From Undibacterium hunanense (GTDB taxonomy: Bacteria; Pseudomonadota; Gammaproteobacteria; Burkholderiales; Burkholderiaceae_D): a stretch of 64,000 nt of DNA. Position 1 is the stretch's first letter. Every line of letters begins with the position of its first letter. Positions 1-64,000 of the stretch are shown in pieces. Position numbers and translations under genes: made by a program. The DNA lies in assembly GCF_014284335.1 (NCBI RefSeq), contig NZ_JACOGF010000001.1, positions 310,001-374,000 on the forward strand, written 5' to 3'. Below the pieces are notes generated by a model. That model saw nothing but the letters and a program-made list of their open reading frames with translations. It was not told where the DNA came from and ran no database searches.

Positions 1-1
1 A

Positions 2-172
2 ACCAAGGTAAGGGTAAAATCCACGTTCAGTTCGATACTGGGTGGCATGGGCGATATGGGCGGCAGACGTTCACAGCAATCTTCACAATCACCACAGCAA
101 CAAAAACCAGAGCAAAAAGAAGAACCTAAAATCAAGCCAACAGATGTCTTGAAAGGCTTGCTTGGTTTCTAG
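2..172 (+). CDS. C-terminal fragment of an AsmA-like or unidentified protein (partial)
   Basis: An open frame enters from the left edge and stops with TAG at 170-172, giving 56 residues. The visible tail is low-complexity: a Gly/Met-rich turn, then a Gln/Ser/Pro-rich stretch, a charged KxEQKEEPK-like run, and the ending DVLKGLLGF. Such a hydrophilic linker followed by a short amphipathic 'LLKGLLG'-type end resembles the C-termini of AsmA-family envelope proteins, but too little is present to assign a family. A good terminator follows within 45 bp, supporting a real gene end. Confidence 0.5.
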   Translation, partial: TKVRVKSTFSSILGGMGDMGGRRSQQSSQSPQQQKPEQKEEPKIKPTDVLKGLLGF

Positions 173-214
173 AAAATTCTGATCGGAATCAGAATCAGAA
201 TCAATATCAAGACA

Positions 215-243
215 GGCGGACACAGGATGTGCCCGCCTTTTTT
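215..243 (+). terminator. Rho-independent terminator after the left-edge gene
   Basis: GGCGGACAC (215-223) pairs with GTGCCCGCC (229-237) with one mismatch across a 5-nt loop and is followed by six T residues. It ends the partial gene at the left edge. Confidence 0.8.
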
Positions 244-273
244 ATGCCTGCAACATAAATACATCAGGGTGCA

Positions 274-1251
274 TCAGTACCCTCTTTGTACATCAATAGT
301 CAATGGCAAGACGCCACTTTGCCGGTAACGCAGGATGTTGCCAGCCACGATCTGTGATGCAGTCTGTCTGTCGGTAGGTGCAGAACAATGCGGCAGCAAT
401 GTGACACTGGGGTGCTGCCACTGCCATTGCGACACAGGTAAAGGCTCCACTTCAAACACATCCAGCACGACATGGGCCAGATGCCCGCTATCCAGCGCTG
501 CATGCAAATCAGCGTCATTGATGATGGCGCCACGGGCAAAATTGATTAGCGACGCGCCTTTGGGCAAGGCTGCGAGCGTGCTGGCGTTTAACAAGCTCCT
601 GGTGTCCGGGGTCAGTGGTAACAGGCACACCAGGATGTCGGTCTGTGCCAGCATGACAGGCAATTCATCTGCACCGGCAAAGCAGTTGACGCCGTCTATC
701 GCTTTGCGATGGCGGCTCCAGCCTGCTACCTGAAAACCCGCACGCAACAGGCTGACGGCGGCAGCTTCGCCCAAAGCACCCAGGCCCAGCAAACTTATGC
801 GTCTTTGCTGGGGGCGTACATAATCAAGAGCTTGCCAGATTTGCTGCGCCTGCTGCTTTGCATATGCAGGCATATCGCGATGCAGGTACAGCGTCCAGGC
901 CAGTACCGCTTCTGCCATGGTATTGGCCAGTTGCGGGTCTACCAGACGCACGATTTTTAAATGGGTATCGCCCAGATCCACCACCAGGCGCTCAACCCCG
1001 GCCCAGACGCTGTGTATCCATTCCAGTTGCGGCAGTTGTTGCAGATCAGCCGGATTGGGGTTGGCGACAATGGCGACCTGGCAGGCTAGCTTGTCTTCAT
1101 CACTCATGGCATCAAAAGCAACGATGCGCTCTGCCGGCATGGCAGCCTGCAAAGCGTTGACCCAGGCACCGGCCTGCGCATAATTGGCGGCAGCAATGAA
1201 TGGGATGGGAGTAGAAATACCAGAAGTAACTGCGCTATTGCTTGGTTTCAT
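274..1251 (-). CDS. ghrA: D-2-hydroxyacid dehydrogenase, glyoxylate/hydroxypyruvate reductase A type
   Basis: A 325-residue cytosolic NAD(P)H-dependent 2-hydroxyacid dehydrogenase that would reduce glyoxylate or hydroxypyruvate to glycolate or glycerate. Visible features are the Rossmann glycine loop LGLGALG (about 155-161), Arg240 in NFARG, Glu269 in the FEVEPLP motif and His288 in LPHCSAP, matching the Arg-Glu-His catalytic set of this family. Length matches GhrA (about 312). Its ATG overlaps the stop of the upstream VOC gene by four bases (ATGA), so the two are translationally coupled. The exact substrate within the 2-ketoacid reductases cannot be fixed from sequence alone. Confidence 0.88.
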   Translation of the reverse strand: MKPSNSAVTSGISTPIPFIAAANYAQAGAWVNALQAAMPAERIVAFDAMSDEDKLACQVAIVANPNPADLQQLPQLEWIHSVWAGVERLVVDLGDTHLKIVRLVDPQLANTMAEAVLAWTLYLHRDMPAYAKQQAQQIWQALDYVRPQQRRISLLGLGALGEAAAVSLLRAGFQVAGWSRHRKAIDGVNCFAGADELPVMLAQTDILVCLLPLTPDTRSLLNASTLAALPKGASLINFARGAIINDADLHAALDSGHLAHVVLDVFEVEPLPVSQWQWQHPSVTLLPHCSAPTDRQTASQIVAGNILRYRQSGVLPLTIDVQRGY

Positions 1252-1661
1252 TTATCGTACACATTCTCCAGGTTGTTGAAACCCTTGATTTCTATGGGGT
1301 TGCCAGATGGGTCAACAAAAAACATGATGGCCTGCTCGCCAGGCTCCCCTGCAAAACGCAGGCTGGGTGGCAGTACAAAATCCACTTTTTGTTCGATCAA
1401 ACGATCTGCCAGCGCCTGCCAGTTCGGCATCGCCATGATCAGACCAAGGTGGGGCATGGGTACCAAGTGTTTGCCAACTTTGCCGGTATTGGTGGTGGCG
1501 AACGGTTGTCCCAGATGCACGGAAATCTGATGGCCGAAAAAATCAAAATCCACCCAGGTGTCAGTGCTGCGCCCTTCCCTGCAACCCAGTACACCGCTGT
1601 AAAATTGCCTTGCCTGATCCAGATCGTGTACATGGTAAGCCATGTGAAAAAAAGTCTTCAT
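1248..1661 (-). CDS. VOC family (glyoxalase/dioxygenase-fold) protein
   Basis: A small vicinal-oxygen-chelate protein of 137 residues. It starts with the typical FFHMAYHVHDLDQARQFY first beta-alpha unit carrying a metal-ligand-like His, and ends with the FVDPSGNPIEIK strand carrying the usual C-terminal Glu ligand, so metal binding looks intact. I chose the ATG at 1661 because AGGA lies five bases upstream; the ATG at 1667, two codons earlier, overlaps that AGGA. It is coupled to the downstream ghrA-like gene by an ATGA overlap, suggesting a shared role in small-carbonyl metabolism, but the substrate is unknown. Confidence 0.85.
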   Translation of the reverse strand: MKTFFHMAYHVHDLDQARQFYSGVLGCREGRSTDTWVDFDFFGHQISVHLGQPFATTNTGKVGKHLVPMPHLGLIMAMPNWQALADRLIEQKVDFVLPPSLRFAGEPGEQAIMFFVDPSGNPIEIKGFNNLENVYDK

Positions 1662-1716
1662 CGTCATCCTATGTGTTGATGCACTGCATGCGCAATCACC
1701 ACATGTTAACGTGTTA

Positions 1717-2394
1717 TCAGCTTGTAGTGTGCTGCGTCAGTGCATCGGCACGGCTATTCTTATGGCGCGGTATCCATTTTATTTGAATAGTCTCAAACAA
1801 CTGGCACAGCGCCTGTACCTGCTGCCGGTATTCAATCATGCGCGGCAAGCTGCTATTTTTATGTTGATTGACTTCATCAATCACGACCTGACTGTCACCA
1901 TGTATCAGCAGTTGGCTTACTGCATGCTTGTGCGCCTGTTTCAATGTCAGTATCAGGCCACTGAATTCGGCATCGCAACTATCACCATATTCCAGATGCT
2001 CTGCATATTCAAATACCTGTCCATCCGGCGCCTGCAATACGCAGGCAAAACGACATTTCCCGGGATTGGGTACGGCAGAGCCGTCAAACCAGGCCAGCCA
2101 AGCATGTTCGCTGACATTCGGCGCTGTCTTGATACGTCCGCTTTTTCTGTCTGCGGCTTTTTCTGCCCGCCTGGCTGTCTGCAAAACCTGTTGCTCATTC
2201 GCCTGTTGCAGACGTAAGACTGCAAGTTGGGCTATATTGCCAACATCGGCCTTTGTAGCCCCGAGCTGCAATAACTCTTCCAGTGCCTGCAAGGCGGATA
2301 TCTGCTCTCGCTTTGCCTGCTGCAAAGCGAGCTTGCGCTCTGCACGGGTGGCAATTGCAACAAGCTGCGCATAGGTGAAAGGGGTATTTTCCAT
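1717..2394 (-). CDS. RNase HI-like protein with an N-terminal helical extension
   Basis: A 225-residue protein. Its C-terminal half (from about residue 115) is an RNase H fold with all four acidic residues recognisable: Asp in WFDGSAVPNPG, Glu in DAEFSG, Asp in HGDSQVV and Asp in SRADALT. It would cleave RNA in RNA-DNA hybrids. The first 100 residues are Ala/Gln/Glu-rich and helical and are absent from classical 155-residue RNase HI. The ATG at 2394 (MENTPF) is preferred over an in-frame start 23 codons upstream, whose extra residues look non-coding. It stands alone, between convergent and divergent neighbours. Confidence 0.8.
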   Translation of the reverse strand: MENTPFTYAQLVAIATRAERKLALQQAKREQISALQALEELLQLGATKADVGNIAQLAVLRLQQANEQQVLQTARRAEKAADRKSGRIKTAPNVSEHAWLAWFDGSAVPNPGKCRFACVLQAPDGQVFEYAEHLEYGDSCDAEFSGLILTLKQAHKHAVSQLLIHGDSQVVIDEVNQHKNSSLPRMIEYRQQVQALCQLFETIQIKWIPRHKNSRADALTQHTTS

Positions 2395-2609
2395 GCTAAA
2401 TCTGCAAAATAACAAGAGTATGCCATTGATGGTCTGGGCTGTCTGAGGCTGCCCTATTTGCACCAGGCCAGGTCAGGTCCTGCTTGCCTGTTTTTCAATG
2501 TCATGGCATGTCCTGATGTGTCCGCCTTTGGTCGCTTTGGCGACTGGCAAATGCAGGGCAAACTGTTATCCTGATTGTGATTATCATTCCACCATACAGG
2601 AGCCACACC
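2395..2609. other. Divergent intergenic region between the RNase HI-like gene and the DUF1272 gene
   Basis: About 215 bases holding the 5' regions of both divergent genes. No clear repeat or structured RNA is seen. A weak Fur-box-like stretch at about 2573-2591 is discussed under rejected items. Confidence 0.4.
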
Positions 2610-2837
2610 ATGCTAGAACTCAGACCCAACTGTGAACGTTGCGACTGCGATTTACCACCAGCATCACCTGACGCACGCATTTGCACATTTGAGTGTACAT
2701 TCTGTGCTGATTGCGTAGAACATCATTTGCTGGGTGTTTGCCCCAATTGCGGCGGCAATTTTGCGCCCCGGCCAATACGGCCAGCCAACAAGCTGGAGAA
2801 AAATCCTGCCTCCACCGTGCGTGTAAGGGCAAAATAA
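2610..2837 (+). CDS. DUF1272 family small zinc-ribbon-like protein
   Basis: A 75-residue protein starting MLELRPNCERC, with paired cysteines (CERC, CTFC, CADC, CPNC) arranged like two zinc knuckles. This matches the DUF1272 family of small cysteine-rich proteins of unknown function. I chose the ATG at 2610 because the family begins with MLELRPNCE and a AGGAG ribosome-binding site lies about eight bases upstream; the longer in-frame start adds eleven atypical residues. It lies directly ahead of the EamA exporter gene but with its own 57-bp gap. Confidence 0.85.
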   Translation: MLELRPNCERCDCDLPPASPDARICTFECTFCADCVEHHLLGVCPNCGGNFAPRPIRPANKLEKNPASTVRVRAK

Positions 2838-2894
2838 AGACCGGCAGCTTAATACAAATTTCATGCAACACTGAATACTCTCTATCCCGATACC

Positions 2895-3806
2895 ATGAGC
2901 AACTCTGTCCTCAGCCCACGCCACATCCTGATTGCTGCTACCGTCATTCTGTTATGGGGCATGAATTTTGTGGTGATCAAGATCGGGCTCAAGGGTATAC
3001 CGCCGTTTCTGCTGGGGGCATTGCGTTTCATGCTGGTTGCCTTTCCGGCGATCCTGTTTTTGCCGCGACCGAAGGTGTCCTTCAAGTTATTGCTTGCCTA
3101 TGCCATGTTTATCAGCCTGGGGCAATTTGCCTTTTTGTTTTCCGCCATGGCTGTTGGCATGCCTGCAGGCCTGGCGTCACTGGTTCTGCAAGCCCAGGCT
3201 TTTTTTACAGTGGGTTTGTCTGCCATGGTATTTGGTGACAAGCTGCGTGCCAGCAATCTGGCAGGCATGCTGGTGGCCAGCATGGGCCTGATCTTGCTGG
3301 GTAGTGCCAGCCTTGGCAATACTGCCAGCCAGGTCAGCGTTGCCGGCTTTGTGCTGACCTTGTGTGCCGCATTGTCCTGGGCGAGTGGCAATGTCATTAA
3401 TAAAAAAATCGGCGTGACCAATGTGCTGAGTCTGGTGTCCTGGAGTGCGCTGGTCCCCATTCTGCCGTTTTTGTTACTGTCTTACCTGTTTGAAGGCGGC
3501 GATGTCATGCTGCACAGTGTTGTCAACATGAGCTGGTCATCCGGCCTTACCATTGTCTATCTGGCAGTAGCAGCAACACTGATAGGCTATACCTTGTGGG
3601 GCAAATTGCTGTCCAGCCTGCCGACACACCTGGTGGCGCCGCTAACGCTGATGGTACCGGTAGTTGGTCTGACTGCTGCCTGGCTGCTGGTGGATGAAGC
3701 ACTAAGCCAGAAACAGATAGCCGGTGCAGCCATTGTCATGGCGGGCTTGCTGATCAATGTGTTCGGCCAAAAACTGACTGATCGCCTGCGCCTGGCATTT
3801 TCTTGA
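2895..3806 (+). CDS. EamA/DMT family transporter (amino-acid or metabolite exporter)
   Basis: A 303-residue inner-membrane protein with about ten hydrophobic segments arranged as two EamA repeats (about 10-140 and 150-290). The signature of the first repeat (ILLWGMNFVVIKIGL) and the characteristic AALSWASGNV opening of the second are visible. The family includes the EamA/YdeD cysteine and O-acetylserine exporter. The next gene, a GlxA-type regulator, follows after 14 bases on the same strand and probably forms an operon with it. The substrate is not predictable. Confidence 0.88.
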   Translation: MSNSVLSPRHILIAATVILLWGMNFVVIKIGLKGIPPFLLGALRFMLVAFPAILFLPRPKVSFKLLLAYAMFISLGQFAFLFSAMAVGMPAGLASLVLQAQAFFTVGLSAMVFGDKLRASNLAGMLVASMGLILLGSASLGNTASQVSVAGFVLTLCAALSWASGNVINKKIGVTNVLSLVSWSALVPILPFLLLSYLFEGGDVMLHSVVNMSWSSGLTIVYLAVAATLIGYTLWGKLLSSLPTHLVAPLTLMVPVVGLTAAWLLVDEALSQKQIAGAAIVMAGLLINVFGQKLTDRLRLAFS

Positions 3807-3820
3807 ATACTGATTGAACG

Positions 3821-4780
3821 ATGATACGTCGCCAGCCTGTTTATTTTTTATTATTGCCCGATACGCTCTTGCTGGATCTGGCGGGACCGGCAGACGCCTT
3901 TCTGTTTGCCAATCGCTATCAGCAGGATATTCGTTTTGAACTGATATTTATCAGCCCCACTGACAGTATCAACTGCTCCATCGGTCTGCAATTAAGTTCC
4001 TTGCTGCCATTGCCAGATGTACTGGAAGACAATGCCATCCTGGTTTTGCCAGGTCTCAGTGGTGACAAGGTGCAACATACCAAAGGTGAAGCACGGACTG
4101 CCATACAATGGTTGCGTCAGCATGTACATGCCAGGCATAAACTGATATGCATCTGTTCAGGCGCCCTGCTGGCGGCCTATGCAGGCCTGCTAAATGGGCG
4201 AAAAGCCACTACACATCACAGCCACTACCAGGACCTGGCAAGCATAGACAGCTCCATCCGTGTTGAAGAGAACCGTATTTTTGTGGAAGATGGCCCGGTC
4301 AGCACCAGTGCCGGTGTCACGGCCGGTATTGACCTGGCCTTGCATACCATCAGTGAACTGGCGGGCCCTCTGGCGGCCAGCGCCGTGGCACGCAACCTGG
4401 TGGTGTATATGCGCCGCTCTGGCAGTGATCCACAGTTGTCGCCCTGGCTGAAATACCGCAACCACCTGCACCCAGCCGTCCACAAGGTACAGGATGCCAT
4501 CACCAAAGACCCATCCCATGCATGGACCCTGCAAGAACTGGCCAGCGTCGCCTGCACCAGCACACGTCATGTGACGCGCCTGTTCAAGCTGCACACGGCT
4601 ATATCAGTCCAAACTTATCTGACTTCATTGCGCCTGTCACTGGCAGGCAAGTTTCTCAGTGATACTGACTGGTCAATAGAAAGAATTGCAGAGGCATCGG
4701 GGTTTGGCTCTGCACGACAATTCAGACGCGTCTGGCATCAGCATTTTGCTTCGCCACCTTCAGCCTTCCAGCAAAGATAA
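3821..4780 (+). CDS. GlxA family transcriptional regulator (DJ-1/PfpI + AraC HTH)
   Basis: A 319-residue regulator. Residues about 1-190 form a class-I glutamine-amidotransferase-like DJ-1/PfpI domain, with ICSGALLAAYAGLLNGRKATTHH containing the nucleophile-elbow Cys. Residues about 215-315 form an AraC double helix-turn-helix (WTLQELASVACTSTRHVTRLF and WSIERIAEASGFGSARQFRR). GlxA-type proteins are transcription activators whose ligand is sensed by the amidotransferase-like domain. It probably controls the EamA exporter immediately upstream, an inference from adjacency. Confidence 0.88.
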   Translation: MIRRQPVYFLLLPDTLLLDLAGPADAFLFANRYQQDIRFELIFISPTDSINCSIGLQLSSLLPLPDVLEDNAILVLPGLSGDKVQHTKGEARTAIQWLRQHVHARHKLICICSGALLAAYAGLLNGRKATTHHSHYQDLASIDSSIRVEENRIFVEDGPVSTSAGVTAGIDLALHTISELAGPLAASAVARNLVVYMRRSGSDPQLSPWLKYRNHLHPAVHKVQDAITKDPSHAWTLQELASVACTSTRHVTRLFKLHTAISVQTYLTSLRLSLAGKFLSDTDWSIERIAEASGFGSARQFRRVWHQHFASPPSAFQQR

Positions 4781-4818
4781 ATTTCTGTCAACACACCCTG
4801 ATCTGTCCATATCAAAAA

Positions 4819-4851
4819 CAGCTTAAAAACAACTTAAGACAAACTTATTTA
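4819..4851 (+). promoter_or_regulatory. Three 11-bp-spaced CTTAA-type direct repeats (PmrA/QseB-box-like)
   Basis: CAGCTTAAAAA (4819), CAACTTAAGAC (4830) and AAACTTATTTA (4841) form head-to-tail repeats with exact 11-bp period. The hexamer-N5-hexamer CTTAA layout matches the known binding site of OmpR-family regulators such as PmrA and QseB. The repeats lie about 95-125 bases upstream of the glutaredoxin gene. Confidence 0.4.
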
Positions 4852-4943
4852 GCTGATTGATTAGCTGAACATGTGCATAACCGACAGTATCGACACTACC
4901 GCAATTGCGTTAAGATAAGCCATATTCAATTTATTCTGCCTTT

Positions 4944-5480
4944 ATGCGTACCTGTCCCAAATGCAACTATATTCGCAAAGAAACCGACAGTTGCCCTGAG
5001 TGGCAATGTCCGTCCTGCCAGGTTGCCTATAACAAGGCGGCCGATTTGCAAGGTGCGGGTAGCTACGGCAACAACCCCCGTCGCCATGTCAATACATCTG
5101 CCGACACTTCTTCCAGTGCATGGAAATGGGTAGTACTTGTCCTCGTCCTGGCCGGTGTCAGCCTGCAAAGTTATTCAAGCTGGAAGAAAACCCGGGCCCA
5201 TAGAGCCGAAATGAGCCAGCAGGCAGCAACATCACAGCCAGTGATTGTTTTATACGGCACCACCTGGTGCGGCTATTGCGCTGCCGCCCGTGAATTTTTC
5301 AATGCGAATGGTATTGCCTACAAAGACCTGGATGTTGAGAAATCCAATGAAGGCTATCAGGCTTACAAGACCCTGGGCGTGCAAGGTATCCCGGCCATCG
5401 TCATCGGCAACGATTTGATAGAAGGTTTTGATGAAGGCAGAGTACGTAAAAAACTGGAACCCTGGTTACGTAAAAGCTGA
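4944..5480 (+). CDS. Membrane-anchored zinc-ribbon glutaredoxin-domain protein
   Basis: A 178-residue protein of three parts. An N-terminal zinc-ribbon-like segment has Cys4, Cys7, Cys17, Cys22 and Cys25. A single membrane helix spans about residues 60-76. A C-terminal glutaredoxin domain has the redox motif C109-G-Y-C112 and the cis-Pro motif GVQGIPAIVI. It would act as a thiol-disulfide oxidoreductase tethered to the inner membrane. With no signal peptide, the zinc ribbon and the glutaredoxin domain would fall on opposite faces of the membrane if the helix spans once. A CTTAA repeat array lies upstream. Confidence 0.8.
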   Translation: MRTCPKCNYIRKETDSCPEWQCPSCQVAYNKAADLQGAGSYGNNPRRHVNTSADTSSSAWKWVVLVLVLAGVSLQSYSSWKKTRAHRAEMSQQAATSQPVIVLYGTTWCGYCAAAREFFNANGIAYKDLDVEKSNEGYQAYKTLGVQGIPAIVIGNDLIEGFDEGRVRKKLEPWLRKS

Positions 5481-5506
5481 ACCATAAATTCCCTGAAGGA
5501 GGCTGT

Positions 5507-6010
5507 ATGAAAGTAATGCCTGCAACACCCTCAATACGTGGATTCTTTCCAGCCCTGGCTGTAGGGCTGGGCCTGTTCTATGCGCAGACCAGCCAGGCTG
5601 GTAACAGCATACAGGACCTGCAGTGGCTTGGCGGTTGCTGGCAAGCCACTGGTGCAGTAGAACCTGGATCAGAAGAACACTGGCTGGCACCCGCTGGTGG
5701 TGGCATGCTGGGCATGGGCAGGACAGTACGCAAAGGCAAGATGGTCGCCTGGGAATTCATGCGCATACAAGAAAACGCTGACAGTCTGGTCTTCACCGCC
5801 ATGCCATCCGGCAAACCGGAAGCCAGTTTTCAACTGCAGACACTGGAAAAGCAAAAAGTTGTTTTTGAAAATCCAAGACCTGAATTTCCACAACGGGTCA
5901 TTTACCAGCTCAACGCCGACGGCAGCTTGCTGGGTCGTATCGAGGGCATGATCAAAGACCAGTTGAAAGGCATCGATTTCCCCATGCAAAAAATAGCCTG
6001 CACAAAATAA
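5507..6010 (+). CDS. DUF6265 family exported protein
   Basis: A 167-residue protein with an N-terminal hydrophobic signal segment (about residues 10-31, ending SQAG). The mature part begins IQDLQWLGGCWQ and continues with EEHWLAPAGGGMLGMGRT, the hallmark of DUF6265 (lipocalin-like predicted beta-barrel). AAGGAGG precedes the ATG. Function is unknown; the fold suggests binding of a small hydrophobic ligand in the periplasm, which is inference. It is 26 bases downstream of the glutaredoxin gene and may be cotranscribed. Confidence 0.8.
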   Translation: MKVMPATPSIRGFFPALAVGLGLFYAQTSQAGNSIQDLQWLGGCWQATGAVEPGSEEHWLAPAGGGMLGMGRTVRKGKMVAWEFMRIQENADSLVFTAMPSGKPEASFQLQTLEKQKVVFENPRPEFPQRVIYQLNADGSLLGRIEGMIKDQLKGIDFPMQKIACTK

Positions 6011-6067
6011 GGACCGCAAGACCTGGACCTGATTCAGCTGTTTTTAGAAAAATTCGGGAAACATGAA

Positions 6068-6089
6068 AAAAGGGGCTCACGCCCCTTTT
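6068..6089. terminator. Bidirectional terminator between the DUF6265 gene and thrC
   Basis: AAAAGGGGC (6068-6076) pairs perfectly with GCCCCTTTT (6081-6089) around a 4-nt loop. A/T tracts on both sides allow termination of both convergent genes. Confidence 0.85.
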
Positions 6090-6113
6090 CTGTTTTGTCT
6101 GGATTGTATTGAA

Positions 6114-7574
6114 TTACAGCCCGGTGTGTTTGGCGATAAACGCCTTCATCGCCTGTACATCGGCAGCCATGACTTCAAAACGCTGAGGCAGGCTTTCGAT
6201 ATTCTCAAACCCGGCTGGTCGTTCTGCATCGCGGTCCAGAGCTTCACGTATGGTTTCATTGAACTTGGCTGGCAATGCGGTTTCCAGCACGATCATGGGC
6301 ACGCCTTCTGCGATATGTTCCAGCGCGACCTTGATACCATCTGCCGTATGGGTATCGATAGTGATGCCGAACTCTTTTTCTACCTGGCGTATGGTCTGCA
6401 GCCGATCTGCATGGACTGATTTGCCAGACTCAAAACCAAATGCAGCGTTTTTTTTGAATTCATTGCCATCGCTGCCTGGCTGGCCCGACAGATCAAAACC
6501 GCCTTCGGTTTCCACCTTTTTGAATAGTGCAGCTACCCGTTTGGCATCACCACCCAGCAAGTCAAACACAAAGCGTTCAAAATTGGATGCCTTGGAAATA
6601 TCCATCGATGGACTGGTGGTATGCCAGGTTTCTGCTGATTTTCGTACACGGTATACGCCAGTACGGAAGAACTCATCCAGCACGTCGTTTTCATTGGTGG
6701 CCACGACCAGTTTGTCAATCGGCAAACCCATCATGCGGGCAATATGGCCAGCACAGATGTTGCCAAAATTACCGGACGGTACCGTGAATGACACCTTTTG
6801 ATCATTGCTGCTGGTAGCGCTCAGATAACCACGGAAGTAATACACCACCTGCGCAACCACACGTGCCCAGTTGATGGAATTGACGGTGCCAATCTTCTGA
6901 CGATTCTTGTATTCCAGATCATTCGATACTGCCTTGACCATGTCCTGGCAGTCATCAAACACGCCTTCTACGGCGATGTTGAAAATATTCGGGTCTTGCA
7001 GGCTGAACATTTGTGCAGTCTGGAAGGCGCTCATCTTCTTGTGTGGTGACAGCATGAATACGCGTATACCCTTCTTACCGCGCATTGCATATTCGGCAGC
7101 ACTGCCGGTATCGCCAGATGTGGCACCAAATATATTCAGCTCAGCCTGATTTTTTGCCAGTGTGTATTCAAACAGATTGCCCAGCAACTGCATGGCCATA
7201 TCCTTGAACGCCAGCGTAGGGCCATTTGACAAGGCCTGCAAAACCAGTTTGCGACCACCTTTGTCCTGCAATACACGCAAAGGGGTTATTTGCACAGCAG
7301 ATTCATCTGCACGTGCATTTTTATACACATCGGCAGTATAGGTTTTGTCTGTCAGTGCTTTCAGATCTGCTTCAGGGATATCGGTGGCAAATTTTTTCAA
7401 TACCTCAAATGCTAGGCCGGCATAAGACAGCTTGCGCCATGCATCGAGTTCGGCACCAGTGATTTGCGGATAAGAAGTCGGCAGATACAAGCCACCATCG
7501 GGAGCAAGACCACCTAACAGGATTTCAGAAAAATTTTGAGCTGCGGCATGCCCGCGTGTTGAAGCGTATTGCAT
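6114..7574 (-). CDS. thrC: Threonine synthase
   Basis: A 486-residue PLP enzyme that converts O-phosphohomoserine to threonine. The N-terminus (YASTRG, then GGLAPDGGLYLP) and the PLP lysine K124 in PTLAFKDMAMQ are typical of the long, proteobacterial/yeast-type threonine synthases, as are the phosphate-binding GATSGDTGSAA loop and VPSGNFGN motif. Length fits. Here it stands without hom/thrB neighbours: the upstream gene on the same strand is fdhD, with a 109-bp gap. Confidence 0.95.
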   Translation of the reverse strand: MQYASTRGHAAAQNFSEILLGGLAPDGGLYLPTSYPQITGAELDAWRKLSYAGLAFEVLKKFATDIPEADLKALTDKTYTADVYKNARADESAVQITPLRVLQDKGGRKLVLQALSNGPTLAFKDMAMQLLGNLFEYTLAKNQAELNIFGATSGDTGSAAEYAMRGKKGIRVFMLSPHKKMSAFQTAQMFSLQDPNIFNIAVEGVFDDCQDMVKAVSNDLEYKNRQKIGTVNSINWARVVAQVVYYFRGYLSATSSNDQKVSFTVPSGNFGNICAGHIARMMGLPIDKLVVATNENDVLDEFFRTGVYRVRKSAETWHTTSPSMDISKASNFERFVFDLLGGDAKRVAALFKKVETEGGFDLSGQPGSDGNEFKKNAAFGFESGKSVHADRLQTIRQVEKEFGITIDTHTADGIKVALEHIAEGVPMIVLETALPAKFNETIREALDRDAERPAGFENIESLPQRFEVMAADVQAMKAFIAKHTGL

Positions 7575-7683
7575 AAGTCGTCAGAGAAGAGGAAGGAAAT
7601 TGAGCAAATATTCTTCCTATTATAGCTTTCTTACGCCCTTTAAACCTCTGTAAATTTGGTGAAAATCCATTTTCATGCATGCT

Positions 7684-8550
7684 TCATTCGGCCACCAGCA
7701 TTTCCGGATGCGAGTAAACCACGAATCCGTGTTCACGCACAAAGCCGATCAGGCAGATGCCGCTACGCTCGGCAATATCAATCGCCAGTGCCGTTGGTGC
7801 AGAAATGGCAGCCAGAATGGCAATATTGGCATGTGCCATTTTTTGCACCAGTTCATAGCTGATACGGCTGCTCATCAACACAAAACCCTCATTTCCTGCA
7901 TGGTCGCCATCACTCATGGCACCGATCAGTTTGTCCAGCGCATTGTGGCGTCCGACATCTTCGCGCAGCAGACAAATATGGCCTTCCAGGTCTACCCAGG
8001 CAGCGGCATGCATGGCTCCGGTCAGGATATTGAATGGCTGTTGTATGCCAAGCGCCTGTATGGCTTTCCGCAGGCTGGACTTGTGCAGCATGGGGGCGAC
8101 ACGTCTGCCATAAGATACCGGCGACACTTGCGCCGGCAGGGCTTGCAGGCTTTCTATACCGCACAGACCACAACCGGTGTTACCAGCCAGACTACGGCGT
8201 CTTTCCTTTAATCGCGCGAAGCAACTGGCAGCGATATGCAGATGCACTTCCACACCCAGCGTACCTGGAGTTTCCCTGCATTCGATATCGTAGATATCGC
8301 CGAGGTCATCAATAATCTGTTCGGACAGGCTAAAGCCGATGGCAAAATCTTCCAGATCCACCGGTGTCGCCAGCATGACCGCATGCGAAATGCCATTGAA
8401 TACCAGGGCCACGGGCATTTCTTCTGCCAGTTGATCACTGATGTCCTGCTGTTGCGGGCTGGCATAGATATGCCTTTGCACCTGACGCACACGAATGGCG
8501 CGTTCCAGCGCGTTGTCACTTAAGCTTTCATTTACTTTATCGCGTCGCAT
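7684..8550 (-). CDS. fdhD: Formate dehydrogenase accessory sulfurtransferase FdhD
   Basis: A 288-residue FdhD protein. It moves sulfur from IscS-type desulfurases to the molybdenum cofactor of formate-dehydrogenase-like enzymes. The FNGISHAVMLATPVDLEDFAIGF region, the conserved TGCGLCG cysteine motif and the LREDVGRHNALDK signature are all visible. The ATG at 8550 is taken as start; an in-frame TTG at 8562 is the alternative. It follows the small winged-helix-like gene and the molybdoenzyme gene on the same strand, which it presumably serves. Confidence 0.93.
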   Translation of the reverse strand: MRRDKVNESLSDNALERAIRVRQVQRHIYASPQQQDISDQLAEEMPVALVFNGISHAVMLATPVDLEDFAIGFSLSEQIIDDLGDIYDIECRETPGTLGVEVHLHIAASCFARLKERRRSLAGNTGCGLCGIESLQALPAQVSPVSYGRRVAPMLHKSSLRKAIQALGIQQPFNILTGAMHAAAWVDLEGHICLLREDVGRHNALDKLIGAMSDGDHAGNEGFVLMSSRISYELVQKMAHANIAILAAISAPTALAIDIAERSGICLIGFVREHGFVVYSHPEMLVAE

Positions 8551-8563
8551 CTTGTGTCGCAAA

Positions 8564-8884
8564 TCATGTCGTCAATTGTGTCGCAACTGTGCGCCCTTCT
8601 TCTGTCAGCACCACCAGGCTGCGTTCGCCGTCCTGTTGCAGGCTTACCCAACCGGCTCCTTGATGCTGGCCCAGTTGCTGCTCGCCCAGATAAGCGATGC
8701 AACGCAGCAATGTACTTTGTCGTACCTGCAAACGTTTGCTAAGGCGCGCCAATGACACCGCCCCGGCCTGGTTTGCCAGTTCTGCCATTAATGCAAACGC
8801 AAGTTCATCCTGCTTCAGCACTGCCATTGCTTCTGCGGCCTGCGGTTCAGGCCGGATTAGCGCCTGTGGTATCTCTTCATTCAT
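8564..8884 (-). CDS. Small predicted winged-helix protein between fdh-like gene and fdhD
   Basis: A 106-residue protein with no family I recognise with certainty. The central part reads like a winged helix: FALMAELANQAGAVSLARLSKRLQVRQSTLLRCI would provide two helices and a recognition helix, followed by a VSLQQDGERSLVVLTEEGR hairpin wing. The ATG at 8884 overlaps the end of the molybdoenzyme gene by eight bases, so it is translationally coupled to it; an upstream in-frame start (8917) is possible. Its place between the enzyme and fdhD suggests a regulatory or maturation role, which is inference. Confidence 0.65.
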   Translation of the reverse strand: MNEEIPQALIRPEPQAAEAMAVLKQDELAFALMAELANQAGAVSLARLSKRLQVRQSTLLRCIAYLGEQQLGQHQGAGWVSLQQDGERSLVVLTEEGRTVATQLTT

Positions 8885-11207
8885 TGGCCACGGCAGCTCG
8901 CAGGCTATTGCCATCATGTGCAGTAATTATCACAGGTATGGATTTCGAAGTCGGCGTCCTTGCGTGATCAGCAAAACTCGACAAGGGCACCAGGCCATTG
9001 GTTTCCGGGAAATATGCTGCCAGGCAGGCACGTGGAATATTGTATTCCACCAGCATGAAGCGTTTTGCCTGCCGCCTTGTCTTGTCATCGCACAGACTTT
9101 CCAGGTCTACCCAGTCACCTGCCTGCATGCCCAGTTCCTGTATGTCTTCCTTATTGATGAACAAAACGCGGCGCTCACCAAACACGCCACGGTAACGGTC
9201 ATTCATACCATAGATGGTAGTGTTGTACTGGTCGTGCGAACGCATGGTCGCCAGGTTAAACACTGGCGACTGCTGATTCTTGCGCGCCTGATGGATGGGC
9301 AAGTCAACCGGCACTGCGTGGGCATTGAAATTCGCCTTACCACTGCCGGTCACCCAGACCCGCTCTGCTGCAGTATTGCGCAAATGAAAACCGCCGGGCA
9401 CGCTGACGCGGGTATTAAAATCGGCAAAATCATCAAATACCGCAGCAATCTTGTCGCGTATACGGCTATAGTCCGCCACCAGCCAGGCCCACGGGGTTTT
9501 GCTGCGGTCTTTCAGTGTCGCCTGCGCCAGCCGGGCAACGATCATGGGTTCAGACAGCAAGTCTGGCGCAGCAGGCGGATTGATGCCGGAAGACAGATGC
9601 ACCATACTCATGGAATCTTCTACCGTTACCGCTTGCGGTCCGGTTTCCTGCATATCGATTTCCGTGCGTCCCAGACAAGGCAGGATCAATGCCTCCTGGC
9701 CGCAGATCAGGTGACTGCGGTTTAACTTGGTGGTGACATGCACGGTCAGCGCGCAGTTGCGCAGGGCACGATGTGTCAGCTCAGTATCTGGCGTGGCCGT
9801 AGCAAAATTGCCGCCCATGCCAAAAAACACCTTGCCGCTTTCATTCAGCATGGCTTCAATGGCACCAACGGTGTCATGGCCATGCTCACGTGGTGGAGTG
9901 AAATCAAACACCTGCCCCAGACGGTCCAGGAATGCTGGCTTTGGTTTTTCCACGATACCCATGGTGCGGTCACCCTGCACATTGCTATGACCACGCACCG
10001 GACAAGGGCCAGCACCAGGCCGGCCAATATTGCCGCGCAAAAGCAAGAGATTGACGATCATCTGTATCGTGGCAACGGAATGTTTGTGCTGTGTAATGCC
10101 CATGCCCCAGCAGGCAATCACCTTGCCGGCCTGCATGTAGATATCGGCAGCGCGCTGTATCTGTGCACGTTCCAGACCGGATTCACGGACGATGACATCC
10201 CACTGCTCTGCCATCACATCTGTCGCAAATTGTTCAAAATTGGCCGTGTGCTGCGCAATGAATTCCACATCAATAATGCGGGGCTTACCTTCAGCATGGG
10301 CCTGTGCATCTGCCTCCAGCACACATTTGATCATGCCTTTAACACTTGCCAGGTCACCACCTATCTTCAACTGAAAATAATCGGATGAAATATTGGTCGA
10401 CTGGTCGGCCAGCATATCCAGTGCATTTTGCGGGTTCTGGAATTTTTCCAGCCCGCGCTCACGCAAAGGATTGAATGACACGATGGCAGCACCGCGTTTG
10501 GACGCAGCACGCAATTCACCCAACATGCGCGGATGGTTGGTGCCAGGGTTTTGCCCAAAAATCAGGATGGCATCAGCCAGTTGAAAATCAGACAACAAGA
10601 CAGTACCCTTGCCTACTCCTATCGCTTCACGCATGGCAAAACCGGATGGCTCATGGCACATGTTGGAACAGTCGGGAAAATTATTCGTGCCGAATTCCCG
10701 CACAAACAACTGATACAGGAAAGCAGCTTCATTACTGGTACGGCCAGATGTATAAAAAATACCATCGTCCGGACTTGGCAAGGCATTCAGGTGCTTAGCA
10801 ATCAATTCAAAAGCCTGGTCCCAGTCTATGGCCTCGTATCTGTCCGTGGTCCTGTCATAACGCATGGGATGCGTCAGGCGCCCCTGGGCTTCCAGCCAGT
10901 GATCGGACCTGGCCGACAATTCCTGCACAGTCAGAGAAGAAATCAGTTCCGGACCAGCCCGGCGGGCAGTCGATTCAGCCGCCACGGCCTTGGCACCGTT
11001 TTCGCAAAACTCGAAGGTGGAAGTATGGTCGGCATCGGGCCAGGCACAACCGGGGCAATCAAAGCCATCCGGCTGATTTGCAGACAAAAGTGTCAGCGCA
11101 CCTTTTTTGGGTATCCCCTGCTCAATGATCTGCTGCGCCACGCTTTTCAACGCACCCCAGCCACCGGCAGGTCTGTCATATACCCGGACTACTTTTTTAT
11201 TACTCAT
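8877..11207 (-). CDS. FdhF/YdeP family molybdopterin oxidoreductase, alpha subunit
   Basis: A 776-residue molybdopterin-dependent oxidoreductase of the YdeP branch of formate-dehydrogenase-like enzymes. The N-terminal FDCPGCAWPD with a following FEFCENG offers cysteines for an Fe-S cluster. Cofactor-binding signatures such as ILIFGQNPGTNHPR and GMGGNFATATPD are present, along with the C-terminal molybdopterin dinucleotide-binding domain. The ATG at 11207 has AAGGTTGG just upstream; an in-frame start 19 codons earlier has no such site. The electron donor and partner subunits are not encoded here. The E. coli YdeP homologue is linked to acid resistance rather than proven formate oxidation. Confidence 0.88.
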   Translation of the reverse strand: MSNKKVVRVYDRPAGGWGALKSVAQQIIEQGIPKKGALTLLSANQPDGFDCPGCAWPDADHTSTFEFCENGAKAVAAESTARRAGPELISSLTVQELSARSDHWLEAQGRLTHPMRYDRTTDRYEAIDWDQAFELIAKHLNALPSPDDGIFYTSGRTSNEAAFLYQLFVREFGTNNFPDCSNMCHEPSGFAMREAIGVGKGTVLLSDFQLADAILIFGQNPGTNHPRMLGELRAASKRGAAIVSFNPLRERGLEKFQNPQNALDMLADQSTNISSDYFQLKIGGDLASVKGMIKCVLEADAQAHAEGKPRIIDVEFIAQHTANFEQFATDVMAEQWDVIVRESGLERAQIQRAADIYMQAGKVIACWGMGITQHKHSVATIQMIVNLLLLRGNIGRPGAGPCPVRGHSNVQGDRTMGIVEKPKPAFLDRLGQVFDFTPPREHGHDTVGAIEAMLNESGKVFFGMGGNFATATPDTELTHRALRNCALTVHVTTKLNRSHLICGQEALILPCLGRTEIDMQETGPQAVTVEDSMSMVHLSSGINPPAAPDLLSEPMIVARLAQATLKDRSKTPWAWLVADYSRIRDKIAAVFDDFADFNTRVSVPGGFHLRNTAAERVWVTGSGKANFNAHAVPVDLPIHQARKNQQSPVFNLATMRSHDQYNTTIYGMNDRYRGVFGERRVLFINKEDIQELGMQAGDWVDLESLCDDKTRRQAKRFMLVEYNIPRACLAAYFPETNGLVPLSSFADHARTPTSKSIPVIITAHDGNSLRAAVANE

Positions 11208-11378
11208 ACCAACCTTGTATTCATATTCAAGAATCACACAATCCGCTTCCCTACTGCGAAGCAAACCATGTTCAGTTTCAGTATAAGGATATTACCAGAA
11301 TCTGTTGTCATGAAAGAATTCTGCCCCTGCCGCTATGCGCTAACAAAGCCTGGCAGCACTGGTGACAAGTTTAGCGTT

Positions 11379-11951
11379 TTAACGATGTATTACCACCAGC
11401 AAGGCCTTGGCTTCCGTCTTGCCGATATTGCGTATGGCGTGATTCTTGTCGGCCTCATACCTTGCTGTCGCTCCCAGCTTCAGTTTCTTGCGACTGCCTT
11501 CCACCTCCACTTCCACACTGCCATGCAACAGCGTCAGATGTTCAGAGGCACCCGGGTCATGTGAATTTGATACCAAAGCGCCTCCAGGTGAAAGCGTCAA
11601 CTCATACCATTCATATTTACCAGCCAGCTCCATCGGCCCCAGGATACGCAGGACATAACCGGCATGTTCACCCGGCAGTGTCGGGGTTTCATGCGCTTCA
11701 AGTACCCGTATCGGGTCCAGTTTTGGTGATTCAGATGACAATAATTCTGCTATGCCAACACCGAGAGCATTAGCCAGCCGCCAGGCAACTGCAATCGTGG
11801 GATTGGCCTTTTCCCGTTCTATCTGCGACAGCATGGATTTGGACACCCCTGCCGTCCGCGACAAATCCTCCAGCGTCAGGCCGCGTTCAAGACGCATTTT
11901 TTGCAAGGTTGCGCCCACTTCTGGCGGTGTATTGGGTAAAACTTTTTTCAT
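11379..11951 (-). CDS. XRE-cupin transcriptional regulator
   Basis: A 190-residue two-domain regulator. An N-terminal XRE helix-turn-helix (about residues 12-66; LTLEDLSRTAGVSKSMLSQIEREKANPT) is followed by a C-terminal cupin ligand-binding barrel (about 110-185; HLTLLHGSVEVEVEG). Such proteins usually sense amino acids or polyamines. It is transcribed divergently from the threonine catabolic operon kbl-tdh-sdaA, and a pair of 14-bp palindromes lies in the shared promoter region. Control of that operon and autoregulation are therefore likely, by inference. Confidence 0.88.
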   Translation of the reverse strand: MKKVLPNTPPEVGATLQKMRLERGLTLEDLSRTAGVSKSMLSQIEREKANPTIAVAWRLANALGVGIAELLSSESPKLDPIRVLEAHETPTLPGEHAGYVLRILGPMELAGKYEWYELTLSPGGALVSNSHDPGASEHLTLLHGSVEVEVEGSRKKLKLGATARYEADKNHAIRNIGKTEAKALLVVIHR

Positions 11952-11987
11952 AGAGGCTCTTGCATCACTAAAAAAGCTGGATTAATA

Positions 11988-12021
11988 TTCGATATATCGA
12001 ACTTTAGTTCTAGATATCGAA
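11988..12021. promoter_or_regulatory. Paired palindromic operator between the XRE-cupin gene and kbl
   Basis: TTCGATATATCGAA at 11988-12001 is a perfect 14-bp palindrome. TTCTAGATATCGAA at 12008-12021 matches it at 11 of 14 positions. Their 20-bp centre spacing puts both on about the same DNA face. The second copy abuts a possible kbl promoter (TACAAT at 12046-12051). This arrangement fits a dimeric XRE repressor or activator. Confidence 0.6.
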
Positions 12022-12123
12022 TTATTCAATTAATTCGGGAATTATTACAATAGTGTAACAGTGCGCGGCCACAAGCAGTGACACTTTCGCAAGCAAAACA
12101 GGCAAACAAACTTGGAGACCCCT

Positions 12124-13329
12124 ATGAGCCAGAACCAGTCCAGACAACATTTCTTGAGCAGTTTGGCAAGTAATCTCGGCACTTTGCGTGAACAAGGCCT
12201 GTACAAACCGGAGCGCGTCATTGCGTCGCGCCAGGGTGCACAGGTCACTTGCGATGATGGCAGACAATTAATCAATCTGTGCGCCAACAATTACCTGGGC
12301 TTGTCCGGCGACGAATCCATGGTGCAAGCCTCGATTGCTGCGACCGAACAATATGGTTACGGCCTGTCATCCGTACGCTTTATCTGCGGTACACAGACCG
12401 TGCACAAGCAACTGGAAAAAGCATTGTCCGAATTTTTGGGTACTGAAGACTGCATTTTGTATGCAGCTGCATTCGACGCCAATGGCGGCGTATTCGAACC
12501 CCTGTTTGATGAAAACGATGCCATCATTTCCGACGCACTGAACCATGCCTCCATTATTGACGGCATCCGCTTGTGCAAGGCAGCACGGTTCCGCTATGCA
12601 CATAACGACATGGCCGACCTGGAAGCGCAACTGATAGCCGCAGCCGACAAACGTCATCGCATCATCGTGACGGATGGCGTATTTTCCATGGATGGCACCA
12701 TTGCACAATTGGACAAGATTTGCGACCTGGCCGACAAATATGATGCCCTGGTGATGATTGATGAATGCCATGCGTCCGGCTTCATGGGCAAGACCGGTCG
12801 CGGCACCCATGAACATCACGGCGTACTGGGTCGCATCGACATTATTACCGGCACACTGGGCAAGGCGCTGGGCGGTGCCATGGGTGGTTTTACCGCCGCA
12901 CGCAAGGAAGTGATTGACACCCTGCGCCAGAAATCACGTCCGTATTTATTCTCCAACACACTGGCACCCTCAATTGCCGGTGCCTCGCTGTCGGTATTGG
13001 AACGCCTGTCGACATCCACAGCCCTGCGTGATCGCCTGCATGAAAATACAGCACATTTCCGCCGTGAAATTGCCGCATTGGGCTTTATCATCAAACCCGG
13101 CACCCATCCGGTCGTACCCGTCATGCTGTTTGACGCCCCGGTTGCCCAGAAATTTGCTGCCCGCCTGTATGAACTGGGCGTACTGGTAACAGGTTTCTTT
13201 TATCCTGTGGTACCGATGGGCCAAGCCCGGGTTCGGGTACAGTTGTCGGCAGCGCACACAACAGATCAACTCAATACAGCACTGGCCGCGTTTGCCCAGG
13301 CTGGTCGTGAATTAAACATCATTCAATAA
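12124..13329 (+). CDS. kbl: Glycine C-acetyltransferase (2-amino-3-ketobutyrate CoA ligase)
   Basis: A 401-residue PLP enzyme of the alpha-oxoamine synthase family that splits 2-amino-3-oxobutyrate with CoA into glycine and acetyl-CoA. Signature stretches are [11 protein letters not shown] near the N-terminus, the [12 protein letters not shown] cofactor-binding Asp/His and the PLP lysine in [15 protein letters not shown] chose the ATG at 12124, behind GGAGA at 12114-12118; an in-frame TTG four codons upstream overlaps that site. It is the first gene of the threonine catabolic operon, nine bases ahead of tdh. Confidence 0.96.
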
Positions 13330-13337
13330 GGAAAGTC

Positions 13338-14309
13338 ATGGAACGCATTTTAGTGATTGGTGCCAACGGCCAGATCGGCAGCGAACTGGTAGAAGCGCTG
13401 GCCATACAGCATGGTGCCGATAATGTGATCGCCGCCGACATCAGGCCCACCAGCCTGTATGGCGCAAAAATCTATGAAATCATTGACGTCCTCAATACCG
13501 ACAGGCTGGCACAGGTCGTTGAGCAATATCAGATCACCCAGGTGTACCAGTTGGCTGCGATGCTGTCTGCAACTGGCGAACAGGCGCCCTTGAAAGCCTG
13601 GACCCTGAACATGGATGGCTTGCTGAATATCCTTGAACTGGCACGCCTGCGCGGCGAAGCTGGCAAACCACTGAAAGTGTTCTGGCCATCTTCCATTGCC
13701 GCCTTTGGCCCAAACACGCCACCAGTCAATACGCCGCAATATACGGTGATGGACCCCAGCACGATTTATGGCATCAGCAAACTGGCAGGCGAACGACTGT
13801 GCGAATATTACTTCCAGAAATATGGCGTGGACGTACGCAGTATTCGCTACCCGGGCATAATCAGCTATAAATCTCCTCCGGGTGGTGGCACGACTGACTA
13901 TGCGATTGCGATTTTCCATTCCGCATTGCGTGGCGAAAGCTATGAATGTTTCCTGGAAGCAGAAACCACGCTGCCCATGATTTACATGCCAGATGCCATA
14001 CGCGCCACCATTTCACTGATGGATGCACCGGCCACCAAACTTTCTATACGTTCTTCTTACAATGTCGCCGGATTAAGCTTTAATCCACGGGAATTGGCGT
14101 TTGCAATCAAACAAAATTTGCCCGCGTTTGACATACACTACGCGCCAGACAGCCGCCAGGCTATCGCTGCCTCGTGGCCACAGAGCCTGGACGACTCGGT
14201 AGCGCATACAGACTGGGGCTGGCAAGCACAAGTAAGCCTGCAACAACTGGTGGAAGACATGCTCAAGAATATTCATGTTGACCAGAAAGGGTTGAGCAAG
14301 GCTGCATAA
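13338..14309 (+). CDS. tdh: L-threonine 3-dehydrogenase, short-chain (SDR) type
   Basis: A 323-residue NAD-dependent extended SDR protein with GANGQIG (8-14) and the catalytic YGISK motif. It lacks the zinc-binding features of the medium-chain E. coli Tdh, so it belongs to the SDR/epimerase-like threonine dehydrogenases. It would oxidise threonine to 2-amino-3-oxobutyrate, the substrate of the kbl product encoded eight bases upstream. The operon context makes this function much more likely than a sugar epimerase. Confidence 0.9.
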   Translation: MERILVIGANGQIGSELVEALAIQHGADNVIAADIRPTSLYGAKIYEIIDVLNTDRLAQVVEQYQITQVYQLAAMLSATGEQAPLKAWTLNMDGLLNILELARLRGEAGKPLKVFWPSSIAAFGPNTPPVNTPQYTVMDPSTIYGISKLAGERLCEYYFQKYGVDVRSIRYPGIISYKSPPGGGTTDYAIAIFHSALRGESYECFLEAETTLPMIYMPDAIRATISLMDAPATKLSIRSSYNVAGLSFNPRELAFAIKQNLPAFDIHYAPDSRQAIAASWPQSLDDSVAHTDWGWQAQVSLQQLVEDMLKNIHVDQKGLSKAA

Positions 14310-14342
14310 ATAAAAATTAATTGAGACAAGTCAAAGAGGCAA

Positions 14343-15728
14343 ATGATGGACATGCGTGTATTCGAATTATTTAAAATAGGCGTGGGTCCTTCCAGTTCCC
14401 ATACGGTGGGCCCGATGCTGGCCGCCCGTCGTTTTTTGCTTGATGCCAGTGACTTGTATAAAACCAGCAAGATACAAATTGCCCTGTATGGATCACTGGC
14501 ATTGACAGGCCATGGCCATGCCACCGACAAGGCAGTCCTGCTGGGCCTGATGGGCGAAACACCGCAAGACATCATCCCTGAAAGCGTGGATGAAAAACTG
14601 GCTGCGCTCGCCAATTCAGGCAAAATGAATTTACTGGGTGAATACCCGGTCAAGTTCGACATCGCCACTGACCTGCTGTGGCACAAACAGGAAGTGCTGC
14701 CCGGCCATCCGAATGGCATGAAGTTTATGCTGACGCGCAATGATGGCAGCAGCTTTGAAAAAATCTATTATTCCACTGGCGGCGGCTTTATCTATTCTGC
14801 TGAAGAATTGGCCAATCCCGGCGCTGACGAAAGCGGCAACAGAAAACCCCTGCCCTACCCGTTTGCCACCATGGCAGAATTGCTGGCCCATGGCAAACGC
14901 AGCGGTCTGTCGATTTCCAGCATGTTGCGTGCGAATGAAAACGTATATTGCAGCGACCAGGAACTGGATGCCGGCATCGATAAAATCTGGGCTGTGATGA
15001 AGGGCTGCATATCACGCGGCCTGCAAATATCAGGCGAATTGCCAGGTGGCCTGCACGTCAAACGTCGCGCTGCCAAGCTATGGCGTACCGCCAATGAAAC
15101 AGCCGATGTATTGCCCCACGATGGCATGCACAGGGTCAGCCTGTATGCCATGGCCGTGAATGAAGAAAATGCGGCCGGTGGTCGCGTAGTGACGGCACCA
15201 ACCAATGGCGCAGCAGGCATCATACCGGCAGTGTTGCGCTATTACGCAGAAGATTGCAAACCCAGCGACCCTGAGCAAGGTATACGCAACTTCATGTTGG
15301 CAGCATCAGCAATAGGCATGCTGTGCAAGAAAAACGCCTCTATTTCCGGCGCAGAAATCGGTTGCCAGGGTGAAGTTGGCGTGGCATGTGCGATGGCTGC
15401 TGCCGGCCTTACCGCAGCACTGGGCGGCAGTAATGAACAGGTCGAGTCTGCAGCAGAAATCGGTATAGAACATCATCTGGGCATGACTTGTGACCCCATC
15501 GGTGGCCTGGTACAGATCCCCTGCATAGAACGCAATGGCATGGGTGCCGTAAAAGCCATTACCGCAGCCTCGCTATCTTTGCGCAGCGACGGCAGCCACC
15601 ATGTCAGCCTCGACGATGTAATTGAAACCATGCGCCAGACTGGTGCCGACATGCAGGCCAAATACAAGGAAACTTCATTGGGTGGGCTGGCAGTGCACGT
15701 GGTCAGTGTAAATTACGCTGCCTGCTAA
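14343..15728 (+). CDS. sdaA: L-serine ammonia-lyase (serine dehydratase), single-chain
   Basis: A 461-residue Fe-S L-serine deaminase that makes pyruvate and ammonia. The N-terminal GVGPSSSHTVGPM loop, the TAPTNGAAGIIPA stretch and the cysteine-bearing GCQGEVG and CDPIGG motifs are characteristic of one-chain serine dehydratases. Placed 33 bases after tdh and ahead of a strong terminator, it completes a route threonine to glycine to serine to pyruvate, with GlyA supplied from elsewhere. AAAGAGG precedes the ATG pair at 14343/14346. Confidence 0.95.
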   Translation: MMDMRVFELFKIGVGPSSSHTVGPMLAARRFLLDASDLYKTSKIQIALYGSLALTGHGHATDKAVLLGLMGETPQDIIPESVDEKLAALANSGKMNLLGEYPVKFDIATDLLWHKQEVLPGHPNGMKFMLTRNDGSSFEKIYYSTGGGFIYSAEELANPGADESGNRKPLPYPFATMAELLAHGKRSGLSISSMLRANENVYCSDQELDAGIDKIWAVMKGCISRGLQISGELPGGLHVKRRAAKLWRTANETADVLPHDGMHRVSLYAMAVNEENAAGGRVVTAPTNGAAGIIPAVLRYYAEDCKPSDPEQGIRNFMLAASAIGMLCKKNASISGAEIGCQGEVGVACAMAAAGLTAALGGSNEQVESAAEIGIEHHLGMTCDPIGGLVQIPCIERNGMGAVKAITAASLSLRSDGSHHVSLDDVIETMRQTGADMQAKYKETSLGGLAVHVVSVNYAAC

Positions 15729-15767
15729 ATACCTGCCGACACCTGCCAACCTACCCTGCCTGCATCA

Positions 15768-15800
15768 AAAACAAACGGCCATCATGTGGCCGTTTGTTTT
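15768..15800 (+). terminator. Rho-independent terminator of the kbl-tdh-sdaA operon
   Basis: AAAACAAACGGCCA (15768-15781) pairs perfectly with TGGCCGTTTGTTTT (15787-15800) around a 5-nt loop. It is symmetric enough to work in both directions. Confidence 0.85.
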
Positions 15801-15818
15801 ATCCTGCTGTATGAATAT

Positions 15819-15851
15819 CAGCTTAAAAGCAGCTTAAGATCAGCTTAAGGT
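15819..15851 (+). repeat. Three 11-bp-spaced CAGCTTAA direct repeats
   Basis: CAGCTTAAAAG (15819), CAGCTTAAGAT (15830) and CAGCTTAAGGT (15841) repeat with exact 11-bp period. They resemble the array near 4819 and PmrA/QseB boxes. Here they sit between convergent 3' ends, and the stop codon of the minus-strand gene (15845-15847) falls inside the third unit, so a promoter role is doubtful. Confidence 0.6.
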
Positions 15852-17953
15852 CTGAGCGAAAACCCCTTGCGTCCTGTTTGCCACAAGAAAAATGACCATG
15901 CATCCGCCTGGTCTGCCATGGCGTCTGTTTTCCAGGAATTCGCAAAATCCGTGCGAAACAGAACCGGGCGTGACTTGTCCGTATTCAGCATTTGTACACG
16001 TGCTGCAAATTTGCCCGTCATCCACACCGGTGCGACACCGGCACCAAACCGTGCTGTCAATAACATGGCAGGATAGGACGTGGCCTCGCGCAATTGCTGA
16101 TACGGATTAGTAACAGCAATTGCATTCTTGCCACGCTGTGCCGCTTTTTTGTTTTTATCTGCCACCAGCGGCTCGGACAATAGCCCGGCACTTTGTACCG
16201 CAGCCAATAACTGTGGACGCTGACTGATGGCCAGCGCCAGATAACGCTGACCTGCGCGGGACTCTTGCGCCACCAGTTTTTTGGCACTCGTATATCCTTC
16301 ACTGACCAGATAATCTGCGGCAAACAAGAACTCATCCAGGCCATCATTGGTGGAAGTTTTTTTAACATCGGCACTGTCAGGTACATAGATGATGGCCATC
16401 ACGGCATCCTGTTCCAGCCATGCCAGGCGTTTTGCGTCATAACTCGCCAGGGCAGCAATGCCGGTGCCGGTTTCCATGCTCAACAGACAGGCGTGGCTAC
16501 CATCAAGCTCCATACCTTGCGGGTACAGCAAAGTCATTGACAGTTGCTTGTCCGTGCCCGGCCTGGTCAGCGTCAAATGTTTGGTGGCAATACGATGAAA
16601 GCCTATTTGCGGGGAACGGAAAACCTCGACATTCTTTACTTCACCCGCTGGCAGCACGCGGTAAGACAAGGGAGCTGCATTGGCTGCTTCCAATACAAAG
16701 AGTGCACCTTCGTTTTCTGCATCAGCAGTCAGTTGGCTGATCTTGCCAGGATAAGGCAAATTGATTTCTTCCTTTTTATTGCTGGCCAGATCAATTTTCA
16801 TCAACTTACTGAAACCTGCCTCTGCCACATGGGCGTATAGCGCATTTTTGGCGACTGCCAATTCCAGGACTTCTTCATCGCTGGCGACAAACAATTCCTT
16901 GGCCGTACTCAATTGCGGTGCTTTCAGGTCAAGCTTCAAAATGGCCCCGGCAGCCTTCTTTTTAGTCGAGACCAGATACAGGCTTTCGCCCGACAACCAG
17001 GCGTTTTTAATCTTGTCAGCCGGGCTCGCCAGACGTTGCCAGGCAGTGGCTGCGCCTTTCAACTGCTCCTGTTTGATCAAATACAGGCTGCGGTCCGGCG
17101 TATTCCCATGGCGCACCTCGGCCAGTACAAAGCTGGAATTGGCTGCAGTCTTGAGTGCGATGGCATCAGTCGCAGCAAATTTCCGGCTCTTGCTGACACC
17201 GGCACCGATCAGGGCCTGGTCTTCCCTGGCCTTTGTTCCCAGAACATGCTGCCACACAGCACCATTGTCAGCATCGGCCTTGCCTGCGCTTTTGGGGAAG
17301 AACAGCGCACTGCCATCTGCCTTCCAGGCCACTTCCCTGGCATTGGCAGGGATAGCACCGAACTCATCTTTCAGTAAAGAGGCATCGGCGGTCCGGATGA
17401 TGCGCAGACTATGTTGCCGGCGACCATCGGTAGACAGCATGCCGACAGCGACATGACTGCCATCCGGTGAAGGGCTGAAAAAACTGATCACCCGCCCTGC
17501 TTCAGCCAATATCAGTATTTTTTCGCCCGCCGTACTGGCATTACGCATGAACAGGCCAGGCTTGCCATCACCCGCAGGTTTAACAAAGAACTGCCTGCCA
17601 CGTACTTCTGTCAGATTGCCAGCACTATAGTCTTGTGCCTGCAAGTTCCTGAGCCTGGCCAGCAAGGCATCCCTGCCGTTGATACGGGACATAACCGCCT
17701 GACTGAAATCGGTTTGCCGCTTCATCCACGCACGCACCTGAGCATCGCTCAAGGATTCAAGAAAGCGCAATGCATCGCCGGTATTACCTATACCACCTGC
17801 ATCACTGGCAGCAGGAGCAAAGCCAGGAGAAAGTGGTTTGGGCAAAGCCGGATAATCACCCCAAGGCTGCAACTGGGCCTGTGCCAGCAATGGCAACATC
17901 GCCAGTCCTGCCAATAAAATTGTACTTAGTCTTATCTTTCGTTTTACTGCCAT
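15845..17953 (-). CDS. Exported prolyl-oligopeptidase-like (S9A) protein, apparently catalytically inactive
   Basis: A 702-residue protein with a signal peptide (hydrophobic core LSTILLAGLAMLPLLAQA). The N-terminus after it (ALRFLESLSDAQVRAWMKRQTDF) resembles S9A prolyl oligopeptidases. The middle looks like beta-propeller blades, and the C-terminal third resembles the S9 hydrolase domain (SEGYTSAKKL, YPAMLLT, KFAARVQ). The family's GGSxGG nucleophile elbow reads QESRAGQ. The Asp-bearing DHDDRV stretch is replaced by FGAGVA, and the HGAG histidine by FANS. All three triad positions therefore look lost and it is probably a pseudoenzyme. The ATG at 17953 has GGAG seven bases upstream. Confidence 0.8.
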   Translation of the reverse strand: MAVKRKIRLSTILLAGLAMLPLLAQAQLQPWGDYPALPKPLSPGFAPAASDAGGIGNTGDALRFLESLSDAQVRAWMKRQTDFSQAVMSRINGRDALLARLRNLQAQDYSAGNLTEVRGRQFFVKPAGDGKPGLFMRNASTAGEKILILAEAGRVISFFSPSPDGSHVAVGMLSTDGRRQHSLRIIRTADASLLKDEFGAIPANAREVAWKADGSALFFPKSAGKADADNGAVWQHVLGTKAREDQALIGAGVSKSRKFAATDAIALKTAANSSFVLAEVRHGNTPDRSLYLIKQEQLKGAATAWQRLASPADKIKNAWLSGESLYLVSTKKKAAGAILKLDLKAPQLSTAKELFVASDEEVLELAVAKNALYAHVAEAGFSKLMKIDLASNKKEEINLPYPGKISQLTADAENEGALFVLEAANAAPLSYRVLPAGEVKNVEVFRSPQIGFHRIATKHLTLTRPGTDKQLSMTLLYPQGMELDGSHACLLSMETGTGIAALASYDAKRLAWLEQDAVMAIIYVPDSADVKKTSTNDGLDEFLFAADYLVSEGYTSAKKLVAQESRAGQRYLALAISQRPQLLAAVQSAGLLSEPLVADKNKKAAQRGKNAIAVTNPYQQLREATSYPAMLLTARFGAGVAPVWMTGKFAARVQMLNTDKSRPVLFRTDFANSWKTDAMADQADAWSFFLWQTGRKGFSLRP

Positions 17954-18167
17954 AGCGGCTCCAAATTTGAATATTGGCAGGCTATTTACCGTGCCTTGCA
18001 CTGTAAAAAATGTCTTTTCTTGCAAAGACGGCCATACCGTTCATGTTTCATTTCTTGAATTTCATCCCAGACTTTCTGCATTTCGTCGCAAACGCCTGGA
18101 AACCATCGCCGCCGGCCATTACAGTGCAAGCATAGCAAGATCACTGAAGGTCAAAAGGAGAAATAAC

Positions 18168-18482
18168 ATGAATATCGTCAAGAAAACCAATTTAACTGTA
18201 TTAACCATTGCTGTATTTGCTGCTACCATAGTGCCAGTAGCAAAATATATTAATAAACTGAACGCAAGCAATCATGTTGCAACAGTTACAATCTCAGCAC
18301 CAAGACTGACTGAACAACAAAAAATCGCATTTGATCTCGACCAGGCTGGAAACAAAGTGCATACCGTCTTCATCGCGGCGAAACGCCTGAGCAATGAAGA
18401 GAAACTTGCCTTCGATCAGCAAGACAGACAAATTCAGCAAGCAAAAGTGCGTACATACAAAAAACCGCAATTGCTCGTTTAA
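18168..18482 (+). CDS. Small exported or membrane-anchored protein with two internal repeats
   Basis: A 104-residue protein I cannot assign to a family. It has a hydrophobic N-terminal segment (about residues 9-28) that would be a signal anchor or signal peptide. The mature part contains the same motif twice: TVTISAPRLTEQQKIAFD and TVFIAAKRLSNEEKLAFD, about 31 residues apart. A basic tail follows. The ATG at 18168 has AAGGAG eight bases upstream, so the longer in-frame start is rejected. It is divergent from the inactive S9-like gene and 78 bases ahead of another small exported protein. Confidence 0.75.
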   Translation: MNIVKKTNLTVLTIAVFAATIVPVAKYINKLNASNHVATVTISAPRLTEQQKIAFDLDQAGNKVHTVFIAAKRLSNEEKLAFDQQDRQIQQAKVRTYKKPQLLV

Positions 18483-18560
18483 TATATATAATGAAATAAT
18501 TTTATTTCATTTAAGCAATTATTCCGGTTTGTCGCAGCACTTATTTTCTAGCAGGCAATC

Positions 18561-18908
18561 ATGTTAAAAAAATCCATCGTCTTCTGCATGCTTTCTACTG
18601 CCCTGCTGGGTGGCCTTGCTTATAGCCAGGAACTGATGTTCATGGCTTCTGTGCCCAGCCAATACGATCAGCAGGACAAATCTGCAAGTTCAGAAATCAT
18701 GCAGGAAGCACCGAGCGCAGCCGCACCACAGGCACCGGTGCAACTGGATAGAAGCGGTGTTGACCGTGCCTCAGTGCATTTGCAAATACTACAACAAACC
18801 AATATACATTTTTCTGACAATGTGCAGCCTGCAGCTACTGCGCCACAACCCAAGAAAACTGTCGCTGAAGATAAAAAAGCCCAGGCAAAGTCTGCCAGCA
18901 GTACCTGA
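18561..18908 (+). CDS. Small exported Ala/Pro/Gln-rich protein, unknown function
   Basis: A 115-residue protein with a clear signal peptide (MLKKSIVFCMLSTALLGGLAYS, cleavage around residue 22). The mature part is Gln-, Ala-, Ser- and Pro-rich, ending in a lysine-rich tail. No domain is recognisable; the low complexity suggests a disordered periplasmic or secreted protein. It follows another small exported protein on the same strand and is closed by a strong terminator, so it is likely a real, expressed gene. Confidence 0.65.
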   Translation: MLKKSIVFCMLSTALLGGLAYSQELMFMASVPSQYDQQDKSASSEIMQEAPSAAAPQAPVQLDRSGVDRASVHLQILQQTNIHFSDNVQPAATAPQPKKTVAEDKKAQAKSASST

Positions 18909-18956
18909 TTTCACCTTAGACACGGGTGCAAATGCATCTGTCTGATTTTCGCTATG

Positions 18957-18991
18957 AAATGCCGCATTCCTGTATGCGGCATTTGTTTTTT
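18957..18991 (+). terminator. Rho-independent terminator after the small exported protein genes
   Basis: AAATGCCGCAT (18957-18967) pairs perfectly with ATGCGGCATTT (18974-18984) and is followed by GTTTTTT. Confidence 0.88.
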
Positions 18992-19016
18992 CAGCGCCCA
19001 CCTTTCTACTTTTGCG

Positions 19017-19478
19017 CTACAAAGCCCCTCTGTCTATACGCTTGCTCAAAATAATCGAGGTTGAAGTTTGCCTGACGCCATCCAGCGCGCCGATCTGATC
19101 CAGCAATTTATCGAGGATTTCGGTACTAGGGCAACGCAAGGTCAGCATATAGTCGATGGCCCCACTGACGGCGCACAAGGTTTCTGTCTCTGGCAATTGT
19201 TGCAGATACCTGATTAATGCCGGCGCATAGCGTGCATCCACCGACAGTCCGACATACGCCCTGACCGCAGGCTGCGCCAGCTTTTGGTTGAGCTTCAGGC
19301 CATAGCCGGCAATCACATCCCGTTTTTCCAGCGCAGCGATCCTGGCGATGACGGTGGTACGGGCAATACCAACCGCCTTGGCGATACTGGTCACCGGCAA
19401 CCTTGCGTTATCCATCAGCAAAGCCAGGATTTTATGGTCGATGTCATCAAGATCAGGTTTCATTTCGTCATTTCGCAT
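19017..19478 (-). CDS. Lrp/AsnC family transcriptional regulator
   Basis: A 153-residue regulator with an N-terminal AsnC-type helix-turn-helix (about residues 10-58; DIDHKILALLMDNARLPVTSIAKAVG) and a C-terminal RAM effector-binding domain. It is divergent from the lysine 6-dehydrogenase-like gene. Such regulators commonly control the degradation of the amino acid they bind, so lysine or a related compound is the likely effector, by inference. An in-frame ATG five codons downstream is an alternative start. Confidence 0.9.
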   Translation of the reverse strand: MRNDEMKPDLDDIDHKILALLMDNARLPVTSIAKAVGIARTTVIARIAALEKRDVIAGYGLKLNQKLAQPAVRAYVGLSVDARYAPALIRYLQQLPETETLCAVSGAIDYMLTLRCPSTEILDKLLDQIGALDGVRQTSTSIILSKRIDRGAL

Positions 19479-19493
19479 TATTTATACTACATA

Positions 19494-19523
19494 TTATCGT
19501 ATGACCATGCATATTGACGATAA
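19494..19523. promoter_or_regulatory. Inverted repeat in the divergent Lrp / lysine-dehydrogenase promoter region
   Basis: TTATCGT (19494-19500) is mirrored by ACGATAA (19517-19523) across 16 bases. Its position just upstream of the Lrp/AsnC gene, in the shared promoter region, makes it a plausible operator for that regulator. Confidence 0.45.
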
Positions 19524-19633
19524 GTTAAACGCTATTATCTGACAAAACTAAGGCCTAGACTTCAATGTGAACTGTTTTACTACACCCCAGAAACATTCTC
19601 ACAACACTCTCACATCAGGCTTTGGAGACAGAC

Positions 19634-20725
19634 ATGGCAACAAAATTGATACTTTTAGGTGCAGGCAAGATTGGTGATGCAATTCTCAATTTGCTATCTC
19701 ATACCGGTGATTATCAAATCACGGTGGCTGACCGCGACCCTGAGCGCCTGAAATATGTGGAACAGGCGGGTTTTCCCAATACCCGCATCGTTCAGGCTGA
19801 TCTGGGTGACAAAGCTGCTGTCACGGAACTGATTCGCGGACACAAGGTAACCATGTCGGCCTGCCCTTACTTTTTGACTCCCATCATCGCAGGCGCAGCG
19901 CGTGAAGCCAATTCCCATTACTTTGATCTGACTGAAGATGTGGAAAGCACACGCATCGTCAAGCAACTGGCTGAAGGTGCAGATTGTGCCTTTGTACCCC
20001 AATGCGGCCTGGCACCTGGCTTTATCTCCATCGTTGCCAATGATGTTGCCAAACGCTTTGAAACCCTGCGCGATGTCAGCATGCGCGTCGGCGCCCTGCC
20101 CACCTTCCCCAACAACGCACTCAAATACAACCTGACCTGGAGTACCGACGGCCTGATCAACGAGTATTGCAATCCATGCGAAGCCATCGTTGATGGTGAA
20201 TTGCGCGAAACTGCCGCGCTGGAAGAAATTGAACATTTTTCGCTGGACGGCATCGATTACGAAGCCTTCAACACCTCTGGTGGTCTGGGCACCTTGTGCG
20301 AAAGCCTGCAAGGCAAGGTCCAGAACCTGAACTACAAAACCGTGCGCTACCCTGGTCATCGCGATATCGTCAAAGTATTGATACGCGACCTGCAACTGGG
20401 CAAACTGGAACGTCGTCCGATTTTGAAGGAAGTCATGGAAACCGCTATTCCCATGACCAAACAGGACGTGGTACTGGTCTTCGTCAGCGTGGTAGGTATG
20501 CGTGATGGCCGCCTGGAACAGGAATCTTATGCCAAGAAAATCTATGCCCAGCAAGTCAATGGTCAGTTATTGTCGGCGATACAGCTGACCACAGCGTCCG
20601 GCATCTGCAGCATGGTGGATCTGGTGGTTACTGGCAAATTGCCGCAGCATGGCCTGGTCCGTCAGGAGCAAACTGATCTGTCCGACTTTTTGGGCAATCG
20701 CTTTGGTCAATATTACGCGGCGTAG
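19634..20725 (+). CDS. Saccharopine dehydrogenase-family protein, probable lysine 6-dehydrogenase
   Basis: A 363-residue NAD(P)-dependent protein with the N-terminal Rossmann loop LLGAGKIGDAI and the saccharopine dehydrogenase C-terminal fold. The length fits bacterial lysine 6-dehydrogenases, which oxidatively deaminate the epsilon-amino group of lysine to give allysine/piperideine-6-carboxylate. The downstream gene is an ALDH7-type aldehyde dehydrogenase able to take that product, which supports this reading over saccharopine reductase. The ATG at 19634 is preceded by GGAGA; the in-frame TTG at 19622 overlaps that site. Confidence 0.72.
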   Translation: MATKLILLGAGKIGDAILNLLSHTGDYQITVADRDPERLKYVEQAGFPNTRIVQADLGDKAAVTELIRGHKVTMSACPYFLTPIIAGAAREANSHYFDLTEDVESTRIVKQLAEGADCAFVPQCGLAPGFISIVANDVAKRFETLRDVSMRVGALPTFPNNALKYNLTWSTDGLINEYCNPCEAIVDGELRETAALEEIEHFSLDGIDYEAFNTSGGLGTLCESLQGKVQNLNYKTVRYPGHRDIVKVLIRDLQLGKLERRPILKEVMETAIPMTKQDVVLVFVSVVGMRDGRLEQESYAKKIYAQQVNGQLLSAIQLTTASGICSMVDLVVTGKLPQHGLVRQEQTDLSDFLGNRFGQYYAA

Positions 20726-20862
20726 GCAAGAGACCAAGGCACAACGCCAGCACCGGCGCTACAATGTCGGTTCTGGCGTCTAGCCTATCCCCTATAAATT
20801 AAGCACATGAGGTTTTCCACAAGCAAAGCTCATGTGCCTGGCAAAGTACCGAGGCATACAAG

Positions 20863-22374
20863 ATGAATAATACGACTCTGCACACCATACTGACCGAACT
20901 CGACATCCAGTTGAGTGACTATCAGGGCAGCGACATCCACAGCATTTCCCCCATCGATGGCCAGGTTCTCGCTGGCCTGCGCAGCGACACCGCAGCAGAA
21001 GTCAAACAGCGCATAGACCGTGCGCATGCCGCATTTTTACAATGGCGAAATATTCCAGCCCCACGGCGCGGCGAATTGGTGCGTCTGTTTGGCGAAGAAT
21101 TGCGCGCACACAAGCAGGCACTGGGCCAACTGGTAACACTGGAAGCCGGCAAAATCCTGCAAGAAGGTCTGGGTGAAGTACAGGAAATGATCGACATCTG
21201 TGATTTCGCCGTTGGTTTGTCACGCCAGTTGTATGGCCTGACCATCGCCTCCGAACGCCCTGGCCACCGCATGATGGAACAATGGCACCCTATGGGTGTG
21301 GTAGGTGTGATTTCCGCCTTCAATTTCCCGGTTGCTGTCTGGGCCTGGAATGCAGCGCTGGCCTTTGTCTGCGGCAATAGCGTGACCTGGAAACCCTCAG
21401 AAAAAACACCACTGACAGCCATCGCCACCCATGCCCTGTTCATGAAGGCTGTGGCCCGTTTTGGCAGTGATGCTCCAGCCGGATTGGCTGAGCTGATCAT
21501 AGGTGCGCGCGATACCGGTGCACAAATGGTGGAAGACAAACGTGTGGCCCTGGTCAGCGCCACTGGTAGCACCCGCATGGGTCGCCAGGTTGCCGAAGTC
21601 TGCGCCAAACGTTTGACACGCACTATCCTTGAACTGGGTGGCAATAACGCCATGATCGTCGCACCCAGTGCCGATCTGGAAATGGCGGTTCGCGCCATCA
21701 CTTTCTCTGCCGTCGGCACTGCCGGCCAACGCTGCACTACCCTGCGTCGCCTGTTCGTGCATGACAGCATCTATGACACGCTGGTACCACGCCTGAAGAA
21801 AATCTATGCTGGCCTGCCGGTCGGCAATCCGCTGGACAAGGCCACCCTGGTCGGCCCGCTGATTGATGCCGCGTCCTTCGATGCCATGCAAAGCGCACTG
21901 GCGATTGCCAGATCAGAACAGGGCAAAGTATTTGGCGGTGACCGCACTGTCGTTGCCGGCAATGAAAATGGCTATTACGTCAGCCCCGCTCTGGTAGAAA
22001 TGCCAGGCCAGGCTGCATCAATGCACCATGAAACCTTTGCCCCCATCATGTACATCGTGCGTTACAGCGATTTGCAGCAAGCCATCAGCCTGAACAATGA
22101 AGTGCCGCAAGGTCTGTCATCTTCAATATTCACGACCGACCTGCGTGAAGCCGAGACCTTTGTATCGGCTGCCGGCAGTGATTGCGGCATTGCCAATGTC
22201 AACATCGGCCCTTCTGGCGCAGAAATTGGCGGTGCTTTTGGCGGCGAAAAAGAAACAGGTGGCGGCCGCGAATCTGGCTCTGATGCATGGAAAGCCTATA
22301 TGCGCCGTACCACAAACACCTTTAATTACAGCAATTCCCTGCCGCTGGCACAGGGCATCAGCTTTGATATTTGA
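20863..22374 (+). CDS. amaB: ALDH7-type aldehyde dehydrogenase, probable aminoadipate-semialdehyde dehydrogenase
   Basis: A 503-residue NAD-dependent aldehyde dehydrogenase with the general-base Glu motif (LELGGNNA) and the catalytic Cys in GTAGQRCTT. The C-terminal GAEIGGAFGGEKETGGGRESGSDAWK is characteristic of the ALDH7/AmaB group, which oxidises piperideine-6-carboxylate (alpha-aminoadipate semialdehyde) to alpha-aminoadipate in lysine degradation. It lies 137 bases after the putative lysine 6-dehydrogenase, and the two steps connect. A strong terminator follows. Confidence 0.88.
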   Translation: MNNTTLHTILTELDIQLSDYQGSDIHSISPIDGQVLAGLRSDTAAEVKQRIDRAHAAFLQWRNIPAPRRGELVRLFGEELRAHKQALGQLVTLEAGKILQEGLGEVQEMIDICDFAVGLSRQLYGLTIASERPGHRMMEQWHPMGVVGVISAFNFPVAVWAWNAALAFVCGNSVTWKPSEKTPLTAIATHALFMKAVARFGSDAPAGLAELIIGARDTGAQMVEDKRVALVSATGSTRMGRQVAEVCAKRLTRTILELGGNNAMIVAPSADLEMAVRAITFSAVGTAGQRCTTLRRLFVHDSIYDTLVPRLKKIYAGLPVGNPLDKATLVGPLIDAASFDAMQSALAIARSEQGKVFGGDRTVVAGNENGYYVSPALVEMPGQAASMHHETFAPIMYIVRYSDLQQAISLNNEVPQGLSSSIFTTDLREAETFVSAAGSDCGIANVNIGPSGAEIGGAFGGEKETGGGRESGSDAWKAYMRRTTNTFNYSNSLPLAQGISFDI

Positions 22375-22395
22375 TTCAGATCAAAGTCAATGACT

Positions 22396-22429
22396 GCAAA
22401 AGACCGCCATGCAGGCGGTCTTTTGCTTT
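22396..22429 (+). terminator. Rho-independent terminator after amaB
   Basis: GCAAAAGACCGCC (22396-22408) pairs perfectly with GGCGGTCTTTTGC (22414-22426) around a 5-nt loop, followed by TTT. Confidence 0.88.
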
Positions 22430-22507
22430 ATAGGAAAAGAAAACAATCTTACAATATTACAATTCAGCAGCGAAGATCAAAACCGGCTCGTACATATCAT
22501 ATAGCTT

Positions 22508-22804
22508 ATGAAAAAAGCACTTTCCTGCGCATCCATCAGCCATCTGGAACAACTGCCCAATGTAGGCAAGGCAGCCGTTGCCGACCTGCATCTGCTGGGC
22601 ATCACTGAACCCGGGCAGTTGAAAGGACGAGATCCTTATCAGATGTACGATGAATTATGCAGTCTGACAAACACCAGGCATGACCCCTGCGTTTACGACG
22701 TTTTCATTTCCATAGTAAAATTCATGGATGGCGATCCACCGCTGGCCTGGTGGCACTACACCGCAGAGCGCAAAGCTCATCTGGCATCCCCCTCCTCACT
22801 CTAA
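22508..22804 (+). CDS. Cdd1-like helix-hairpin-helix protein
   Basis: A 98-residue protein whose first half carries a helix-hairpin-helix-type DNA-binding signature (LEQLPNVGKAAVADLHLLGI). The second half (YDELCSLTNTRHDPCVYDVF and PPLAWWHYTAERK) matches the small 'pathogenicity locus' Cdd1 family. The function is unknown; HhH motifs usually bind DNA without sequence specificity. It sits just upstream of the iscR promoter but has its own frame and no evident coupling to it. Confidence 0.8.
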   Translation: MKKALSCASISHLEQLPNVGKAAVADLHLLGITEPGQLKGRDPYQMYDELCSLTNTRHDPCVYDVFISIVKFMDGDPPLAWWHYTAERKAHLASPSSL

Positions 22805-22812
22805 GCCTATTC

Positions 22813-22844
22813 CTGACAAAATTACTCAAGTTTGCTATACTTGA
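22813..22844 (+). promoter_or_regulatory. iscR promoter with an overlapping inverted repeat (probable IscR site)
   Basis: A -35 element CTGACA (22813-22818) and a -10 element TATACT (22836-22841) are separated by 17 bases. The inverted repeat TCAAGT (22826-22831) / ACTTGA (22839-22844) covers the spacer and the -10. IscR is known to repress its own operon from sites overlapping the promoter, so this is the likely autoregulatory site. Confidence 0.6.
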
Positions 22845-22907
22845 TCAAAATGCTCAACAATTCAGGGCATTCAGCTTTTTCTTGCGTGGAGTACCCCGGA
22901 GTAATAT

Positions 22908-23390
22908 ATGCGCCTGACCACCAAAGGACGTTTCGCCGTCACTGCAATGATAGACCTGGCCCTGCGCCAGGATAAGGGACCTGTGACCCTGGCCGGCATC
23001 AGCCAGCGCCAGGACATTTCCCTGTCCTATCTCGAGCAATTGTTTGGCAAACTGCGCCGCCACGAAATCGTTGAATCCGTGCGCGGACCCGGCGGCGGCT
23101 ACAATCTTGCCCGCAAGGCACAAAATGTGACTGTTGCCGATATCATCATCGCGGTTGATGAACCTCTTGATGCCACTCAGTGCGGCGGCAAGGGTAATTG
23201 CCATGGCAGCGACCACGAAAGCGGCCTGCACTGCATGACGCATGACTTATGGGCGACGCTGAACGCCAAAATGGTCGATTACCTGGATTCCGTTTCGCTC
23301 CAGGATCTGGTCAATCAGCAAAGACAGAAAGCCTCGGAAAACCATGTTGTCGTCATGCATCACTCGCATGCCAGCCACATTGCATCTTGA
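22908..23390 (+). CDS. iscR: Fe-S cluster regulator IscR (Rrf2 family)
   Basis: A 160-residue Rrf2 repressor starting MRLTTKGRFAVTAM, with an N-terminal winged helix. The [2Fe-2S] ligands are visible as Cys92, Cys98, Cys109 and His112. The gap between the second and third Cys is 10 residues rather than the 5 of the E. coli protein, so the cluster loop is longer. It senses Fe-S cluster sufficiency and represses the isc operon that follows 16 bases downstream. Confidence 0.95.
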   Translation: MRLTTKGRFAVTAMIDLALRQDKGPVTLAGISQRQDISLSYLEQLFGKLRRHEIVESVRGPGGGYNLARKAQNVTVADIIIAVDEPLDATQCGGKGNCHGSDHESGLHCMTHDLWATLNAKMVDYLDSVSLQDLVNQQRQKASENHVVVMHHSHASHIAS

Positions 23391-23406
23391 ATATTTGGAG
23401 TTTTGA

Positions 23407-24660
23407 ATGAACGCCCCTTTGGAAAAAAGCCTGCTGGATACCTTGAAGTCACCGCATTTCCCCATTTACATGGACTATTCGGCGACGACGCCGGTCGACC
23501 CACGTGTTGCCGACAAGATGATCCCTTTCCTGCGTGCTCAGTATGGTAACCCTGCCTCACGCAGCCATATGTATGGCTGGGAAGCAGAAAAAGCGGTAGA
23601 AGATGCACGTGCACAGGTGGCCGATCTGGTGAATGCCGATCCGCGTGAAATCATCTGGACTTCCGGCGCAACAGAAAGCAATAACCTGGCGCTCAAGGGT
23701 GCAGCCAATTTCTACAAATCCAAGGGCAAGCACATCATCACGGTTAAAACCGAGCACAAGGCTGTGCTTGATACCGTACGTGAACTGGAACGCCAGGGCT
23801 TTGAAGCAACCTATTTGCAACCAGGCGACGATGGCCTGATCACGGTAGAACAATTGAAGGCAGCCATACGTCCTGACACCATTCTGGTATCCGTGATGTG
23901 GGTCAATAATGAAATCGGCGTGATCCAGCCTATCGCTGAAATTGGCGAACTGTGCCGCGAAAAAGGCATCGTATTCCATTCCGATGCAGCCCAGGCCACA
24001 GGCAAAGTCCATATCGATCTGGAAAACACCAAGGTTGATCTGGTCTCTTTCTCTGCACATAAAACCTATGGTCCCAAAGGCATAGGCGCGCTGTATATCC
24101 GCCGCAAGCCACGTGTACGTCTGGAAGCCCAGATGCACGGTGGCGGCCATGAGCGCGGTTTCCGCTCTGGCACACTGGCACCGCACCAGATCGCCGGTAT
24201 GGGCGAAGCCTTCCGTATCGCCAAGGAAGAAATGGAAAGCGAACTGGCCCATGTACGCGCCATGCGCGATCGCCTGGCAAAAGGCCTGCAGGAAATTGAA
24301 GAAACCTATGTCAATGGCGACATGGAACATCGCGTGCCACACAATCTGAATGTCAGCTTCAACTATGTTGAGGGTGAATCCCTGATCATGGCGATCAAGG
24401 ATATTGCTGTATCGTCCGGCTCTGCCTGCACCTCTGCCAGCCTGGAACCTTCCTATGTCCTGCGAGCACTGGGTCGCAGTGATGAACTGGCGCACAGCTC
24501 CATCCGTTTCACCATTGGCCGTTTTACGACAGAAGAAGATATCGACTTCACCATCGACCTGCTCAAGACCAAGGTCGCCAAACTGCGCGAATTGTCGCCT
24601 CTCTGGGATATGTACAAGGATGGCATTGATATCTCCACCATCCAGTGGGCTGCGCATTAA
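23407..24660 (+). CDS. iscS: Cysteine desulfurase IscS
   Basis: A 417-residue class-I cysteine desulfurase that supplies persulfide sulfur for Fe-S assembly and for tRNA and molybdenum-cofactor pathways, including Fdh[11 protein letters not shown] near the N-terminus, the PLP lysine K219 in [10 protein letters not shown] and the mobile-loop catalytic C341 in SGSACTSAS are present. The C-terminus ([12 protein letters not shown]) is the IscU-contacting tail typical of IscS. Confidence 0.97.
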
Positions 24661-24731
24661 TTCATATTCATTGTGCATTTAAAAAAACGCATTGAAGAAA
24701 ACGTATTTTAGAAACATCAAGGAGCATCAAA

Positions 24732-25133
24732 ATGGCTTACTCTGAAAAAGTTCTGGATCACTACGAAAATCCACGCAATGTCGGCGCCTTTGAAAAAGGT
24801 GATGACACAGTAGGTACCGGCATGGTCGGCGCACCTGCTTGCGGTGATGTCATGAAATTGCAAATCAAGGTTGGTGCTGACGGCGTCATCCAGGATGCCA
24901 AATTCAAGACCTACGGCTGCGGCTCTGCCATCGCCTCTTCTTCCCTGGTGACTGAATGGGTCAAGGGCAAGACGCTGGACCAGGCACTGGAAATCAAGAA
25001 CACGGCAATCGCTGAAGAACTGGCACTGCCACCGGTCAAGATTCACTGCTCCATCCTGGCAGAAGATGCGATCAAGGCTGCTGTGCTGGATTACAAAAAC
25101 AAGCACAACGCAGAACAAGAACAGACCGCCTGA
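24732..25133 (+). CDS. iscU: Fe-S cluster scaffold protein IscU
   Basis: A 133-residue scaffold on which IscS sulfur and iron are assembled into [2Fe-2S] clusters. The start MAYSEKVLDHYENPRNVG, the cluster ligand C37 in APACGDVM, the second Cys in TYGCGSA and the LPPVK(I)HCS stretch recognised by the HscA chaperone are all present. It lies 71 bases downstream of iscS. Confidence 0.97.
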   Translation: MAYSEKVLDHYENPRNVGAFEKGDDTVGTGMVGAPACGDVMKLQIKVGADGVIQDAKFKTYGCGSAIASSSLVTEWVKGKTLDQALEIKNTAIAEELALPPVKIHCSILAEDAIKAAVLDYKNKHNAEQEQTA

Positions 25134-25184
25134 GTTTTACCAAAAATAACAAAAGCAATATCGGCAGCAAGAACTGGAATCAAC

Positions 25185-25508
25185 ATGGCTATCACACTCA
25201 CAGAAAAAGCGGCAAAACACGTCACCCGTTATATGGAACGCCGGGGCAAAGGCATAGGCCTGCGCTTTGGTGTACGTACTACCGGTTGCTCAGGCATGGC
25301 GTACAAACTGGAATATGTGGATGAAATTGGCAACGATGATCAAATTTTTGAATCACACGGCGTCAAGGTATTTGTTGATCCCAAAAGCCTGCCGTATATC
25401 GATGGTACCGAACTGGATTTTGCACGCGAAGGCTTGAACGAAGGTTTTAAATTCTACAACCCCAACGTCAAGGACGAATGTGGCTGTGGCGAAAGCTTCA
25501 GAATTTAA
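25185..25508 (+). CDS. iscA: Iron-sulfur cluster assembly protein IscA
   Basis: A 107-residue A-type carrier with the three invariant cysteines: C35 in TTGCSGMAY, and C99 and C101 in ECGCGESF. It accepts Fe-S clusters and passes them to target enzymes, particularly [4Fe-4S] targets. It follows iscU by 51 bases and precedes hscB by 11 bases. Confidence 0.96.
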
Positions 25509-25519
25509 GGCCGGTGCAG

Positions 25520-26023
25520 ATGCAGAATCATTTCGAGCTGTTTCAGTTGCCGCAGCGGTTTGCGCTTGATCAGGGACAACTGGATGCAGCTTACCGTGAA
25601 GTGCAGAACAAGGTGCATCCGGACAAGTTTGTACAGGCCAGCGAAGCGGAAAAACGGGTCGCCATGCAATGGGCAACACGTGCCAATGAGGCATACCAGA
25701 CACTGAAAAAACCGCTAAAGCGCGCACGCTATCTATGCGAATTGCAAGGTGTGGATTTGCAGACAGAATCCAATACATCCATGCCCGGAGCCTTCCTGAT
25801 GCAGCAAATGGAATGGCGCGAAAGCTTTGATGACGCACGACGCGATAATAACCAGGCCACCCTGCTGCGCCTGGAGCGCGAATTGAACAGTGCATTAAGA
25901 ACGCAATTGCATGCCGTTGGTAACGCACTTGACCAGAGCCAGTTTCAGGAAGCCGCGCAACAAATCCGCGCCTGCATGTTTCTGGAAAAATTTATTGCCG
26001 ACATCGCTGCTCTTGACGAGTAA
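25520..26023 (+). CDS. hscB: Fe-S assembly co-chaperone HscB
   Basis: A 167-residue J-domain co-chaperone that brings IscU to HscA. The J-domain HPD motif is visible in KVHPDKFV, and the C-terminal helical bundle that binds IscU follows. The ATG at 25520 (MQNHFELFQLP) is chosen because the protein family starts there; an upstream in-frame start overlaps iscA. The gene ends 73 bases ahead of hscA, a gap that contains a terminator-like hairpin. Confidence 0.94.
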   Translation: MQNHFELFQLPQRFALDQGQLDAAYREVQNKVHPDKFVQASEAEKRVAMQWATRANEAYQTLKKPLKRARYLCELQGVDLQTESNTSMPGAFLMQQMEWRESFDDARRDNNQATLLRLERELNSALRTQLHAVGNALDQSQFQEAAQQIRACMFLEKFIADIAALDE

Positions 26024-26031
26024 TTTCGAAT

Positions 26032-26069
26032 AACCCGGCGAATCCGGATAGCACCGGGTTGCCCTTTTT
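26032..26069 (+). terminator. Terminator-like hairpin inside the isc operon (hscB-hscA gap)
   Basis: AACCCGG (26032-26038) pairs perfectly with CCGGGTT (26054-26060), followed by GCCC and five T. The stem sits between hscB and hscA and could act as an attenuator that lowers distal expression. An alternative CCGG/CCGG pairing within the same sequence exists. Confidence 0.5.
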
Positions 26070-26096
26070 GGATGCATTGCCATCCCCCATTTCACC

Positions 26097-27962
26097 ATGG
26101 CATTACTGCAGATTTCAGAACCTGGCATGTCCACCGCCCCACACCAGCACAGGCTGGCAGTAGGCATCGATCTGGGCACGACCAATTCTCTGGTTGCAAC
26201 CGTACGCAATAGCATCCCTGAAGTATTGAATGACGAAGAGGGTCGCCCTCTGTTGCCATCAGTCGTACGCTACCTGTCGAATGGTCATGCGCACATCGGC
26301 TTTAAAGCCCTGGCCGAGCAAAGCAATGACCCCAGGAACACCATCGCTTCGGTCAAGCGCTTCATGGGTCGCGGCTTGAAAGACATCGCTTATGCAGAAA
26401 ATCTGCCATACGATTTCCATGATGAACCTGGCATGGTGCAGCTTAAAACCGTGGCCGGCATCAAGAGCCCAGTAGAAGTATCAGCGCAAATCCTGGCGAC
26501 CCTGCGTCAAACTGCCGAAGATGCCCTGGGCGACGACCTGGTCGGCGCCGTCATTACGGTGCCTGCCTATTTTGACGATGCCCAGAGACAGGCAACCAAG
26601 GATGCTGCCAAGCTGGCCGGGCTGAATGTCTTGCGCCTGCTGAACGAACCGACAGCTGCAGCGATTGCCTATGGTCTCGACAATGCATCCGAAGGTGTGT
26701 ATGCCGTGTATGACCTCGGCGGCGGCACGTTCGACATCTCCATTTTAAGAATGAGCAAGGGTATATTCGAAGTCCTGGCTACCGGTGGCGATTCTGCCCT
26801 GGGTGGTGATGATTTTGATCACCGCCTGTTTTGCTGGATCCTGCAAGAATCCAAACTGGCACCGCTGTCCGACGAAGATACCAGCACCCTGATGGTAAAG
26901 GCACGCGAGGCCAAAGAGATTTTATCCAGCAAGCCAAGCACCTTTATCGATGCGAAACTGAATTCCGGTGAATCCGTACATTTACAGATCAGTGCAGCAG
27001 CATTCGCCGAAATGACACAAAACCTGGTGGTAAAAACCACCACACCCTGTCGCAAAGCCCTGCGCGATGCCAGCCTGACGGTCGATGATATCGATGGTGT
27101 GGTACTGGTTGGTGGCGCCACACGCATGCCGCATGTACGCAAGGCGGTCGGCGATTTTTTCCAGACTACCCCACTGGCAAATATTGACCCTGACAAGGTG
27201 GTGGCACTGGGTGCTGCAATACAGGCGAATCTGCTGGCTGGCAACCGTGCCCCTGGCGATGACTGGTTGCTGCTGGATGTGATCCCGCTGTCGTTGGGCG
27301 TGGAAACCATGGGTGGGCTGGCTGAAAAGGTCATCCCGCGCAATTCCACCATCCCTTGCGCACGCGCACAGGAATTTACCACCTTCAAGGATGGACAAAC
27401 CGCCATGGCCATCCACGTGGTACAGGGCGAACGCGAACTGATCAGCGAATGCCGCTCGCTGGCCCGCTTTGAATTACGTGGCATCCCTCCCATGGCTGCC
27501 GGTGCAGCACGCATACGCATCACTTATCAGGTAGATGCAGATGGACTGTTGTCAGTATCGGCACGCGAATTACGTTCTGGCGTGGAAGCGGCAATTACCG
27601 TCAAACCATCGTATGGCCTGGCCGATGATGACATCACGCGCATGCTGCAAGATTCCTTTACGTCGGCAGATGCCGACATGCAGGAACGTGCCTTGCGTGA
27701 AGAAGTGGTGGAAGCCGAGCGCATCCTGCTGGCCACCCAGTCCGCTTTGAATGCGGATGCATCACTGCTGGATGATGCCGAACAGGTACAAATCAAAGCA
27801 TTGATGGCCCAAGTGCTCAGCCTGAAGGATGGCAAGGATCACCAGTTATTGCATGAGGCCATCGACAAGCTGGCACAGGGCACGGAAGAATTTGCAGCGC
27901 GCCGCATGGACAAAAGCGTGCGCAGTGCACTGGCAGGCAAAAAACTGGATGAGATTGCCTGA
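26097..27962 (+). CDS. hscA: Fe-S assembly Hsp70 chaperone HscA
   Basis: A 621-residue specialised Hsp70 that releases clusters from IscU. It starts [10 protein letters not shown], as HscA proteins do. The ATPase domain shows [13 protein letters not shown], the [13 protein letters not shown] phosphate loop and [12 protein letters not shown], and the C-terminal third is the substrate-binding domain. It is followed by fdx after 48 bases, the usual isc order. Confidence 0.96.
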
Positions 27963-28010
27963 CAGTGCAGCCAGCATCCAATACCTAAATACTGAATTGA
28001 CGAGAACAAC

Positions 28011-28349
28011 ATGCCACAAATCATAGTCCTGCCCCATCCCCAGCTTTGCCCGGAAGGCACAGTCATCGATGCGCCCGAAGGCAAGTCCCTGTGCGAAGCC
28101 CTGGTTGAAAGCGATGTCGAAATTGAACATGCCTGCGAAATGTCCTGCGCCTGCACCACGTGCCATGTGGTAGTGCGCGAGGGTTTTAATTCATTGAATG
28201 AATCCACTGAAGATGAAGAAGATTTGCTGGATGCCGCCTGGGGTCTGGAAGCCACCTCCCGCCTGTCTTGCCAGGCCAGACTTGGCAAACAGGATATCAC
28301 CATAGAAATACCAAAGTACACCATCAACCACGCACGCGAAAACCATTAA
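28011..28349 (+). CDS. fdx: ISC-type [2Fe-2S] ferredoxin
   Basis: A 112-residue adrenodoxin-like ferredoxin that donates electrons for Fe-S assembly. The cluster motif CEMSCACTTC and the distal Cys in RLSCQARL form the C-x5-C-x2-C...C pattern of this class. It is preceded by hscA and followed by iscX. Confidence 0.95.
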   Translation: MPQIIVLPHPQLCPEGTVIDAPEGKSLCEALVESDVEIEHACEMSCACTTCHVVVREGFNSLNESTEDEEDLLDAAWGLEATSRLSCQARLGKQDITIEIPKYTINHARENH

Positions 28350-28385
28350 GTAGGATCAAGCAGAATCAAGCAAGCAATGCACCAC

Positions 28386-28407
28386 CGGGTAAGAATCACC
28401 TTACCCG
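28386..28407 (+). promoter_or_regulatory. Hairpin between fdx and iscX
   Basis: CGGGTAA (28386-28392) pairs with TTACCCG (28401-28407) across 8 bases. There is no T-tract, so it is not a simple terminator; it may be an mRNA processing or stability element. Confidence 0.4.
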
Positions 28408-28425
28408 AACATGCCGGAGCCCGCC

Positions 28426-28617
28426 ATGAAATGGACAGACACTTACAGAATCGCCGAAGCACTGTGCGATAAATTTCCAGACATTGATCCGCTGACTGTG
28501 CGCTTCACCGACTTGCACAACTGGATCGTGGAACTGGAAGAGTTCGATGACGACCACCTGCGTGGCGGTGAAAAAATCCTGGAAGCCATACAAATGGCCT
28601 GGATAGAAGAAAGATAA
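28426..28617 (+). CDS. iscX: Fe-S assembly protein IscX
   Basis: A 63-residue acidic protein (MKWTDTYRIAEALCDKFPDIDPLTVRF) that binds IscS and modulates desulfurase activity. The ATG at 28426 is chosen over one five codons upstream because GGAG sits seven bases ahead and the family starts MKWTD. It is the last gene of the isc operon. Confidence 0.93.
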   Translation: MKWTDTYRIAEALCDKFPDIDPLTVRFTDLHNWIVELEEFDDDHLRGGEKILEAIQMAWIEER

Positions 28618-28812
28618 AAGCAAGCAAGTCCTGTCTTGAGTAGTGTCTCCATTGTAGTACCTCCATTGGATTGCCTTGCTCCCGGACGGTAAAATCACTT
28701 ACCCCCAATGCAATCCTTGCGCAGTCTTGTGCCTGCCAGCCCACAGCATTTGAAAATATATTTTCGTCATGAGAATGATATCTTGCTGAAACGCAAAAAA
28801 CCTTTTAGTATT

Positions 28813-28866
28813 TTAGAACTCATTTCATAAATAACAGAGGGATGCGTTCCCGGCTTTCAATGAGTT
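28813..28866. repeat. Solo end-copy of the MITE found at 49.3 kb
   Basis: TTAGAACTCATTTCATAAAT plus one further A is identical to the left end of the element at 49290. After a 7-base spacer, GATGCGTT also matches without a gap (to 28848). No full second terminus is found, but AATGAGTT at 28859-28866 inverts AACTCATT at 28817-28824. It lies in the upstream region of the histidine kinase gene. Confidence 0.65.
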
Positions 28867-28890
28867 TGTCTGTCACTGATCAATAAATGA

Positions 28891-30555
28891 ATGTCAGTTG
28901 AGCATGGTGATATGCTCAACCTGGCTATACCTCCCCGGGAAGTGTTGCACAAGGATCTTGGAATGCAGTTTAGACATCTCTTATCCGCACTACGCAGCAG
29001 AATTACGCTCAGACTTGCGATCATTCTAGCCGTCGTATTCGGGTTGACCGTCCCTGCCGCCATCCTGATTCCCTACCATCTGCATACGATAGAAACTGCA
29101 GCTCAGGTACGCAATGCAGAAGATCATAATCGTCTGGTTGAAATTCTGTCCGTTATCCTGAGTGAACCGCTGTGGCAGATCACCCCTGAAATTGCCAACA
29201 TATCGAGCGAAGTGGTGTATTCCGACCCCAGGGTCGCGACTATCGAAGTCATCACCCTGCCCGACCGCAAAGAATTCATCAAGAACGACACCCGCAAACA
29301 AACCCAGAAAGGTCCCTTTACCAGTATGGAAAGGGAAATCAAGCACGGCGGACAAGTCATTGGCCAGGTCAGGCTGACGCTGGCAGAAGATTTATTGCAG
29401 GAGAGTCTGGCATCTGATTTCCGCCGGTATGTCACGACTGCATTCTTATCCCTCATATTGGCCATCATCTTTATTTTGGTAGTACTGCAATGGCGTCTGG
29501 TGCAACCGGTCAGAATTCTGATGGCCAAATCAGACAGGCTGGCGAATGGAGAATTGAATGACCCTATCGCACTGAACCGTGAAGATGAACTGGGCCATCT
29601 GGCGACCAGTCTGGAGGCAACCCGTCAGGCACTACAACGCTCATTCAGCGAACTCGAAGTCAAAAACCAGCAATTGCTTGAATATTCTGGCACACTGGAA
29701 TCCAAGGTCAGACTAAGAACCCAGGAACTGGAAACCGCACTGAGCAACGTCAATTCAGCCCAGGCCGAACTGGCCAGGGTAGAACGCATGGCAGCCCTGG
29801 GCTCCATGGTGGCAGGTGTCGCACATGAACTCAATACGCCACTGGGTAACTGCCTGCTGGTCGCCAGCACGCTCGAAGAAGAAACCCGCTACCTGGTAAA
29901 AATGGTGGAAGACGGCAAAATGCGTCGCTCTGACCTGACACGTTACGCCAACACCGCTCTGGACTCCACCAAGCTCCTGTTACGCGGCCTGCAGCAATCC
30001 GCCCATCTGGTGGGTGATTTCAAACAGGTTGCAGTGGACCAGTCCAGCGCCCAGCGCCGTCAGTTTGCCTTGCTGATCATGCTGCAGGAACTGACAGCCC
30101 TGCTGCATTCCAGTCTCAGGAAAACACCGTATACGCTGGAACTGAATATCCCTGCCGACATACAGCTGGACAGCTATCCCGGCTTGCTTGGCCAGGTATT
30201 CACCAATCTGGTCAATAATGCCGTGGCCCATGGCCTTGAAGGTCAGGAAGAAGGTCACATGCGCTGCACTGCCGAAAAGCAGGGCGAACAAGTCGTGATC
30301 GTCTTTGAAGATAATGGCAAAGGGATACCTGCCGATATCATTAACCGCATTTTCGAGCCATTTTTCACGACCAAATTCGGTCAGGGCGGTAGCGGCCTTG
30401 GTCTCAGCATCACCTTCAATATCATTTCCAATGTGCTGGGTGGCAGCATTCATGCGTCCAGCGTGGTCGGCGTGGGCACCCGCTTTGAAATCAAACTACC
30501 CCTCATTGCCCCTGGCGAGCCTGAATCAAGCAATCCCCTGCTAAGCAAACGCTGA
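28891..30555 (+). CDS. Orphan membrane sensor histidine kinase
   Basis: A protein of up to 554 residues with two membrane helices (about 40-62 and 183-203) flanking a periplasmic sensor domain. A HAMP region, a coiled coil, a HisKA box with the phospho-accepting His in AGVAHELNTPLGN, and an HATPase domain (NLVNNAVAHGL, DNGKGIP, GQGGSGLGLSI) follow. No response regulator gene is adjacent, so its partner is unknown. Two starts are possible: 28891, or the ATG at 28963 (MQFRHLLSALRS), which has the better ribosome-binding site (AAGGA, about seven bases ahead) and may be the true one. Confidence 0.88.
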   Translation: MSVEHGDMLNLAIPPREVLHKDLGMQFRHLLSALRSRITLRLAIILAVVFGLTVPAAILIPYHLHTIETAAQVRNAEDHNRLVEILSVILSEPLWQITPEIANISSEVVYSDPRVATIEVITLPDRKEFIKNDTRKQTQKGPFTSMEREIKHGGQVIGQVRLTLAEDLLQESLASDFRRYVTTAFLSLILAIIFILVVLQWRLVQPVRILMAKSDRLANGELNDPIALNREDELGHLATSLEATRQALQRSFSELEVKNQQLLEYSGTLESKVRLRTQELETALSNVNSAQAELARVERMAALGSMVAGVAHELNTPLGNCLLVASTLEEETRYLVKMVEDGKMRRSDLTRYANTALDSTKLLLRGLQQSAHLVGDFKQVAVDQSSAQRRQFALLIMLQELTALLHSSLRKTPYTLELNIPADIQLDSYPGLLGQVFTNLVNNAVAHGLEGQEEGHMRCTAEKQGEQVVIVFEDNGKGIPADIINRIFEPFFTTKFGQGGSGLGLSITFNIISNVLGGSIHASSVVGVGTRFEIKLPLIAPGEPESSNPLLSKR

Positions 30556-30563
30556 AAAGTTAA

Positions 30564-30605
30564 CTTGGGCCGCCCAAGCCAATTTGGGCGTCACTAAGGT
30601 ATACT
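30564..30605. promoter_or_regulatory. Clustered TTGGGC/GCCCAA palindromes and -10-like element upstream of thyA
   Basis: CTTGGGCCGCCCAAG (30564-30578) is a palindrome around one central base. TTGGGC recurs at 30584-30589. A -10-like TATACT follows at 30600-30605, about 100 bases ahead of thyA. It may be an operator or the 3' hairpin of the histidine kinase mRNA; there is no T-tract. Confidence 0.35.
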
Positions 30606-30704
30606 GGCGCACTGTAAGAATTGAAATATAGTAGTTTTTTGCACAATAAAAATAACTGCATTTCAGTTCACTTGCCCTGAATAACATAGTGATTTACACC
30701 CCTC

Positions 30705-31499
30705 ATGCATCAATACCTAGACTTCATGCGTCATGTGAAAGACCATGGCACAAGCAAAACTGACCGCACCGGTACAGGCACCCTGTCCGTTTTCGGCTAT
30801 CAGATGCGTTTTGACTTGAATGAGGGTTTTCCTCTGGTGACAACCAAAAAGCTGCACCTGAAATCCATTGTCCATGAACTGATCTGGTTTTTGGCAGGTT
30901 CTACCAATATCAAATACCTCAAGGATAACGGTGTTTCCATCTGGGATGAATGGGCCGATCAGAATGGCGACCTTGGTCCGGTGTATGGCTCGCAATGGCG
31001 CAACTGGCCGACACCTGGTGGTGAGCATATCGACCAGATCAAACAGGTGTTGGAGCAAATCAAAAACAACCCGGATTCACGCCGCATGATCGTGTCAGCC
31101 TGGAACGTAGCTGACATTCCACAGATGAAGCTGCCACCCTGCCACGCCCTGTTCCAGTTTTATGTCGCAGATGGAAAACTGTCTTGCCAGCTGTACCAGC
31201 GCAGTGCAGATATTTTCCTGGGTGTACCTTTTAATATCGCTTCTTATGCCCTGCTTACCCACATGATGGCGCAACAAGCTGGCCTTGGCGTGGGTGATTT
31301 TGTATGGACCGGCGGCGATTGCCACCTGTATTCCAATCACATGGATCAGGTGAATGAACAATTGTCACGCACCAGTTTTCCCTTGCCTCAATTAGTCATA
31401 AAACGCCAACCAGATACCTTATTTGATTATCAATACGATGATTTTGCGTTTGAAAACTATCAGTTCCACCCTGCCATCAAAGCACCGGTCGCGGTCTGA
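30705..31499 (+). CDS. thyA: Thymidylate synthase
   Basis: A 264-residue enzyme that methylates dUMP to dTMP with methylenetetrahydrofolate. The length and the catalytic C146 ([10 protein letters not shown]) match E. coli ThyA exactly, and the phosphate-binding RRMIVSAWN and the GDCHLYSNH stretch are present. The dihydrofolate reductase gene that regenerates its cofactor lies 42 bases downstream. No clear Shine-Dalgarno sequence precedes the ATG. Confidence 0.97.
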
Positions 31500-31541
31500 A
31501 CCCCAGGTTGAAACACAGTCTGAAAACAAGGATTCATCAGC

Positions 31542-32024
31542 ATGTCATCATTAACGATTATCGTTGCGACTGATAAAAAACGGGGTATTGGTATCAACAA
31601 TACGCTGCCATGGCGCCTTCCCGAAGATCTGGCGCATTTCAAGCGCACGACCAGTGGCCACAGCATCATCATGGGCAGGAAGACTTTCGAGTCCATAGGC
31701 CGCCCTTTGCCACAAAGACGCAATATCGTCGTGACGCGAAACCCTGACTGGCAGCATGCCGGCACAGAAAGCGTCGCCTCATTGCAGGACGCACGCTTGC
31801 TGGCAGGCGATGACCATGCTTTCATTATCGGTGGTGCAGAAATTTATCAGCAAAGCCTGCATCTGGCAGATACGCTGATCGTTACAGAAATACAACAGGA
31901 ATTTGAGTGCGATGCTTTTTTCCCCGCCATCGATCCATTACTATGGAAAGAGACAGCAAGAGAAGAATGTTACTCAAAAGAAATTAATTTACACTTCGCA
32001 TTTGTGACTTACAAAAAGATTTAG
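31542..32024 (+). CDS. folA: Dihydrofolate reductase
   Basis: A 160-residue enzyme that reduces dihydrofolate to tetrahydrofolate. IVATDKKRGIGINNTLPWRLPEDLAHFK, the GRKTFESIGRPLP NADPH loop and IIGGAEIYQ are all conserved. The ATG at 31542 is followed by MSSLTIIVA. It pairs functionally with thyA immediately upstream. Confidence 0.96.
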   Translation: MSSLTIIVATDKKRGIGINNTLPWRLPEDLAHFKRTTSGHSIIMGRKTFESIGRPLPQRRNIVVTRNPDWQHAGTESVASLQDARLLAGDDHAFIIGGAEIYQQSLHLADTLIVTEIQQEFECDAFFPAIDPLLWKETAREECYSKEINLHFAFVTYKKI

Positions 32025-32031
32025 GATTACT

Positions 32032-32601
32032 ATGTCAGGACACGGTTTTCACGTACATGGCCCGCATGACCATGAATTGGAACATGCGGCACACGGCAAT
32101 GACGATTTTGCCAGCAGGATTGCTGTCATGACTGCCATTATGGCAACAGTTGGCGCCCTGTTTGGCTATGAAGGCGGCGCGACTCAGAATGATGCAGGCA
32201 TGTTCAAGAATGAATCGGCAATTAAAAAAACCGAAGCGTCGAACCAATGGAATTTTTATCAGTCGAAGTCCAACAAGCAAAATTTGGCTGAATTAGCAAT
32301 GGTATTACCAGGCGCCGACGCAGAGAAATACCGCGCCGAAGTCAGCCGCTACAAGACTGAAAAAGAAGAAATCAAGAAAAAAGCAGAAGCACTGGAAGAA
32401 GACAGCAAGGAATGGGAAAGAAAGTCTGAAGCAGCATTACACCAGCATCACCGCTGGGCGCAGGCCATGACAGCAGTACAGATCGCGATTTCGCTGGCAG
32501 CAATCACTTTGTTGACTAAAAAGAAGTGGTTGCAATATGTCTCTTATGGCGTAGCTGGTGTCGGTGCTATTCTGGCAGGACTTGCCTGGCTTCATATTTA
32601 A
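32032..32601 (+). CDS. DUF4337 family membrane protein
   Basis: A 189-residue protein with a His-rich N-terminus (GHGFHVHGPHDHELEHAAHG). One membrane segment lies near residues 30-46, a long charged coiled-coil-like helix near 80-135, and two hydrophobic segments near the C-terminus. This is the DUF4337 layout; the function is unknown. It starts seven bases after folA and ends one base before the in-frame ATG of the next gene. Confidence 0.82.
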   Translation: MSGHGFHVHGPHDHELEHAAHGNDDFASRIAVMTAIMATVGALFGYEGGATQNDAGMFKNESAIKKTEASNQWNFYQSKSNKQNLAELAMVLPGADAEKYRAEVSRYKTEKEEIKKKAEALEEDSKEWERKSEAALHQHHRWAQAMTAVQIAISLAAITLLTKKKWLQYVSYGVAGVGAILAGLAWLHI

Positions 32602-32602
32602 T

Positions 32603-33406
32603 ATGAGTGAGAAAAAGATGAAAAAAATACTCGGGATTGCATTGCTGGCGGCAGCCTGCGCAGCGCAGGCCCAGACTTCACAAACGGTGCAACTGGTGCC
32701 TTACCCCTACCTGCCCAAGGATGTGAATTTTTCTTTGGGTGCAGTTGCACTCTATATGCCTAAATACACGGGTTCGAATGAACGCCGCTTGGCAGCCTAC
32801 CCTATGTTTGATGCACAATGGAAGAATGGTGCATTTTTCAGCGCTGTAAATGGTCTTGGTTATAACTTCTCCAAAGACCCCAGCCTGCAATACGGCCTGC
32901 GCCTGTCACTGGAAGCTGCGCGTGATGAATCACGTTCATCCAAATTGCGCGGGCTTGGCGATGTCAACACTGCCATCGAAACTGGTGCTTTTGTCAATTA
33001 CAATATAGACCAAAATTATTCGCTGGCCTCTTCCATCCGTTATGGCTCCGGCGTTGATCACAATGGCCTGCAAATCAGTTTTGGTGGCCGTGCCACGACT
33101 GCACTGAATTCGCAAAACCGCCTTTCAGCCAGCCTTACAGCAAACTGGGCCAATACTGCCTATATGCAGTCGTATTTTGGTGTCACGCCTTCGCAGTCTG
33201 CTATCAGTGGCTATGCACAATATACGCCTTCATCCGGCATTTCTGACATCAAACTGGGCGCGACCTGGCACTGGAATATTGATGGCAACTGGTCCCTGAT
33301 CACCGGGGCCTCTGTCAGCCGTCTGAGTGGCGATGCAGGCAAGAGTCCGTTCATTTTCCAGAAAACACCTGTCACCATATTTTCTGCGGCGACTTATCGC
33401 TTCTGA
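32603..33406 (+). CDS. MipA/OmpV family outer-membrane protein
   Basis: A 267-residue protein with a signal peptide (KKILGIALLAAACAAQAQ) and a beta-barrel body that ends in the aromatic Phe expected of outer-membrane proteins (FSAATYRF). The opening FSLGAVALYMPKYTGSNERR matches MipA/OmpV proteins, associated with murein-enzyme scaffolding or small-solute passage. An in-frame ATG at 32618 is an equally reasonable start and gives a cleaner signal peptide. Confidence 0.85.
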   Translation: MSEKKMKKILGIALLAAACAAQAQTSQTVQLVPYPYLPKDVNFSLGAVALYMPKYTGSNERRLAAYPMFDAQWKNGAFFSAVNGLGYNFSKDPSLQYGLRLSLEAARDESRSSKLRGLGDVNTAIETGAFVNYNIDQNYSLASSIRYGSGVDHNGLQISFGGRATTALNSQNRLSASLTANWANTAYMQSYFGVTPSQSAISGYAQYTPSSGISDIKLGATWHWNIDGNWSLITGASVSRLSGDAGKSPFIFQKTPVTIFSAATYRF

Positions 33407-33440
33407 TCATTTCAGTCGACCGACTTCAGCGTGTTTCTCA

Positions 33441-33472
33441 AAAAGAGTGTCTGCAAGCAGGCACTCTTTTTT
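33441..33472 (+). terminator. Rho-independent terminator after the MipA-family gene
   Basis: AAAAGAGTGTCTG (33441-33453) pairs with CAGGCACTCTTTT (33458-33470) with one wobble, followed by T residues. Confidence 0.82.
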
Positions 33473-33473
33473 A

Positions 33474-33533
33474 TTGACGTAATTGTTGACGTAATTGTTG
33501 ACGCAATTGTTGGCGCAATTGTTGGCGCAATCA
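33474..33533. repeat. Five tandem 12-bp units
   Basis: The unit TTGACGTAATTG recurs five times from 33474 to 33533, drifting to TTGACGCAATTG, TTGGCGCAATTG and a final TTGGCGCAATCA. It lies in the 389-bp gap between the MipA-type gene and the decarboxylase. No gene is supported on either strand there; the rest of the gap holds only the terminator and the decarboxylase leader. Confidence 0.85.
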
Positions 33534-33795
33534 GTGACACAAGCACAGGAAAGCCAGCATGGATTTTTAAATAATATTCATGTCTGACCCGGTTTGACAA
33601 TGCAAGATATGGCGCAGATCGGGTTTTGATGACAATCAGATGAAATTTTGCTTTTCCTGTCTCAATCCTGCGTATTTTTTCACATTCGCCCCCACATATC
33701 TGAGAGAATTCGCTTCTTTGAATTTTTCGGCGCGCAAGCGGTTGATTTAACTTGCCCAGGCGTCTCCCTTGTAACAAGCTTTTTTGGAGACCTCC

Positions 33796-36066
33796 ATGAA
33801 ATTCCGCTTCCCCATCGTTATCATCGATGAAGATTTCCGTTCCGAGAATACCTCTGGCCTGGGCATACGCGCTCTGGCTGATGCCATCGAATCAGAAGGC
33901 ATGGAAGTATTGGGCGTCACCAGCTATGGTGACCTGTCTCAGTTTGCCCAACAACAATCACGCGCCTCTGCCTTCATCCTGTCGATTGACGATGAAGAAT
34001 TTGGTGATGGTACCGACGAAGAAACCGATTACGCACTGAAATCACTGCGTGCCTTCGTCGAAGAAATCCGTTACAAGAATGCGGATATTCCGATTTACCT
34101 GTACGGCGAAACCCGCACCTCGCGTCACATCCCGAATGACATCCTGCGTGAACTGCATGGTTTCATTCACATGTTTGAAGACACGCCAGAATTCGTGGCG
34201 CGCCATATCATCCGTGAAGCGCGTTCTTACCTGGATGGTCTGGCACCACCGTTTTTCCGTGCCCTGGTGCATTATGCGAATGATGGCTCTTACTCTTGGC
34301 ATTGCCCTGGTCACTCGGGTGGCGTAGCCTTCCTGAAATCACCGATAGGCCAGATGTTCCACCAGTTTTTTGGTGAAAACATGTTGCGCGCCGACGTGTG
34401 TAACGCCGTGGAAGAACTGGGCCAGCTGCTTGACCATACCGGCCCGGTTGCGGCGTCGGAACGCAATGCTGCACGCATTTTCAATGCAGATCATTGCTAT
34501 TTCGTCACCAATGGCACCTCGACATCCAACAAGATGGTCTGGCATTCTACCGTGGCCCCCGGCGATATCGTCGTGGTGGACCGCAACTGCCATAAATCCA
34601 TTTTGCACTCCATTATCATGTGTGGTGCGATCCCGGTTTTCCTGATGCCGACACGGAACCACCTCGGCATTATCGGCCCTATCCCGCTGGAAGAATTCAG
34701 CATGGAAAGCATACAGAAGAAGATTGAAGCCAATCCTTTTGCACGCGAAGCCAAGAACAAGAAACCACGCATCCTGACCATCACCCAATCAACTTATGAT
34801 GGCGTGCTGTACAACGTCGAAGTATTGAAAGATTTGCTGGATGGTGAAATCGATACTCTGCACTTTGACGAAGCCTGGTTGCCACATGCGACCTTCCATG
34901 ACTTTTATAAAGACATGCATGCCATCGGCAAAGACCGGCCACGTGCCAAGAAATCAATGATTTTCTCGACACAGTCCACACATAAACTGCTGGCCGGTAT
35001 CTCACAGGCTTCGCAAATCCTGGTGCGTGAATCCGAGACACGCAAACTGGATCGGGACAGCTTCAATGAAGCCTATCTGATGCATACCTCGACTTCGCCG
35101 CAATATTCAATTATTGCATCTTGCGATATCGCAGCGGCAATGATGGAAGCACCGGGCGGTACCGCACTGGTGGAAGAATCCATTCTCGAAGCACTGGATT
35201 TCCGCCGCGCCATGCGCAAGGTCGATCAGGAGTGGGGCAAGGACTGGTGGTTCCAGGTCTGGGGACCGGAAGAATTTGCCGCAGACGGCATAGGTTCACG
35301 CGAAGACTGGATGATACGTGCCGAAGATGACTGGCATGGCTTTGGCAAACTGGCGTCGGGCTTCAACATGCTTGACCCGATCAAGGCCACCATCGTAACA
35401 CCGGGTCTGTCACTGGAAGGCAAATTTGGCGAGACCGGCATCCCGGCTTCCATTGTCACCAAATACCTGGCGGAACATGGCGTTATTGTTGAAAAGTGCG
35501 GCCTGTATTCCTTCTTCATCATGTTTACCATCGGCATCACCAAGGGCCGCTGGAATACCCTGCTGACTGCCTTGCAACAGTTCAAGGATGATTACGACAA
35601 GAACCAGCCTATGTGGCGCATCTTGCCCGAATTTGCGACGGCCAATCCTCGCTATGAAGGTGTAGGTCTGAAAGACCTGTGCCAGGGCATACATGAGGCT
35701 TACAAAGGCCATGACGTGGCACGTTTGACGACAGAAATGTACTTGTCCGACATGCAACCGGCGATGAAGCCGTCTGATGCCTTTGCCATGATGGCGCATC
35801 GTGAAACCGAACGTGTATCCATTGATGAACTGGAAGGCCGTGTCACTGCGATTTTGCTGACACCTTACCCACCGGGTATTCCACTGCTGATTCCAGGTGA
35901 ACGTTTCAATCGCACCATTGTGGATTATCTGCGTTTTGTACGTGATTTCAATGAGCGTTTCCCTGGCTTTGAAACCGATTGCCACGGTCTGGTGAAGGCT
36001 GAAGTCGACGGCAAGCGCGGGTATTTTGTTGATTGCGTCAAATCCAGCGCCGAAATCGTCAAATAA
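33796..36066 (+). CDS. Biodegradative arginine/lysine/ornithine decarboxylase
   Basis: A 756-residue fold-type I PLP decarboxylase of the AdiA/LdcC family, with an N-terminal wing domain (about residues 1-135), a PLP domain and a C-terminal domain. K397 in STQSTHKLLAG is the PLP lysine, and HFDEAWLPHA and HCPGHSGG are conserved. The length equals E. coli AdiA. It makes a polyamine precursor (agmatine, cadaverine or putrescine) and can consume acid; the exact substrate is not clear. The ATG at 33796 follows GGAGACC; the in-frame TTG upstream is rejected. Confidence 0.92.
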   Translation: MKFRFPIVIIDEDFRSENTSGLGIRALADAIESEGMEVLGVTSYGDLSQFAQQQSRASAFILSIDDEEFGDGTDEETDYALKSLRAFVEEIRYKNADIPIYLYGETRTSRHIPNDILRELHGFIHMFEDTPEFVARHIIREARSYLDGLAPPFFRALVHYANDGSYSWHCPGHSGGVAFLKSPIGQMFHQFFGENMLRADVCNAVEELGQLLDHTGPVAASERNAARIFNADHCYFVTNGTSTSNKMVWHSTVAPGDIVVVDRNCHKSILHSIIMCGAIPVFLMPTRNHLGIIGPIPLEEFSMESIQKKIEANPFAREAKNKKPRILTITQSTYDGVLYNVEVLKDLLDGEIDTLHFDEAWLPHATFHDFYKDMHAIGKDRPRAKKSMIFSTQSTHKLLAGISQASQILVRESETRKLDRDSFNEAYLMHTSTSPQYSIIASCDIAAAMMEAPGGTALVEESILEALDFRRAMRKVDQEWGKDWWFQVWGPEEFAADGIGSREDWMIRAEDDWHGFGKLASGFNMLDPIKATIVTPGLSLEGKFGETGIPASIVTKYLAEHGVIVEKCGLYSFFIMFTIGITKGRWNTLLTALQQFKDDYDKNQPMWRILPEFATANPRYEGVGLKDLCQGIHEAYKGHDVARLTTEMYLSDMQPAMKPSDAFAMMAHRETERVSIDELEGRVTAILLTPYPPGIPLLIPGERFNRTIVDYLRFVRDFNERFPGFETDCHGLVKAEVDGKRGYFVDCVKSSAEIVK

Positions 36067-36100
36067 GCCCTGCATCGTCATATCCAGGTATTTTGCAAAA

Positions 36101-36142
36101 AAAAAGCACTTGTCACTGCATTAAAGTGACGGGTGCTTTTTT
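36101..36142 (+). terminator. Rho-independent terminator after the decarboxylase gene
   Basis: Two stacked stems, AAAAAGCAC (36101-36109) with GTGCTTTTT and GTCACT (36112-36117) with AGTGAC (36125-36130), end in a run of six T. Confidence 0.85.
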
Positions 36143-36239
36143 ATTATGCGGAGCAACAACACCACAATTAAATTAAAATCGTTTTCGAGATACAATCAAC
36201 GCGACATTCAACGCGATAATCAGAAGACGGAAACAGGAC

Positions 36240-37169
36240 ATGGGTAGCACGATAGGATTAATGCCAATCAAACATGCTGAAATCAGCGTAGGCGAGACTG
36301 TACCCTGGCCTATCTATGATGAGCAGGGGCATTTATTGATGGCCTCCGGTGTCAAGGTAGAAACCCAGAATCAGCTAAACAGCCTGCTGGAACACGGCTA
36401 TTGCAATCCGGACGCAATGTGGGACACCATTCCCTCGAAACTGACACCGGTATCACGTCCTGTATCGGCGCAATCCAGCCCGGCTGCCAGCACGCCTGCA
36501 CCAGCACAAGAGTCGAACAAAGACACGCTCATGGAGCTCGACAGCGTACGCTGGAATGTTGGCGAAACCCTGTATCTGCAAGTCCATGACAATGTCGCCA
36601 CCCGATACACAGTCAAACTGATCGGTTTTGTCAAAAACATGTCGATTCTTGTTACGGCGCCAACAATTGATGGCAGGTCCGTTATCGTCAGAGATGGCCA
36701 GACTTTCATCGTCCGCGCCTTTCCTGGCAAAAGAGCCTACGCGTTTTCGGCGTCTGCCATCAAATCGGTCTACACCCCGCACGCCTATCTGCACATTACC
36801 TACCCCAAGCAAGTGCGCTGCTCGACCATCCGTCAGGGCTCACGTGCTTCAGTCAAAATCATTGCGTCAGTCACCATAGGCGATCCGGAACAAACAGCAG
36901 CAGCAACACTGGGCGATCTGAGCATGGGTGGTGCATCGGGCGTGATTAAAAAATCGCTCGGTAAAAAAGGCGATGTGGGCATTATTAAATTCAAGGTCAG
37001 CGCCGCTGGCAATGACGAATACCTCACGCTGAATTTCATCCTGCGCTCGCAAGCCCCGACCGAAAATGGCCTGGAGTTCAGGCATGGTTTTGAATTCGTT
37101 GATGTATCAGCACAATCGAAGCTGATACTGTCTGCCTTTGTCCATCAGACCCTGGCGGAAATGGATTAA
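36240..37169 (+). CDS. PilZ/flagellar-brake c-di-GMP-binding protein
   Basis: A 309-residue cytosolic protein. Residues about 100-190 resemble the YcgR-type flagellar brake domain (VGETLYLQVHD...). They are followed by a PilZ domain with both c-di-GMP-binding signatures, R198-x3-R202 (RQGSR) and D226-x-S-x-x-G231 (DLSMGG). The first 65 residues are a further module of unknown type, followed by an Ala/Ser/Pro linker. Such proteins couple c-di-GMP to motility, and a chemoreceptor occurs elsewhere in this window. It is monocistronic. Confidence 0.88.
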   Translation: MGSTIGLMPIKHAEISVGETVPWPIYDEQGHLLMASGVKVETQNQLNSLLEHGYCNPDAMWDTIPSKLTPVSRPVSAQSSPAASTPAPAQESNKDTLMELDSVRWNVGETLYLQVHDNVATRYTVKLIGFVKNMSILVTAPTIDGRSVIVRDGQTFIVRAFPGKRAYAFSASAIKSVYTPHAYLHITYPKQVRCSTIRQGSRASVKIIASVTIGDPEQTAAATLGDLSMGGASGVIKKSLGKKGDVGIIKFKVSAAGNDEYLTLNFILRSQAPTENGLEFRHGFEFVDVSAQSKLILSAFVHQTLAEMD

Positions 37170-37243
37170 GTCCGCAAGACCTGACAATAAACACCGCACA
37201 TAATTGTCGCGACTACATCGCTTCACACACAGCAGGCATTGAA

Positions 37244-37299
37244 GCTGAGATTTAAAACTGTGATTTAAAGCTGTGATTCAAAGCTGTGACTCAAAGCTG
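37244..37299. repeat. Four tandem 13-bp units
   Basis: GCTGAGATTTAAA, ACTGTGATTTAAA, GCTGTGATTCAAA and GCTGTGACTCAAA run head to tail from 37244 to 37295, with a fifth start to 37299. They sit in the 369-bp gap between the PilZ gene and the DUF1800 gene. The rest of that gap holds no supported gene. Confidence 0.8.
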
Positions 37300-37538
37300 A
37301 TACTTATGTCATGCCTTGTTGTCGCTGGCATACACCTTGACAAGCAGACCATCAAAGCCTCTCGTCACTGCGAGAACATCAGCCTGCGCGCCACATCATC
37401 TTACGCCTTGTTACACACACCCATAGTTTAAGTAAAACTTCACTGTTTGTTACACTTTATGGCGATCACGTAAAGACCCTTGCATTAAAATTGGTTTTCC
37501 CAAACGAAATTCTCCGGAATGGATAATCAGGAGTCACC

Positions 37539-40031
37539 ATGCCACCTATCCGGCTAAATGCACGCAAACACTATCTTGTTGCCTTATTCGTTCTGGCGCT
37601 CAGCGCCTGCGGTGGCGACGAAAAAACCGCTAGCACCAACACGGCAAATAATCCACCGCCTGCTGCTCCCAGCATGTTGGAACGCCTGTTTGCGCCAGCA
37701 CCTGTGGTGTCGAGTACAACGGTCAGCTTCAGCGGCAACCGTTCGAATTACACCATCACCAAGGTCACTGGCGGCTATACAGTCAAAGACAACGTAGGCA
37801 GCGATGGCACCACCAGCATTACAGCAGATATTCAACAGTTGCTGTTCAAGGATGTATCCGTCAACCTGATCATCGCCGACCTGTCGACGACCATCTCGGC
37901 GACCGATCTGAACGCGATCATTGAACTGTATATTGCCTACTTCAACCGGATTCCCGATGCCAATGGGCTGGCTTACTGGATCAATCAGTTCAAGAGCGGC
38001 GTGAGTATAGAAAAGATCGGTGAATCTTTTTATATCGCAGCGATACAGGATGCGGCGCTGACTGGCTACCTGCCCAACATGACCAATGCCGATTTCGTCA
38101 CGGTCGTTTATAAAAATGTATTGAGCCGCACTCCTCCGGATAAAGCCGGACTGGATTACTGGGTGAATGGCCTGGCCAATGGCACAGTAAGCCGTGGTAA
38201 TGTGGTGCGTTCCATGCTGATAGCCGCCCACGGTTATGCCGGTGATCCGGTATATGGCTGGATCAGCAGCCTGCTGGACAACAAAGACAGCGTTGCCAAA
38301 AATTTCTCCATTCAGCAAGGCCTGAGTTACATCAAAACCGAAGATTCCATCAGCAAGGGTATGACGCTGGCGGCGACCATCTCGGCCAACGATACCAGTG
38401 TTGCCAATGGTCTTATACAGTCACTGGTCGGCTTTCAGACTGCCAGCGGCAATGCACCAACACCAGCACAGGCATCGCGCTTCCTGGCACAAACCAGTTT
38501 TGGCGCCACCAATAATGACATCAATGGCCTGACCAGCAGCAGCTATGATGCCTGGATAGAAAAGCAGTTTGCCATGCCGCAAAAACTGCACCGAAGCTAC
38601 ATGGATGCACAGGCGGCAGGTTTCATCAATGGCTTGAGCGATCTGAGTCAAAACAATTTCTTTGAATCCTTCTGGCAGCAAGCCATTAAGGGGGATGATC
38701 AGTTACGTCAGCGCACCACCTTTGCCCTATCGCAAATTTTTGTGGTCTCTTTCCAGGACAGCACCGTGGCCAACTATCCACGTGGTGTTGCCTCTTACTA
38801 CGATACGCTGGGGGCGAATGCCTTTGGCAATTTCCGTAATCTGCTGGAATCGGTGACCCTGCACCCCATGATGGGCACCTACCTGACTTCCCTGCGCAAC
38901 CAGAAAGAATCCGGCACCCAGGTCCCGGATGAAAACTATGCGCGTGAAGTCATGCAGTTGTTCACCATAGGCCTGTATCAGTTGAATCAGGATGGCAGTT
39001 ATGTACTGAATGCCGGCAAGCCAGTCGAAACTTATTCCAGTGTCGACATCAGCGGCCTGGCCAAAGTTTTCACCGGCTGGAGCTGGGCTGGCCCTGACAA
39101 GAGCGATACCCGCTTCTTTGGCGGCAATGCCGACCCTAACCGGGATTGGCTGCCGATGCAGAGCTACCCGAAATACCATTCGATTTCAGCCAAGACCTTC
39201 CTCGGCACGACCATCGCTGCGCAGTCTGCAGCCAACCCGGAAGCCAGCCTGAAAACCGCACTGGATACGCTGTTCAATCACCCGAATGTTGGCCCTTTCG
39301 TTGGCAAGCAGTTGATACAACGTCTGGTGACCAGTAACCCAAGCCCACAATATGTGTCGCGTGTTGCTGCTGCCTTCAACAATAATGGCCAGGGTGTGCG
39401 GGGTGACATGCGCGCCGTCATCAAAGCCATCTTGCTGGATAATGAAGCACGCAACGACGCCACACTCGCCTATGCCAATACGGGTAAATTGCGGGAGCCG
39501 GTATTGCGTCTGGCGAACTGGATGCGCACTTTCAGTGTCAACTCGACTTCTGGCCGCTTCCTGATGACCAATATGGATGATCCGCTGAGTGGCCTGTCCG
39601 AGACACCGATGCGCTCACCTACCGTGTTCAATTTCTATCGCCCTGGTTATGTACCACCCAATTCCGGCATCGCTTCCGCTGGCCTGGTATCGCCAGAGAT
39701 GCAGATCACCGGTGAAACTTCGGTGGTCGGTTATCTGAATTTCATGCGCGATATTATTCCAAATGGCACGGGTTCTTCGCGTGACGTCAAGGCCGATTAC
39801 ACCAGCATGATAGCCCTGGCAGCGACGCCGGATCAAATGCTGGATCAATTGAATTTACTACTGATGGCAAACCAGATGAGCAGCGGCCTGCGCAGCCAGA
39901 TATTGACTGCCGTGAATTCCGTCACCATTCCCACCAATAACACTGCCAATGCAGATGCAGCGAAAAAGAACCGTGTTTATCTGGCGACATTCCTGACTAT
40001 GGCATCACCTGAATATCTGGTCCAAAAATAA
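37539..40031 (+). CDS. DUF1800 lipoprotein with DUF4214 repeats
   Basis: An 830-residue exported protein. The signal sequence ends in a lipobox (ALSAC, lipid Cys at residue 24). A Thr/Ser-rich beta segment (SGNRSNYTITK..., about 60-110) is followed by two DUF4214-like helical repeats (about 120-170 and 187-235) and the large DUF1800 domain (about 300-830; RFLAQTSFGATNND, MGTYLTSLRNQK). Proteins of this type are nearly always paired with a DUF1501 protein, as here 12 bases downstream. Their joint role is unknown, and cell-envelope or extracellular action is inferred. Confidence 0.88.
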   Translation: MPPIRLNARKHYLVALFVLALSACGGDEKTASTNTANNPPPAAPSMLERLFAPAPVVSSTTVSFSGNRSNYTITKVTGGYTVKDNVGSDGTTSITADIQQLLFKDVSVNLIIADLSTTISATDLNAIIELYIAYFNRIPDANGLAYWINQFKSGVSIEKIGESFYIAAIQDAALTGYLPNMTNADFVTVVYKNVLSRTPPDKAGLDYWVNGLANGTVSRGNVVRSMLIAAHGYAGDPVYGWISSLLDNKDSVAKNFSIQQGLSYIKTEDSISKGMTLAATISANDTSVANGLIQSLVGFQTASGNAPTPAQASRFLAQTSFGATNNDINGLTSSSYDAWIEKQFAMPQKLHRSYMDAQAAGFINGLSDLSQNNFFESFWQQAIKGDDQLRQRTTFALSQIFVVSFQDSTVANYPRGVASYYDTLGANAFGNFRNLLESVTLHPMMGTYLTSLRNQKESGTQVPDENYAREVMQLFTIGLYQLNQDGSYVLNAGKPVETYSSVDISGLAKVFTGWSWAGPDKSDTRFFGGNADPNRDWLPMQSYPKYHSISAKTFLGTTIAAQSAANPEASLKTALDTLFNHPNVGPFVGKQLIQRLVTSNPSPQYVSRVAAAFNNNGQGVRGDMRAVIKAILLDNEARNDATLAYANTGKLREPVLRLANWMRTFSVNSTSGRFLMTNMDDPLSGLSETPMRSPTVFNFYRPGYVPPNSGIASAGLVSPEMQITGETSVVGYLNFMRDIIPNGTGSSRDVKADYTSMIALAATPDQMLDQLNLLLMANQMSSGLRSQILTAVNSVTIPTNNTANADAAKKNRVYLATFLTMASPEYLVQK

Positions 40032-40043
40032 AGGGGATCCATC

Positions 40044-41495
40044 ATGACTAAAGTTAATGCTTCACGCCGCCAGTTTTTGCGTTATTCGTCCGCCCTGGGT
40101 GCCGCCGGGACTATCGGCAGCGCCAGTCTGCCGTTTGCCCTGAACCTCGCCACCATGGGTTCAGCCGCTGCACAGACGTCAACCGGCGGCTACAAGGCGC
40201 TGATCTGCCTGTTCCTGTATGGTGCCAATGACCATGCGAATACCGTGCTGGCAACCGACAGCACCTCATGGACCCAATACACCACCGTACGCACCACCAA
40301 CGAAGCCGGGTCGATTGCCCTGCCGCCAGTGGGCAGTAACGGCGGCGTCTTGCCAATTACCCCCAACACGACGCAGGCAGGCCGCAGTTTTGCCCTGCAC
40401 CCTGCCCTGGGCTCATTAAAGACCCTGTTTGACAGTGGCCGCGTGGCTATCGTCAGCAATGTCGGCCCCTTGATCGTACCGACCACGCTACAGCAATACA
40501 AGGCAGCCAGCGTGCCGTTACCACCCAAGCTGTTTTCCCATAACGACCAGCAATCCCTGTGGCAGGCCTATGCGCCTGAGGGTGCGACTTATGGCTGGGG
40601 CGGACGTATGGGTGATTTGCTGGCAGCCGGCAATGCCTATCCGGTATTTACGGCGATTTCTGCCTCTGGCAATGCAGTGTTCCTGTCCGGGCGTACCGTC
40701 AACCAGTATCAGGTCAGTGCTTCAGGTGCAGTACCTATAGGTGGGCTCACCGGTGCGCTGTTTGGCTCGACTACGGCAGGCAATCCACTGAAGTCCATCA
40801 TCACGACAGACAGCAACAATCTGTTCCAGAAAGAACACGCCAACGTCACCAACCGCTCGATCAACGCACAAAGCCTGCTCAGTCCTGCCATGGCACCGGC
40901 AGGCGGTACCGGGGTACCTAATCCTACCCAATATACCAACCCCAACACAGGTGCTTTGGCAACCAATGGCCTGGCCTCACAATTGCAAACTGTGGCACGC
41001 ATCATCGCTGGCCGCAGTGCACTTGGAGCGCAGCGTCAGGTATTTTTCGTCAGTATGGGCGGTTTTGATACTCATGACTTCCAGCGCACGGCACATGCCG
41101 ATCTGATGGCGAGACTGGCACATGCCATCACCTATTTCGACGGTGTCCTTGGCAGCTTGCAAGGCACGGACATGCGCAATCAGGTCACCATGTTCACCGC
41201 CTCTGATTTTGGCCGGACCTTTACCAGCAACGGCGATGGTACGGATCATGGCTGGGGTTCACACCACTTTGTCATTGGCGGTGCGGTAAAGGGTAAGAAC
41301 ATTTATGGCGAATTCCCGGTCACAGGCCTGAAACATACGCTGGATGTGGGTTCCGGCAGCCTGCTACCGCAAATCTCCGTCGATCAGTATGGCGCCACAC
41401 TGGCAAACTGGTTTGGTCTCAGTACATCGCAGATCAATGATGTCTTCCCGAATATCGTGAATTTCTCCAATCGCAATCTGGGCTTCCTGGGCTAA
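40044..41495 (+). CDS. DUF1501 family Tat-exported protein
   Basis: A 483-residue protein with a twin-arginine signal (SRRQFLRYSSALGAAGTIG, Arg8-Arg9). The DUF1501 body resembles sulfatase/alkaline-phosphatase-fold proteins (GGFDTHDFQR, FTASDFGRTFTSNGDGTDHGWGSHHFV). It is translated from the same operon as the DUF1800 lipoprotein, 12 bases apart. Tat export implies folding or cofactor loading in the cytoplasm. The biochemical function is unknown. Confidence 0.9.
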   Translation: MTKVNASRRQFLRYSSALGAAGTIGSASLPFALNLATMGSAAAQTSTGGYKALICLFLYGANDHANTVLATDSTSWTQYTTVRTTNEAGSIALPPVGSNGGVLPITPNTTQAGRSFALHPALGSLKTLFDSGRVAIVSNVGPLIVPTTLQQYKAASVPLPPKLFSHNDQQSLWQAYAPEGATYGWGGRMGDLLAAGNAYPVFTAISASGNAVFLSGRTVNQYQVSASGAVPIGGLTGALFGSTTAGNPLKSIITTDSNNLFQKEHANVTNRSINAQSLLSPAMAPAGGTGVPNPTQYTNPNTGALATNGLASQLQTVARIIAGRSALGAQRQVFFVSMGGFDTHDFQRTAHADLMARLAHAITYFDGVLGSLQGTDMRNQVTMFTASDFGRTFTSNGDGTDHGWGSHHFVIGGAVKGKNIYGEFPVTGLKHTLDVGSGSLLPQISVDQYGATLANWFGLSTSQINDVFPNIVNFSNRNLGFLG

Positions 41496-41509
41496 AATTC
41501 CGACAAACA

Positions 41510-41547
41510 AAAACACCCTGTTGCCCGGCAAGGCAACAGGGTGTTTT
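41510..41547. terminator. Bidirectional terminator between the DUF1501 gene and glsA
   Basis: AAAACACCCTGTTGCC (41510-41525) pairs perfectly with GGCAACAGGGTGTTTT (41532-41547), with A and T tracts on the outer sides. It serves both convergent genes. Confidence 0.9.
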
Positions 41548-41594
41548 GCTTTCAGGCTGGCAAACAAGCCAGCCAGCAGCAATAATCTGAAAAA

Positions 41595-42515
41595 TCAGAA
41601 AATCGATCTGGCAGTCAGCGTCGTAAAGCGTTCCAGCGCATAGGTGCCTGCCAGTGAATTGCCGGTAGCATCCAGACCCGGTGACCAGACGGCCACGGCC
41701 AGCTCGCCCGGCACCAGCGCCAGTATGCCGCCGCCGACTCCACTCTTGGCTGGCAAACCGACGCGGTAGGCAAAGTCACCTGCTGCATCATAGGTGCCGC
41801 AGGTCAGCATCAGTGCGTTCAGGCGCTTGGCTGAACTGGGATCCAGTATCTGCAGACCACTCCAGGGTATCGTGCCGTGATTGGCCAAAAAACTGCCTGC
41901 CTTGGCCAGTTCAGCACAGGTCATGGTAATGGAGCATTGACGGCAATAACTGTCGATGACTGCCTTGACCGGATTATGCAGATTGCCAAAATCTTTCATC
42001 AGATGGGCGATGGCGTAATTACGATGTGCCGTCATCCGTTCTGACTGGGCAACTGCCATATCAAAGTCCACACTGTTTTCGCCGGCGATGGTGCGGGCAA
42101 ACTGTAGCACCGCAATATCTGACTGCACAAAGCGCCCCGACAGGATATCCGTCATGACCAGCGCACCGGCATTAATGAAGGGATTGCGCGGCTTGCCTTT
42201 TTCATACTCAAGCTGCACCAGGGAATTGAAAGGATTGCCTGAAGGCTCACGCCCCACCCTTTCCCAGATGGCATCGCCTTCACGGGCAAATGCCAGCGCC
42301 AGGGCAAACAGCTTGGTAACGCTTTGCAGCGAAAATTTTTGCCCGCCGTCACCTATCGAATACGTACTGCCGTCGAGGCAATGCACTGCCATGCCAAAAT
42401 GCTGGGCAGAGACCTTAGACAATTCCGGAATGTACGAAGCAACCTTGCCTTGTGACAACAGAGGTTGAACTTCCGCAAAAATCGTCTCAAGGATTGCGGT
42501 GTAATCAGGCTGCAT
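41595..42515 (-). CDS. glsA: Glutaminase
   Basis: A 306-residue serine-dependent glutaminase that hydrolyses glutamine to glutamate and ammonia. The beta-lactamase-fold SxxK motif is visible in SLQSVTKLF. The NPFINAGALV loop and the C-terminal SGVGGGILALVPG are conserved. The gene starts on the same base as the dcd stop ends (TGATG on the minus strand), so it is translationally coupled to dcd. Confidence 0.94.
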   Translation of the reverse strand: MQPDYTAILETIFAEVQPLLSQGKVASYIPELSKVSAQHFGMAVHCLDGSTYSIGDGGQKFSLQSVTKLFALALAFAREGDAIWERVGREPSGNPFNSLVQLEYEKGKPRNPFINAGALVMTDILSGRFVQSDIAVLQFARTIAGENSVDFDMAVAQSERMTAHRNYAIAHLMKDFGNLHNPVKAVIDSYCRQCSITMTCAELAKAGSFLANHGTIPWSGLQILDPSSAKRLNALMLTCGTYDAAGDFAYRVGLPAKSGVGGGILALVPGELAVAVWSPGLDATGNSLAGTYALERFTTLTARSIF

Positions 42516-43081
42516 CAGGTTTTTGGTAAGGTCACGCCAACTTGTCCCTGGTATTTACCGCCACGGTCCTTGTATGAGGTCTCACACACTTCATCACTCT
42601 CAAAGAACAATACCTGCGCACAACCTTCGCCAGCGTAAATCTTGGCTGGCAACGGTGTGGTATTGGAAAATTCCAGCGTGACATAGCCTTCCCATTCTGG
42701 CTCGAACGGTGTGACGTTGACGATGATGCCACAACGGGCATAGGTTGATTTGCCCAGGCAGATCGTCAATACGCTGCGTGGTATGCGGAAATATTCCATG
42801 GTGCGGGCCAGCGCGAAAGAATTCGGCGGGATGATGCAGACATCTCCCTTGAAATCGACGAAAGACTTTTCATCGAAGTTTTTCGGATCAACGATAGTGC
42901 TGTTGATATTGGTAAAAATCTTGAATTCATCGGCGCAGCGAATATCGTAGCCATAAGACGACGTGCCATAGCTGACGATGCGGTTACCATCACGCTCGCG
43001 CACCTGGCCCGGTTCAAACGGCTCTATCATGCCAGTTTGCTCAGCCATACGACGTATCCACTTGTCTGATTTGATGCTCAT
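42515..43081 (-). CDS. dcd: dCTP deaminase
   Basis: A 188-residue enzyme that deaminates dCTP to dUTP, feeding dTMP synthesis. SIKSDKWI at the start, the [16 protein letters not shown] loop, the [14 protein letters not shown] active-site stretch and the C-terminal GGKYQGQVG are all typical. Its stop overlaps the glsA start by one base. Confidence 0.96.
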
Positions 43082-43437
43082 CTACTTCTCCTGCCCAATT
43101 GATATTGGCGCGATTTTACGCGAAAACAGCTATATCTAATATGGAATTAGCTCTGAAAAATACAAACAAATTCGAGAAAATCCACCTAAGCCTGGCTGCA
43201 CTGTCTGCCGCAATATCCATTTTTACGGCACCAAAGCAATATCTTCCGCAAATAAGGGATAAATCCACGGGCTTTTCTATTGCCAGCAAGCACGCGGACA
43301 GCCTCTCAGGCAGCAGGGGTAATCAATCAACGAAAAATTAACAAAAAATTACACCAATCACATGCAAGCTTTTGATTTTTCAGCAGAATTTCTTTTGATG
43401 CGCACAAAACAAGCGGGTTTCCGGTACAATCCTGCCC
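43082..43437. other. Divergent intergenic region between dcd and the YgiQ gene
   Basis: About 356 bases. An 80-residue frame on the plus strand (43099-43341) has no recognisable features and is not called a gene. A -10-like TACAAT sits at 43425-43430, only eight bases before the YgiQ start codon. No repeats or terminators are seen. Confidence 0.4.
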
Positions 43438-45843
43438 ATGAACGCTCAGCCTAAAAATCTATTCTCATTCCCACGTTTCCGTCCCGAAGTTGGCGGAAAA
43501 AATACCGCACCCTTTTTACCCATGTCGCGTGCCGAAATGGATGTACTGGGCTGGGATAGTTGCGATGTCATCCTCGTAACGGGCGACGCCTATATCGACC
43601 ACCCCAGTTTTGGCATGGCACTGATTGGCCGCCTGCTGGAACATCATGGCTTTCGCGTCGGCATTATCAGCCAGCCTGACTGGCAGTCAGCCGATGCCTT
43701 CCGTGCGCTGGGCAAACCAAATTTGTACTTTGGCGTGACTTCCGGCAATATGGATTCCATGGTGAATCGTTACACAGCTGACCGCAAGATACGTTCTGAA
43801 GATGCCTATACGCCCGATGGCGACCGTACCAAACGCCCCGATCGTGCGCTGGTGGTCTACGCCCAGCGTGCCCGTGAAGCCTACCCTGACGCAAACGTCG
43901 TTGCCGGCAGCATAGAAGCCAGCCTGCGCCGTATTGCGCATTACGATTACTGGTCTGACAAGGTAAGACGCTCTGTACTGCCAGATTCCAAGGCCGACAT
44001 CCTGCTGTTTGGCAATGCGGAACGTGCATTGATCGACCTGACGCACAGGCTGGCGCAGGGCGAAGCCATCAAGGATATACGTGACTTACGCGGCACCGCC
44101 TTCATGACGCCACGTGGCTGGTTGCCAGATGATGACTGGACAGAAATCAACTCTGTCAAAATCGACACCCCAGGCAAGGTAGAAGCGCATACCGACCCGT
44201 ATGCAATGGTGCCAGAGAAAGAAGCGAAATGCGCCACGGGTGATGCGCCCGCTGCCTCTGAATCTACAGAAGCAAAGCCCGCAGTCAAAGCCGAAACCAA
44301 GGCTGATGTCGTGCAACTGCAGGCCATACGCATCATGAGCCGCGAAGAGCGCCAACTCATGCTGCGTAACAAGCAACACAAGTCTGTGATACGCCTGCCA
44401 TCCTTTGATGAAGTCAAGGAAGATGCTGTCCTGTATGCCCATGCCTCACGCGTATTCCATCTGGAAGCCAATCCTGGCAATGCCAAGGCATTGGTGCAGG
44501 GCCATGGTGACCGCGATGTGTGGCTGAACCCGCCACCGCTGCCACTGGCCATGGATGAGATGGACGGCGTGTATGACCGCGCCTACGCACGGGCACCGCA
44601 CCCTGCCTACGGCAAGTCACGCATACCGGCGTGGGAAATGATACGTTTCTCGGTGAATATCATGCGCGGCTGCTTTGGCGGCTGCACCTTCTGCTCGATT
44701 ACCGAACATGAAGGCCGCATCATACAAAGCCGTTCCGAGCCTTCGATTTTGCGTGAGATAGAAGAAATCCGTGACAAGGTCAAAGGTTTCACCGGTACGA
44801 TTTCCGATCTGGGCGGCCCGACTGCCAACATGTACCGTCTGGCCTGTAAAGATAAAAAGATAGAAGAATCCTGCCGTCGCCTGTCCTGCGTGTACCCAAG
44901 CATCTGCTCCAACCTGGGTACAGATCACAGCAAGCTGATTTCGATTTACCGCAAGGCGCGCGCCCTGCCCGGCATCAAAAAAATACTGGTCAGTTCGGGC
45001 CTGCGTTATGACCTGGCAGTACGTTCACCTGAGTATGTGAAAGAACTGGTAACCCATCACGTCGGTGGCCTGCTGAAAATTGCACCTGAACATACTGAAG
45101 CCGATACCCTGTCGAAAATGATGAAACCCGGCATAGGCAGCTATGACGAGTTCAAGGCCATGTTCCAGAAGTATTCGAAAGAAGCGGGCAAAGAGCAATA
45201 CCTGATACCGTACTTTATCGCCGCCCATCCGGGTTCGACGGATGAAGACATGATCAACCTGGCGATCTGGTTAAAGAAAAATGACTTCAAGCTGGATCAG
45301 GTACAGACCTTCATGCCCACGCCAATGGCACTGGCCACAACCATGTACCATACCCGCAAGAACCCACTGAAGAAAGTAACGGCGGATTCCGAAGTGGTAG
45401 AAACAGCGCGCTCAGGCAAGGTGCGCAAACTGCACAAGGCGCTGCTGCGCTATCACGCACCGGAAAACTGGGAAATCATCCACGAAGCCCTGCAACGCAT
45501 GGGCAGACGCGACCTGATAGGTAGCGGACCACGTCATTTGATCCCATCCCGCCAACCACACATCCCCATCACCATTGATGAAAGTGGTGTTGCCAATGGC
45601 CGACGGATCGCCGCACCCAAAATTGATACTTTTGGCAAAAAACCGGCAGCGCGCCCGAATGCGATGGGCTCAGGTTTAAAAACGGGCTTAAAAACAGGTG
45701 TAAAAACTGCCATGAAGACAGCACCAAAAACAACAGCCAGGGGCGCAAGCAACTCAGCCGCACCTGCTGCGGGCCGTCCGGCGCTCGCCTACAAATCAGG
45801 CAAACCCAAAGCGGCCAGCAGCAATAAATCGGGACGGCGCTAA
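43438..45843 (+). CDS. ygiQ: YgiQ family radical SAM protein
   Basis: An 801-residue radical SAM enzyme of the YgiQ (UPF0313) family. The N-terminal part ([34 protein letters not shown], about 28-60) is the family hallmark. The 4Fe-4S/SAM motif is C411-x3-C415-x2-C418 ([10 protein letters not shown]). A low-complexity insert lies near residues 258-300. The basic tail after about residue 740 has a repeated four-residue xxKT pattern. The reaction is unknown. No Shine-Dalgarno precedes the ATG, and a TACAAT box lies eight bases upstream, so the mRNA may be nearly leaderless. Confidence 0.92.
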
Positions 45844-45885
45844 GTTGGTTCCATGATGTATCAAAAACATCATTCCATATAGATC

Positions 45886-45916
45886 AAAGCTGCGTTTTTC
45901 AACGCAGCTTTTTTTT
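45886..45916 (+). terminator. Rho-independent terminator after ygiQ
   Basis: AAAGCTGCGTT (45886-45896) pairs perfectly with AACGCAGCTTT (45901-45911) around TTTC, followed by further T residues. Confidence 0.9.
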
Positions 45917-46001
45917 CAGCATTTGCCTCCCATACTGTAGCGCTGATGTAAAATCAATTCATTGCTTGCAGCAACTTCAGGCCCCTTAGCAAGGAGATAG
46001 T

Positions 46002-46292
46002 ATGAAGCACATGAAAACAGTTTTGATACTTGAGCATACCGAAGAAGTGTTCGACAAGCTCACCTGTGATGTCTGCGGCGCTGAATCCCACTGGGATGAA
46101 AACTGGGGCAGCAAGGAACATGAAAAAATCATCACCACGCTCAACCTGGAAGAGGAAGAGTCCTTCCCCAATGGCGGGCAATCGACCCTGACGCAATACC
46201 ATATCTGTCCACCCTGCTTCAAAAACCATCTGGCAAAATGGATGGAAAGTCACAGAAATAGCGCGCCAACGGTGAGTAAATCAGTCTGGTGA
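46002..46292 (+). CDS. Small CxxC-containing protein of unknown function
   Basis: A 96-residue soluble acidic protein. It has two CxxC pairs, CDVC (about 22-25) and CPPC (near residue 70), spaced as in zinc-binding proteins. An ideal AAGGAG lies six bases upstream of the ATG. I do not recognise the family; structural zinc and protein or nucleic-acid binding are only guesses. It is monocistronic, between the ygiQ terminator and prfB. Confidence 0.75.
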   Translation: MKHMKTVLILEHTEEVFDKLTCDVCGAESHWDENWGSKEHEKIITTLNLEEEESFPNGGQSTLTQYHICPPCFKNHLAKWMESHRNSAPTVSKSVW

Positions 46293-46554
46293 TATCTGGT
46301 AATGATGCTTGACAATAAATAATGCGGGCATCGGTCTGTGGGCGGCACATGCACAGGCCACCCTGCCTGCCAATTGCGACTCCCCGCGCAAGCTGTGTCA
46401 AGAAGTACAACGCTCCCACCCGAAATACGGCCAAGGTCAGTACTTCAACTGACATTCTTGCAGTTTATACATATGTTCAGCGCCTAATTTACTCATGCAG
46501 ACGCATGCCAAGGTATAATGCAAGGTTTGATTGCATTAGAAAAGAATACCTATC
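46293..46554 (+). promoter_or_regulatory. Leader region of prfB
   Basis: About 262 bases without a supported gene. A TATAAT-like -10 element lies at 46514-46519, 36 bases ahead of the prfB ATG; the matching -35 is weak (TTTACT at 46488-46493, long spacer). Nothing else stands out. Confidence 0.4.
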
Positions 46555-47659
46555 ATGGAAGCTGAACGCCTCAATAGCCTGTCCGCCCTGCTCGCCGACC
46601 TGACCGTCCGCGAAGCCGAACTCCGGAGGTATCTTTGACTTCGATATCAAGTCAGAGAAACTGGAACAAGTCAACGCCGAACTGGAAGATCCTGCCGTCT
46701 GGAATGACCCCAAACGCGCCCAGGAATTAGGCAAAGAAAAGAAATCCCTGGAAAATGTTGTCAACACGCTCGTGAAAGCGGACAGTGGCCTGCGCGACGC
46801 CAATGACCTGTTTGCCATGGCACGCGAAGAGAATGATGACGATACTCTGGAAGCCATAGAAGTTGACGCACAAGGTTTGCGTGAGCTGGTCGAGGGCATG
46901 GAATTCCGCCGTATGTTCAACAACCCCATGGACCCGAACAACTGCTTTATTGATATCCAGGCTGGTGCCGGTGGCACTGAAGCACAGGATTGGGCATCGA
47001 TGCTGTTGCGTCAGTACTTGCGCTATTGCGAACGCAAGGGCTTCAAAGTAGAAATCATGGAACAGTCTGACGGTGACATCGCTGGCATCAAGACCGCTAC
47101 TTTGAAGGTGGAAGGCGAATATGCCTATGGCTTCCTGCGCACGGAAACCGGCGTACACCGCCTGGTACGCAAGTCACCGTTTGACTCCAACAATGGCCGC
47201 CATACATCCTTTTCCAGCCTGTTTGTTTACCCTGAAGTAGATGACTCGTTTGAAATCGACATCAACCCGGCAGATGTGCGCACCGATACTTACCGCGCTT
47301 CTGGTGCCGGTGGTCAGCATATTAATAAAACCGATTCCGCTGTCCGATTGACGCATGGCCCTTCCGGCATCGTTGTCCAATGCCAGAATGACCGCAGCCA
47401 GCACAGGAACCGTGCTGAAGCCTGGGAAATGTTGAAAGCCAAACTGTTTGAGCTCGAACTGCGCAAGCGCATGAGCGAAAAACAAAATCTGGAAGATTCC
47501 AAGACCGATGTCGGCTGGGGTCACCAGATCCGTTCTTATGTACTGGATCAATCCCGCATTAAGGATTTACGCACGAATTTTGAATCTGGCAACACCAAAG
47601 CAATTCTGGATGGTGACCTGGATGAATTCATTGCGGCATCCTTAAAGCAAGGCGTGTAA
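46555..47659 (+). CDS. prfB: Peptide chain release factor 2 with programmed +1 frameshift
   Basis: RF2, 367 residues after frameshifting, terminates translation at UGA and UAA. The gene reads 27 codons from the ATG at 46555 to CTT (46633-46635), then meets an in-frame TGA (46636-46638). Slipping +1 by skipping T46636 continues in the main frame to 47659. The context CGGAGGTATCTTTGAC holds the internal Shine-Dalgarno and slippery CTT-TGA typical of prfB autoregulation. The UGA-specifying SPF tripeptide (RKSPFDSN) and the peptidyl-hydrolysis GGQ loop (GAGGQHINK) are intact. Confidence 0.97.
46624..46639 (+). promoter_or_regulatory. prfB programmed frameshift site
   Basis: AGGAGGT-like AGG (46627-46629) just ahead of TAT CTT TGA C forms the classic E. 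coli-type +1 frameshift signal. RF2 shortage favours slipping on CTT and synthesis of more RF2. Confidence 0.95.
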
Positions 47660-47751
47660 TACAGCATGTACATTGCGCAGGCGATCCGCCTGCGCAGCCT
47701 TAAAGAATCAAAACCTGCAGGCCAGATGCCTGCCCTCCCTTAGGGAAAATT

Positions 47752-49293
47752 ATGTCTGATATCAATAATAATGCTGCACCAGCCGAAGAAGTAGCCGTTG
47801 ACGAACATTCTGTCATTGCTGTGCGTCGTGCAAAACTGGATGCCATCCGTACCAAAGGCATCGCCTTCCCGAATGACTTCCGTCCGGAAAACAAAGCCGC
47901 TGCACTGCACGAACAATATGCGTCAAAAACACGCGAAGAACTGGAAGCACTGAACATTGAAGTCAGTGTTGCCGGTCGCTTGATGTTAAGCCGCTCTGCT
48001 GGCAAGAAAGCTGCGTTTGCCACATTGCAGGATGCGTCCGGCATCAAGGCTGATGGTCGCATACAGTTGTATATCACTACTGATAAAACTGGCGAAGCTG
48101 AAATGGAAGCCTTCCATCAGTATGACCTGGGTGATATTCTCGGTGTTGTCGGCGTTCTGTTCAAAACCAAAACCGACGAACTGACCGTCAAGGTTACAAC
48201 ACTGCGTCTGCTGACCAAATCCCTGCGCCCATTGCCTGACAAATTCCATGGCCTGGCCAATCAGGAAACCAAATACCGTCAGCGTTATGTCGACCTGATC
48301 ATGAGCGAAGACACGCGTCGTACCTTCAAGGCACGCACGGCAGCCATGAACTCCATACGCACATTCATGAACAGCAATGATTTCATGGAAGTGGAAACAC
48401 CAATGCTGCACGTGATACCTGGCGGCGCTGCTGCCAAGCCTTTCATCACACATCACAATGCGCTGGACATGCAGATGTATTTGCGTATCGCGCCTGAACT
48501 GTATCTGAAACGTCTGGTAGTCGGCGGCTTCGACCGCGTGTTTGAAGTCAACCGCAACTTCCGCAATGAAGGCGTATCACCACGCCACAATCCGGAATTC
48601 ACGATGATGGAATTCTATGCAGCCTATGTCGATTACAAATGGCTCATGGATTTCACCGAGCAAGTCATACGCAAGGCAGCTGAAGATGCACATGGCACAG
48701 CCGTACTGACCTATCAGGGCCGTGAACTGGATTTGAGCAAGCCTTTCCAGCGTCTGACCATCGTTGGCGCCATCAACAAATACGCGCCAAATTACACGAA
48801 TGAGCAATTGCATGATGCTGAATTCATCAAGGCAGAATTGCTGAAATTTGGTGTCAAACCTTTCGCTACAGCCGGCCTGGGTGCATTGCAATTGGCCCTG
48901 TTTGAAGAAACCGCCGAAGCACAGTTGTGGGACCCGACCTATATCATCGATTACCCGGTCGAAGTCTCACCATTGGCACGTGCATCTGACACTGTTGCAG
49001 GTATCACAGAACGTTTCGAGTTGTTCATGACCGGTCGCGAAATCGCCAATGGCTTCTCGGAATTGAATGACGCCGAAGACCAGGCAGCGCGCTTCCAGGC
49101 ACAGGTAGCAGCCAAGGATGCCGGTGACGAAGAAGCCATGTACTACGACGCCGATTACATCCGCGCCCTGGAATATGGCCTGCCACCAACCGGTGGCTGC
49201 GGCATAGGCATAGACCGTTTGATGATGCTGATTACCGATTCACCAAACATCCGTGACGTGATCCTGTTCCCGCATTTGCGCCGGGAAGATTAG
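47752..49293 (+). CDS. lysS: Lysyl-tRNA synthetase, class II
   Basis: A 513-residue class II synthetase. It has an N-terminal OB-fold anticodon-binding domain (about 60-160), motif 2 ([20 protein letters not shown]) and motif 3 ([12 protein letters not shown]). The stop codon TAG lies at 49291-49293. Its TA is the target duplication of a MITE inserted at this point, and its G is the first base of the element. Before insertion the stop would have been TAA, so the protein end (RRED) is unchanged. The natural terminator is now displaced downstream. Confidence 0.96.
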
Positions 49294-49558
49294 AACTCAT
49301 TTCATAAATAGGGGTGAGATGCGTTTGTCTCATAACGAGGGCTGGCAAGGCGGACGAGGCAGTCAATAGCGGGTCTATTGACAACGAGTCCAACGCAGTC
49401 CAGCACGCGTTATGAGGCAAACCCTTCGGGAGCTGGCGATTCGGGCGCATTGCAGCGTTGCGCCGCTTGCTAAGGCACCAGCCTTAGCTGCGCGTCACGC
49501 CTTGCACTGCATCCCGAATCGCCTTGCTCGCACTCATCCCTATTGATGAAATGAGTTC
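49293..49558. mobile_element. 266-bp MITE with TA target duplication, inserted in the lysS stop codon
   Basis: Terminal inverted repeats start GAACTCATTTCAT at both ends; the inner parts AAATAGGGGTGAG and CAATAGGGATGAG are similar. TA flanks both sides (49291-49292, 49559-49560). There is no transposase gene. The interior folds strongly: GTTTGTCTCATAACG (49323-49337) against 49408-49422 (14 of 15), TCAATAG/CTATTGA (49363/49375), GGCGATTCGGG (49435-49445) against CCCGAATCGCC (49513-49523), and TAAGGC/GCCTTA (49471/49481). The TA duplication suggests mobilisation by an IS630- or IS5-type transposase encoded elsewhere. Confidence 0.85.
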
Positions 49559-49589
49559 TAATAATTGACATAGTCAAGCATAAATGATG

Positions 49590-49622
49590 AAGGGACTGTA
49601 GAATTTGCAGTCCCTTTTTTTT
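49590..49622 (+). terminator. Original lysS terminator, displaced by the MITE
   Basis: AAGGGACTG (49590-49598) pairs with CAGTCCCTT (49608-49616) and is followed by a long T run. It now lies about 300 bases after the lysS stop. Confidence 0.85.
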
Positions 49623-49664
49623 TTGCCATCTTCCGCCATCTTCTGCCATCAAGTAAATCCTGCC

Positions 49665-51452
49665 ATGCCACCAGTCCATCCGCTTAAAAAACTCCTGAAT
49701 TATGCCAAGGCCTATAAAACAGATTTTCGCCTGGCAACCATTTATTCAATATTGAACAAATTCTTTGATGTTTTGCCGGAAGTATTGATTGGTGTCGCTG
49801 TCGATATCGTCATCAATGGCGACAAGAGTTTTCTCGCAAAACGGGTCCTGGGCGGCTTTGGCATTACCGACACCTGGCACCAACTGATGTTCCTTGGCAT
49901 AGTGAATGCCATCATCTGGGGTGGTGAATCCTGGTTTGAATACCTGCTATCCATCAAATGGCGCAAGCTTGCACAGAATCTGCAACATGACTTGCGACTG
50001 GATGCCTATGACCATGTGCAAAAACTGGAAATGGCCTATTTCGAAAACCAGCGCACCGGCAACCTGATGTCCATCCTGAATGAAGATATCAACCAGATGG
50101 AACGCTTCCTGAATGGTGGCGCAAATCAGATCATCCAGGTCATCTGCTCATCCATCATGGTTAGCGCGGTATTCTTTACATTGCAACCTTCGCTGGCAGT
50201 CATTTCGCTGTTGCCGGTACCGGCCATTCTCATCGGTGCGTTCTGGTTTCAAAAACGTCTGGCGCCTCGCTATTCGGAAGTACGTGAAGCAGCCGGCGAT
50301 GTCAGCGCCAGGTTGAATAATAATTTGCTGGGCCTGGCTACCATCAAGGCCTTCGCTACCGAAAGCTTTGAAAAAAACCACATCGCCGAAGCCAGTGACG
50401 CCTACAGGCAGGCAAATACGCGCGCCATTGCCATCAGTTCAGCCATCACGCCTGTCATCCGTATGGCGATTCTGGCTGGCTTTACCGCCACTCTGGTATA
50501 TGGTGGCTGGCTGACCTTGCAGGGCGAACTGGCGGTGGGTGCTTATTCTGTGCTGGTCTACCTGACCCAGCGCCTGCTATGGCCCATGACAGGTCTGGCA
50601 GAGGTTGCCGACATGTATCAACGTTCCATGTCCGCGATAGACCGGGCCATGGGCTTGCTGGATACCAAAATCAATATCACTTATGAAGGCAAGCATGTAT
50701 CGCCAGACCAGGTCAAAGGTGAATTGCATTTCAATAACGTCGAATTTGCCTACGGTGAACAAAAAACCCTGCAGGCAATCAACCTGCACATCCCGGCAGG
50801 CAAAACCGTTGCTTTTGTCGGCTCTACCGGCTCCGGCAAATCCACGCTGGTTAAACTGCTGTTGCGCTTTTATTCACCCACCTCAGGTCGTATTACCCTG
50901 GACGGGAATGAAATCAGCGAACTGAATTTGCAGGATTTACGCCGCACGATCGGCTATGTGGCACAAGACAGCTTCCTGACCGATGGTACGATCGCCGAAA
51001 ATATTGCCTACGGCGTGCACGGTGCCAGTGATGCAGCCATTGCCGAAGCCGCACAAGCTGCCGAGGCCACGGAATTCATTTCCAGATTGCCACTGGGTTT
51101 TGCCACCCGCATTGGTGAACGTGGTCAAAAATTGTCAGGCGGTCAACGCCAGCGCCTCGCATTGGCCAGGGCTATCCTGAAGAATCCGCCCATCCTGATC
51201 CTGGATGAAGCCACCAGTGCAGTCGACAATGAAACCGAAGCCGCCATACAGCGCAGCCTGGACGTGGTCAGCCGCAACCGCAGTACCATCGTGATTGCCC
51301 ACCGCCTGTCTACCGTGCGCCAGGCTGATTGCATACATCTGCTGGAAGCTGGCAAAATAATGGAAAGCGGTACTCATGAAGAATTGTTAAGCCTGGATGG
51401 CGGCTATGCTGCCCTGTGGCGCTTGCAGACTGGCGAAAGAAGCCATGCCTGA
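49665..51452 (+). CDS. ABC-type exporter (fused permease and ATPase), MsbA-like
   Basis: A 595-residue half-transporter: a type-I ABC exporter membrane domain of six helices (about 20-310), then an ATPase domain with Walker A (GSTGSGKST), Q-loop (YVAQDSFLTDG), signature (LSGGQRQRLALA), Walker B (ILILDEATSA) and H-loop (IAHRLST). It acts as a homodimer in the inner membrane. The substrate is unknown; MsbA-like lipid or drug export is possible. The ATG at 49665 is chosen; the upstream in-frame TTG lies inside the lysS terminator. Confidence 0.9.
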   Translation: MPPVHPLKKLLNYAKAYKTDFRLATIYSILNKFFDVLPEVLIGVAVDIVINGDKSFLAKRVLGGFGITDTWHQLMFLGIVNAIIWGGESWFEYLLSIKWRKLAQNLQHDLRLDAYDHVQKLEMAYFENQRTGNLMSILNEDINQMERFLNGGANQIIQVICSSIMVSAVFFTLQPSLAVISLLPVPAILIGAFWFQKRLAPRYSEVREAAGDVSARLNNNLLGLATIKAFATESFEKNHIAEASDAYRQANTRAIAISSAITPVIRMAILAGFTATLVYGGWLTLQGELAVGAYSVLVYLTQRLLWPMTGLAEVADMYQRSMSAIDRAMGLLDTKINITYEGKHVSPDQVKGELHFNNVEFAYGEQKTLQAINLHIPAGKTVAFVGSTGSGKSTLVKLLLRFYSPTSGRITLDGNEISELNLQDLRRTIGYVAQDSFLTDGTIAENIAYGVHGASDAAIAEAAQAAEATEFISRLPLGFATRIGERGQKLSGGQRQRLALARAILKNPPILILDEATSAVDNETEAAIQRSLDVVSRNRSTIVIAHRLSTVRQADCIHLLEAGKIMESGTHEELLSLDGGYAALWRLQTGERSHA

Positions 51453-51559
51453 TACATACGGGCATGCCAGTTACCAGGCTATGCCATCCATGATTTGACG
51501 ATATTTTTCATCATATGCCGGAAGATAATGTTACTCTCGCGCCAAGGAGTGTATATCGC

Positions 51560-52033
51560 ATGAAGAAATCTCTTACCATAGGCGTGGCCGCTGGCGTGAT
51601 GACCTTGCTGGGTATCACCTCATACCAGGCTATCGCCTACGTGACCCAGGTTGCGCCTGCCAGCAGCGCAGCAGTCAGCATGCCGGTCAAGGCTTTTGAA
51701 GTTGATCCAACCTGGGTCAAGGAAGGCACCCCCAACTTCAGGGCAACCGAATTTTTCAAATCCCATGATGGCAAAACCAGTTCCGGCATTTTTGAATGCG
51801 ATGGCCCCTCCACTTTTGAATGGCATTACCAGCTTGATGAAACCATCTATGTACTCGACGGTGGAGTAGATATCGAGTATCAGGGCAAGCGCTTCTCACT
51901 GAAACCAGGTGAAACCGCATTTTTCCGCGCAGGTACAAGCGCACTCTGGCATGTCCCCAAAGGCATACGCAAAACCTGGACCCTGCATGACGCAGGCAAA
52001 CCAGCCCGTGGCCTGGCCAAATTGCTGGGCTGA
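51560..52033 (+). CDS. Exported cupin-domain protein
   Basis: A 157-residue protein with an N-terminal hydrophobic segment (about 5-27) acting as signal peptide or anchor, and a cupin barrel (about 75-150; FEWHYQLDETIYVLDGGVDIEYQGKRFSLKPGETAFF). The pattern is that of cupin_3/DUF861 proteins, and the His/Glu metal ligands look kept. The ATG at 51560 has AAGGAG ten bases upstream; the in-frame start 15 codons earlier is rejected. The substrate is unknown. Confidence 0.8.
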   Translation: MKKSLTIGVAAGVMTLLGITSYQAIAYVTQVAPASSAAVSMPVKAFEVDPTWVKEGTPNFRATEFFKSHDGKTSSGIFECDGPSTFEWHYQLDETIYVLDGGVDIEYQGKRFSLKPGETAFFRAGTSALWHVPKGIRKTWTLHDAGKPARGLAKLLG

Positions 52034-52071
52034 TCCAGTTAATTCAGTTGATCCAGCATTTCCCTCAACAA

Positions 52072-52107
52072 AAGAAGCTTGCCCAATCCAGGCAAGCTTC
52101 TTCGCTT
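52072..52107 (+). terminator. Terminator-like hairpin after the cupin gene
   Basis: AAGAAGCTTGCC (52072-52083) pairs perfectly with GGCAAGCTTCTT (52091-52102). The T-tract that follows is weak (CGCTT). Confidence 0.65.
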
Positions 52108-52130
52108 AAATTGACTTAAGCCTAACTGAC

Positions 52131-53132
52131 TTAAGCCTTCCAGGTCACTGCTTTGGCCAGTGCCAGGGCACTCAGGAAAGCATTTTCCACTCTGCCCGCC
52201 CCCTCCAGACCAGCAGCAAACCAGTCACCGCAAACGCCAAGGCCTTGTTTGTCATTCCACAGGCAATCCACAGCCAAAGGGTTTTCTGCCTGCGCATATC
52301 GCCAGCGATGGGCGACTGCGTGTATCGGCTGTATACGGGAACCCGTAGCCTCATGGAAAGCCTTGGTCAATTTTTCCTTGACGCGTTCCGCGTCGTCTTC
52401 CAGATGTTCGAGGCTCCAGGCAGGTGTTGCATGACAGACCCAGCGCTCACCAGCACGATGCAGCGGTTTTGCATTGTCACGCGCAATCCAGCCCAGACGT
52501 GACTGATTGACCCAGGCACCGTCATAGGTCAGATCAAGCGAGCTTTGAAAACCCAGCATCAGCGTCCAGCATGGCGCCAGTCTGGCTTGTTTGGCCTGCT
52601 TTGCCATGGCAGGTGCGACTGACAACAAGACTTCTGCCTGGTCTGCGGGTATCGCCAGGATAACGCCGTCGAAGGGGCCAGCCGTAGCAGCAATGGGAAC
52701 GGTACTGGATTGCACTGACAGTAACCATTGTTTACCCTGATTTTCCAGTGCGGTGACCTGCTGCTCGCTACGGATATCCAGCCCATGTGCAAGCTGCTTG
52801 CATAAAGCGTTCATACCCGGTACCGGCACATACCGTGTACCACTGCGGCCGGCTGCCTTGCTGATGCCAGCATCCAGTGTCGCCAGCTTGGCAGTCCAGG
52901 GTACCACCCAGCCAAATTTTTTCCAGTCTGCAATCTCTTTCTTGAAACGATCCGATGTCGCGGTGAAATATTGCGCGCCATGATCAAAGCCACCCAGTTC
53001 AGTTTGCCTGGTACTCATGCGGCCGCTGACACCCATGCTTTTTTCATACACGGTGACATGATGGCCTTGCGATTGCAATTGCCGCGCAACGGTCAAACCC
53101 GATAATCCTGCACCAACAACAGCGATATGCAT
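52131..53132 (-). CDS. FAD-dependent amine-oxidase/renalase-like protein
   Basis: A 333-residue flavoprotein with the N-terminal FAD-binding GAGLSGLTVARQL motif and the following VYEKSMGVSGRMSTR loop. It has the length and layout of bacterial renalase-like NAD(P)-binding proteins (FDHGAQYFTA, GLGVCGDWFAAGLEGA). It would oxidise a dihydronicotinamide isomer or a similar small substrate; this is inferred from the family. The ATG at 53132 is chosen; the 35 extra upstream residues run through the terminator of the next gene. Confidence 0.82.
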   Translation of the reverse strand: MHIAVVGAGLSGLTVARQLQSQGHHVTVYEKSMGVSGRMSTRQTELGGFDHGAQYFTATSDRFKKEIADWKKFGWVVPWTAKLATLDAGISKAAGRSGTRYVPVPGMNALCKQLAHGLDIRSEQQVTALENQGKQWLLSVQSSTVPIAATAGPFDGVILAIPADQAEVLLSVAPAMAKQAKQARLAPCWTLMLGFQSSLDLTYDGAWVNQSRLGWIARDNAKPLHRAGERWVCHATPAWSLEHLEDDAERVKEKLTKAFHEATGSRIQPIHAVAHRWRYAQAENPLAVDCLWNDKQGLGVCGDWFAAGLEGAGRVENAFLSALALAKAVTWKA

Positions 53133-53154
53133 AGTATTTCCCTTTATTTGAGGC

Positions 53155-53189
53155 AATAAAAAACGCCCGCTTAGTGTGCTTGCGGGCGT
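53155..53189 (-). terminator. Rho-independent terminator of the CBS-domain gene (minus strand)
   Basis: On the minus strand ACGCCCGC (53189-53182) pairs with GCGGGCGT (53170-53163), followed by a T run (A run at 53155-53162 on the plus strand). Confidence 0.82.
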
Positions 53190-53217
53190 CAATTTAAATT
53201 CGGTCAGGCATCCGGGA

Positions 53218-53667
53218 TCACTGCTCGTTTTCTTCAACTGGCCAGTCGCGGATATATGCCTTCAGCATCTTGTTTTCAAAGCTTTGCGCTTCGAGTACGG
53301 CTTTCGCCACATCATAGAATGAAATCACCCCAAGCAGGGTTTTCGCATTCATCACAGGCAGGTAGCGCGAGTGTTTTTCCAGCATCATGCGACGCACTTC
53401 ATTGACTTCAGTTTCCGGTGTCACCGTCAGCGGGTGATCATCCATATATTTGCGCACAGTGCCTGCGCCCAGGGAGCCCTGGTTTTTATGAATCGCGCGT
53501 ATGACTTCGCGGAAGGTCAGTATGCCAACCAGATCACCGTACTCCATCACGACCAGAGAACCGATATCTTTCTCTTCCATGAAGCTGACAGCGTCGGTAA
53601 TAGGGATATCAGGCGTGATCGTGAAAAGTATGTTGCCTTTCACTTGAAGTATCTCTGAGACTTTCAT
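53218..53667 (-). CDS. CBS-domain pair protein
   Basis: A 149-residue cytosolic protein made only of two CBS domains (about 8-65 and 75-130; DIGSLVVMEYGDLVGILTFREVI and SRYLPVMNAKTLLGVISFYDV). Such modules bind adenine nucleotides and act as energy sensors. AGGGG lies about six bases ahead of the ATG. The target is unknown; it is monocistronic with its own terminator. Confidence 0.88.
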   Translation of the reverse strand: MKVSEILQVKGNILFTITPDIPITDAVSFMEEKDIGSLVVMEYGDLVGILTFREVIRAIHKNQGSLGAGTVRKYMDDHPLTVTPETEVNEVRRMMLEKHSRYLPVMNAKTLLGVISFYDVAKAVLEAQSFENKMLKAYIRDWPVEENEQ

Positions 53668-53854
53668 GATGCCCCTCCGTTTGTGTTTTTGTGATCGTTA
53701 TGTGGACGTTATTTGGTCGTTATTGGCAATGTATAGCAAGCCCTGCAAAAAATCCAGCACGTAACATATTTTTCCTGCCAAAAACACGCGAATTTTGCAA
53801 GCAGCACTGCAGCGATGGTAGCATTGCTGCCTTACATATGGAGAGTCTCCCCCC

Positions 53855-55165
53855 ATGAGCGGACCTAAATACCACGGCTTTGACACCTTATCCCTGCATG
53901 CCGGTGCTGCGCCAGACCCAGCCACCGGTGCACGCGCCACACCTATCTATCTTACCTCTTCTTTTGTTTTCAAGGATTCTGACCACGCAGCCTCGCTTTT
54001 CAATATGGAGCGCGCTGGCCATGTTTATTCACGCATATCGAATCCAACCAATGCCGTACTCGAAGAAAGAATTGCCGCACTGGAAGGTGGCGTTGCCGGT
54101 ATCGCCGTTGCCAGCGGGCAAGCTGCCATGCATCTGGGTCTGTGCACCATTGCCGGCGCTGGCTCTCACGTAGTGGCTTCACGTGCCCTCTATGGCGGCT
54201 CGCAAAACCTGCTGGCTTACACCATGAAACGGTTTGGCATAGAAACGAGCTTTGTCGACCCGCGCGATCTGGATGCCTGGCGTGCTGCCATACGCCCGAA
54301 TACCAAGGTATTGTTTGCCGAGACCCTGGGTAACCCTGGTCTGGATGTATTGAATATCCCCGCTGTAGCCGCCATTGCGCATGAAAATCATTTACCACTA
54401 ATGGTAGATGCCACCTTTACCACCCCCTATCTGCTGAAACCATTTGAACATGGTGCTGACCTGGTGTTTCACTCTGCCACCAAATTCCTGTGCGGTCATG
54501 GCACGGCTATCGGCGGCTTACTGGTGGATGGCGGTACATTTGACTGGCAGGCTGCCTATGAAAAAACGGGCCGTTTTGCTGAATTGTGTGAACCCTATGA
54601 CGGCTTTCATGGCATGGTTTTTTCAGAAGAATCTACCGTTGCTGCATTCTCGCTACGGGCCAGACGCGAGGGCTTGCGTGATTTCGGCGCCTGCATGAGT
54701 CCGCACAATGCCTTTAACATATTACAAGGCATAGAAACCCTGGGCTTGCGCATGGACAGGCATGTCGCCAATACCCGCAAGGTCGTCGAATTTCTGGTGG
54801 CACATCCGGCAGTGGCGTCGGTCTCTTACCCTGAACTGGAATCCCATCCTGACCATGTGCTGGCAAAAACCTTGTTACCCAAAGGTTGCGGCGCAGTATT
54901 TTCATTCAATCTCAAGGGCGATCGCGCTGCGGGCCAGCGCTTTGTCGAAGCGCTCAATATCTTCTCTCATCTTGCCAATGTAGGTGATGCGAAGTCTCTC
55001 GTGATCCATCCGGCATCCACCACCCATTTCCGGGTACCGGCAGAACAATTGCTGGCATCCGGCATCAGCGAAGGCACCATGCGCCTGTCCATAGGACTGG
55101 AAGATGCAGATGATTTAATCGACGACCTGACACGCGGCCTGAAAGCGGCCCTGAAAGGAGCCTGA
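53855..55165 (+). CDS. metY: O-acetylhomoserine aminocarboxypropyltransferase (sulfhydrylase)
   Basis: A 436-residue cystathionine-gamma-synthase-family PLP enzyme of the MetY type, which makes homocysteine from O-acetylhomoserine and sulfide. FDTLSLHAGAAPDPATGARATPIY at the N-terminus, YSRISNPTN, and the PLP lysine in HSATKFLCGHG are conserved. The length, larger than MetB/MetZ (about 385-400), points to MetY. GGAGAG precedes the ATG. A hydrolase gene follows after one base. Confidence 0.9.
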   Translation: MSGPKYHGFDTLSLHAGAAPDPATGARATPIYLTSSFVFKDSDHAASLFNMERAGHVYSRISNPTNAVLEERIAALEGGVAGIAVASGQAAMHLGLCTIAGAGSHVVASRALYGGSQNLLAYTMKRFGIETSFVDPRDLDAWRAAIRPNTKVLFAETLGNPGLDVLNIPAVAAIAHENHLPLMVDATFTTPYLLKPFEHGADLVFHSATKFLCGHGTAIGGLLVDGGTFDWQAAYEKTGRFAELCEPYDGFHGMVFSEESTVAAFSLRARREGLRDFGACMSPHNAFNILQGIETLGLRMDRHVANTRKVVEFLVAHPAVASVSYPELESHPDHVLAKTLLPKGCGAVFSFNLKGDRAAGQRFVEALNIFSHLANVGDAKSLVIHPASTTHFRVPAEQLLASGISEGTMRLSIGLEDADDLIDDLTRGLKAALKGA

Positions 55166-55166
55166 G

Positions 55167-55973
55167 ATGATTTTCCAGGTAAACGGCCAGGCAGCCTATT
55201 GTTATACCGGTGGTAAAAACTTCAATCCGGCGCAGACGACGGTAGTATTCATTCACGGTGCCCAGAATGATCATTCAGTGTGGGGCTTACAGACACGTTA
55301 TTTTGCCCATCACGGTTTTAATGTGCTGGCAGTTGACTTGCCAGGCCATGGACGCAGCAAAGGGGCAGCACTGAGCAGTGTGGAACAGATGGCTGACTGG
55401 CTGCTTGCCTTGCTGGATGTGGCAGGCTTAGAACAAGCCATGCTGGTTGGACACAGCATGGGTTCACTGATCGCACTGGAAGCCTGCTACAAGGCTCCAG
55501 CACGTGTCAGCAGGCTGGTCATGGTTGGTACTGCCTACCCCATGCGGGTATCGGATACGTTACTGAATGCGGCACGTGACGAAGAACAAACAGCCATTGA
55601 TATGGTAAATATCTGGTCACACACTTCGATTGCGCACAAACCATCCTGTCCGGGCCCGGGATTTTACGTCATGGGCGTCAGTCAGCGTTTGATGCAGCGC
55701 ATTTCGGCCATCAATCCGGATAAAGTATTCCACACCGACTTTGCCGCCTGCAACGCCTATGCCAATGGTGAAGTGGCTGCGCTCTCAGTAGCTTGCCCTA
55801 CTTTGTTTATTCTCGGCAAGAAAGACATGATGACACCTGTCAAGGCCAGCCTTGTCCTGAGTAAGGCCATCGCCCACAGCCGGCAAATCATCATAGAAAA
55901 CTGCGGTCATTCGCTGATGGCAGAACAGGCCGATCAGGTTTTGACGGCCTTACTCGACTTTGCCAGGGTTTGA
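55167..55973 (+). CDS. Alpha/beta hydrolase
   Basis: A 268-residue alpha/beta-hydrolase-fold protein with the oxyanion HGAQNDH loop (about 30-36), the nucleophile elbow GHSMGS (Ser97) and the C-terminal His in NCGHSLM. It starts one base after metY and overlaps no other gene, so it is part of that operon. The substrate is unknown; an ester or thioester is plausible. The LysE exporter starts 16 bases later. Confidence 0.87.
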   Translation: MIFQVNGQAAYCYTGGKNFNPAQTTVVFIHGAQNDHSVWGLQTRYFAHHGFNVLAVDLPGHGRSKGAALSSVEQMADWLLALLDVAGLEQAMLVGHSMGSLIALEACYKAPARVSRLVMVGTAYPMRVSDTLLNAARDEEQTAIDMVNIWSHTSIAHKPSCPGPGFYVMGVSQRLMQRISAINPDKVFHTDFAACNAYANGEVAALSVACPTLFILGKKDMMTPVKASLVLSKAIAHSRQIIIENCGHSLMAEQADQVLTALLDFARV

Positions 55974-55989
55974 TAATGACGGTAAAAAG

Positions 55990-56613
55990 ATGGCGATGAC
56001 ACTGGAAAGCTGGGCATTATTCACCGCCACCGAAGCGGCCCTGTCGCTATCGCCCGGCCCGGCAGTGATGATGGTGGTAGCGTATGGCATAGCACGCGGC
56101 TGGCGCACATCACTGTTTGTGACGCTAGGGATATTGACGGGCAATGCAATTTATTTTGCAGTATCGGCGACCGGCATAGGTTCGCTGATACTGGCTTCAC
56201 CCAAAGTATTCATGGCGATCAAGTATCTGGGTGCGGCTTATCTTGTCTATCTTGGCTTGTCGGCCATTTTTGGCAAGCCATCACCGCTGACCATATCCAA
56301 ACTGGATGGAGTGGCGCTCAGCGGCAGAAGGATATTCAGCAGCGCATTGATGCTGCAATTGACCAACCCCAAAACCCTGCTGATGTTCGTGGCGATATTG
56401 CCGCAATTTATCGACCCCAAAGAACCGGTCGGTGTGCAGATGATGATACTGGCAGCCTGTTCCATCATCCCGGAATTTTTTATCCTGCTGGGATATGGCA
56501 TGCTGGCCAGCAAAGCCAGCCATTGGGCAACGCAGGAAAGGTATGCGGTCATTACAGAAAGAATTGCCGGCACCCTGGTGACAGGGGCCGGTATCATGGT
56601 CGCACTGGTTTAA
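55990..56613 (+). CDS. LysE/RhtB family amino-acid exporter
   Basis: A 207-residue inner-membrane protein with about six hydrophobic segments. Its opening LSLSPGPAVMMVVAYGIARG is the LysE/RhtB signature. Such proteins export homoserine, threonine, lysine or related amino acids. The ATG at 55990 is preferred to an in-frame TTG that overlaps the hydrolase gene. It follows metY and the hydrolase on the same strand, so export of a methionine-pathway intermediate is a reasonable guess. Confidence 0.88.
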   Translation: MAMTLESWALFTATEAALSLSPGPAVMMVVAYGIARGWRTSLFVTLGILTGNAIYFAVSATGIGSLILASPKVFMAIKYLGAAYLVYLGLSAIFGKPSPLTISKLDGVALSGRRIFSSALMLQLTNPKTLLMFVAILPQFIDPKEPVGVQMMILAACSIIPEFFILLGYGMLASKASHWATQERYAVITERIAGTLVTGAGIMVALV

Positions 56614-56632
56614 TTCTGTATGCCTGGCGTTC

Positions 56633-57703
56633 TTATGCGTGGGCGGGCAAGCGCTGGTTCAGGCCTGCCAGATAATCTGCCCTGAAACGGCGCAGGACAT
56701 AGTCCTTGTAATTGTCATGTTTGAGTGTGTCCCAGGCCACTTCCCTGCCCTTGCAGGATTTTTCCTTGGCGGCGGTGAGTACCTCCTGGCTCAGTTCCAG
56801 GTTGGCATCGGTCATCAATTCATAGCCATACAGTTGCATGAATTCCTTGGTCAGGCTTTCTATTACTTCAATTTCGCGCATGCTCAACTGCTGTTTGAAC
56901 TTGTCCTTGTTCGCCATCACCGGCGGGAAGCGATTTGTTTCCCACAGGGCTGACATATGAGATATTTGCTGCGCCTCGGCAGAATGGCTGACATCCAGCA
57001 TTTCCGGCAAAAATGTGATGCCAAAAAACGTGCAAATCGCCCGCAAGACCGTTTCCTGGTTACTTAAAAAATCTTCATAGCGTATCGTCAATACCTGATC
57101 AGGGTGCCGCTGTATGATATCGCGCGACAACTGATGCGCTTCCAGCCAGGCCATGGCGTTCAGGGTGGAATCATAATCATGAATGATGGCCTTGTTCATG
57201 GACGCAACCTGGGCCCTGGGGTCCCGTACCACGTTCAGGAACAGCATATTCGGAAATATCTGCAAAAGCTCTTCTGCGTAATGCACGCTGTCCAGCGATT
57301 TATCCATGACGATGCTGGCATGGTGATGTTCGCCCGTGCGTAGCAGCAGCTCCCACAATATCCTGTGCACGCTACGTTTGTCGTTCCGGATCGATTCAAA
57401 GACATCCACGGGATCAAATACCATGTCTTTCCATTTCACCATGCTGGCAGCCTGCAAGCCAACCACATCAACCACCAGACGGAAATAGTTTTCATCATCC
57501 TCCAGATCGCCGTAGCGTGGAACCAAAGGCATGAAATCGATAATATGCAGGGGATAAGGCGAATAAAATTCTTCGCTATTGTTCAGACGCAAACGCAGGG
57601 CATGGCTGCCACAACGTCGCAACGGTATCATCAGCACAGGAGTTGGTCGCTTACTGGCGGTTGCCACTTCTTTTACGCTGGTCACACTATCTGATCCTGC
57701 CAT
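56633..57703 (-). CDS. PAPS-dependent sulfotransferase
   Basis: A 356-residue cytosolic sulfotransferase. The 5'-phosphosulfate-binding loop is visible as PLRRCGSHALRL (27-38), and the 3'-phosphate-binding motif as RDPRAQVAS (160-168). It transfers sulfuryl groups from PAPS to an unknown acceptor and releases PAP. It is the last gene of a minus-strand cluster with an APS kinase and a DHH phosphoesterase, 86 bases from the latter. The acceptor (polysaccharide, lipid or small molecule) cannot be told. Confidence 0.85.
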   Translation of the reverse strand: MAGSDSVTSVKEVATASKRPTPVLMIPLRRCGSHALRLRLNNSEEFYSPYPLHIIDFMPLVPRYGDLEDDENYFRLVVDVVGLQAASMVKWKDMVFDPVDVFESIRNDKRSVHRILWELLLRTGEHHHASIVMDKSLDSVHYAEELLQIFPNMLFLNVVRDPRAQVASMNKAIIHDYDSTLNAMAWLEAHQLSRDIIQRHPDQVLTIRYEDFLSNQETVLRAICTFFGITFLPEMLDVSHSAEAQQISHMSALWETNRFPPVMANKDKFKQQLSMREIEVIESLTKEFMQLYGYELMTDANLELSQEVLTAAKEKSCKGREVAWDTLKHDNYKDYVLRRFRADYLAGLNQRLPAHA

Positions 57704-57789
57704 GATGCTCTCCCCATGCTTAAGTTTTGAAAGGGTTTGAAATATCTGAAAGGTCTGAACCCGAAAGATCGCCTTACTTTCCTGCCTGC

Positions 57790-58800
57790 TTATGACAGGC
57801 TGAACTGCTGTTTTTCCATTTTTTCGAAATAAGCAATAAAAGTTTGTATGAAACTGTCCACTTCCGATGCCGGTAAATGATTAATGCCACCTGCACCACG
57901 TCGCCCACCGCCACTGACAAACGCAGTACAGAATTGATTTGCCGGGCAATTGTCGGTATCACCTGAACGTATGCTGACAACATAACTGCCATCCGGCTTT
58001 GCCGTCAGCACGGCAAAGGATTTGCCAGGCTGTTCCTGTGTTAACTGATTCGCCAGGATGCCTGAAACACGCCTGGCCCAGGCTTGTGCGGGCAAGACAT
58101 AGACGGCAGACAATTCACTTTGCGTAGAGGCCCGCAAGCCCTGCATGGCAGCCATGTCGCTGGCATACGCATCACGTAGTACAGAAAACGGCACGGCATT
58201 ATTCACAAAATCAAAAGGATCCAGATAGGCATGTATTGCCCCGTACAAAACTGCGGGATGAAAATGCAAGTCATCCACCGATTCGCCATAAGCGTTGTAA
58301 TTGAACAGTGTGCCAAGCTCTTGCAATTGGCTGCATTGCGATGTATCCAGGCCAGCCTGACTGGCAATGGCCTGGGCTACTTCCGGTAAATTGTCACCAT
58401 AGGCGGCGACTACTGCCCATTTCCAATGTTTGCCATTCAAATGACGATTAACCAGTATGCTGCTGCAGACATCTGCCGCCATATCGCAATGCAGACGCAG
58501 GCGTTCATGCGTAAAAGCCTGCGTCGCAGCATGGTGATCGAAATACGTAATCTCTGCACCGGCAGCAAGGTGCTGGCGCAATGCCACGATATTGCTGTCC
58601 AGAGAAATATCCAGCACAGTCAGCAGGTCACCCAACTGTGATTTGAAACGACTCAGCAAATCGATATCCCGCTTGGCACCGGTAATTAATTTCGCCTGAC
58701 GCGGTTCTGCCAGCCTGAGTTGATGCAAGGCACAAATGCCATCAGCATCACCATTGAATACATCATAGGCATGTACAGAATTGTTGGTATCGGCAAACAT
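57790..58800 (-). CDS. DHH-family phosphoesterase, possible PAP phosphatase
   Basis: A 336-residue DHH/DHHA1 protein. The metal-binding DADG (18-21) and DHH (88-90) motifs are intact. The C-terminal DHHA1 motif appears as GGGRRGAGG (297-305), where the usual His of GGGHxxAAG is Arg. The DHH protein NrnA of Bacillus dephosphorylates PAP, and the gene lies between APS kinase and sulfotransferase, so a PAP-recycling role is an attractive inference. The ATG at 58800 is 11 bases after the cysC stop; an in-frame GTG at 58827 would overlap cysC. Confidence 0.82.
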   Translation of the reverse strand: MFADTNNSVHAYDVFNGDADGICALHQLRLAEPRQAKLITGAKRDIDLLSRFKSQLGDLLTVLDISLDSNIVALRQHLAAGAEITYFDHHAATQAFTHERLRLHCDMAADVCSSILVNRHLNGKHWKWAVVAAYGDNLPEVAQAIASQAGLDTSQCSQLQELGTLFNYNAYGESVDDLHFHPAVLYGAIHAYLDPFDFVNNAVPFSVLRDAYASDMAAMQGLRASTQSELSAVYVLPAQAWARRVSGILANQLTQEQPGKSFAVLTAKPDGSYVVSIRSGDTDNCPANQFCTAFVSGGGRRGAGGINHLPASEVDSFIQTFIAYFEKMEKQQFSLS

Positions 58801-58811
58801 GGATTTTCCCG

Positions 58812-59507
58812 CTATTTGATATAACACAATCCTATCAGGTGCCTGTACAGTTTTTCTGCTGCTTCTTCTATCGTAAACATTTCAGAATTGATTTCCAGAT
58901 CAGGGTCCTGCGGTGCTTCATACGGTGCAGAGATACCTGTAAATTCTGGTATCTCGCCCCTGCGTGCTTTTGCATACAGACCTTTGGGGTCACGTCTTTC
59001 GCAGACCACACCAGGCGTGCTGACATGCACTTCGATGAAACGTTCTTCACTGATGATTTCTTTGGCCATGGCCCGGTCAGCCTGAAATGGAGAAATAAAA
59101 GCCGTAATAACGATCATGCCGGCTTCATTGAGCAGGTGGGCAACCTCTGCAGCCCGGCGGATGTTTTCACGCCTGTCATGCGGTGAAAACCCCAGATCAC
59201 TGTTAAGGTGATGCCGCAGGTTATCCCCGTCCACCACGAAGCAGCAATGGCCACGTTCCAGCAAGAGTTTTTCCAGTGCGTATGCCAGCGTCGATTTACC
59301 CGCACCACTCAAGCCAGTCAGCCACAAGGTCGCTGGACTCTGGCGCAACAAGCGTTCGCGTGCCATCGAAGTGACAGCGCCGTAATGCCAGTTGATGTCT
59401 CCCACACGGGACTGTGGATTGTGCACAAAACGCCCCATTTTGGTCCTGCGTTCAACCTGCACATTTTCTTTCGGCGCTTCGTCCAGTACTCTTGTGCTTA
59501 CTTGCAT
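58812..59507 (-). CDS. cysC: Adenylylsulfate (APS) kinase
   Basis: A 231-residue APS kinase making PAPS from APS and ATP. The P-loop GLSGAGKST (65-73), the DGDNLRHHLNSDLGFS substrate stretch, ISPFQADR and CERRDPKGLYAKARRGEI match E. coli CysC closely. The N-terminus is about 30 residues longer than in E. coli. GGGAG lies nine bases ahead of the ATG. No cysD/cysN lies nearby, so the kinase here probably serves the sulfotransferase encoded in the same cluster rather than assimilation. Confidence 0.94.
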   Translation of the reverse strand: MQVSTRVLDEAPKENVQVERRTKMGRFVHNPQSRVGDINWHYGAVTSMARERLLRQSPATLWLTGLSGAGKSTLAYALEKLLLERGHCCFVVDGDNLRHHLNSDLGFSPHDRRENIRRAAEVAHLLNEAGMIVITAFISPFQADRAMAKEIISEERFIEVHVSTPGVVCERRDPKGLYAKARRGEIPEFTGISAPYEAPQDPDLEINSEMFTIEEAAEKLYRHLIGLCYIK

Positions 59508-59544
59508 TTTCAGACTCCCGGTTCAACAAAGACGATGTTTACTT

Positions 59545-61296
59545 TCAGAATTCTTCCCAATCCTGCGTGTCCGTTTTGCGGACAGCACTGGCACTACCTG
59601 TGCTGGTAACCCGTTTGATCTGTTTGACATTTGCCTTGTTTTTTTCCATCGTCGCCTTCTTGATCAGCGAGACGACTTTTTTATCGTTGACCATCGGCTC
59701 ACGCCAGCCAGGTTCCGCAAATTTTTCGGATGCAAGCTGGAAGGTGCTGACCAGCGATGACAAATCGTCTGCCTGATTTTGCAAGGCACTGGCAGCAGCG
59801 GCGGCTTCTTCCACCAGAGCAGCATTTTGCTGGGTCACATCATCCATCTGCACGATGGCTTCGTTGATTTGCTCTATGCCTGCGGTCTGTTCCTGACTGG
59901 CCATCATGATTTCAGTCATGATGCTGGTCACGCGTTTGATACTGGCGACGATTTCTTCCATCGTGACACCCGCCTGATCAACCAGTTTTGCGCCGATATC
60001 CACCTTGGTGACGGAATCATCAATCAGGAACTTGATTTCACGCGCTGCCTCGGCTGAACGTTGCGCAAGATTGCGCACTTCTGTTGCTACCACGGCAAAG
60101 CCACGCCCCTGCTCACCCGCACGTGCAGCTTCCACTGCCGCGTTCAATGCGAGAATATTGGTTTGAAATGCAATGCCATCAATCACACCGATGATGTCAA
60201 CAATCTTGCGGGAAGATGTGTTGATGGAACCCATGGTTTGCACCACCTCGGACACCACAGTGCCGCCCTTGACAGCCACATCCGACGCAGATTGCGCCAG
60301 CACATTGGCCTGTCTTGCACTGTCCGCATTTTGTTTGACTGTCGAAGTCAGCTCTTCCATCGATGAAGCCGTTTCTTCGAGCGAGCCAGCCTGTTGTTCA
60401 GTGCGTGAAGACAGATCCATATTGCCGGATGCAATCTGCCTGGATGCAGTTGCTATCGTATCGGTACCTGAACGTACCTGCCCAACGATACTGGCCAGCC
60501 CATTTTGCATTTCCTGCATGGCATGCATGAGACTATGCGTATCCTTGTCAGCCAGGCGTATCGGTACCGACAGATCGCCTGCTGCAATTCTTTCGGCAAT
60601 CGTAACGGCATAACGTGGTTCGCCACCCAGTTGTTTCAACAGACTCCTGACGATCATCAAGGCAGCCAGCACACCGACAAACAGGGCAACCGCACCAAAT
60701 ATATACATGAGCTTATTGGCACTGGCGTAATCAAGCTCTGCCTGCGCAATGGCATCTGTGTTCTGTTTTTCTTCCAGAGCAATCATGTCACTCAGCAATT
60801 CCCACCATTTTTTCTGTATGGGGCGGAATTCAAAACGCAGCATCTTGTATGCTTCCGGGCCTTGCTTGTTGACACCTAATTCAGCGGCTTTGGCGATGAA
60901 AGGTTCAGACAGTCTGGCCTGGTCGCGAATACGGCCCAGCAAGGCCAGCTCTTCTGAGGATGCATTGGAATCTCCCTTGAGCATCTTGGTGAGTTTTTCT
61001 TCGGCATCAGCATATTTGCCTGCCTGCGCCTTGATACGATTGACCTCTATCTGAATTTCAGCAGCATCCGACAAAAGGATAAGATTGCGCAAGGCCAGGG
61101 CACGCTCGGTCACCGTCAGGTACATGGTCGAGGCCAGCTTGGATTGCACATTATTGACGTTGGCAATTTCTTCCATGCGCTGATGCATCTTTGCCATATA
61201 CGTGGTCCCCAACAACAAAACCACCAGCAACAAGCTCAACACCAGTCCAAAACCAGTAATAAGCCTGGTCGAGACTTTCAAGTTTTCAATCTTCAT
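59545..61296 (-). CDS. Methyl-accepting chemotaxis protein with CheR/CheB-docking tail
   Basis: A 583-residue chemoreceptor. TM1 (about 10-32), a four-helix-bundle-type periplasmic domain, TM2 (about 193-215), HAMP, and the cytoplasmic signalling hairpin with tip [21 protein letters not shown] are visible. The protein ends DWEEF, a W-x-x-F pentapeptide like the NWETF tail that tethers CheR and CheB. The ATG at 61296 has GGGAGAA upstream; an in-frame TTG four codons earlier overlaps it. It is the first gene of the cluster leading to cysC, 37 bases away. The ligand is unknown. Confidence 0.92.
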
Positions 61297-61809
61297 GATT
61301 TCTCCCAAAAACGTGAGTCAGCTAAAAAGTTTGACTGGGTCCGGGCTTGCTGCAAATTAATGCATAAGCACATATTGCCACATAGATTTTGATGCCACAA
61401 GGAAATTATTAAATATTGTTAACTTGCATATTCCCGTTTAATATCAATTACTTAAACAGATTAATTATGACTATCACCATCAAATTCTTAGTAGCAAAAA
61501 CCAAATAACCATATTTGTTTAATAGATATCAGATTGCATCTTAGTGTATATTTTTATAATGTCAATATTGCAATTTGGTATTTTTATTAATTTAATTTCT
61601 CACCTGCATGTCCTGATCGCACGTTGCAAATTACATACACCTATAAGACCAGTTTAAAAAACCGGATGATTAATCCATAATAAAAATCTGAATGCACAGC
61701 AGTAGATTTAATGATTAATTTAGCGGTTGATTTAGCCATTAAAACCAAGCAGGGAAGCAGCTAAATCCAGATCAGTAAAATAAAAAATGATGGGCGAGGA
61801 GACAAGGCA
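61297..61809. other. AT-rich divergent intergenic region, no gene seen
   Basis: About 513 bases of markedly AT-rich DNA, with many TTAAT and ATTAAT runs, between the divergent chemoreceptor and DUF962 genes. No frame, tandem repeat or structured RNA stands out. It probably holds both promoters and possibly nucleoid-protein binding sites. Confidence 0.5.
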
Positions 61810-62142
61810 ATGGCAGAAAAATATACGAACTTTTCAGCGTTCTATGCGTTTTACCTGACAGAACACAGCAACCGGACCTGCCGGCAATTGCACTTTATGG
61901 GGTCCAGTCTGGTGCTGCTTTGCATAGCGCTGTTTGCGTACACCGGTAATGGCCAGTTTCTACTGGGTGCGCCTGTCTGCGGCTATGGTTTCGCCTGGAT
62001 AGGACATTTCATGTTTGAGAAAAACCGGCCCGCTTCTTTCAAACAGCCAGTGTTTTCCTTCATGGGGGATTGGGTCATGTACTGGCAATTACTGACTGGA
62101 AAAATCAGCTTTGGCCAGCAAGATACAACGCGCAAGACCTGA
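61810..62142 (+). CDS. DUF962/Mpo1-like membrane protein
   Basis: A 110-residue membrane protein with about three hydrophobic segments. It has the family marks FYAFYLTEHSNRTCRQLHFMGSSL and GYGFAWIGHFMFEKNRPASF, including the His residues. The yeast homologue Mpo1 is a dioxygenase in long-chain fatty acid alpha-oxidation; the bacterial role is unproven. GGAGACAAGGC precedes the ATG. Confidence 0.87.
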   Translation: MAEKYTNFSAFYAFYLTEHSNRTCRQLHFMGSSLVLLCIALFAYTGNGQFLLGAPVCGYGFAWIGHFMFEKNRPASFKQPVFSFMGDWVMYWQLLTGKISFGQQDTTRKT

Positions 62143-62148
62143 AATGAC

Positions 62149-62192
62149 AATGCCGCCCTGCCATCGCCCTGTCGTTTGGCCAGAGCGGCATT
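62149..62192. terminator. Inverted repeat between convergent DUF962 and GNAT genes
   Basis: AATGCCGC (62149-62156) is mirrored by GCGGCATT (62185-62192) across 28 bases. There is no T-tract in either direction, so termination by it is uncertain. Confidence 0.4.
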
Positions 62193-62211
62193 GCATCAGA
62201 ACAGAAAACAA

Positions 62212-62646
62212 TCAGGCAAACAGATACACCATGCTGACATGGGGAATGCCAGCTTCTTCAAACAGTTCACCGTCGCGCACAAAACCTTCCTTGAGATAGA
62301 AATTTTCTGCTGACTGCTGTGCATTCAGGCGCACGGCCTGATCACCCCTCGCCTGCGCCTCTTTCATCAAAGCGCGCAAAATCTTTGCCCCGACACCCTG
62401 GCCGCGTGCTTCTGCCAGTACAGCCATACGGCCAATATGTGCATCAGGCAAAAGGCGTCCTGTCCCAACTGCCTTGCCATCTGCATCATAGGCAACTGCA
62501 TGCACGCACTGTGCATCGGCTGCATCCCATTCCAGTTCAGCCGGAATCTTTTGTTCAATGACAAACACGGCATAGCGCACGCCCTGCGCATCTGTTTGCA
62601 GGGTAGCCCAGTCGGCAATGACCAGGCGCAGGTTTTCAGTATTCAT
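62212..62646 (-). CDS. GNAT family N-acetyltransferase
   Basis: A 144-residue acetyltransferase. The acetyl-CoA pyrophosphate-binding loop is visible as VLAEARGQGVGAKIL, and FVIEQKIPAELEWDAAD and NAQQSAENFYLKEGF are typical of ElaA/YjcF-type GNAT proteins. Its start overlaps the end of the thioesterase gene by four bases (ATGA), so they are coupled. The substrate is unknown. Confidence 0.88.
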   Translation of the reverse strand: MNTENLRLVIADWATLQTDAQGVRYAVFVIEQKIPAELEWDAADAQCVHAVAYDADGKAVGTGRLLPDAHIGRMAVLAEARGQGVGAKILRALMKEAQARGDQAVRLNAQQSAENFYLKEGFVRDGELFEEAGIPHVSMVYLFA

Positions 62647-63086
62647 GTTCGGGTATCCGCTGGCAGGTGCGTTTCAAAGGATGAAATTATCGCACGCCAT
62701 GTATCGCTAACGGCAACTGCCTTGCGTTTTTCGGTATCGGCATAGACATACACCAGCTCGCCAGATATCAAATGGTTTTCACCAAGATAAATTTCGAGGA
62801 TGAATTGCATGGAAGAACGACCGATACTGGCACAACGCACACCGATATCAAGCTCATCATCAAACCTGGCGGGTGCCATGTATTCAACCGTGGATTTGCG
62901 GGCAAACAGTTCCTTGCCCTCAGCTGCCTGGGTGATGACATTCGGCAAACCGGTGGCACGCCAGTATTCGGTAAACGCCACGTCAAAATAATTGAGGTAA
63001 TTACCATTGAAGACAATCGCCTGCATATCGACTTCTGACCAGCGTACCCGCAAGCGATGAAAGAAAGCAAAATCTGCTTTGGCCAT
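62643..63086 (-). CDS. Hot-dog acyl-CoA thioesterase, 4-hydroxybenzoyl-CoA thioesterase/YbgC type
   Basis: A 147-residue hot-dog-fold thioesterase. VRWSEVDMQAIVFNGNYLNYFD, with its conserved Asp, matches the YbgC/4HBT family (usual motif D-x-x-G-x-V-x-x-x-x-Y). Here the Gly-x-Val portion reads QAIVF. It would hydrolyse acyl-CoA thioesters. It lies five bases after the alpha/beta hydrolase gene and is coupled to the GNAT gene, forming a three-gene operon. Confidence 0.87.
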   Translation of the reverse strand: MAKADFAFFHRLRVRWSEVDMQAIVFNGNYLNYFDVAFTEYWRATGLPNVITQAAEGKELFARKSTVEYMAPARFDDELDIGVRCASIGRSSMQFILEIYLGENHLISGELVYVYADTEKRKAVAVSDTWRAIISSFETHLPADTRT

Positions 63087-63091
63087 AAATC

Positions 63092-63988
63092 CTAACTCTG
63101 CAAAAATTGACGAATGAGACGGTTGACGCGTTCCGGCTGTTCATGGATAACCCAGTGTGAACCTTCAGGAATACGCTGTATCTGGATATCGTCAACAAAA
63201 TTCTCCAGACCGTCCAGCAAGGTTTTGGGCAGCGCCTTGTCGTTTTCACCCCAGATAACACGGGTTGGTACCTTCACCTGGAAATCAGCAGGATTCAGAT
63301 TCAGTTTCAACGGCCCCGGATTGGTTTCTGTAGGTGGATGCAGTGGAGAAGCACGATAGTAATTGACCCCGCCACTCAAACCACGTGCCCAGCAGGCATG
63401 GTAAGCCGCCTGGGTATCTGCATCAAACCAGGCAGCATCGCCCTGCCCCATGCCGTTAAAGAAACCATCCATGAGAGCAAAATCATCCTTGGCCAGGGCG
63501 TCCTCAGAACCCGGATTACGCAGCCAGTTCATGTATTCACTGGAAGTCTTTTGCGCAGGATCAGTCGCCAGCGCCTGCATGAACAGATAAGGATGTGGCG
63601 AATTGATGATAATCAGTTTTTCAAACAAGGCAGGCAGGGCAATCGCCATATTCCAGCATACCGCTCCACCCCAGTCATGGGCCACGACCGTGGCTTGCTG
63701 ATAACCTAGATGGGCAATCAGCAAACGCAAGTCATCGACGATATGCCTGGCCTTGTAAGCGGCAACATCGGCAGGCATGTCGGACAGATTGAAACCGCGC
63801 AAATCCGGCGCTACCGCAAAATAGTCTTGTCCAAATTCGGCCAACTGAGCCGACCATTCATACCAGAACTCTGGAAAGCCATGCACGAACAGTATCAGTG
63901 GCCGCCCCCGCTCACCGGCGCTGGCAAAATGCAAGCGAGTTCCATTGTCCAGTGTGGCAAACTGATTGCTTATTATTTCTGCTGTCAT
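63092..63988 (-). CDS. Alpha/beta hydrolase, epoxide hydrolase/haloalkane dehalogenase type
   Basis: A 298-residue alpha/beta hydrolase whose oxyanion motif is HGFPE (36-40). Its nucleophile elbow is AHDWGG with Asp105 rather than Ser, which places it with epoxide hydrolases and haloalkane dehalogenases. The C-terminal His appears in GSHWVIHEQPE. The ATG is at 63988, 12 bases from the window edge, so upstream context is not visible. It heads an operon with the thioesterase and GNAT genes. Confidence 0.88.
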   Translation of the reverse strand: MTAEIISNQFATLDNGTRLHFASAGERGRPLILFVHGFPEFWYEWSAQLAEFGQDYFAVAPDLRGFNLSDMPADVAAYKARHIVDDLRLLIAHLGYQQATVVAHDWGGAVCWNMAIALPALFEKLIIINSPHPYLFMQALATDPAQKTSSEYMNWLRNPGSEDALAKDDFALMDGFFNGMGQGDAAWFDADTQAAYHACWARGLSGGVNYYRASPLHPPTETNPGPLKLNLNPADFQVKVPTRVIWGENDKALPKTLLDGLENFVDDIQIQRIPEGSHWVIHEQPERVNRLIRQFLQS

Positions 63989-64000
63989 TGATGCTTCTCC

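Follow-up and report, generated by a model that had tools for sequence, protein, structure and literature searches.

Gene organization of the locus

The window analysed here is a 64,000-nucleotide stretch of the Undibacterium hunanense genome. Toward its end, the minus strand carries, in tandem, an APS kinase gene (cysC), a gene for a DHH/DHHA1 protein and a sulfotransferase gene, as read from both the ORF list and the sequence (Table 1). This is the order that the earlier note had described, and the gaps it gave (11 bases between cysC and the DHH gene, 86 bases between the DHH and sulfotransferase genes) are exact. The gene row is headed by a chemoreceptor (MCP) gene, which was absent from the unit outlined in that note; it has the same orientation and is separated from cysC by 37 bp.

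Table 1. Genes of the sulfation locus, with positions in the window and the evidence for each assignment
Gene	Positions	Strand	Evidence
Chemoreceptor (MCP) gene	59545-61296	-	MCPsignal 185.7 bits (cut-off 34.6); 4HB_MCP_1 41 bits
cysC, APS kinase	58812-59507	-	Pfam APS_kinase 218.3 bits (cut-off 21.1); TIGR00455 238.5 bits (cut-off 138.7)
DHH/DHHA1 phosphoesterase, putative PAP 3'-phosphatase	57790-58800	-	GGGR motif; predicted fold
Sulfotransferase	56633-57703	-	Sulfotransfer_3 78.5 bits (cut-off 27); nearest folds are polyketide and tyrosylprotein sulfotransferases

The DHH ORF was read from an ATG codon, and an alternative, longer version starting at GTG 58827 would overlap cysC. Similarly, the chemoreceptor ORF extends to TTG 61308, with ATG 61296 as its likely start. 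Scans of the locus for promoters and terminators gave matches that were no commoner than in shuffled sequences, so the operon call is based on gene spacing and strand alone. This arrangement suggests that the four genes are co-transcribed. We consider it probable that these genes constitute a sulfation operon headed by a chemoreceptor gene (MCP-cysC-DHH-sulfotransferase), in which the DHH enzyme acts as a PAP 3'-phosphatase.

The DHH protein as a probable PAP phosphatase

The DHH protein scores under the Pfam cut-offs for both of its domains (DHH, 17.2 against 28.1; DHHA1, 22.4 against 25.9). A PDB search with the single sequence returned no match, and relatives came from profile and fold alone. 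Its predicted model (pLDDT 93.7) has a clear two-domain DHH plus DHHA1 fold, and the best structure match is the PAP phosphatase 8a8k (Foldseek E 1.4e-13, TM 0.70; VIA Z 25.2, rmsd 3.1 over 297 residues), with which it has 12% sequence identity. The two proteins also share a length of about 320 residues.

To define the conserved positions of the family, we used an alignment of 79 rows (A2) that combines the 25 sequences of a smaller alignment (A1), from which the split DHH pieces of G087 had been excluded, with 54 of 80 named loci. Of these 80 loci, 59 were picked by hand for diversity and five were then dropped: L063, L100 and L105 have a stop close to where the matched stretch begins, L093 contains unknown letters, and the genome of L051 was already in A1. 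The metal ligands of motifs I to IV (D17, D19, D63, D87-H88-H89 and D135, A2 numbering) are invariant in all 79 rows, as are R277 of motif VI and R299 of the GGGR motif. The protein is a member of an unnamed bacterial DHH family that keeps its metal ligands.

R299 (codon 57901-57903) occupies the position of the usual DHHA1 histidine. The earlier note had correctly recognized this replacement and had proposed that the substrate of this protein may have shifted. Arginine is found in 79 of 79 aligned members and is therefore a family trait, and we dropped it as a mark of altered specificity in this one protein. The equivalent residue is histidine in NrnA and Lys287 in the Pyrococcus yayanosii pApase (PyapApase), where it is reported to be required for turnover (PMC8268124). 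Our protein and PyapApase thus both have a basic residue after GGG, arginine in one and lysine in the other.

The protein 8a8k (MtPAPP) is a proven DHH-type PAP phosphatase, reported to be highly specific for PAP (PMC10322725), and the genes of archaeal DHH PAP phosphatases are reported to have those for ATP sulfurylase and APS kinase in their vicinity (PMC10322725, PMC8268124). As far as these sources describe MtPAPP and PyapApase, our protein shares with them the two-domain fold, the metal-ligand set and a nearby APS kinase gene; unlike them it is bacterial, is linked to a sulfotransferase and, as its low identity to 8a8k indicates, is distant in sequence. In contrast, CysQ, whose reaction the DHH protein is presumed to share, belongs to another family and has another fold (PMC10322725), and profile searches with the DHH protein yielded no TIGR01331 or inositol monophosphatase-family match.

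RecJ chains follow 8a8k in the VIA list at Z 24.6-24.2, which ties them with it within 1 Z, and NrnA-type, GdpP and PggH structures appear in the same match lists. The protein could thus be a RecJ/NrnA-type nanoRNase or a dinucleotide phosphodiesterase (acting on pApA or pGpG) whose position close to cysC has some other cause, an alternative that we regard as unlikely. Although fold and metal motifs are common to NrnA, RecJ and our protein, sequence similarity to them in a profile search is weak (best E 0.016), and the GGGH histidine is missing. Furthermore, Orn is present in all 17 genomes searched, leaving no need for a substitute nanoRNase.

Genomic association with APS kinase

Further evidence on function comes from gene neighbourhoods. 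At least 568 DHH loci were met in a genome scan; the 80 best of these relatives make up the named loci, so that the fractions given here hold for close relatives. An APS-kinase domain is encoded within 2 kb of the DHH gene in 51 of 101 loci, or in 48 of 98 when three genomes seen twice are removed; four further DHH loci with no cysC match (L150-L153) were left out of the 101. The association takes several forms: the DHH gene may follow a separate cysC or a CysN-CysC gene, precede a Sat-CysC gene, or have a divergent cysC as neighbour (L063), and this diversity argues against the nuclease alternative. DHH genes with cysC in their vicinity usually adjoin it, also at loci that lack this sulfotransferase. 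Among the 80 named loci (again the best 80 of at least 568), 31 show no nearby APS kinase although 2 kb or more is available on each side, which weighs against the PAP phosphatase reading; another nine are too short to judge. Several neighbours of DHH genes without cysC had no Pfam match.

The same association can be examined at the level of whole genomes. In a family sample of 195 genomes, DHH is present in 26 and APS kinase in 79 (E <1e-10, with at most 18 candidates scored per genome and with partial matches at contig ends in G022 and G043 included). APS kinase is found in 18 of the 26 DHH genomes versus 61 of the other 169 (Fisher p 0.002, without a correction for relatedness), which also speaks against a nuclease. 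The remaining eight DHH genomes have no APS kinase at E <1e-10. This finding favours the nuclease alternative to some extent, and it makes sulfation-derived PAP an improbable substrate for the DHH family as a whole.

The proposal that the DHH enzyme replaces CysQ fared less evenly. No CysQ above the TIGR01331 cut-off was detected in any of the 26 DHH genomes of this sample or in the U. hunanense genome. Moreover, a distant version of the module in G572 (CysQ-ChrA-Sat/CysC-sulfotransferase), similar in content, encodes a true CysQ but lacks DHH. However, CysQ is rare in the sample (6 of 195 genomes), which makes the absence of overlap hardly informative, and 57 of the 79 APS-kinase genomes have neither protein. 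These counts do not establish a strict replacement of CysQ by DHH.

The top-ranking solved fold (tied with RecJ), the linkage to APS kinase, the retained metal ligands and the use of CysQ in the distant module together make PAP 3'-phosphatase the best reading of the DHH protein. This agrees with the earlier note, which had assigned the protein to PAP removal beside APS kinase, and we infer the substrate from these predicted and comparative features. CysDN encoded elsewhere would make APS; the only CysD match (TIGR02039) in the genome is on another contig, in line with the reported absence of ATP sulfurylase from the locus, and CysN is presumed. CysC would then phosphorylate APS to PAPS, and the sulfotransferase would pass the sulfuryl group to an acceptor and release PAP. 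Using what are probably two Mn2+ ions bound by the invariant Asp/His set, the DHH/DHHA1 enzyme would strip the 3'-phosphate from PAP to give AMP and Pi and so relieve product inhibition.

PAPS and PAP both carry a 3'-phosphate, and the substrate of the enzyme might instead be PAPS or APS, in which case its role would be to adjust the PAPS pool and not to remove PAP. The usual adjacency of DHH genes to cysC, even where this sulfotransferase is lacking, would fit such a role. We judge it very improbable, because the solved relative is reported to be highly specific for PAP (PMC10322725) and the available text of the two archaeal papers (PMC10322725, PMC8268124) offers no precedent. If PAP is the substrate, a PAP phosphatase could be named for Proteobacteria in which PAPS is made but CysQ is missing, and a large DHH family, with at least 568 loci, would gain a function.

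The sulfotransferase and its partners

The stretches PLRRCGSHALR and RDPRAQ..S.N, which we take to be the PAPS-binding motifs, are invariant in 21 of 21 sulfotransferase sequences, and the earlier report of both motifs in this protein holds. Tyrosylprotein (TPST) and polyketide sulfotransferases tie as nearest folds (Z 19.0-18.1), and the predicted model narrows the substrate no further than a TPST-like or polyketide-sulfotransferase-like fold. A dedicated PAPS supply combined with a bacterial sulfotransferase is found in the RaxST/RaxP-RaxQ system of Xanthomonas. By gene content, that system and our locus have these two functions in common. Our locus differs in having a chemoreceptor and a DHH gene.

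This sulfotransferase is present in 13 genomes of the family sample, four of which lack DHH; DHH as its obligate partner was therefore dropped. Four genomes have an MCP-cysC-sulfotransferase row without DHH and without CysQ above the cut-off. Separation of DHH from sulfotransferase genes had been named in the earlier note as evidence against a joint unit, and such separation is partly what we observe, with the two together in only 9 of the 26 DHH genomes. Given also that CysD is encoded elsewhere and that a chemoreceptor gene stands at the head, the three genes do not form the self-contained unit previously envisaged.

Recurrent pairing with a chemoreceptor gene

The chemistry encoded at the locus is already known, and the surprising part is the repeated pairing with a chemoreceptor. 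The receptor has a 4HB ligand domain and a C-terminal WEEF tail, with HAMP detected only below cut-off. Arg69, Arg74, Arg158 and Arg162 are invariant in 15 aligned receptors, a comparison among these receptors only. The gene order recurs: of 22 distinct loci that carry this sulfotransferase, 17 have an MCP gene immediately ahead of cysC (L052, which has no room upstream, was scored as lacking it). By contrast, no MCP gene occurs within 2 kb at any of the 82 DHH loci that lack this sulfotransferase, some of them on short contigs.

In 12 of the 13 sulfotransferase genomes there is a receptor whose ligand domain reaches 48% identity or more (Fisher p 1.3e-15, a descriptive value, as the cut-off was set after seeing the list and relatedness was not corrected). 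Below the 15 close relatives the list continues at 46% identity without a clear gap, so the set of receptor orthologues is less sharply bounded than an initial count implied. The best receptor match is the sulfation-locus receptor itself in 12 of the 13 genomes, including G038 at 27%. In G019 the best match is on another contig, and the locus contig breaks inside the receptor.

These data must be weighed against an even chance that the receptor is a mere neighbour, an operon leader or hitchhiker with no role in sulfation. At the corresponding Undibacterium site, the receptor stands alone in L188 and L189, cysC-DHH stands alone in L031, and L187 has neither; L190-L192, three of the ten loci compared, could not be assigned to this site and were excluded from this count. 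Three of the 15 genomes with a close receptor relative have no sulfotransferase, and G291 carries cysC-DHH-sulfotransferase with no MCP in 18 kb. Likewise, the receptors of L055 and L084 are 41% and 38% identical to ours in the ligand domain, no better than paralogues. The high identity in 12 genomes and the best-match results argue against this neighbour-only reading, as does G038, where the sulfation genes sit between CheW genes of a che operon.

A functional tie of the receptor to sulfation would be consistent with this pattern. Tentatively, the locus may represent a dedicated chemosensory-sulfation system, in which a group of 4HB receptors has its signalling tied to a private sulfotransferase. 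The receptor could, more speculatively than the operon assignment, sense the sulfated product or sulfate, or control whether a surface or signalling molecule becomes sulfated. In such a system, a CHR-type anion transporter and the putative new bacterial DHH PAP phosphatase could be accessory parts. The literature searches found a link between sulfation and chemosensory signalling discussed nowhere, and the recurrence of a chemoreceptor beside the sulfotransferase raises the question of whether bacterial sulfation feeds into, or answers to, chemosensory signalling. Relatives of both the DHH protein and the sulfotransferase were also found in a plasmid search, all at less than 60% identity.

A probable operon headed by a chemoreceptor gene

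An ORF and sequence check confirmed the positions at which the earlier note had placed the cysC, DHH and sulfotransferase genes. A chemoreceptor (MCP) gene that the note overlooked lies on the same strand, ends 37 bp before cysC, and is the probable first gene of an operon with the other three. Profile matches identify CysC unambiguously as an APS kinase, and Pfam assigns the sulfotransferase to Sulfotransfer_3. Both of its PAPS-binding stretches are without variation in 21 of 21 relatives. Its model (pLDDT 85) is nearest in fold to polyketide and tyrosylprotein sulfotransferases (Z 19.0-18.1; next 15.8). The DHH protein has Pfam scores under the cut-offs for both its domains, and its AlphaFold2 model (79 sequences; pLDDT 93.7, pTM 0.89) plainly predicts a DHH+DHHA1 fold. 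No candidate sulfation substrate gene was seen among the four genes. The CysD gene is located elsewhere in the U. hunanense genome, which carries a second APS kinase gene on another contig.

Features of the window locus and of other loci (L plus number)
Feature	Location	Strand	Description
Chemoreceptor	window 59545-61296	minus	4HB_MCP_1 and MCPsignal domains, WEEF tail
cysC	window 58812-59507	minus	APS kinase
DHH	window 57790-58800	minus	
Sulfotransferase	window 56633-57703	minus	
Conserved Undibacterium site	window 55167-62646		bounded by a hydrolase/LysE side and a GNAT gene
Second APS kinase	L149 (contig C24, own genome) 7722-8321		more divergent than window CysC
DHH-CHR fusion	L035 8004-10298		single ORF, 765 aa; DHH phosphoesterase and chromate-transporter (CHR) domain pair, in che operon
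Same-strand run with DHH	L048 2311-8916		

A chemoreceptor gene often accompanies the sulfotransferase

A window-type sulfotransferase is encoded at 22 distinct loci. At 17 of these the gene directly upstream of cysC, in the same orientation, codes for an MCP (one MCP is cut by a contig end and one is split into two ORFs). In the sampled genome G038, MCP-CheA-CheW lies upstream of the sulfation genes, and at two Gallionella loci the nearby MCPs depart in position or orientation from the pattern of the 17. The locus of genome G291 has no MCP in 18 kb, and L052, also one of the 22, ends too early to show an MCP or its absence. In contrast, none of the 82 DHH loci that do not carry a window-type sulfotransferase, some of them on short contigs, has an MCP within 2 kb.

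Judged by sequence, the receptors at the sulfotransferase loci mostly form one group. When the window ligand domain was used as a query, 15 of the 195 genomes sampled from the same bacterial family (the family sample) matched with at least 48% identity, 12 of these having the sulfotransferase. Because we chose the 48% cut ourselves, and the next matches follow at 46% with no clear gap, the Fisher p of 1.3e-15 for this co-occurrence is only descriptive. A firmer result is that the receptor at the sulfation locus is the best whole-genome match in 12 of 13 sulfotransferase genomes; MCPs number 8-56 per genome (14 genomes). In 11 of the sulfotransferase genomes the locus receptor has at least 48% identity and the second-best match at most 43%. 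The G038 locus receptor is the best match of its genome at 27%, and in G019 the best match is on another contig, the locus contig breaking inside the receptor. Paraburkholderia and Trinickia receptors (L055, L084), with 41% and 38% identity, match no better than paralogues.

At the conserved Undibacterium site, all four genes are present in four genomes (the window, L034, L036 and L056), the receptor alone in two (L188, L189), cysC-DHH alone in one (L031), and neither receptor nor sulfation genes in one (L187); three further loci (L190-L192) were not matchable to the site. These mixed states indicate that the receptor and the sulfation genes can each be retained in the absence of the other. 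We consider it rather doubtful that receptor signalling is coupled to sulfation. Our searches of open-licence papers found no account of a chemoreceptor-headed sulfation operon.

Close homologues of the window sulfotransferase occur in 13 of the 195 family-sample genomes, with G136 as a weak 14th match. In a sample of 399 genomes from the same taxonomic order, 27 match at E <= 0.001, only four of them closely (at least 68%). All 13 family genomes have an APS kinase. DHH is found in nine of the 13 genomes, and four of the 17 loci with an MCP upstream of cysC (L145-L148) have MCP-cysC-sulfotransferase without DHH.

The G038 operon has the order response regulator, CheW, MCP, hybrid CheA (1386 aa; Hpt, kinase, CheW and receiver domains), CheW, cysC, DHH-chromate-transporter fusion (765 aa), sulfotransferase, CheW. 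CHR-family transporter genes also lie by window-type sulfotransferases or their distant kin at L040, L086, L185 and L186. Because chromate and sulfate are alike, CHR proteins could carry sulfate at such loci.

The DHH protein, a putative PAP phosphatase

The DHH family is large and mainly proteobacterial, with members in 26 of the 195 family-sample genomes and at least 568 relatives in a scan of named genomes, the best 80 of which were kept. In an alignment of 79 DHH proteins, whose numbering is used here, the metal ligands D17, D19, D63, D87-H88-H89 and D135 are invariant (79/79), as are R277 and, in the GGGR motif, G296, G298 and R299. Among solved structures the DHH model comes closest to 8a8k, a Methanothermococcus thermolithotrophicus PAP phosphatase (Foldseek: E 1.4e-13, TM 0.70; VIA: Z 25.2, rmsd 3.1, 297 residues, 12% identity), with RecJ chains less than 1 Z behind and thus counted as tied.

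Archaeal DHH enzymes that hydrolyse PAP, with genes near APS kinase, are already known. According to the published account (PMC10322725), the gene of the 8a8k enzyme was picked out as a putative phosphoesterase near the genes of ATP sulfurylase and APS kinase, and the enzyme frees Pi from PAP with high specificity. Published data on the Pyrococcus enzyme (PMC8268124) also place its gene with those of ATP sulfurylase and APS kinase, align Lys287 with NrnA His284, and report that K287A lowers kcat about a hundredfold. A basic residue at the GGGR Arg position therefore has precedent in a proven PAP phosphatase. Our searches of open-licence papers turned up no account of the bacterial GGGR DHH family or of its presence in sulfotransferase operons.

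In 51 of 101 loci (the window, 20 family loci and 80 named loci, the best 80 of 568) DHH has an APS-kinase domain within 2 kb; the count is 48 of 98 when three twice-occurring genomes are removed. Arrangements include a separate cysC upstream, a CysN-CysC fusion upstream (Nitrosomonas), a Sat-CysC fusion downstream (Thiobacillus among others) and, at L063, a divergent cysC; Pfam confirmation of the CysC fusions covers L060 and L073 only. Mapped on a quick DHH tree, adjacency to cysC requires 12 changes, losses included, and at least eight are forced by well-supported branches, so a single inherited event does not account for the association. Sulfotransferase-linked DHH proteins form approximately one group (15 of 17 inside a set of 19, SH-aLRT 98), two Gallionella proteins being placed elsewhere.

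Within the family sample, APS kinase (E < 1e-10) is present in 18 of 26 DHH genomes versus 61 of the 169 without DHH (Fisher p 0.002, uncorrected for relatedness). Eight DHH genomes have no APS kinase at this threshold, and at 31 of the 80 named loci (best 80 of 568), where the contig reaches 2 kb or more to either side, no APS kinase lies nearby; this subset therefore needs another PAP source or another substrate. Carrier-protein priming from CoA also gives PAP, and could be the source in DHH genomes that do not have APS kinase. Orn was found in 17 of 17 genomes checked, including seven DHH-positive genomes without APS kinase, which leaves no need for DHH as a nanoRNase.

DHH and CysQ

The earlier note proposed that DHH stands in place of CysQ in a self-contained unit. 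TIGR01331 matches occur in 191 of the 195 genomes, but only six genomes have one above the cut-off, and none of these six is DHH-positive; the matches below the cut-off are presumably other inositol-phosphatase-family enzymes. The most telling locus is that of G572 (L185), where CysQ (318 bits versus a cut-off of 228.8), a CHR-family transporter, Sat-CysC and a sulfotransferase with 31% identity to that of the window lie in a row on one strand; no DHH gene was found in the 16 kb. Here a real CysQ is part of the module. However, of the 79 genomes with APS kinase, 57 lack both CysQ and DHH, and replacement is thus not a rule.

Other DHH loci

Five Nitrosomonas loci (L073, L085, L090, L091, L123) have CysD, CysN/CysC and DHH followed by GalE-like and GalU-like genes, where we take the CysD, GalE and GalU labels from our reading of the sequences; this run suggests a sulfated polysaccharide. 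At L048, one of the loci with no APS kinase nearby, DHH shares a same-strand run with a gene, a few positions along, whose product combines AMP-binding, carrier and acyltransferase domains. The DHH protein of L087 groups among gammaproteobacterial ones, although the record bears the title Rhodopirellula baltica (Planctomycetota); gene transfer, contig contamination or a mistaken title may be the reason.
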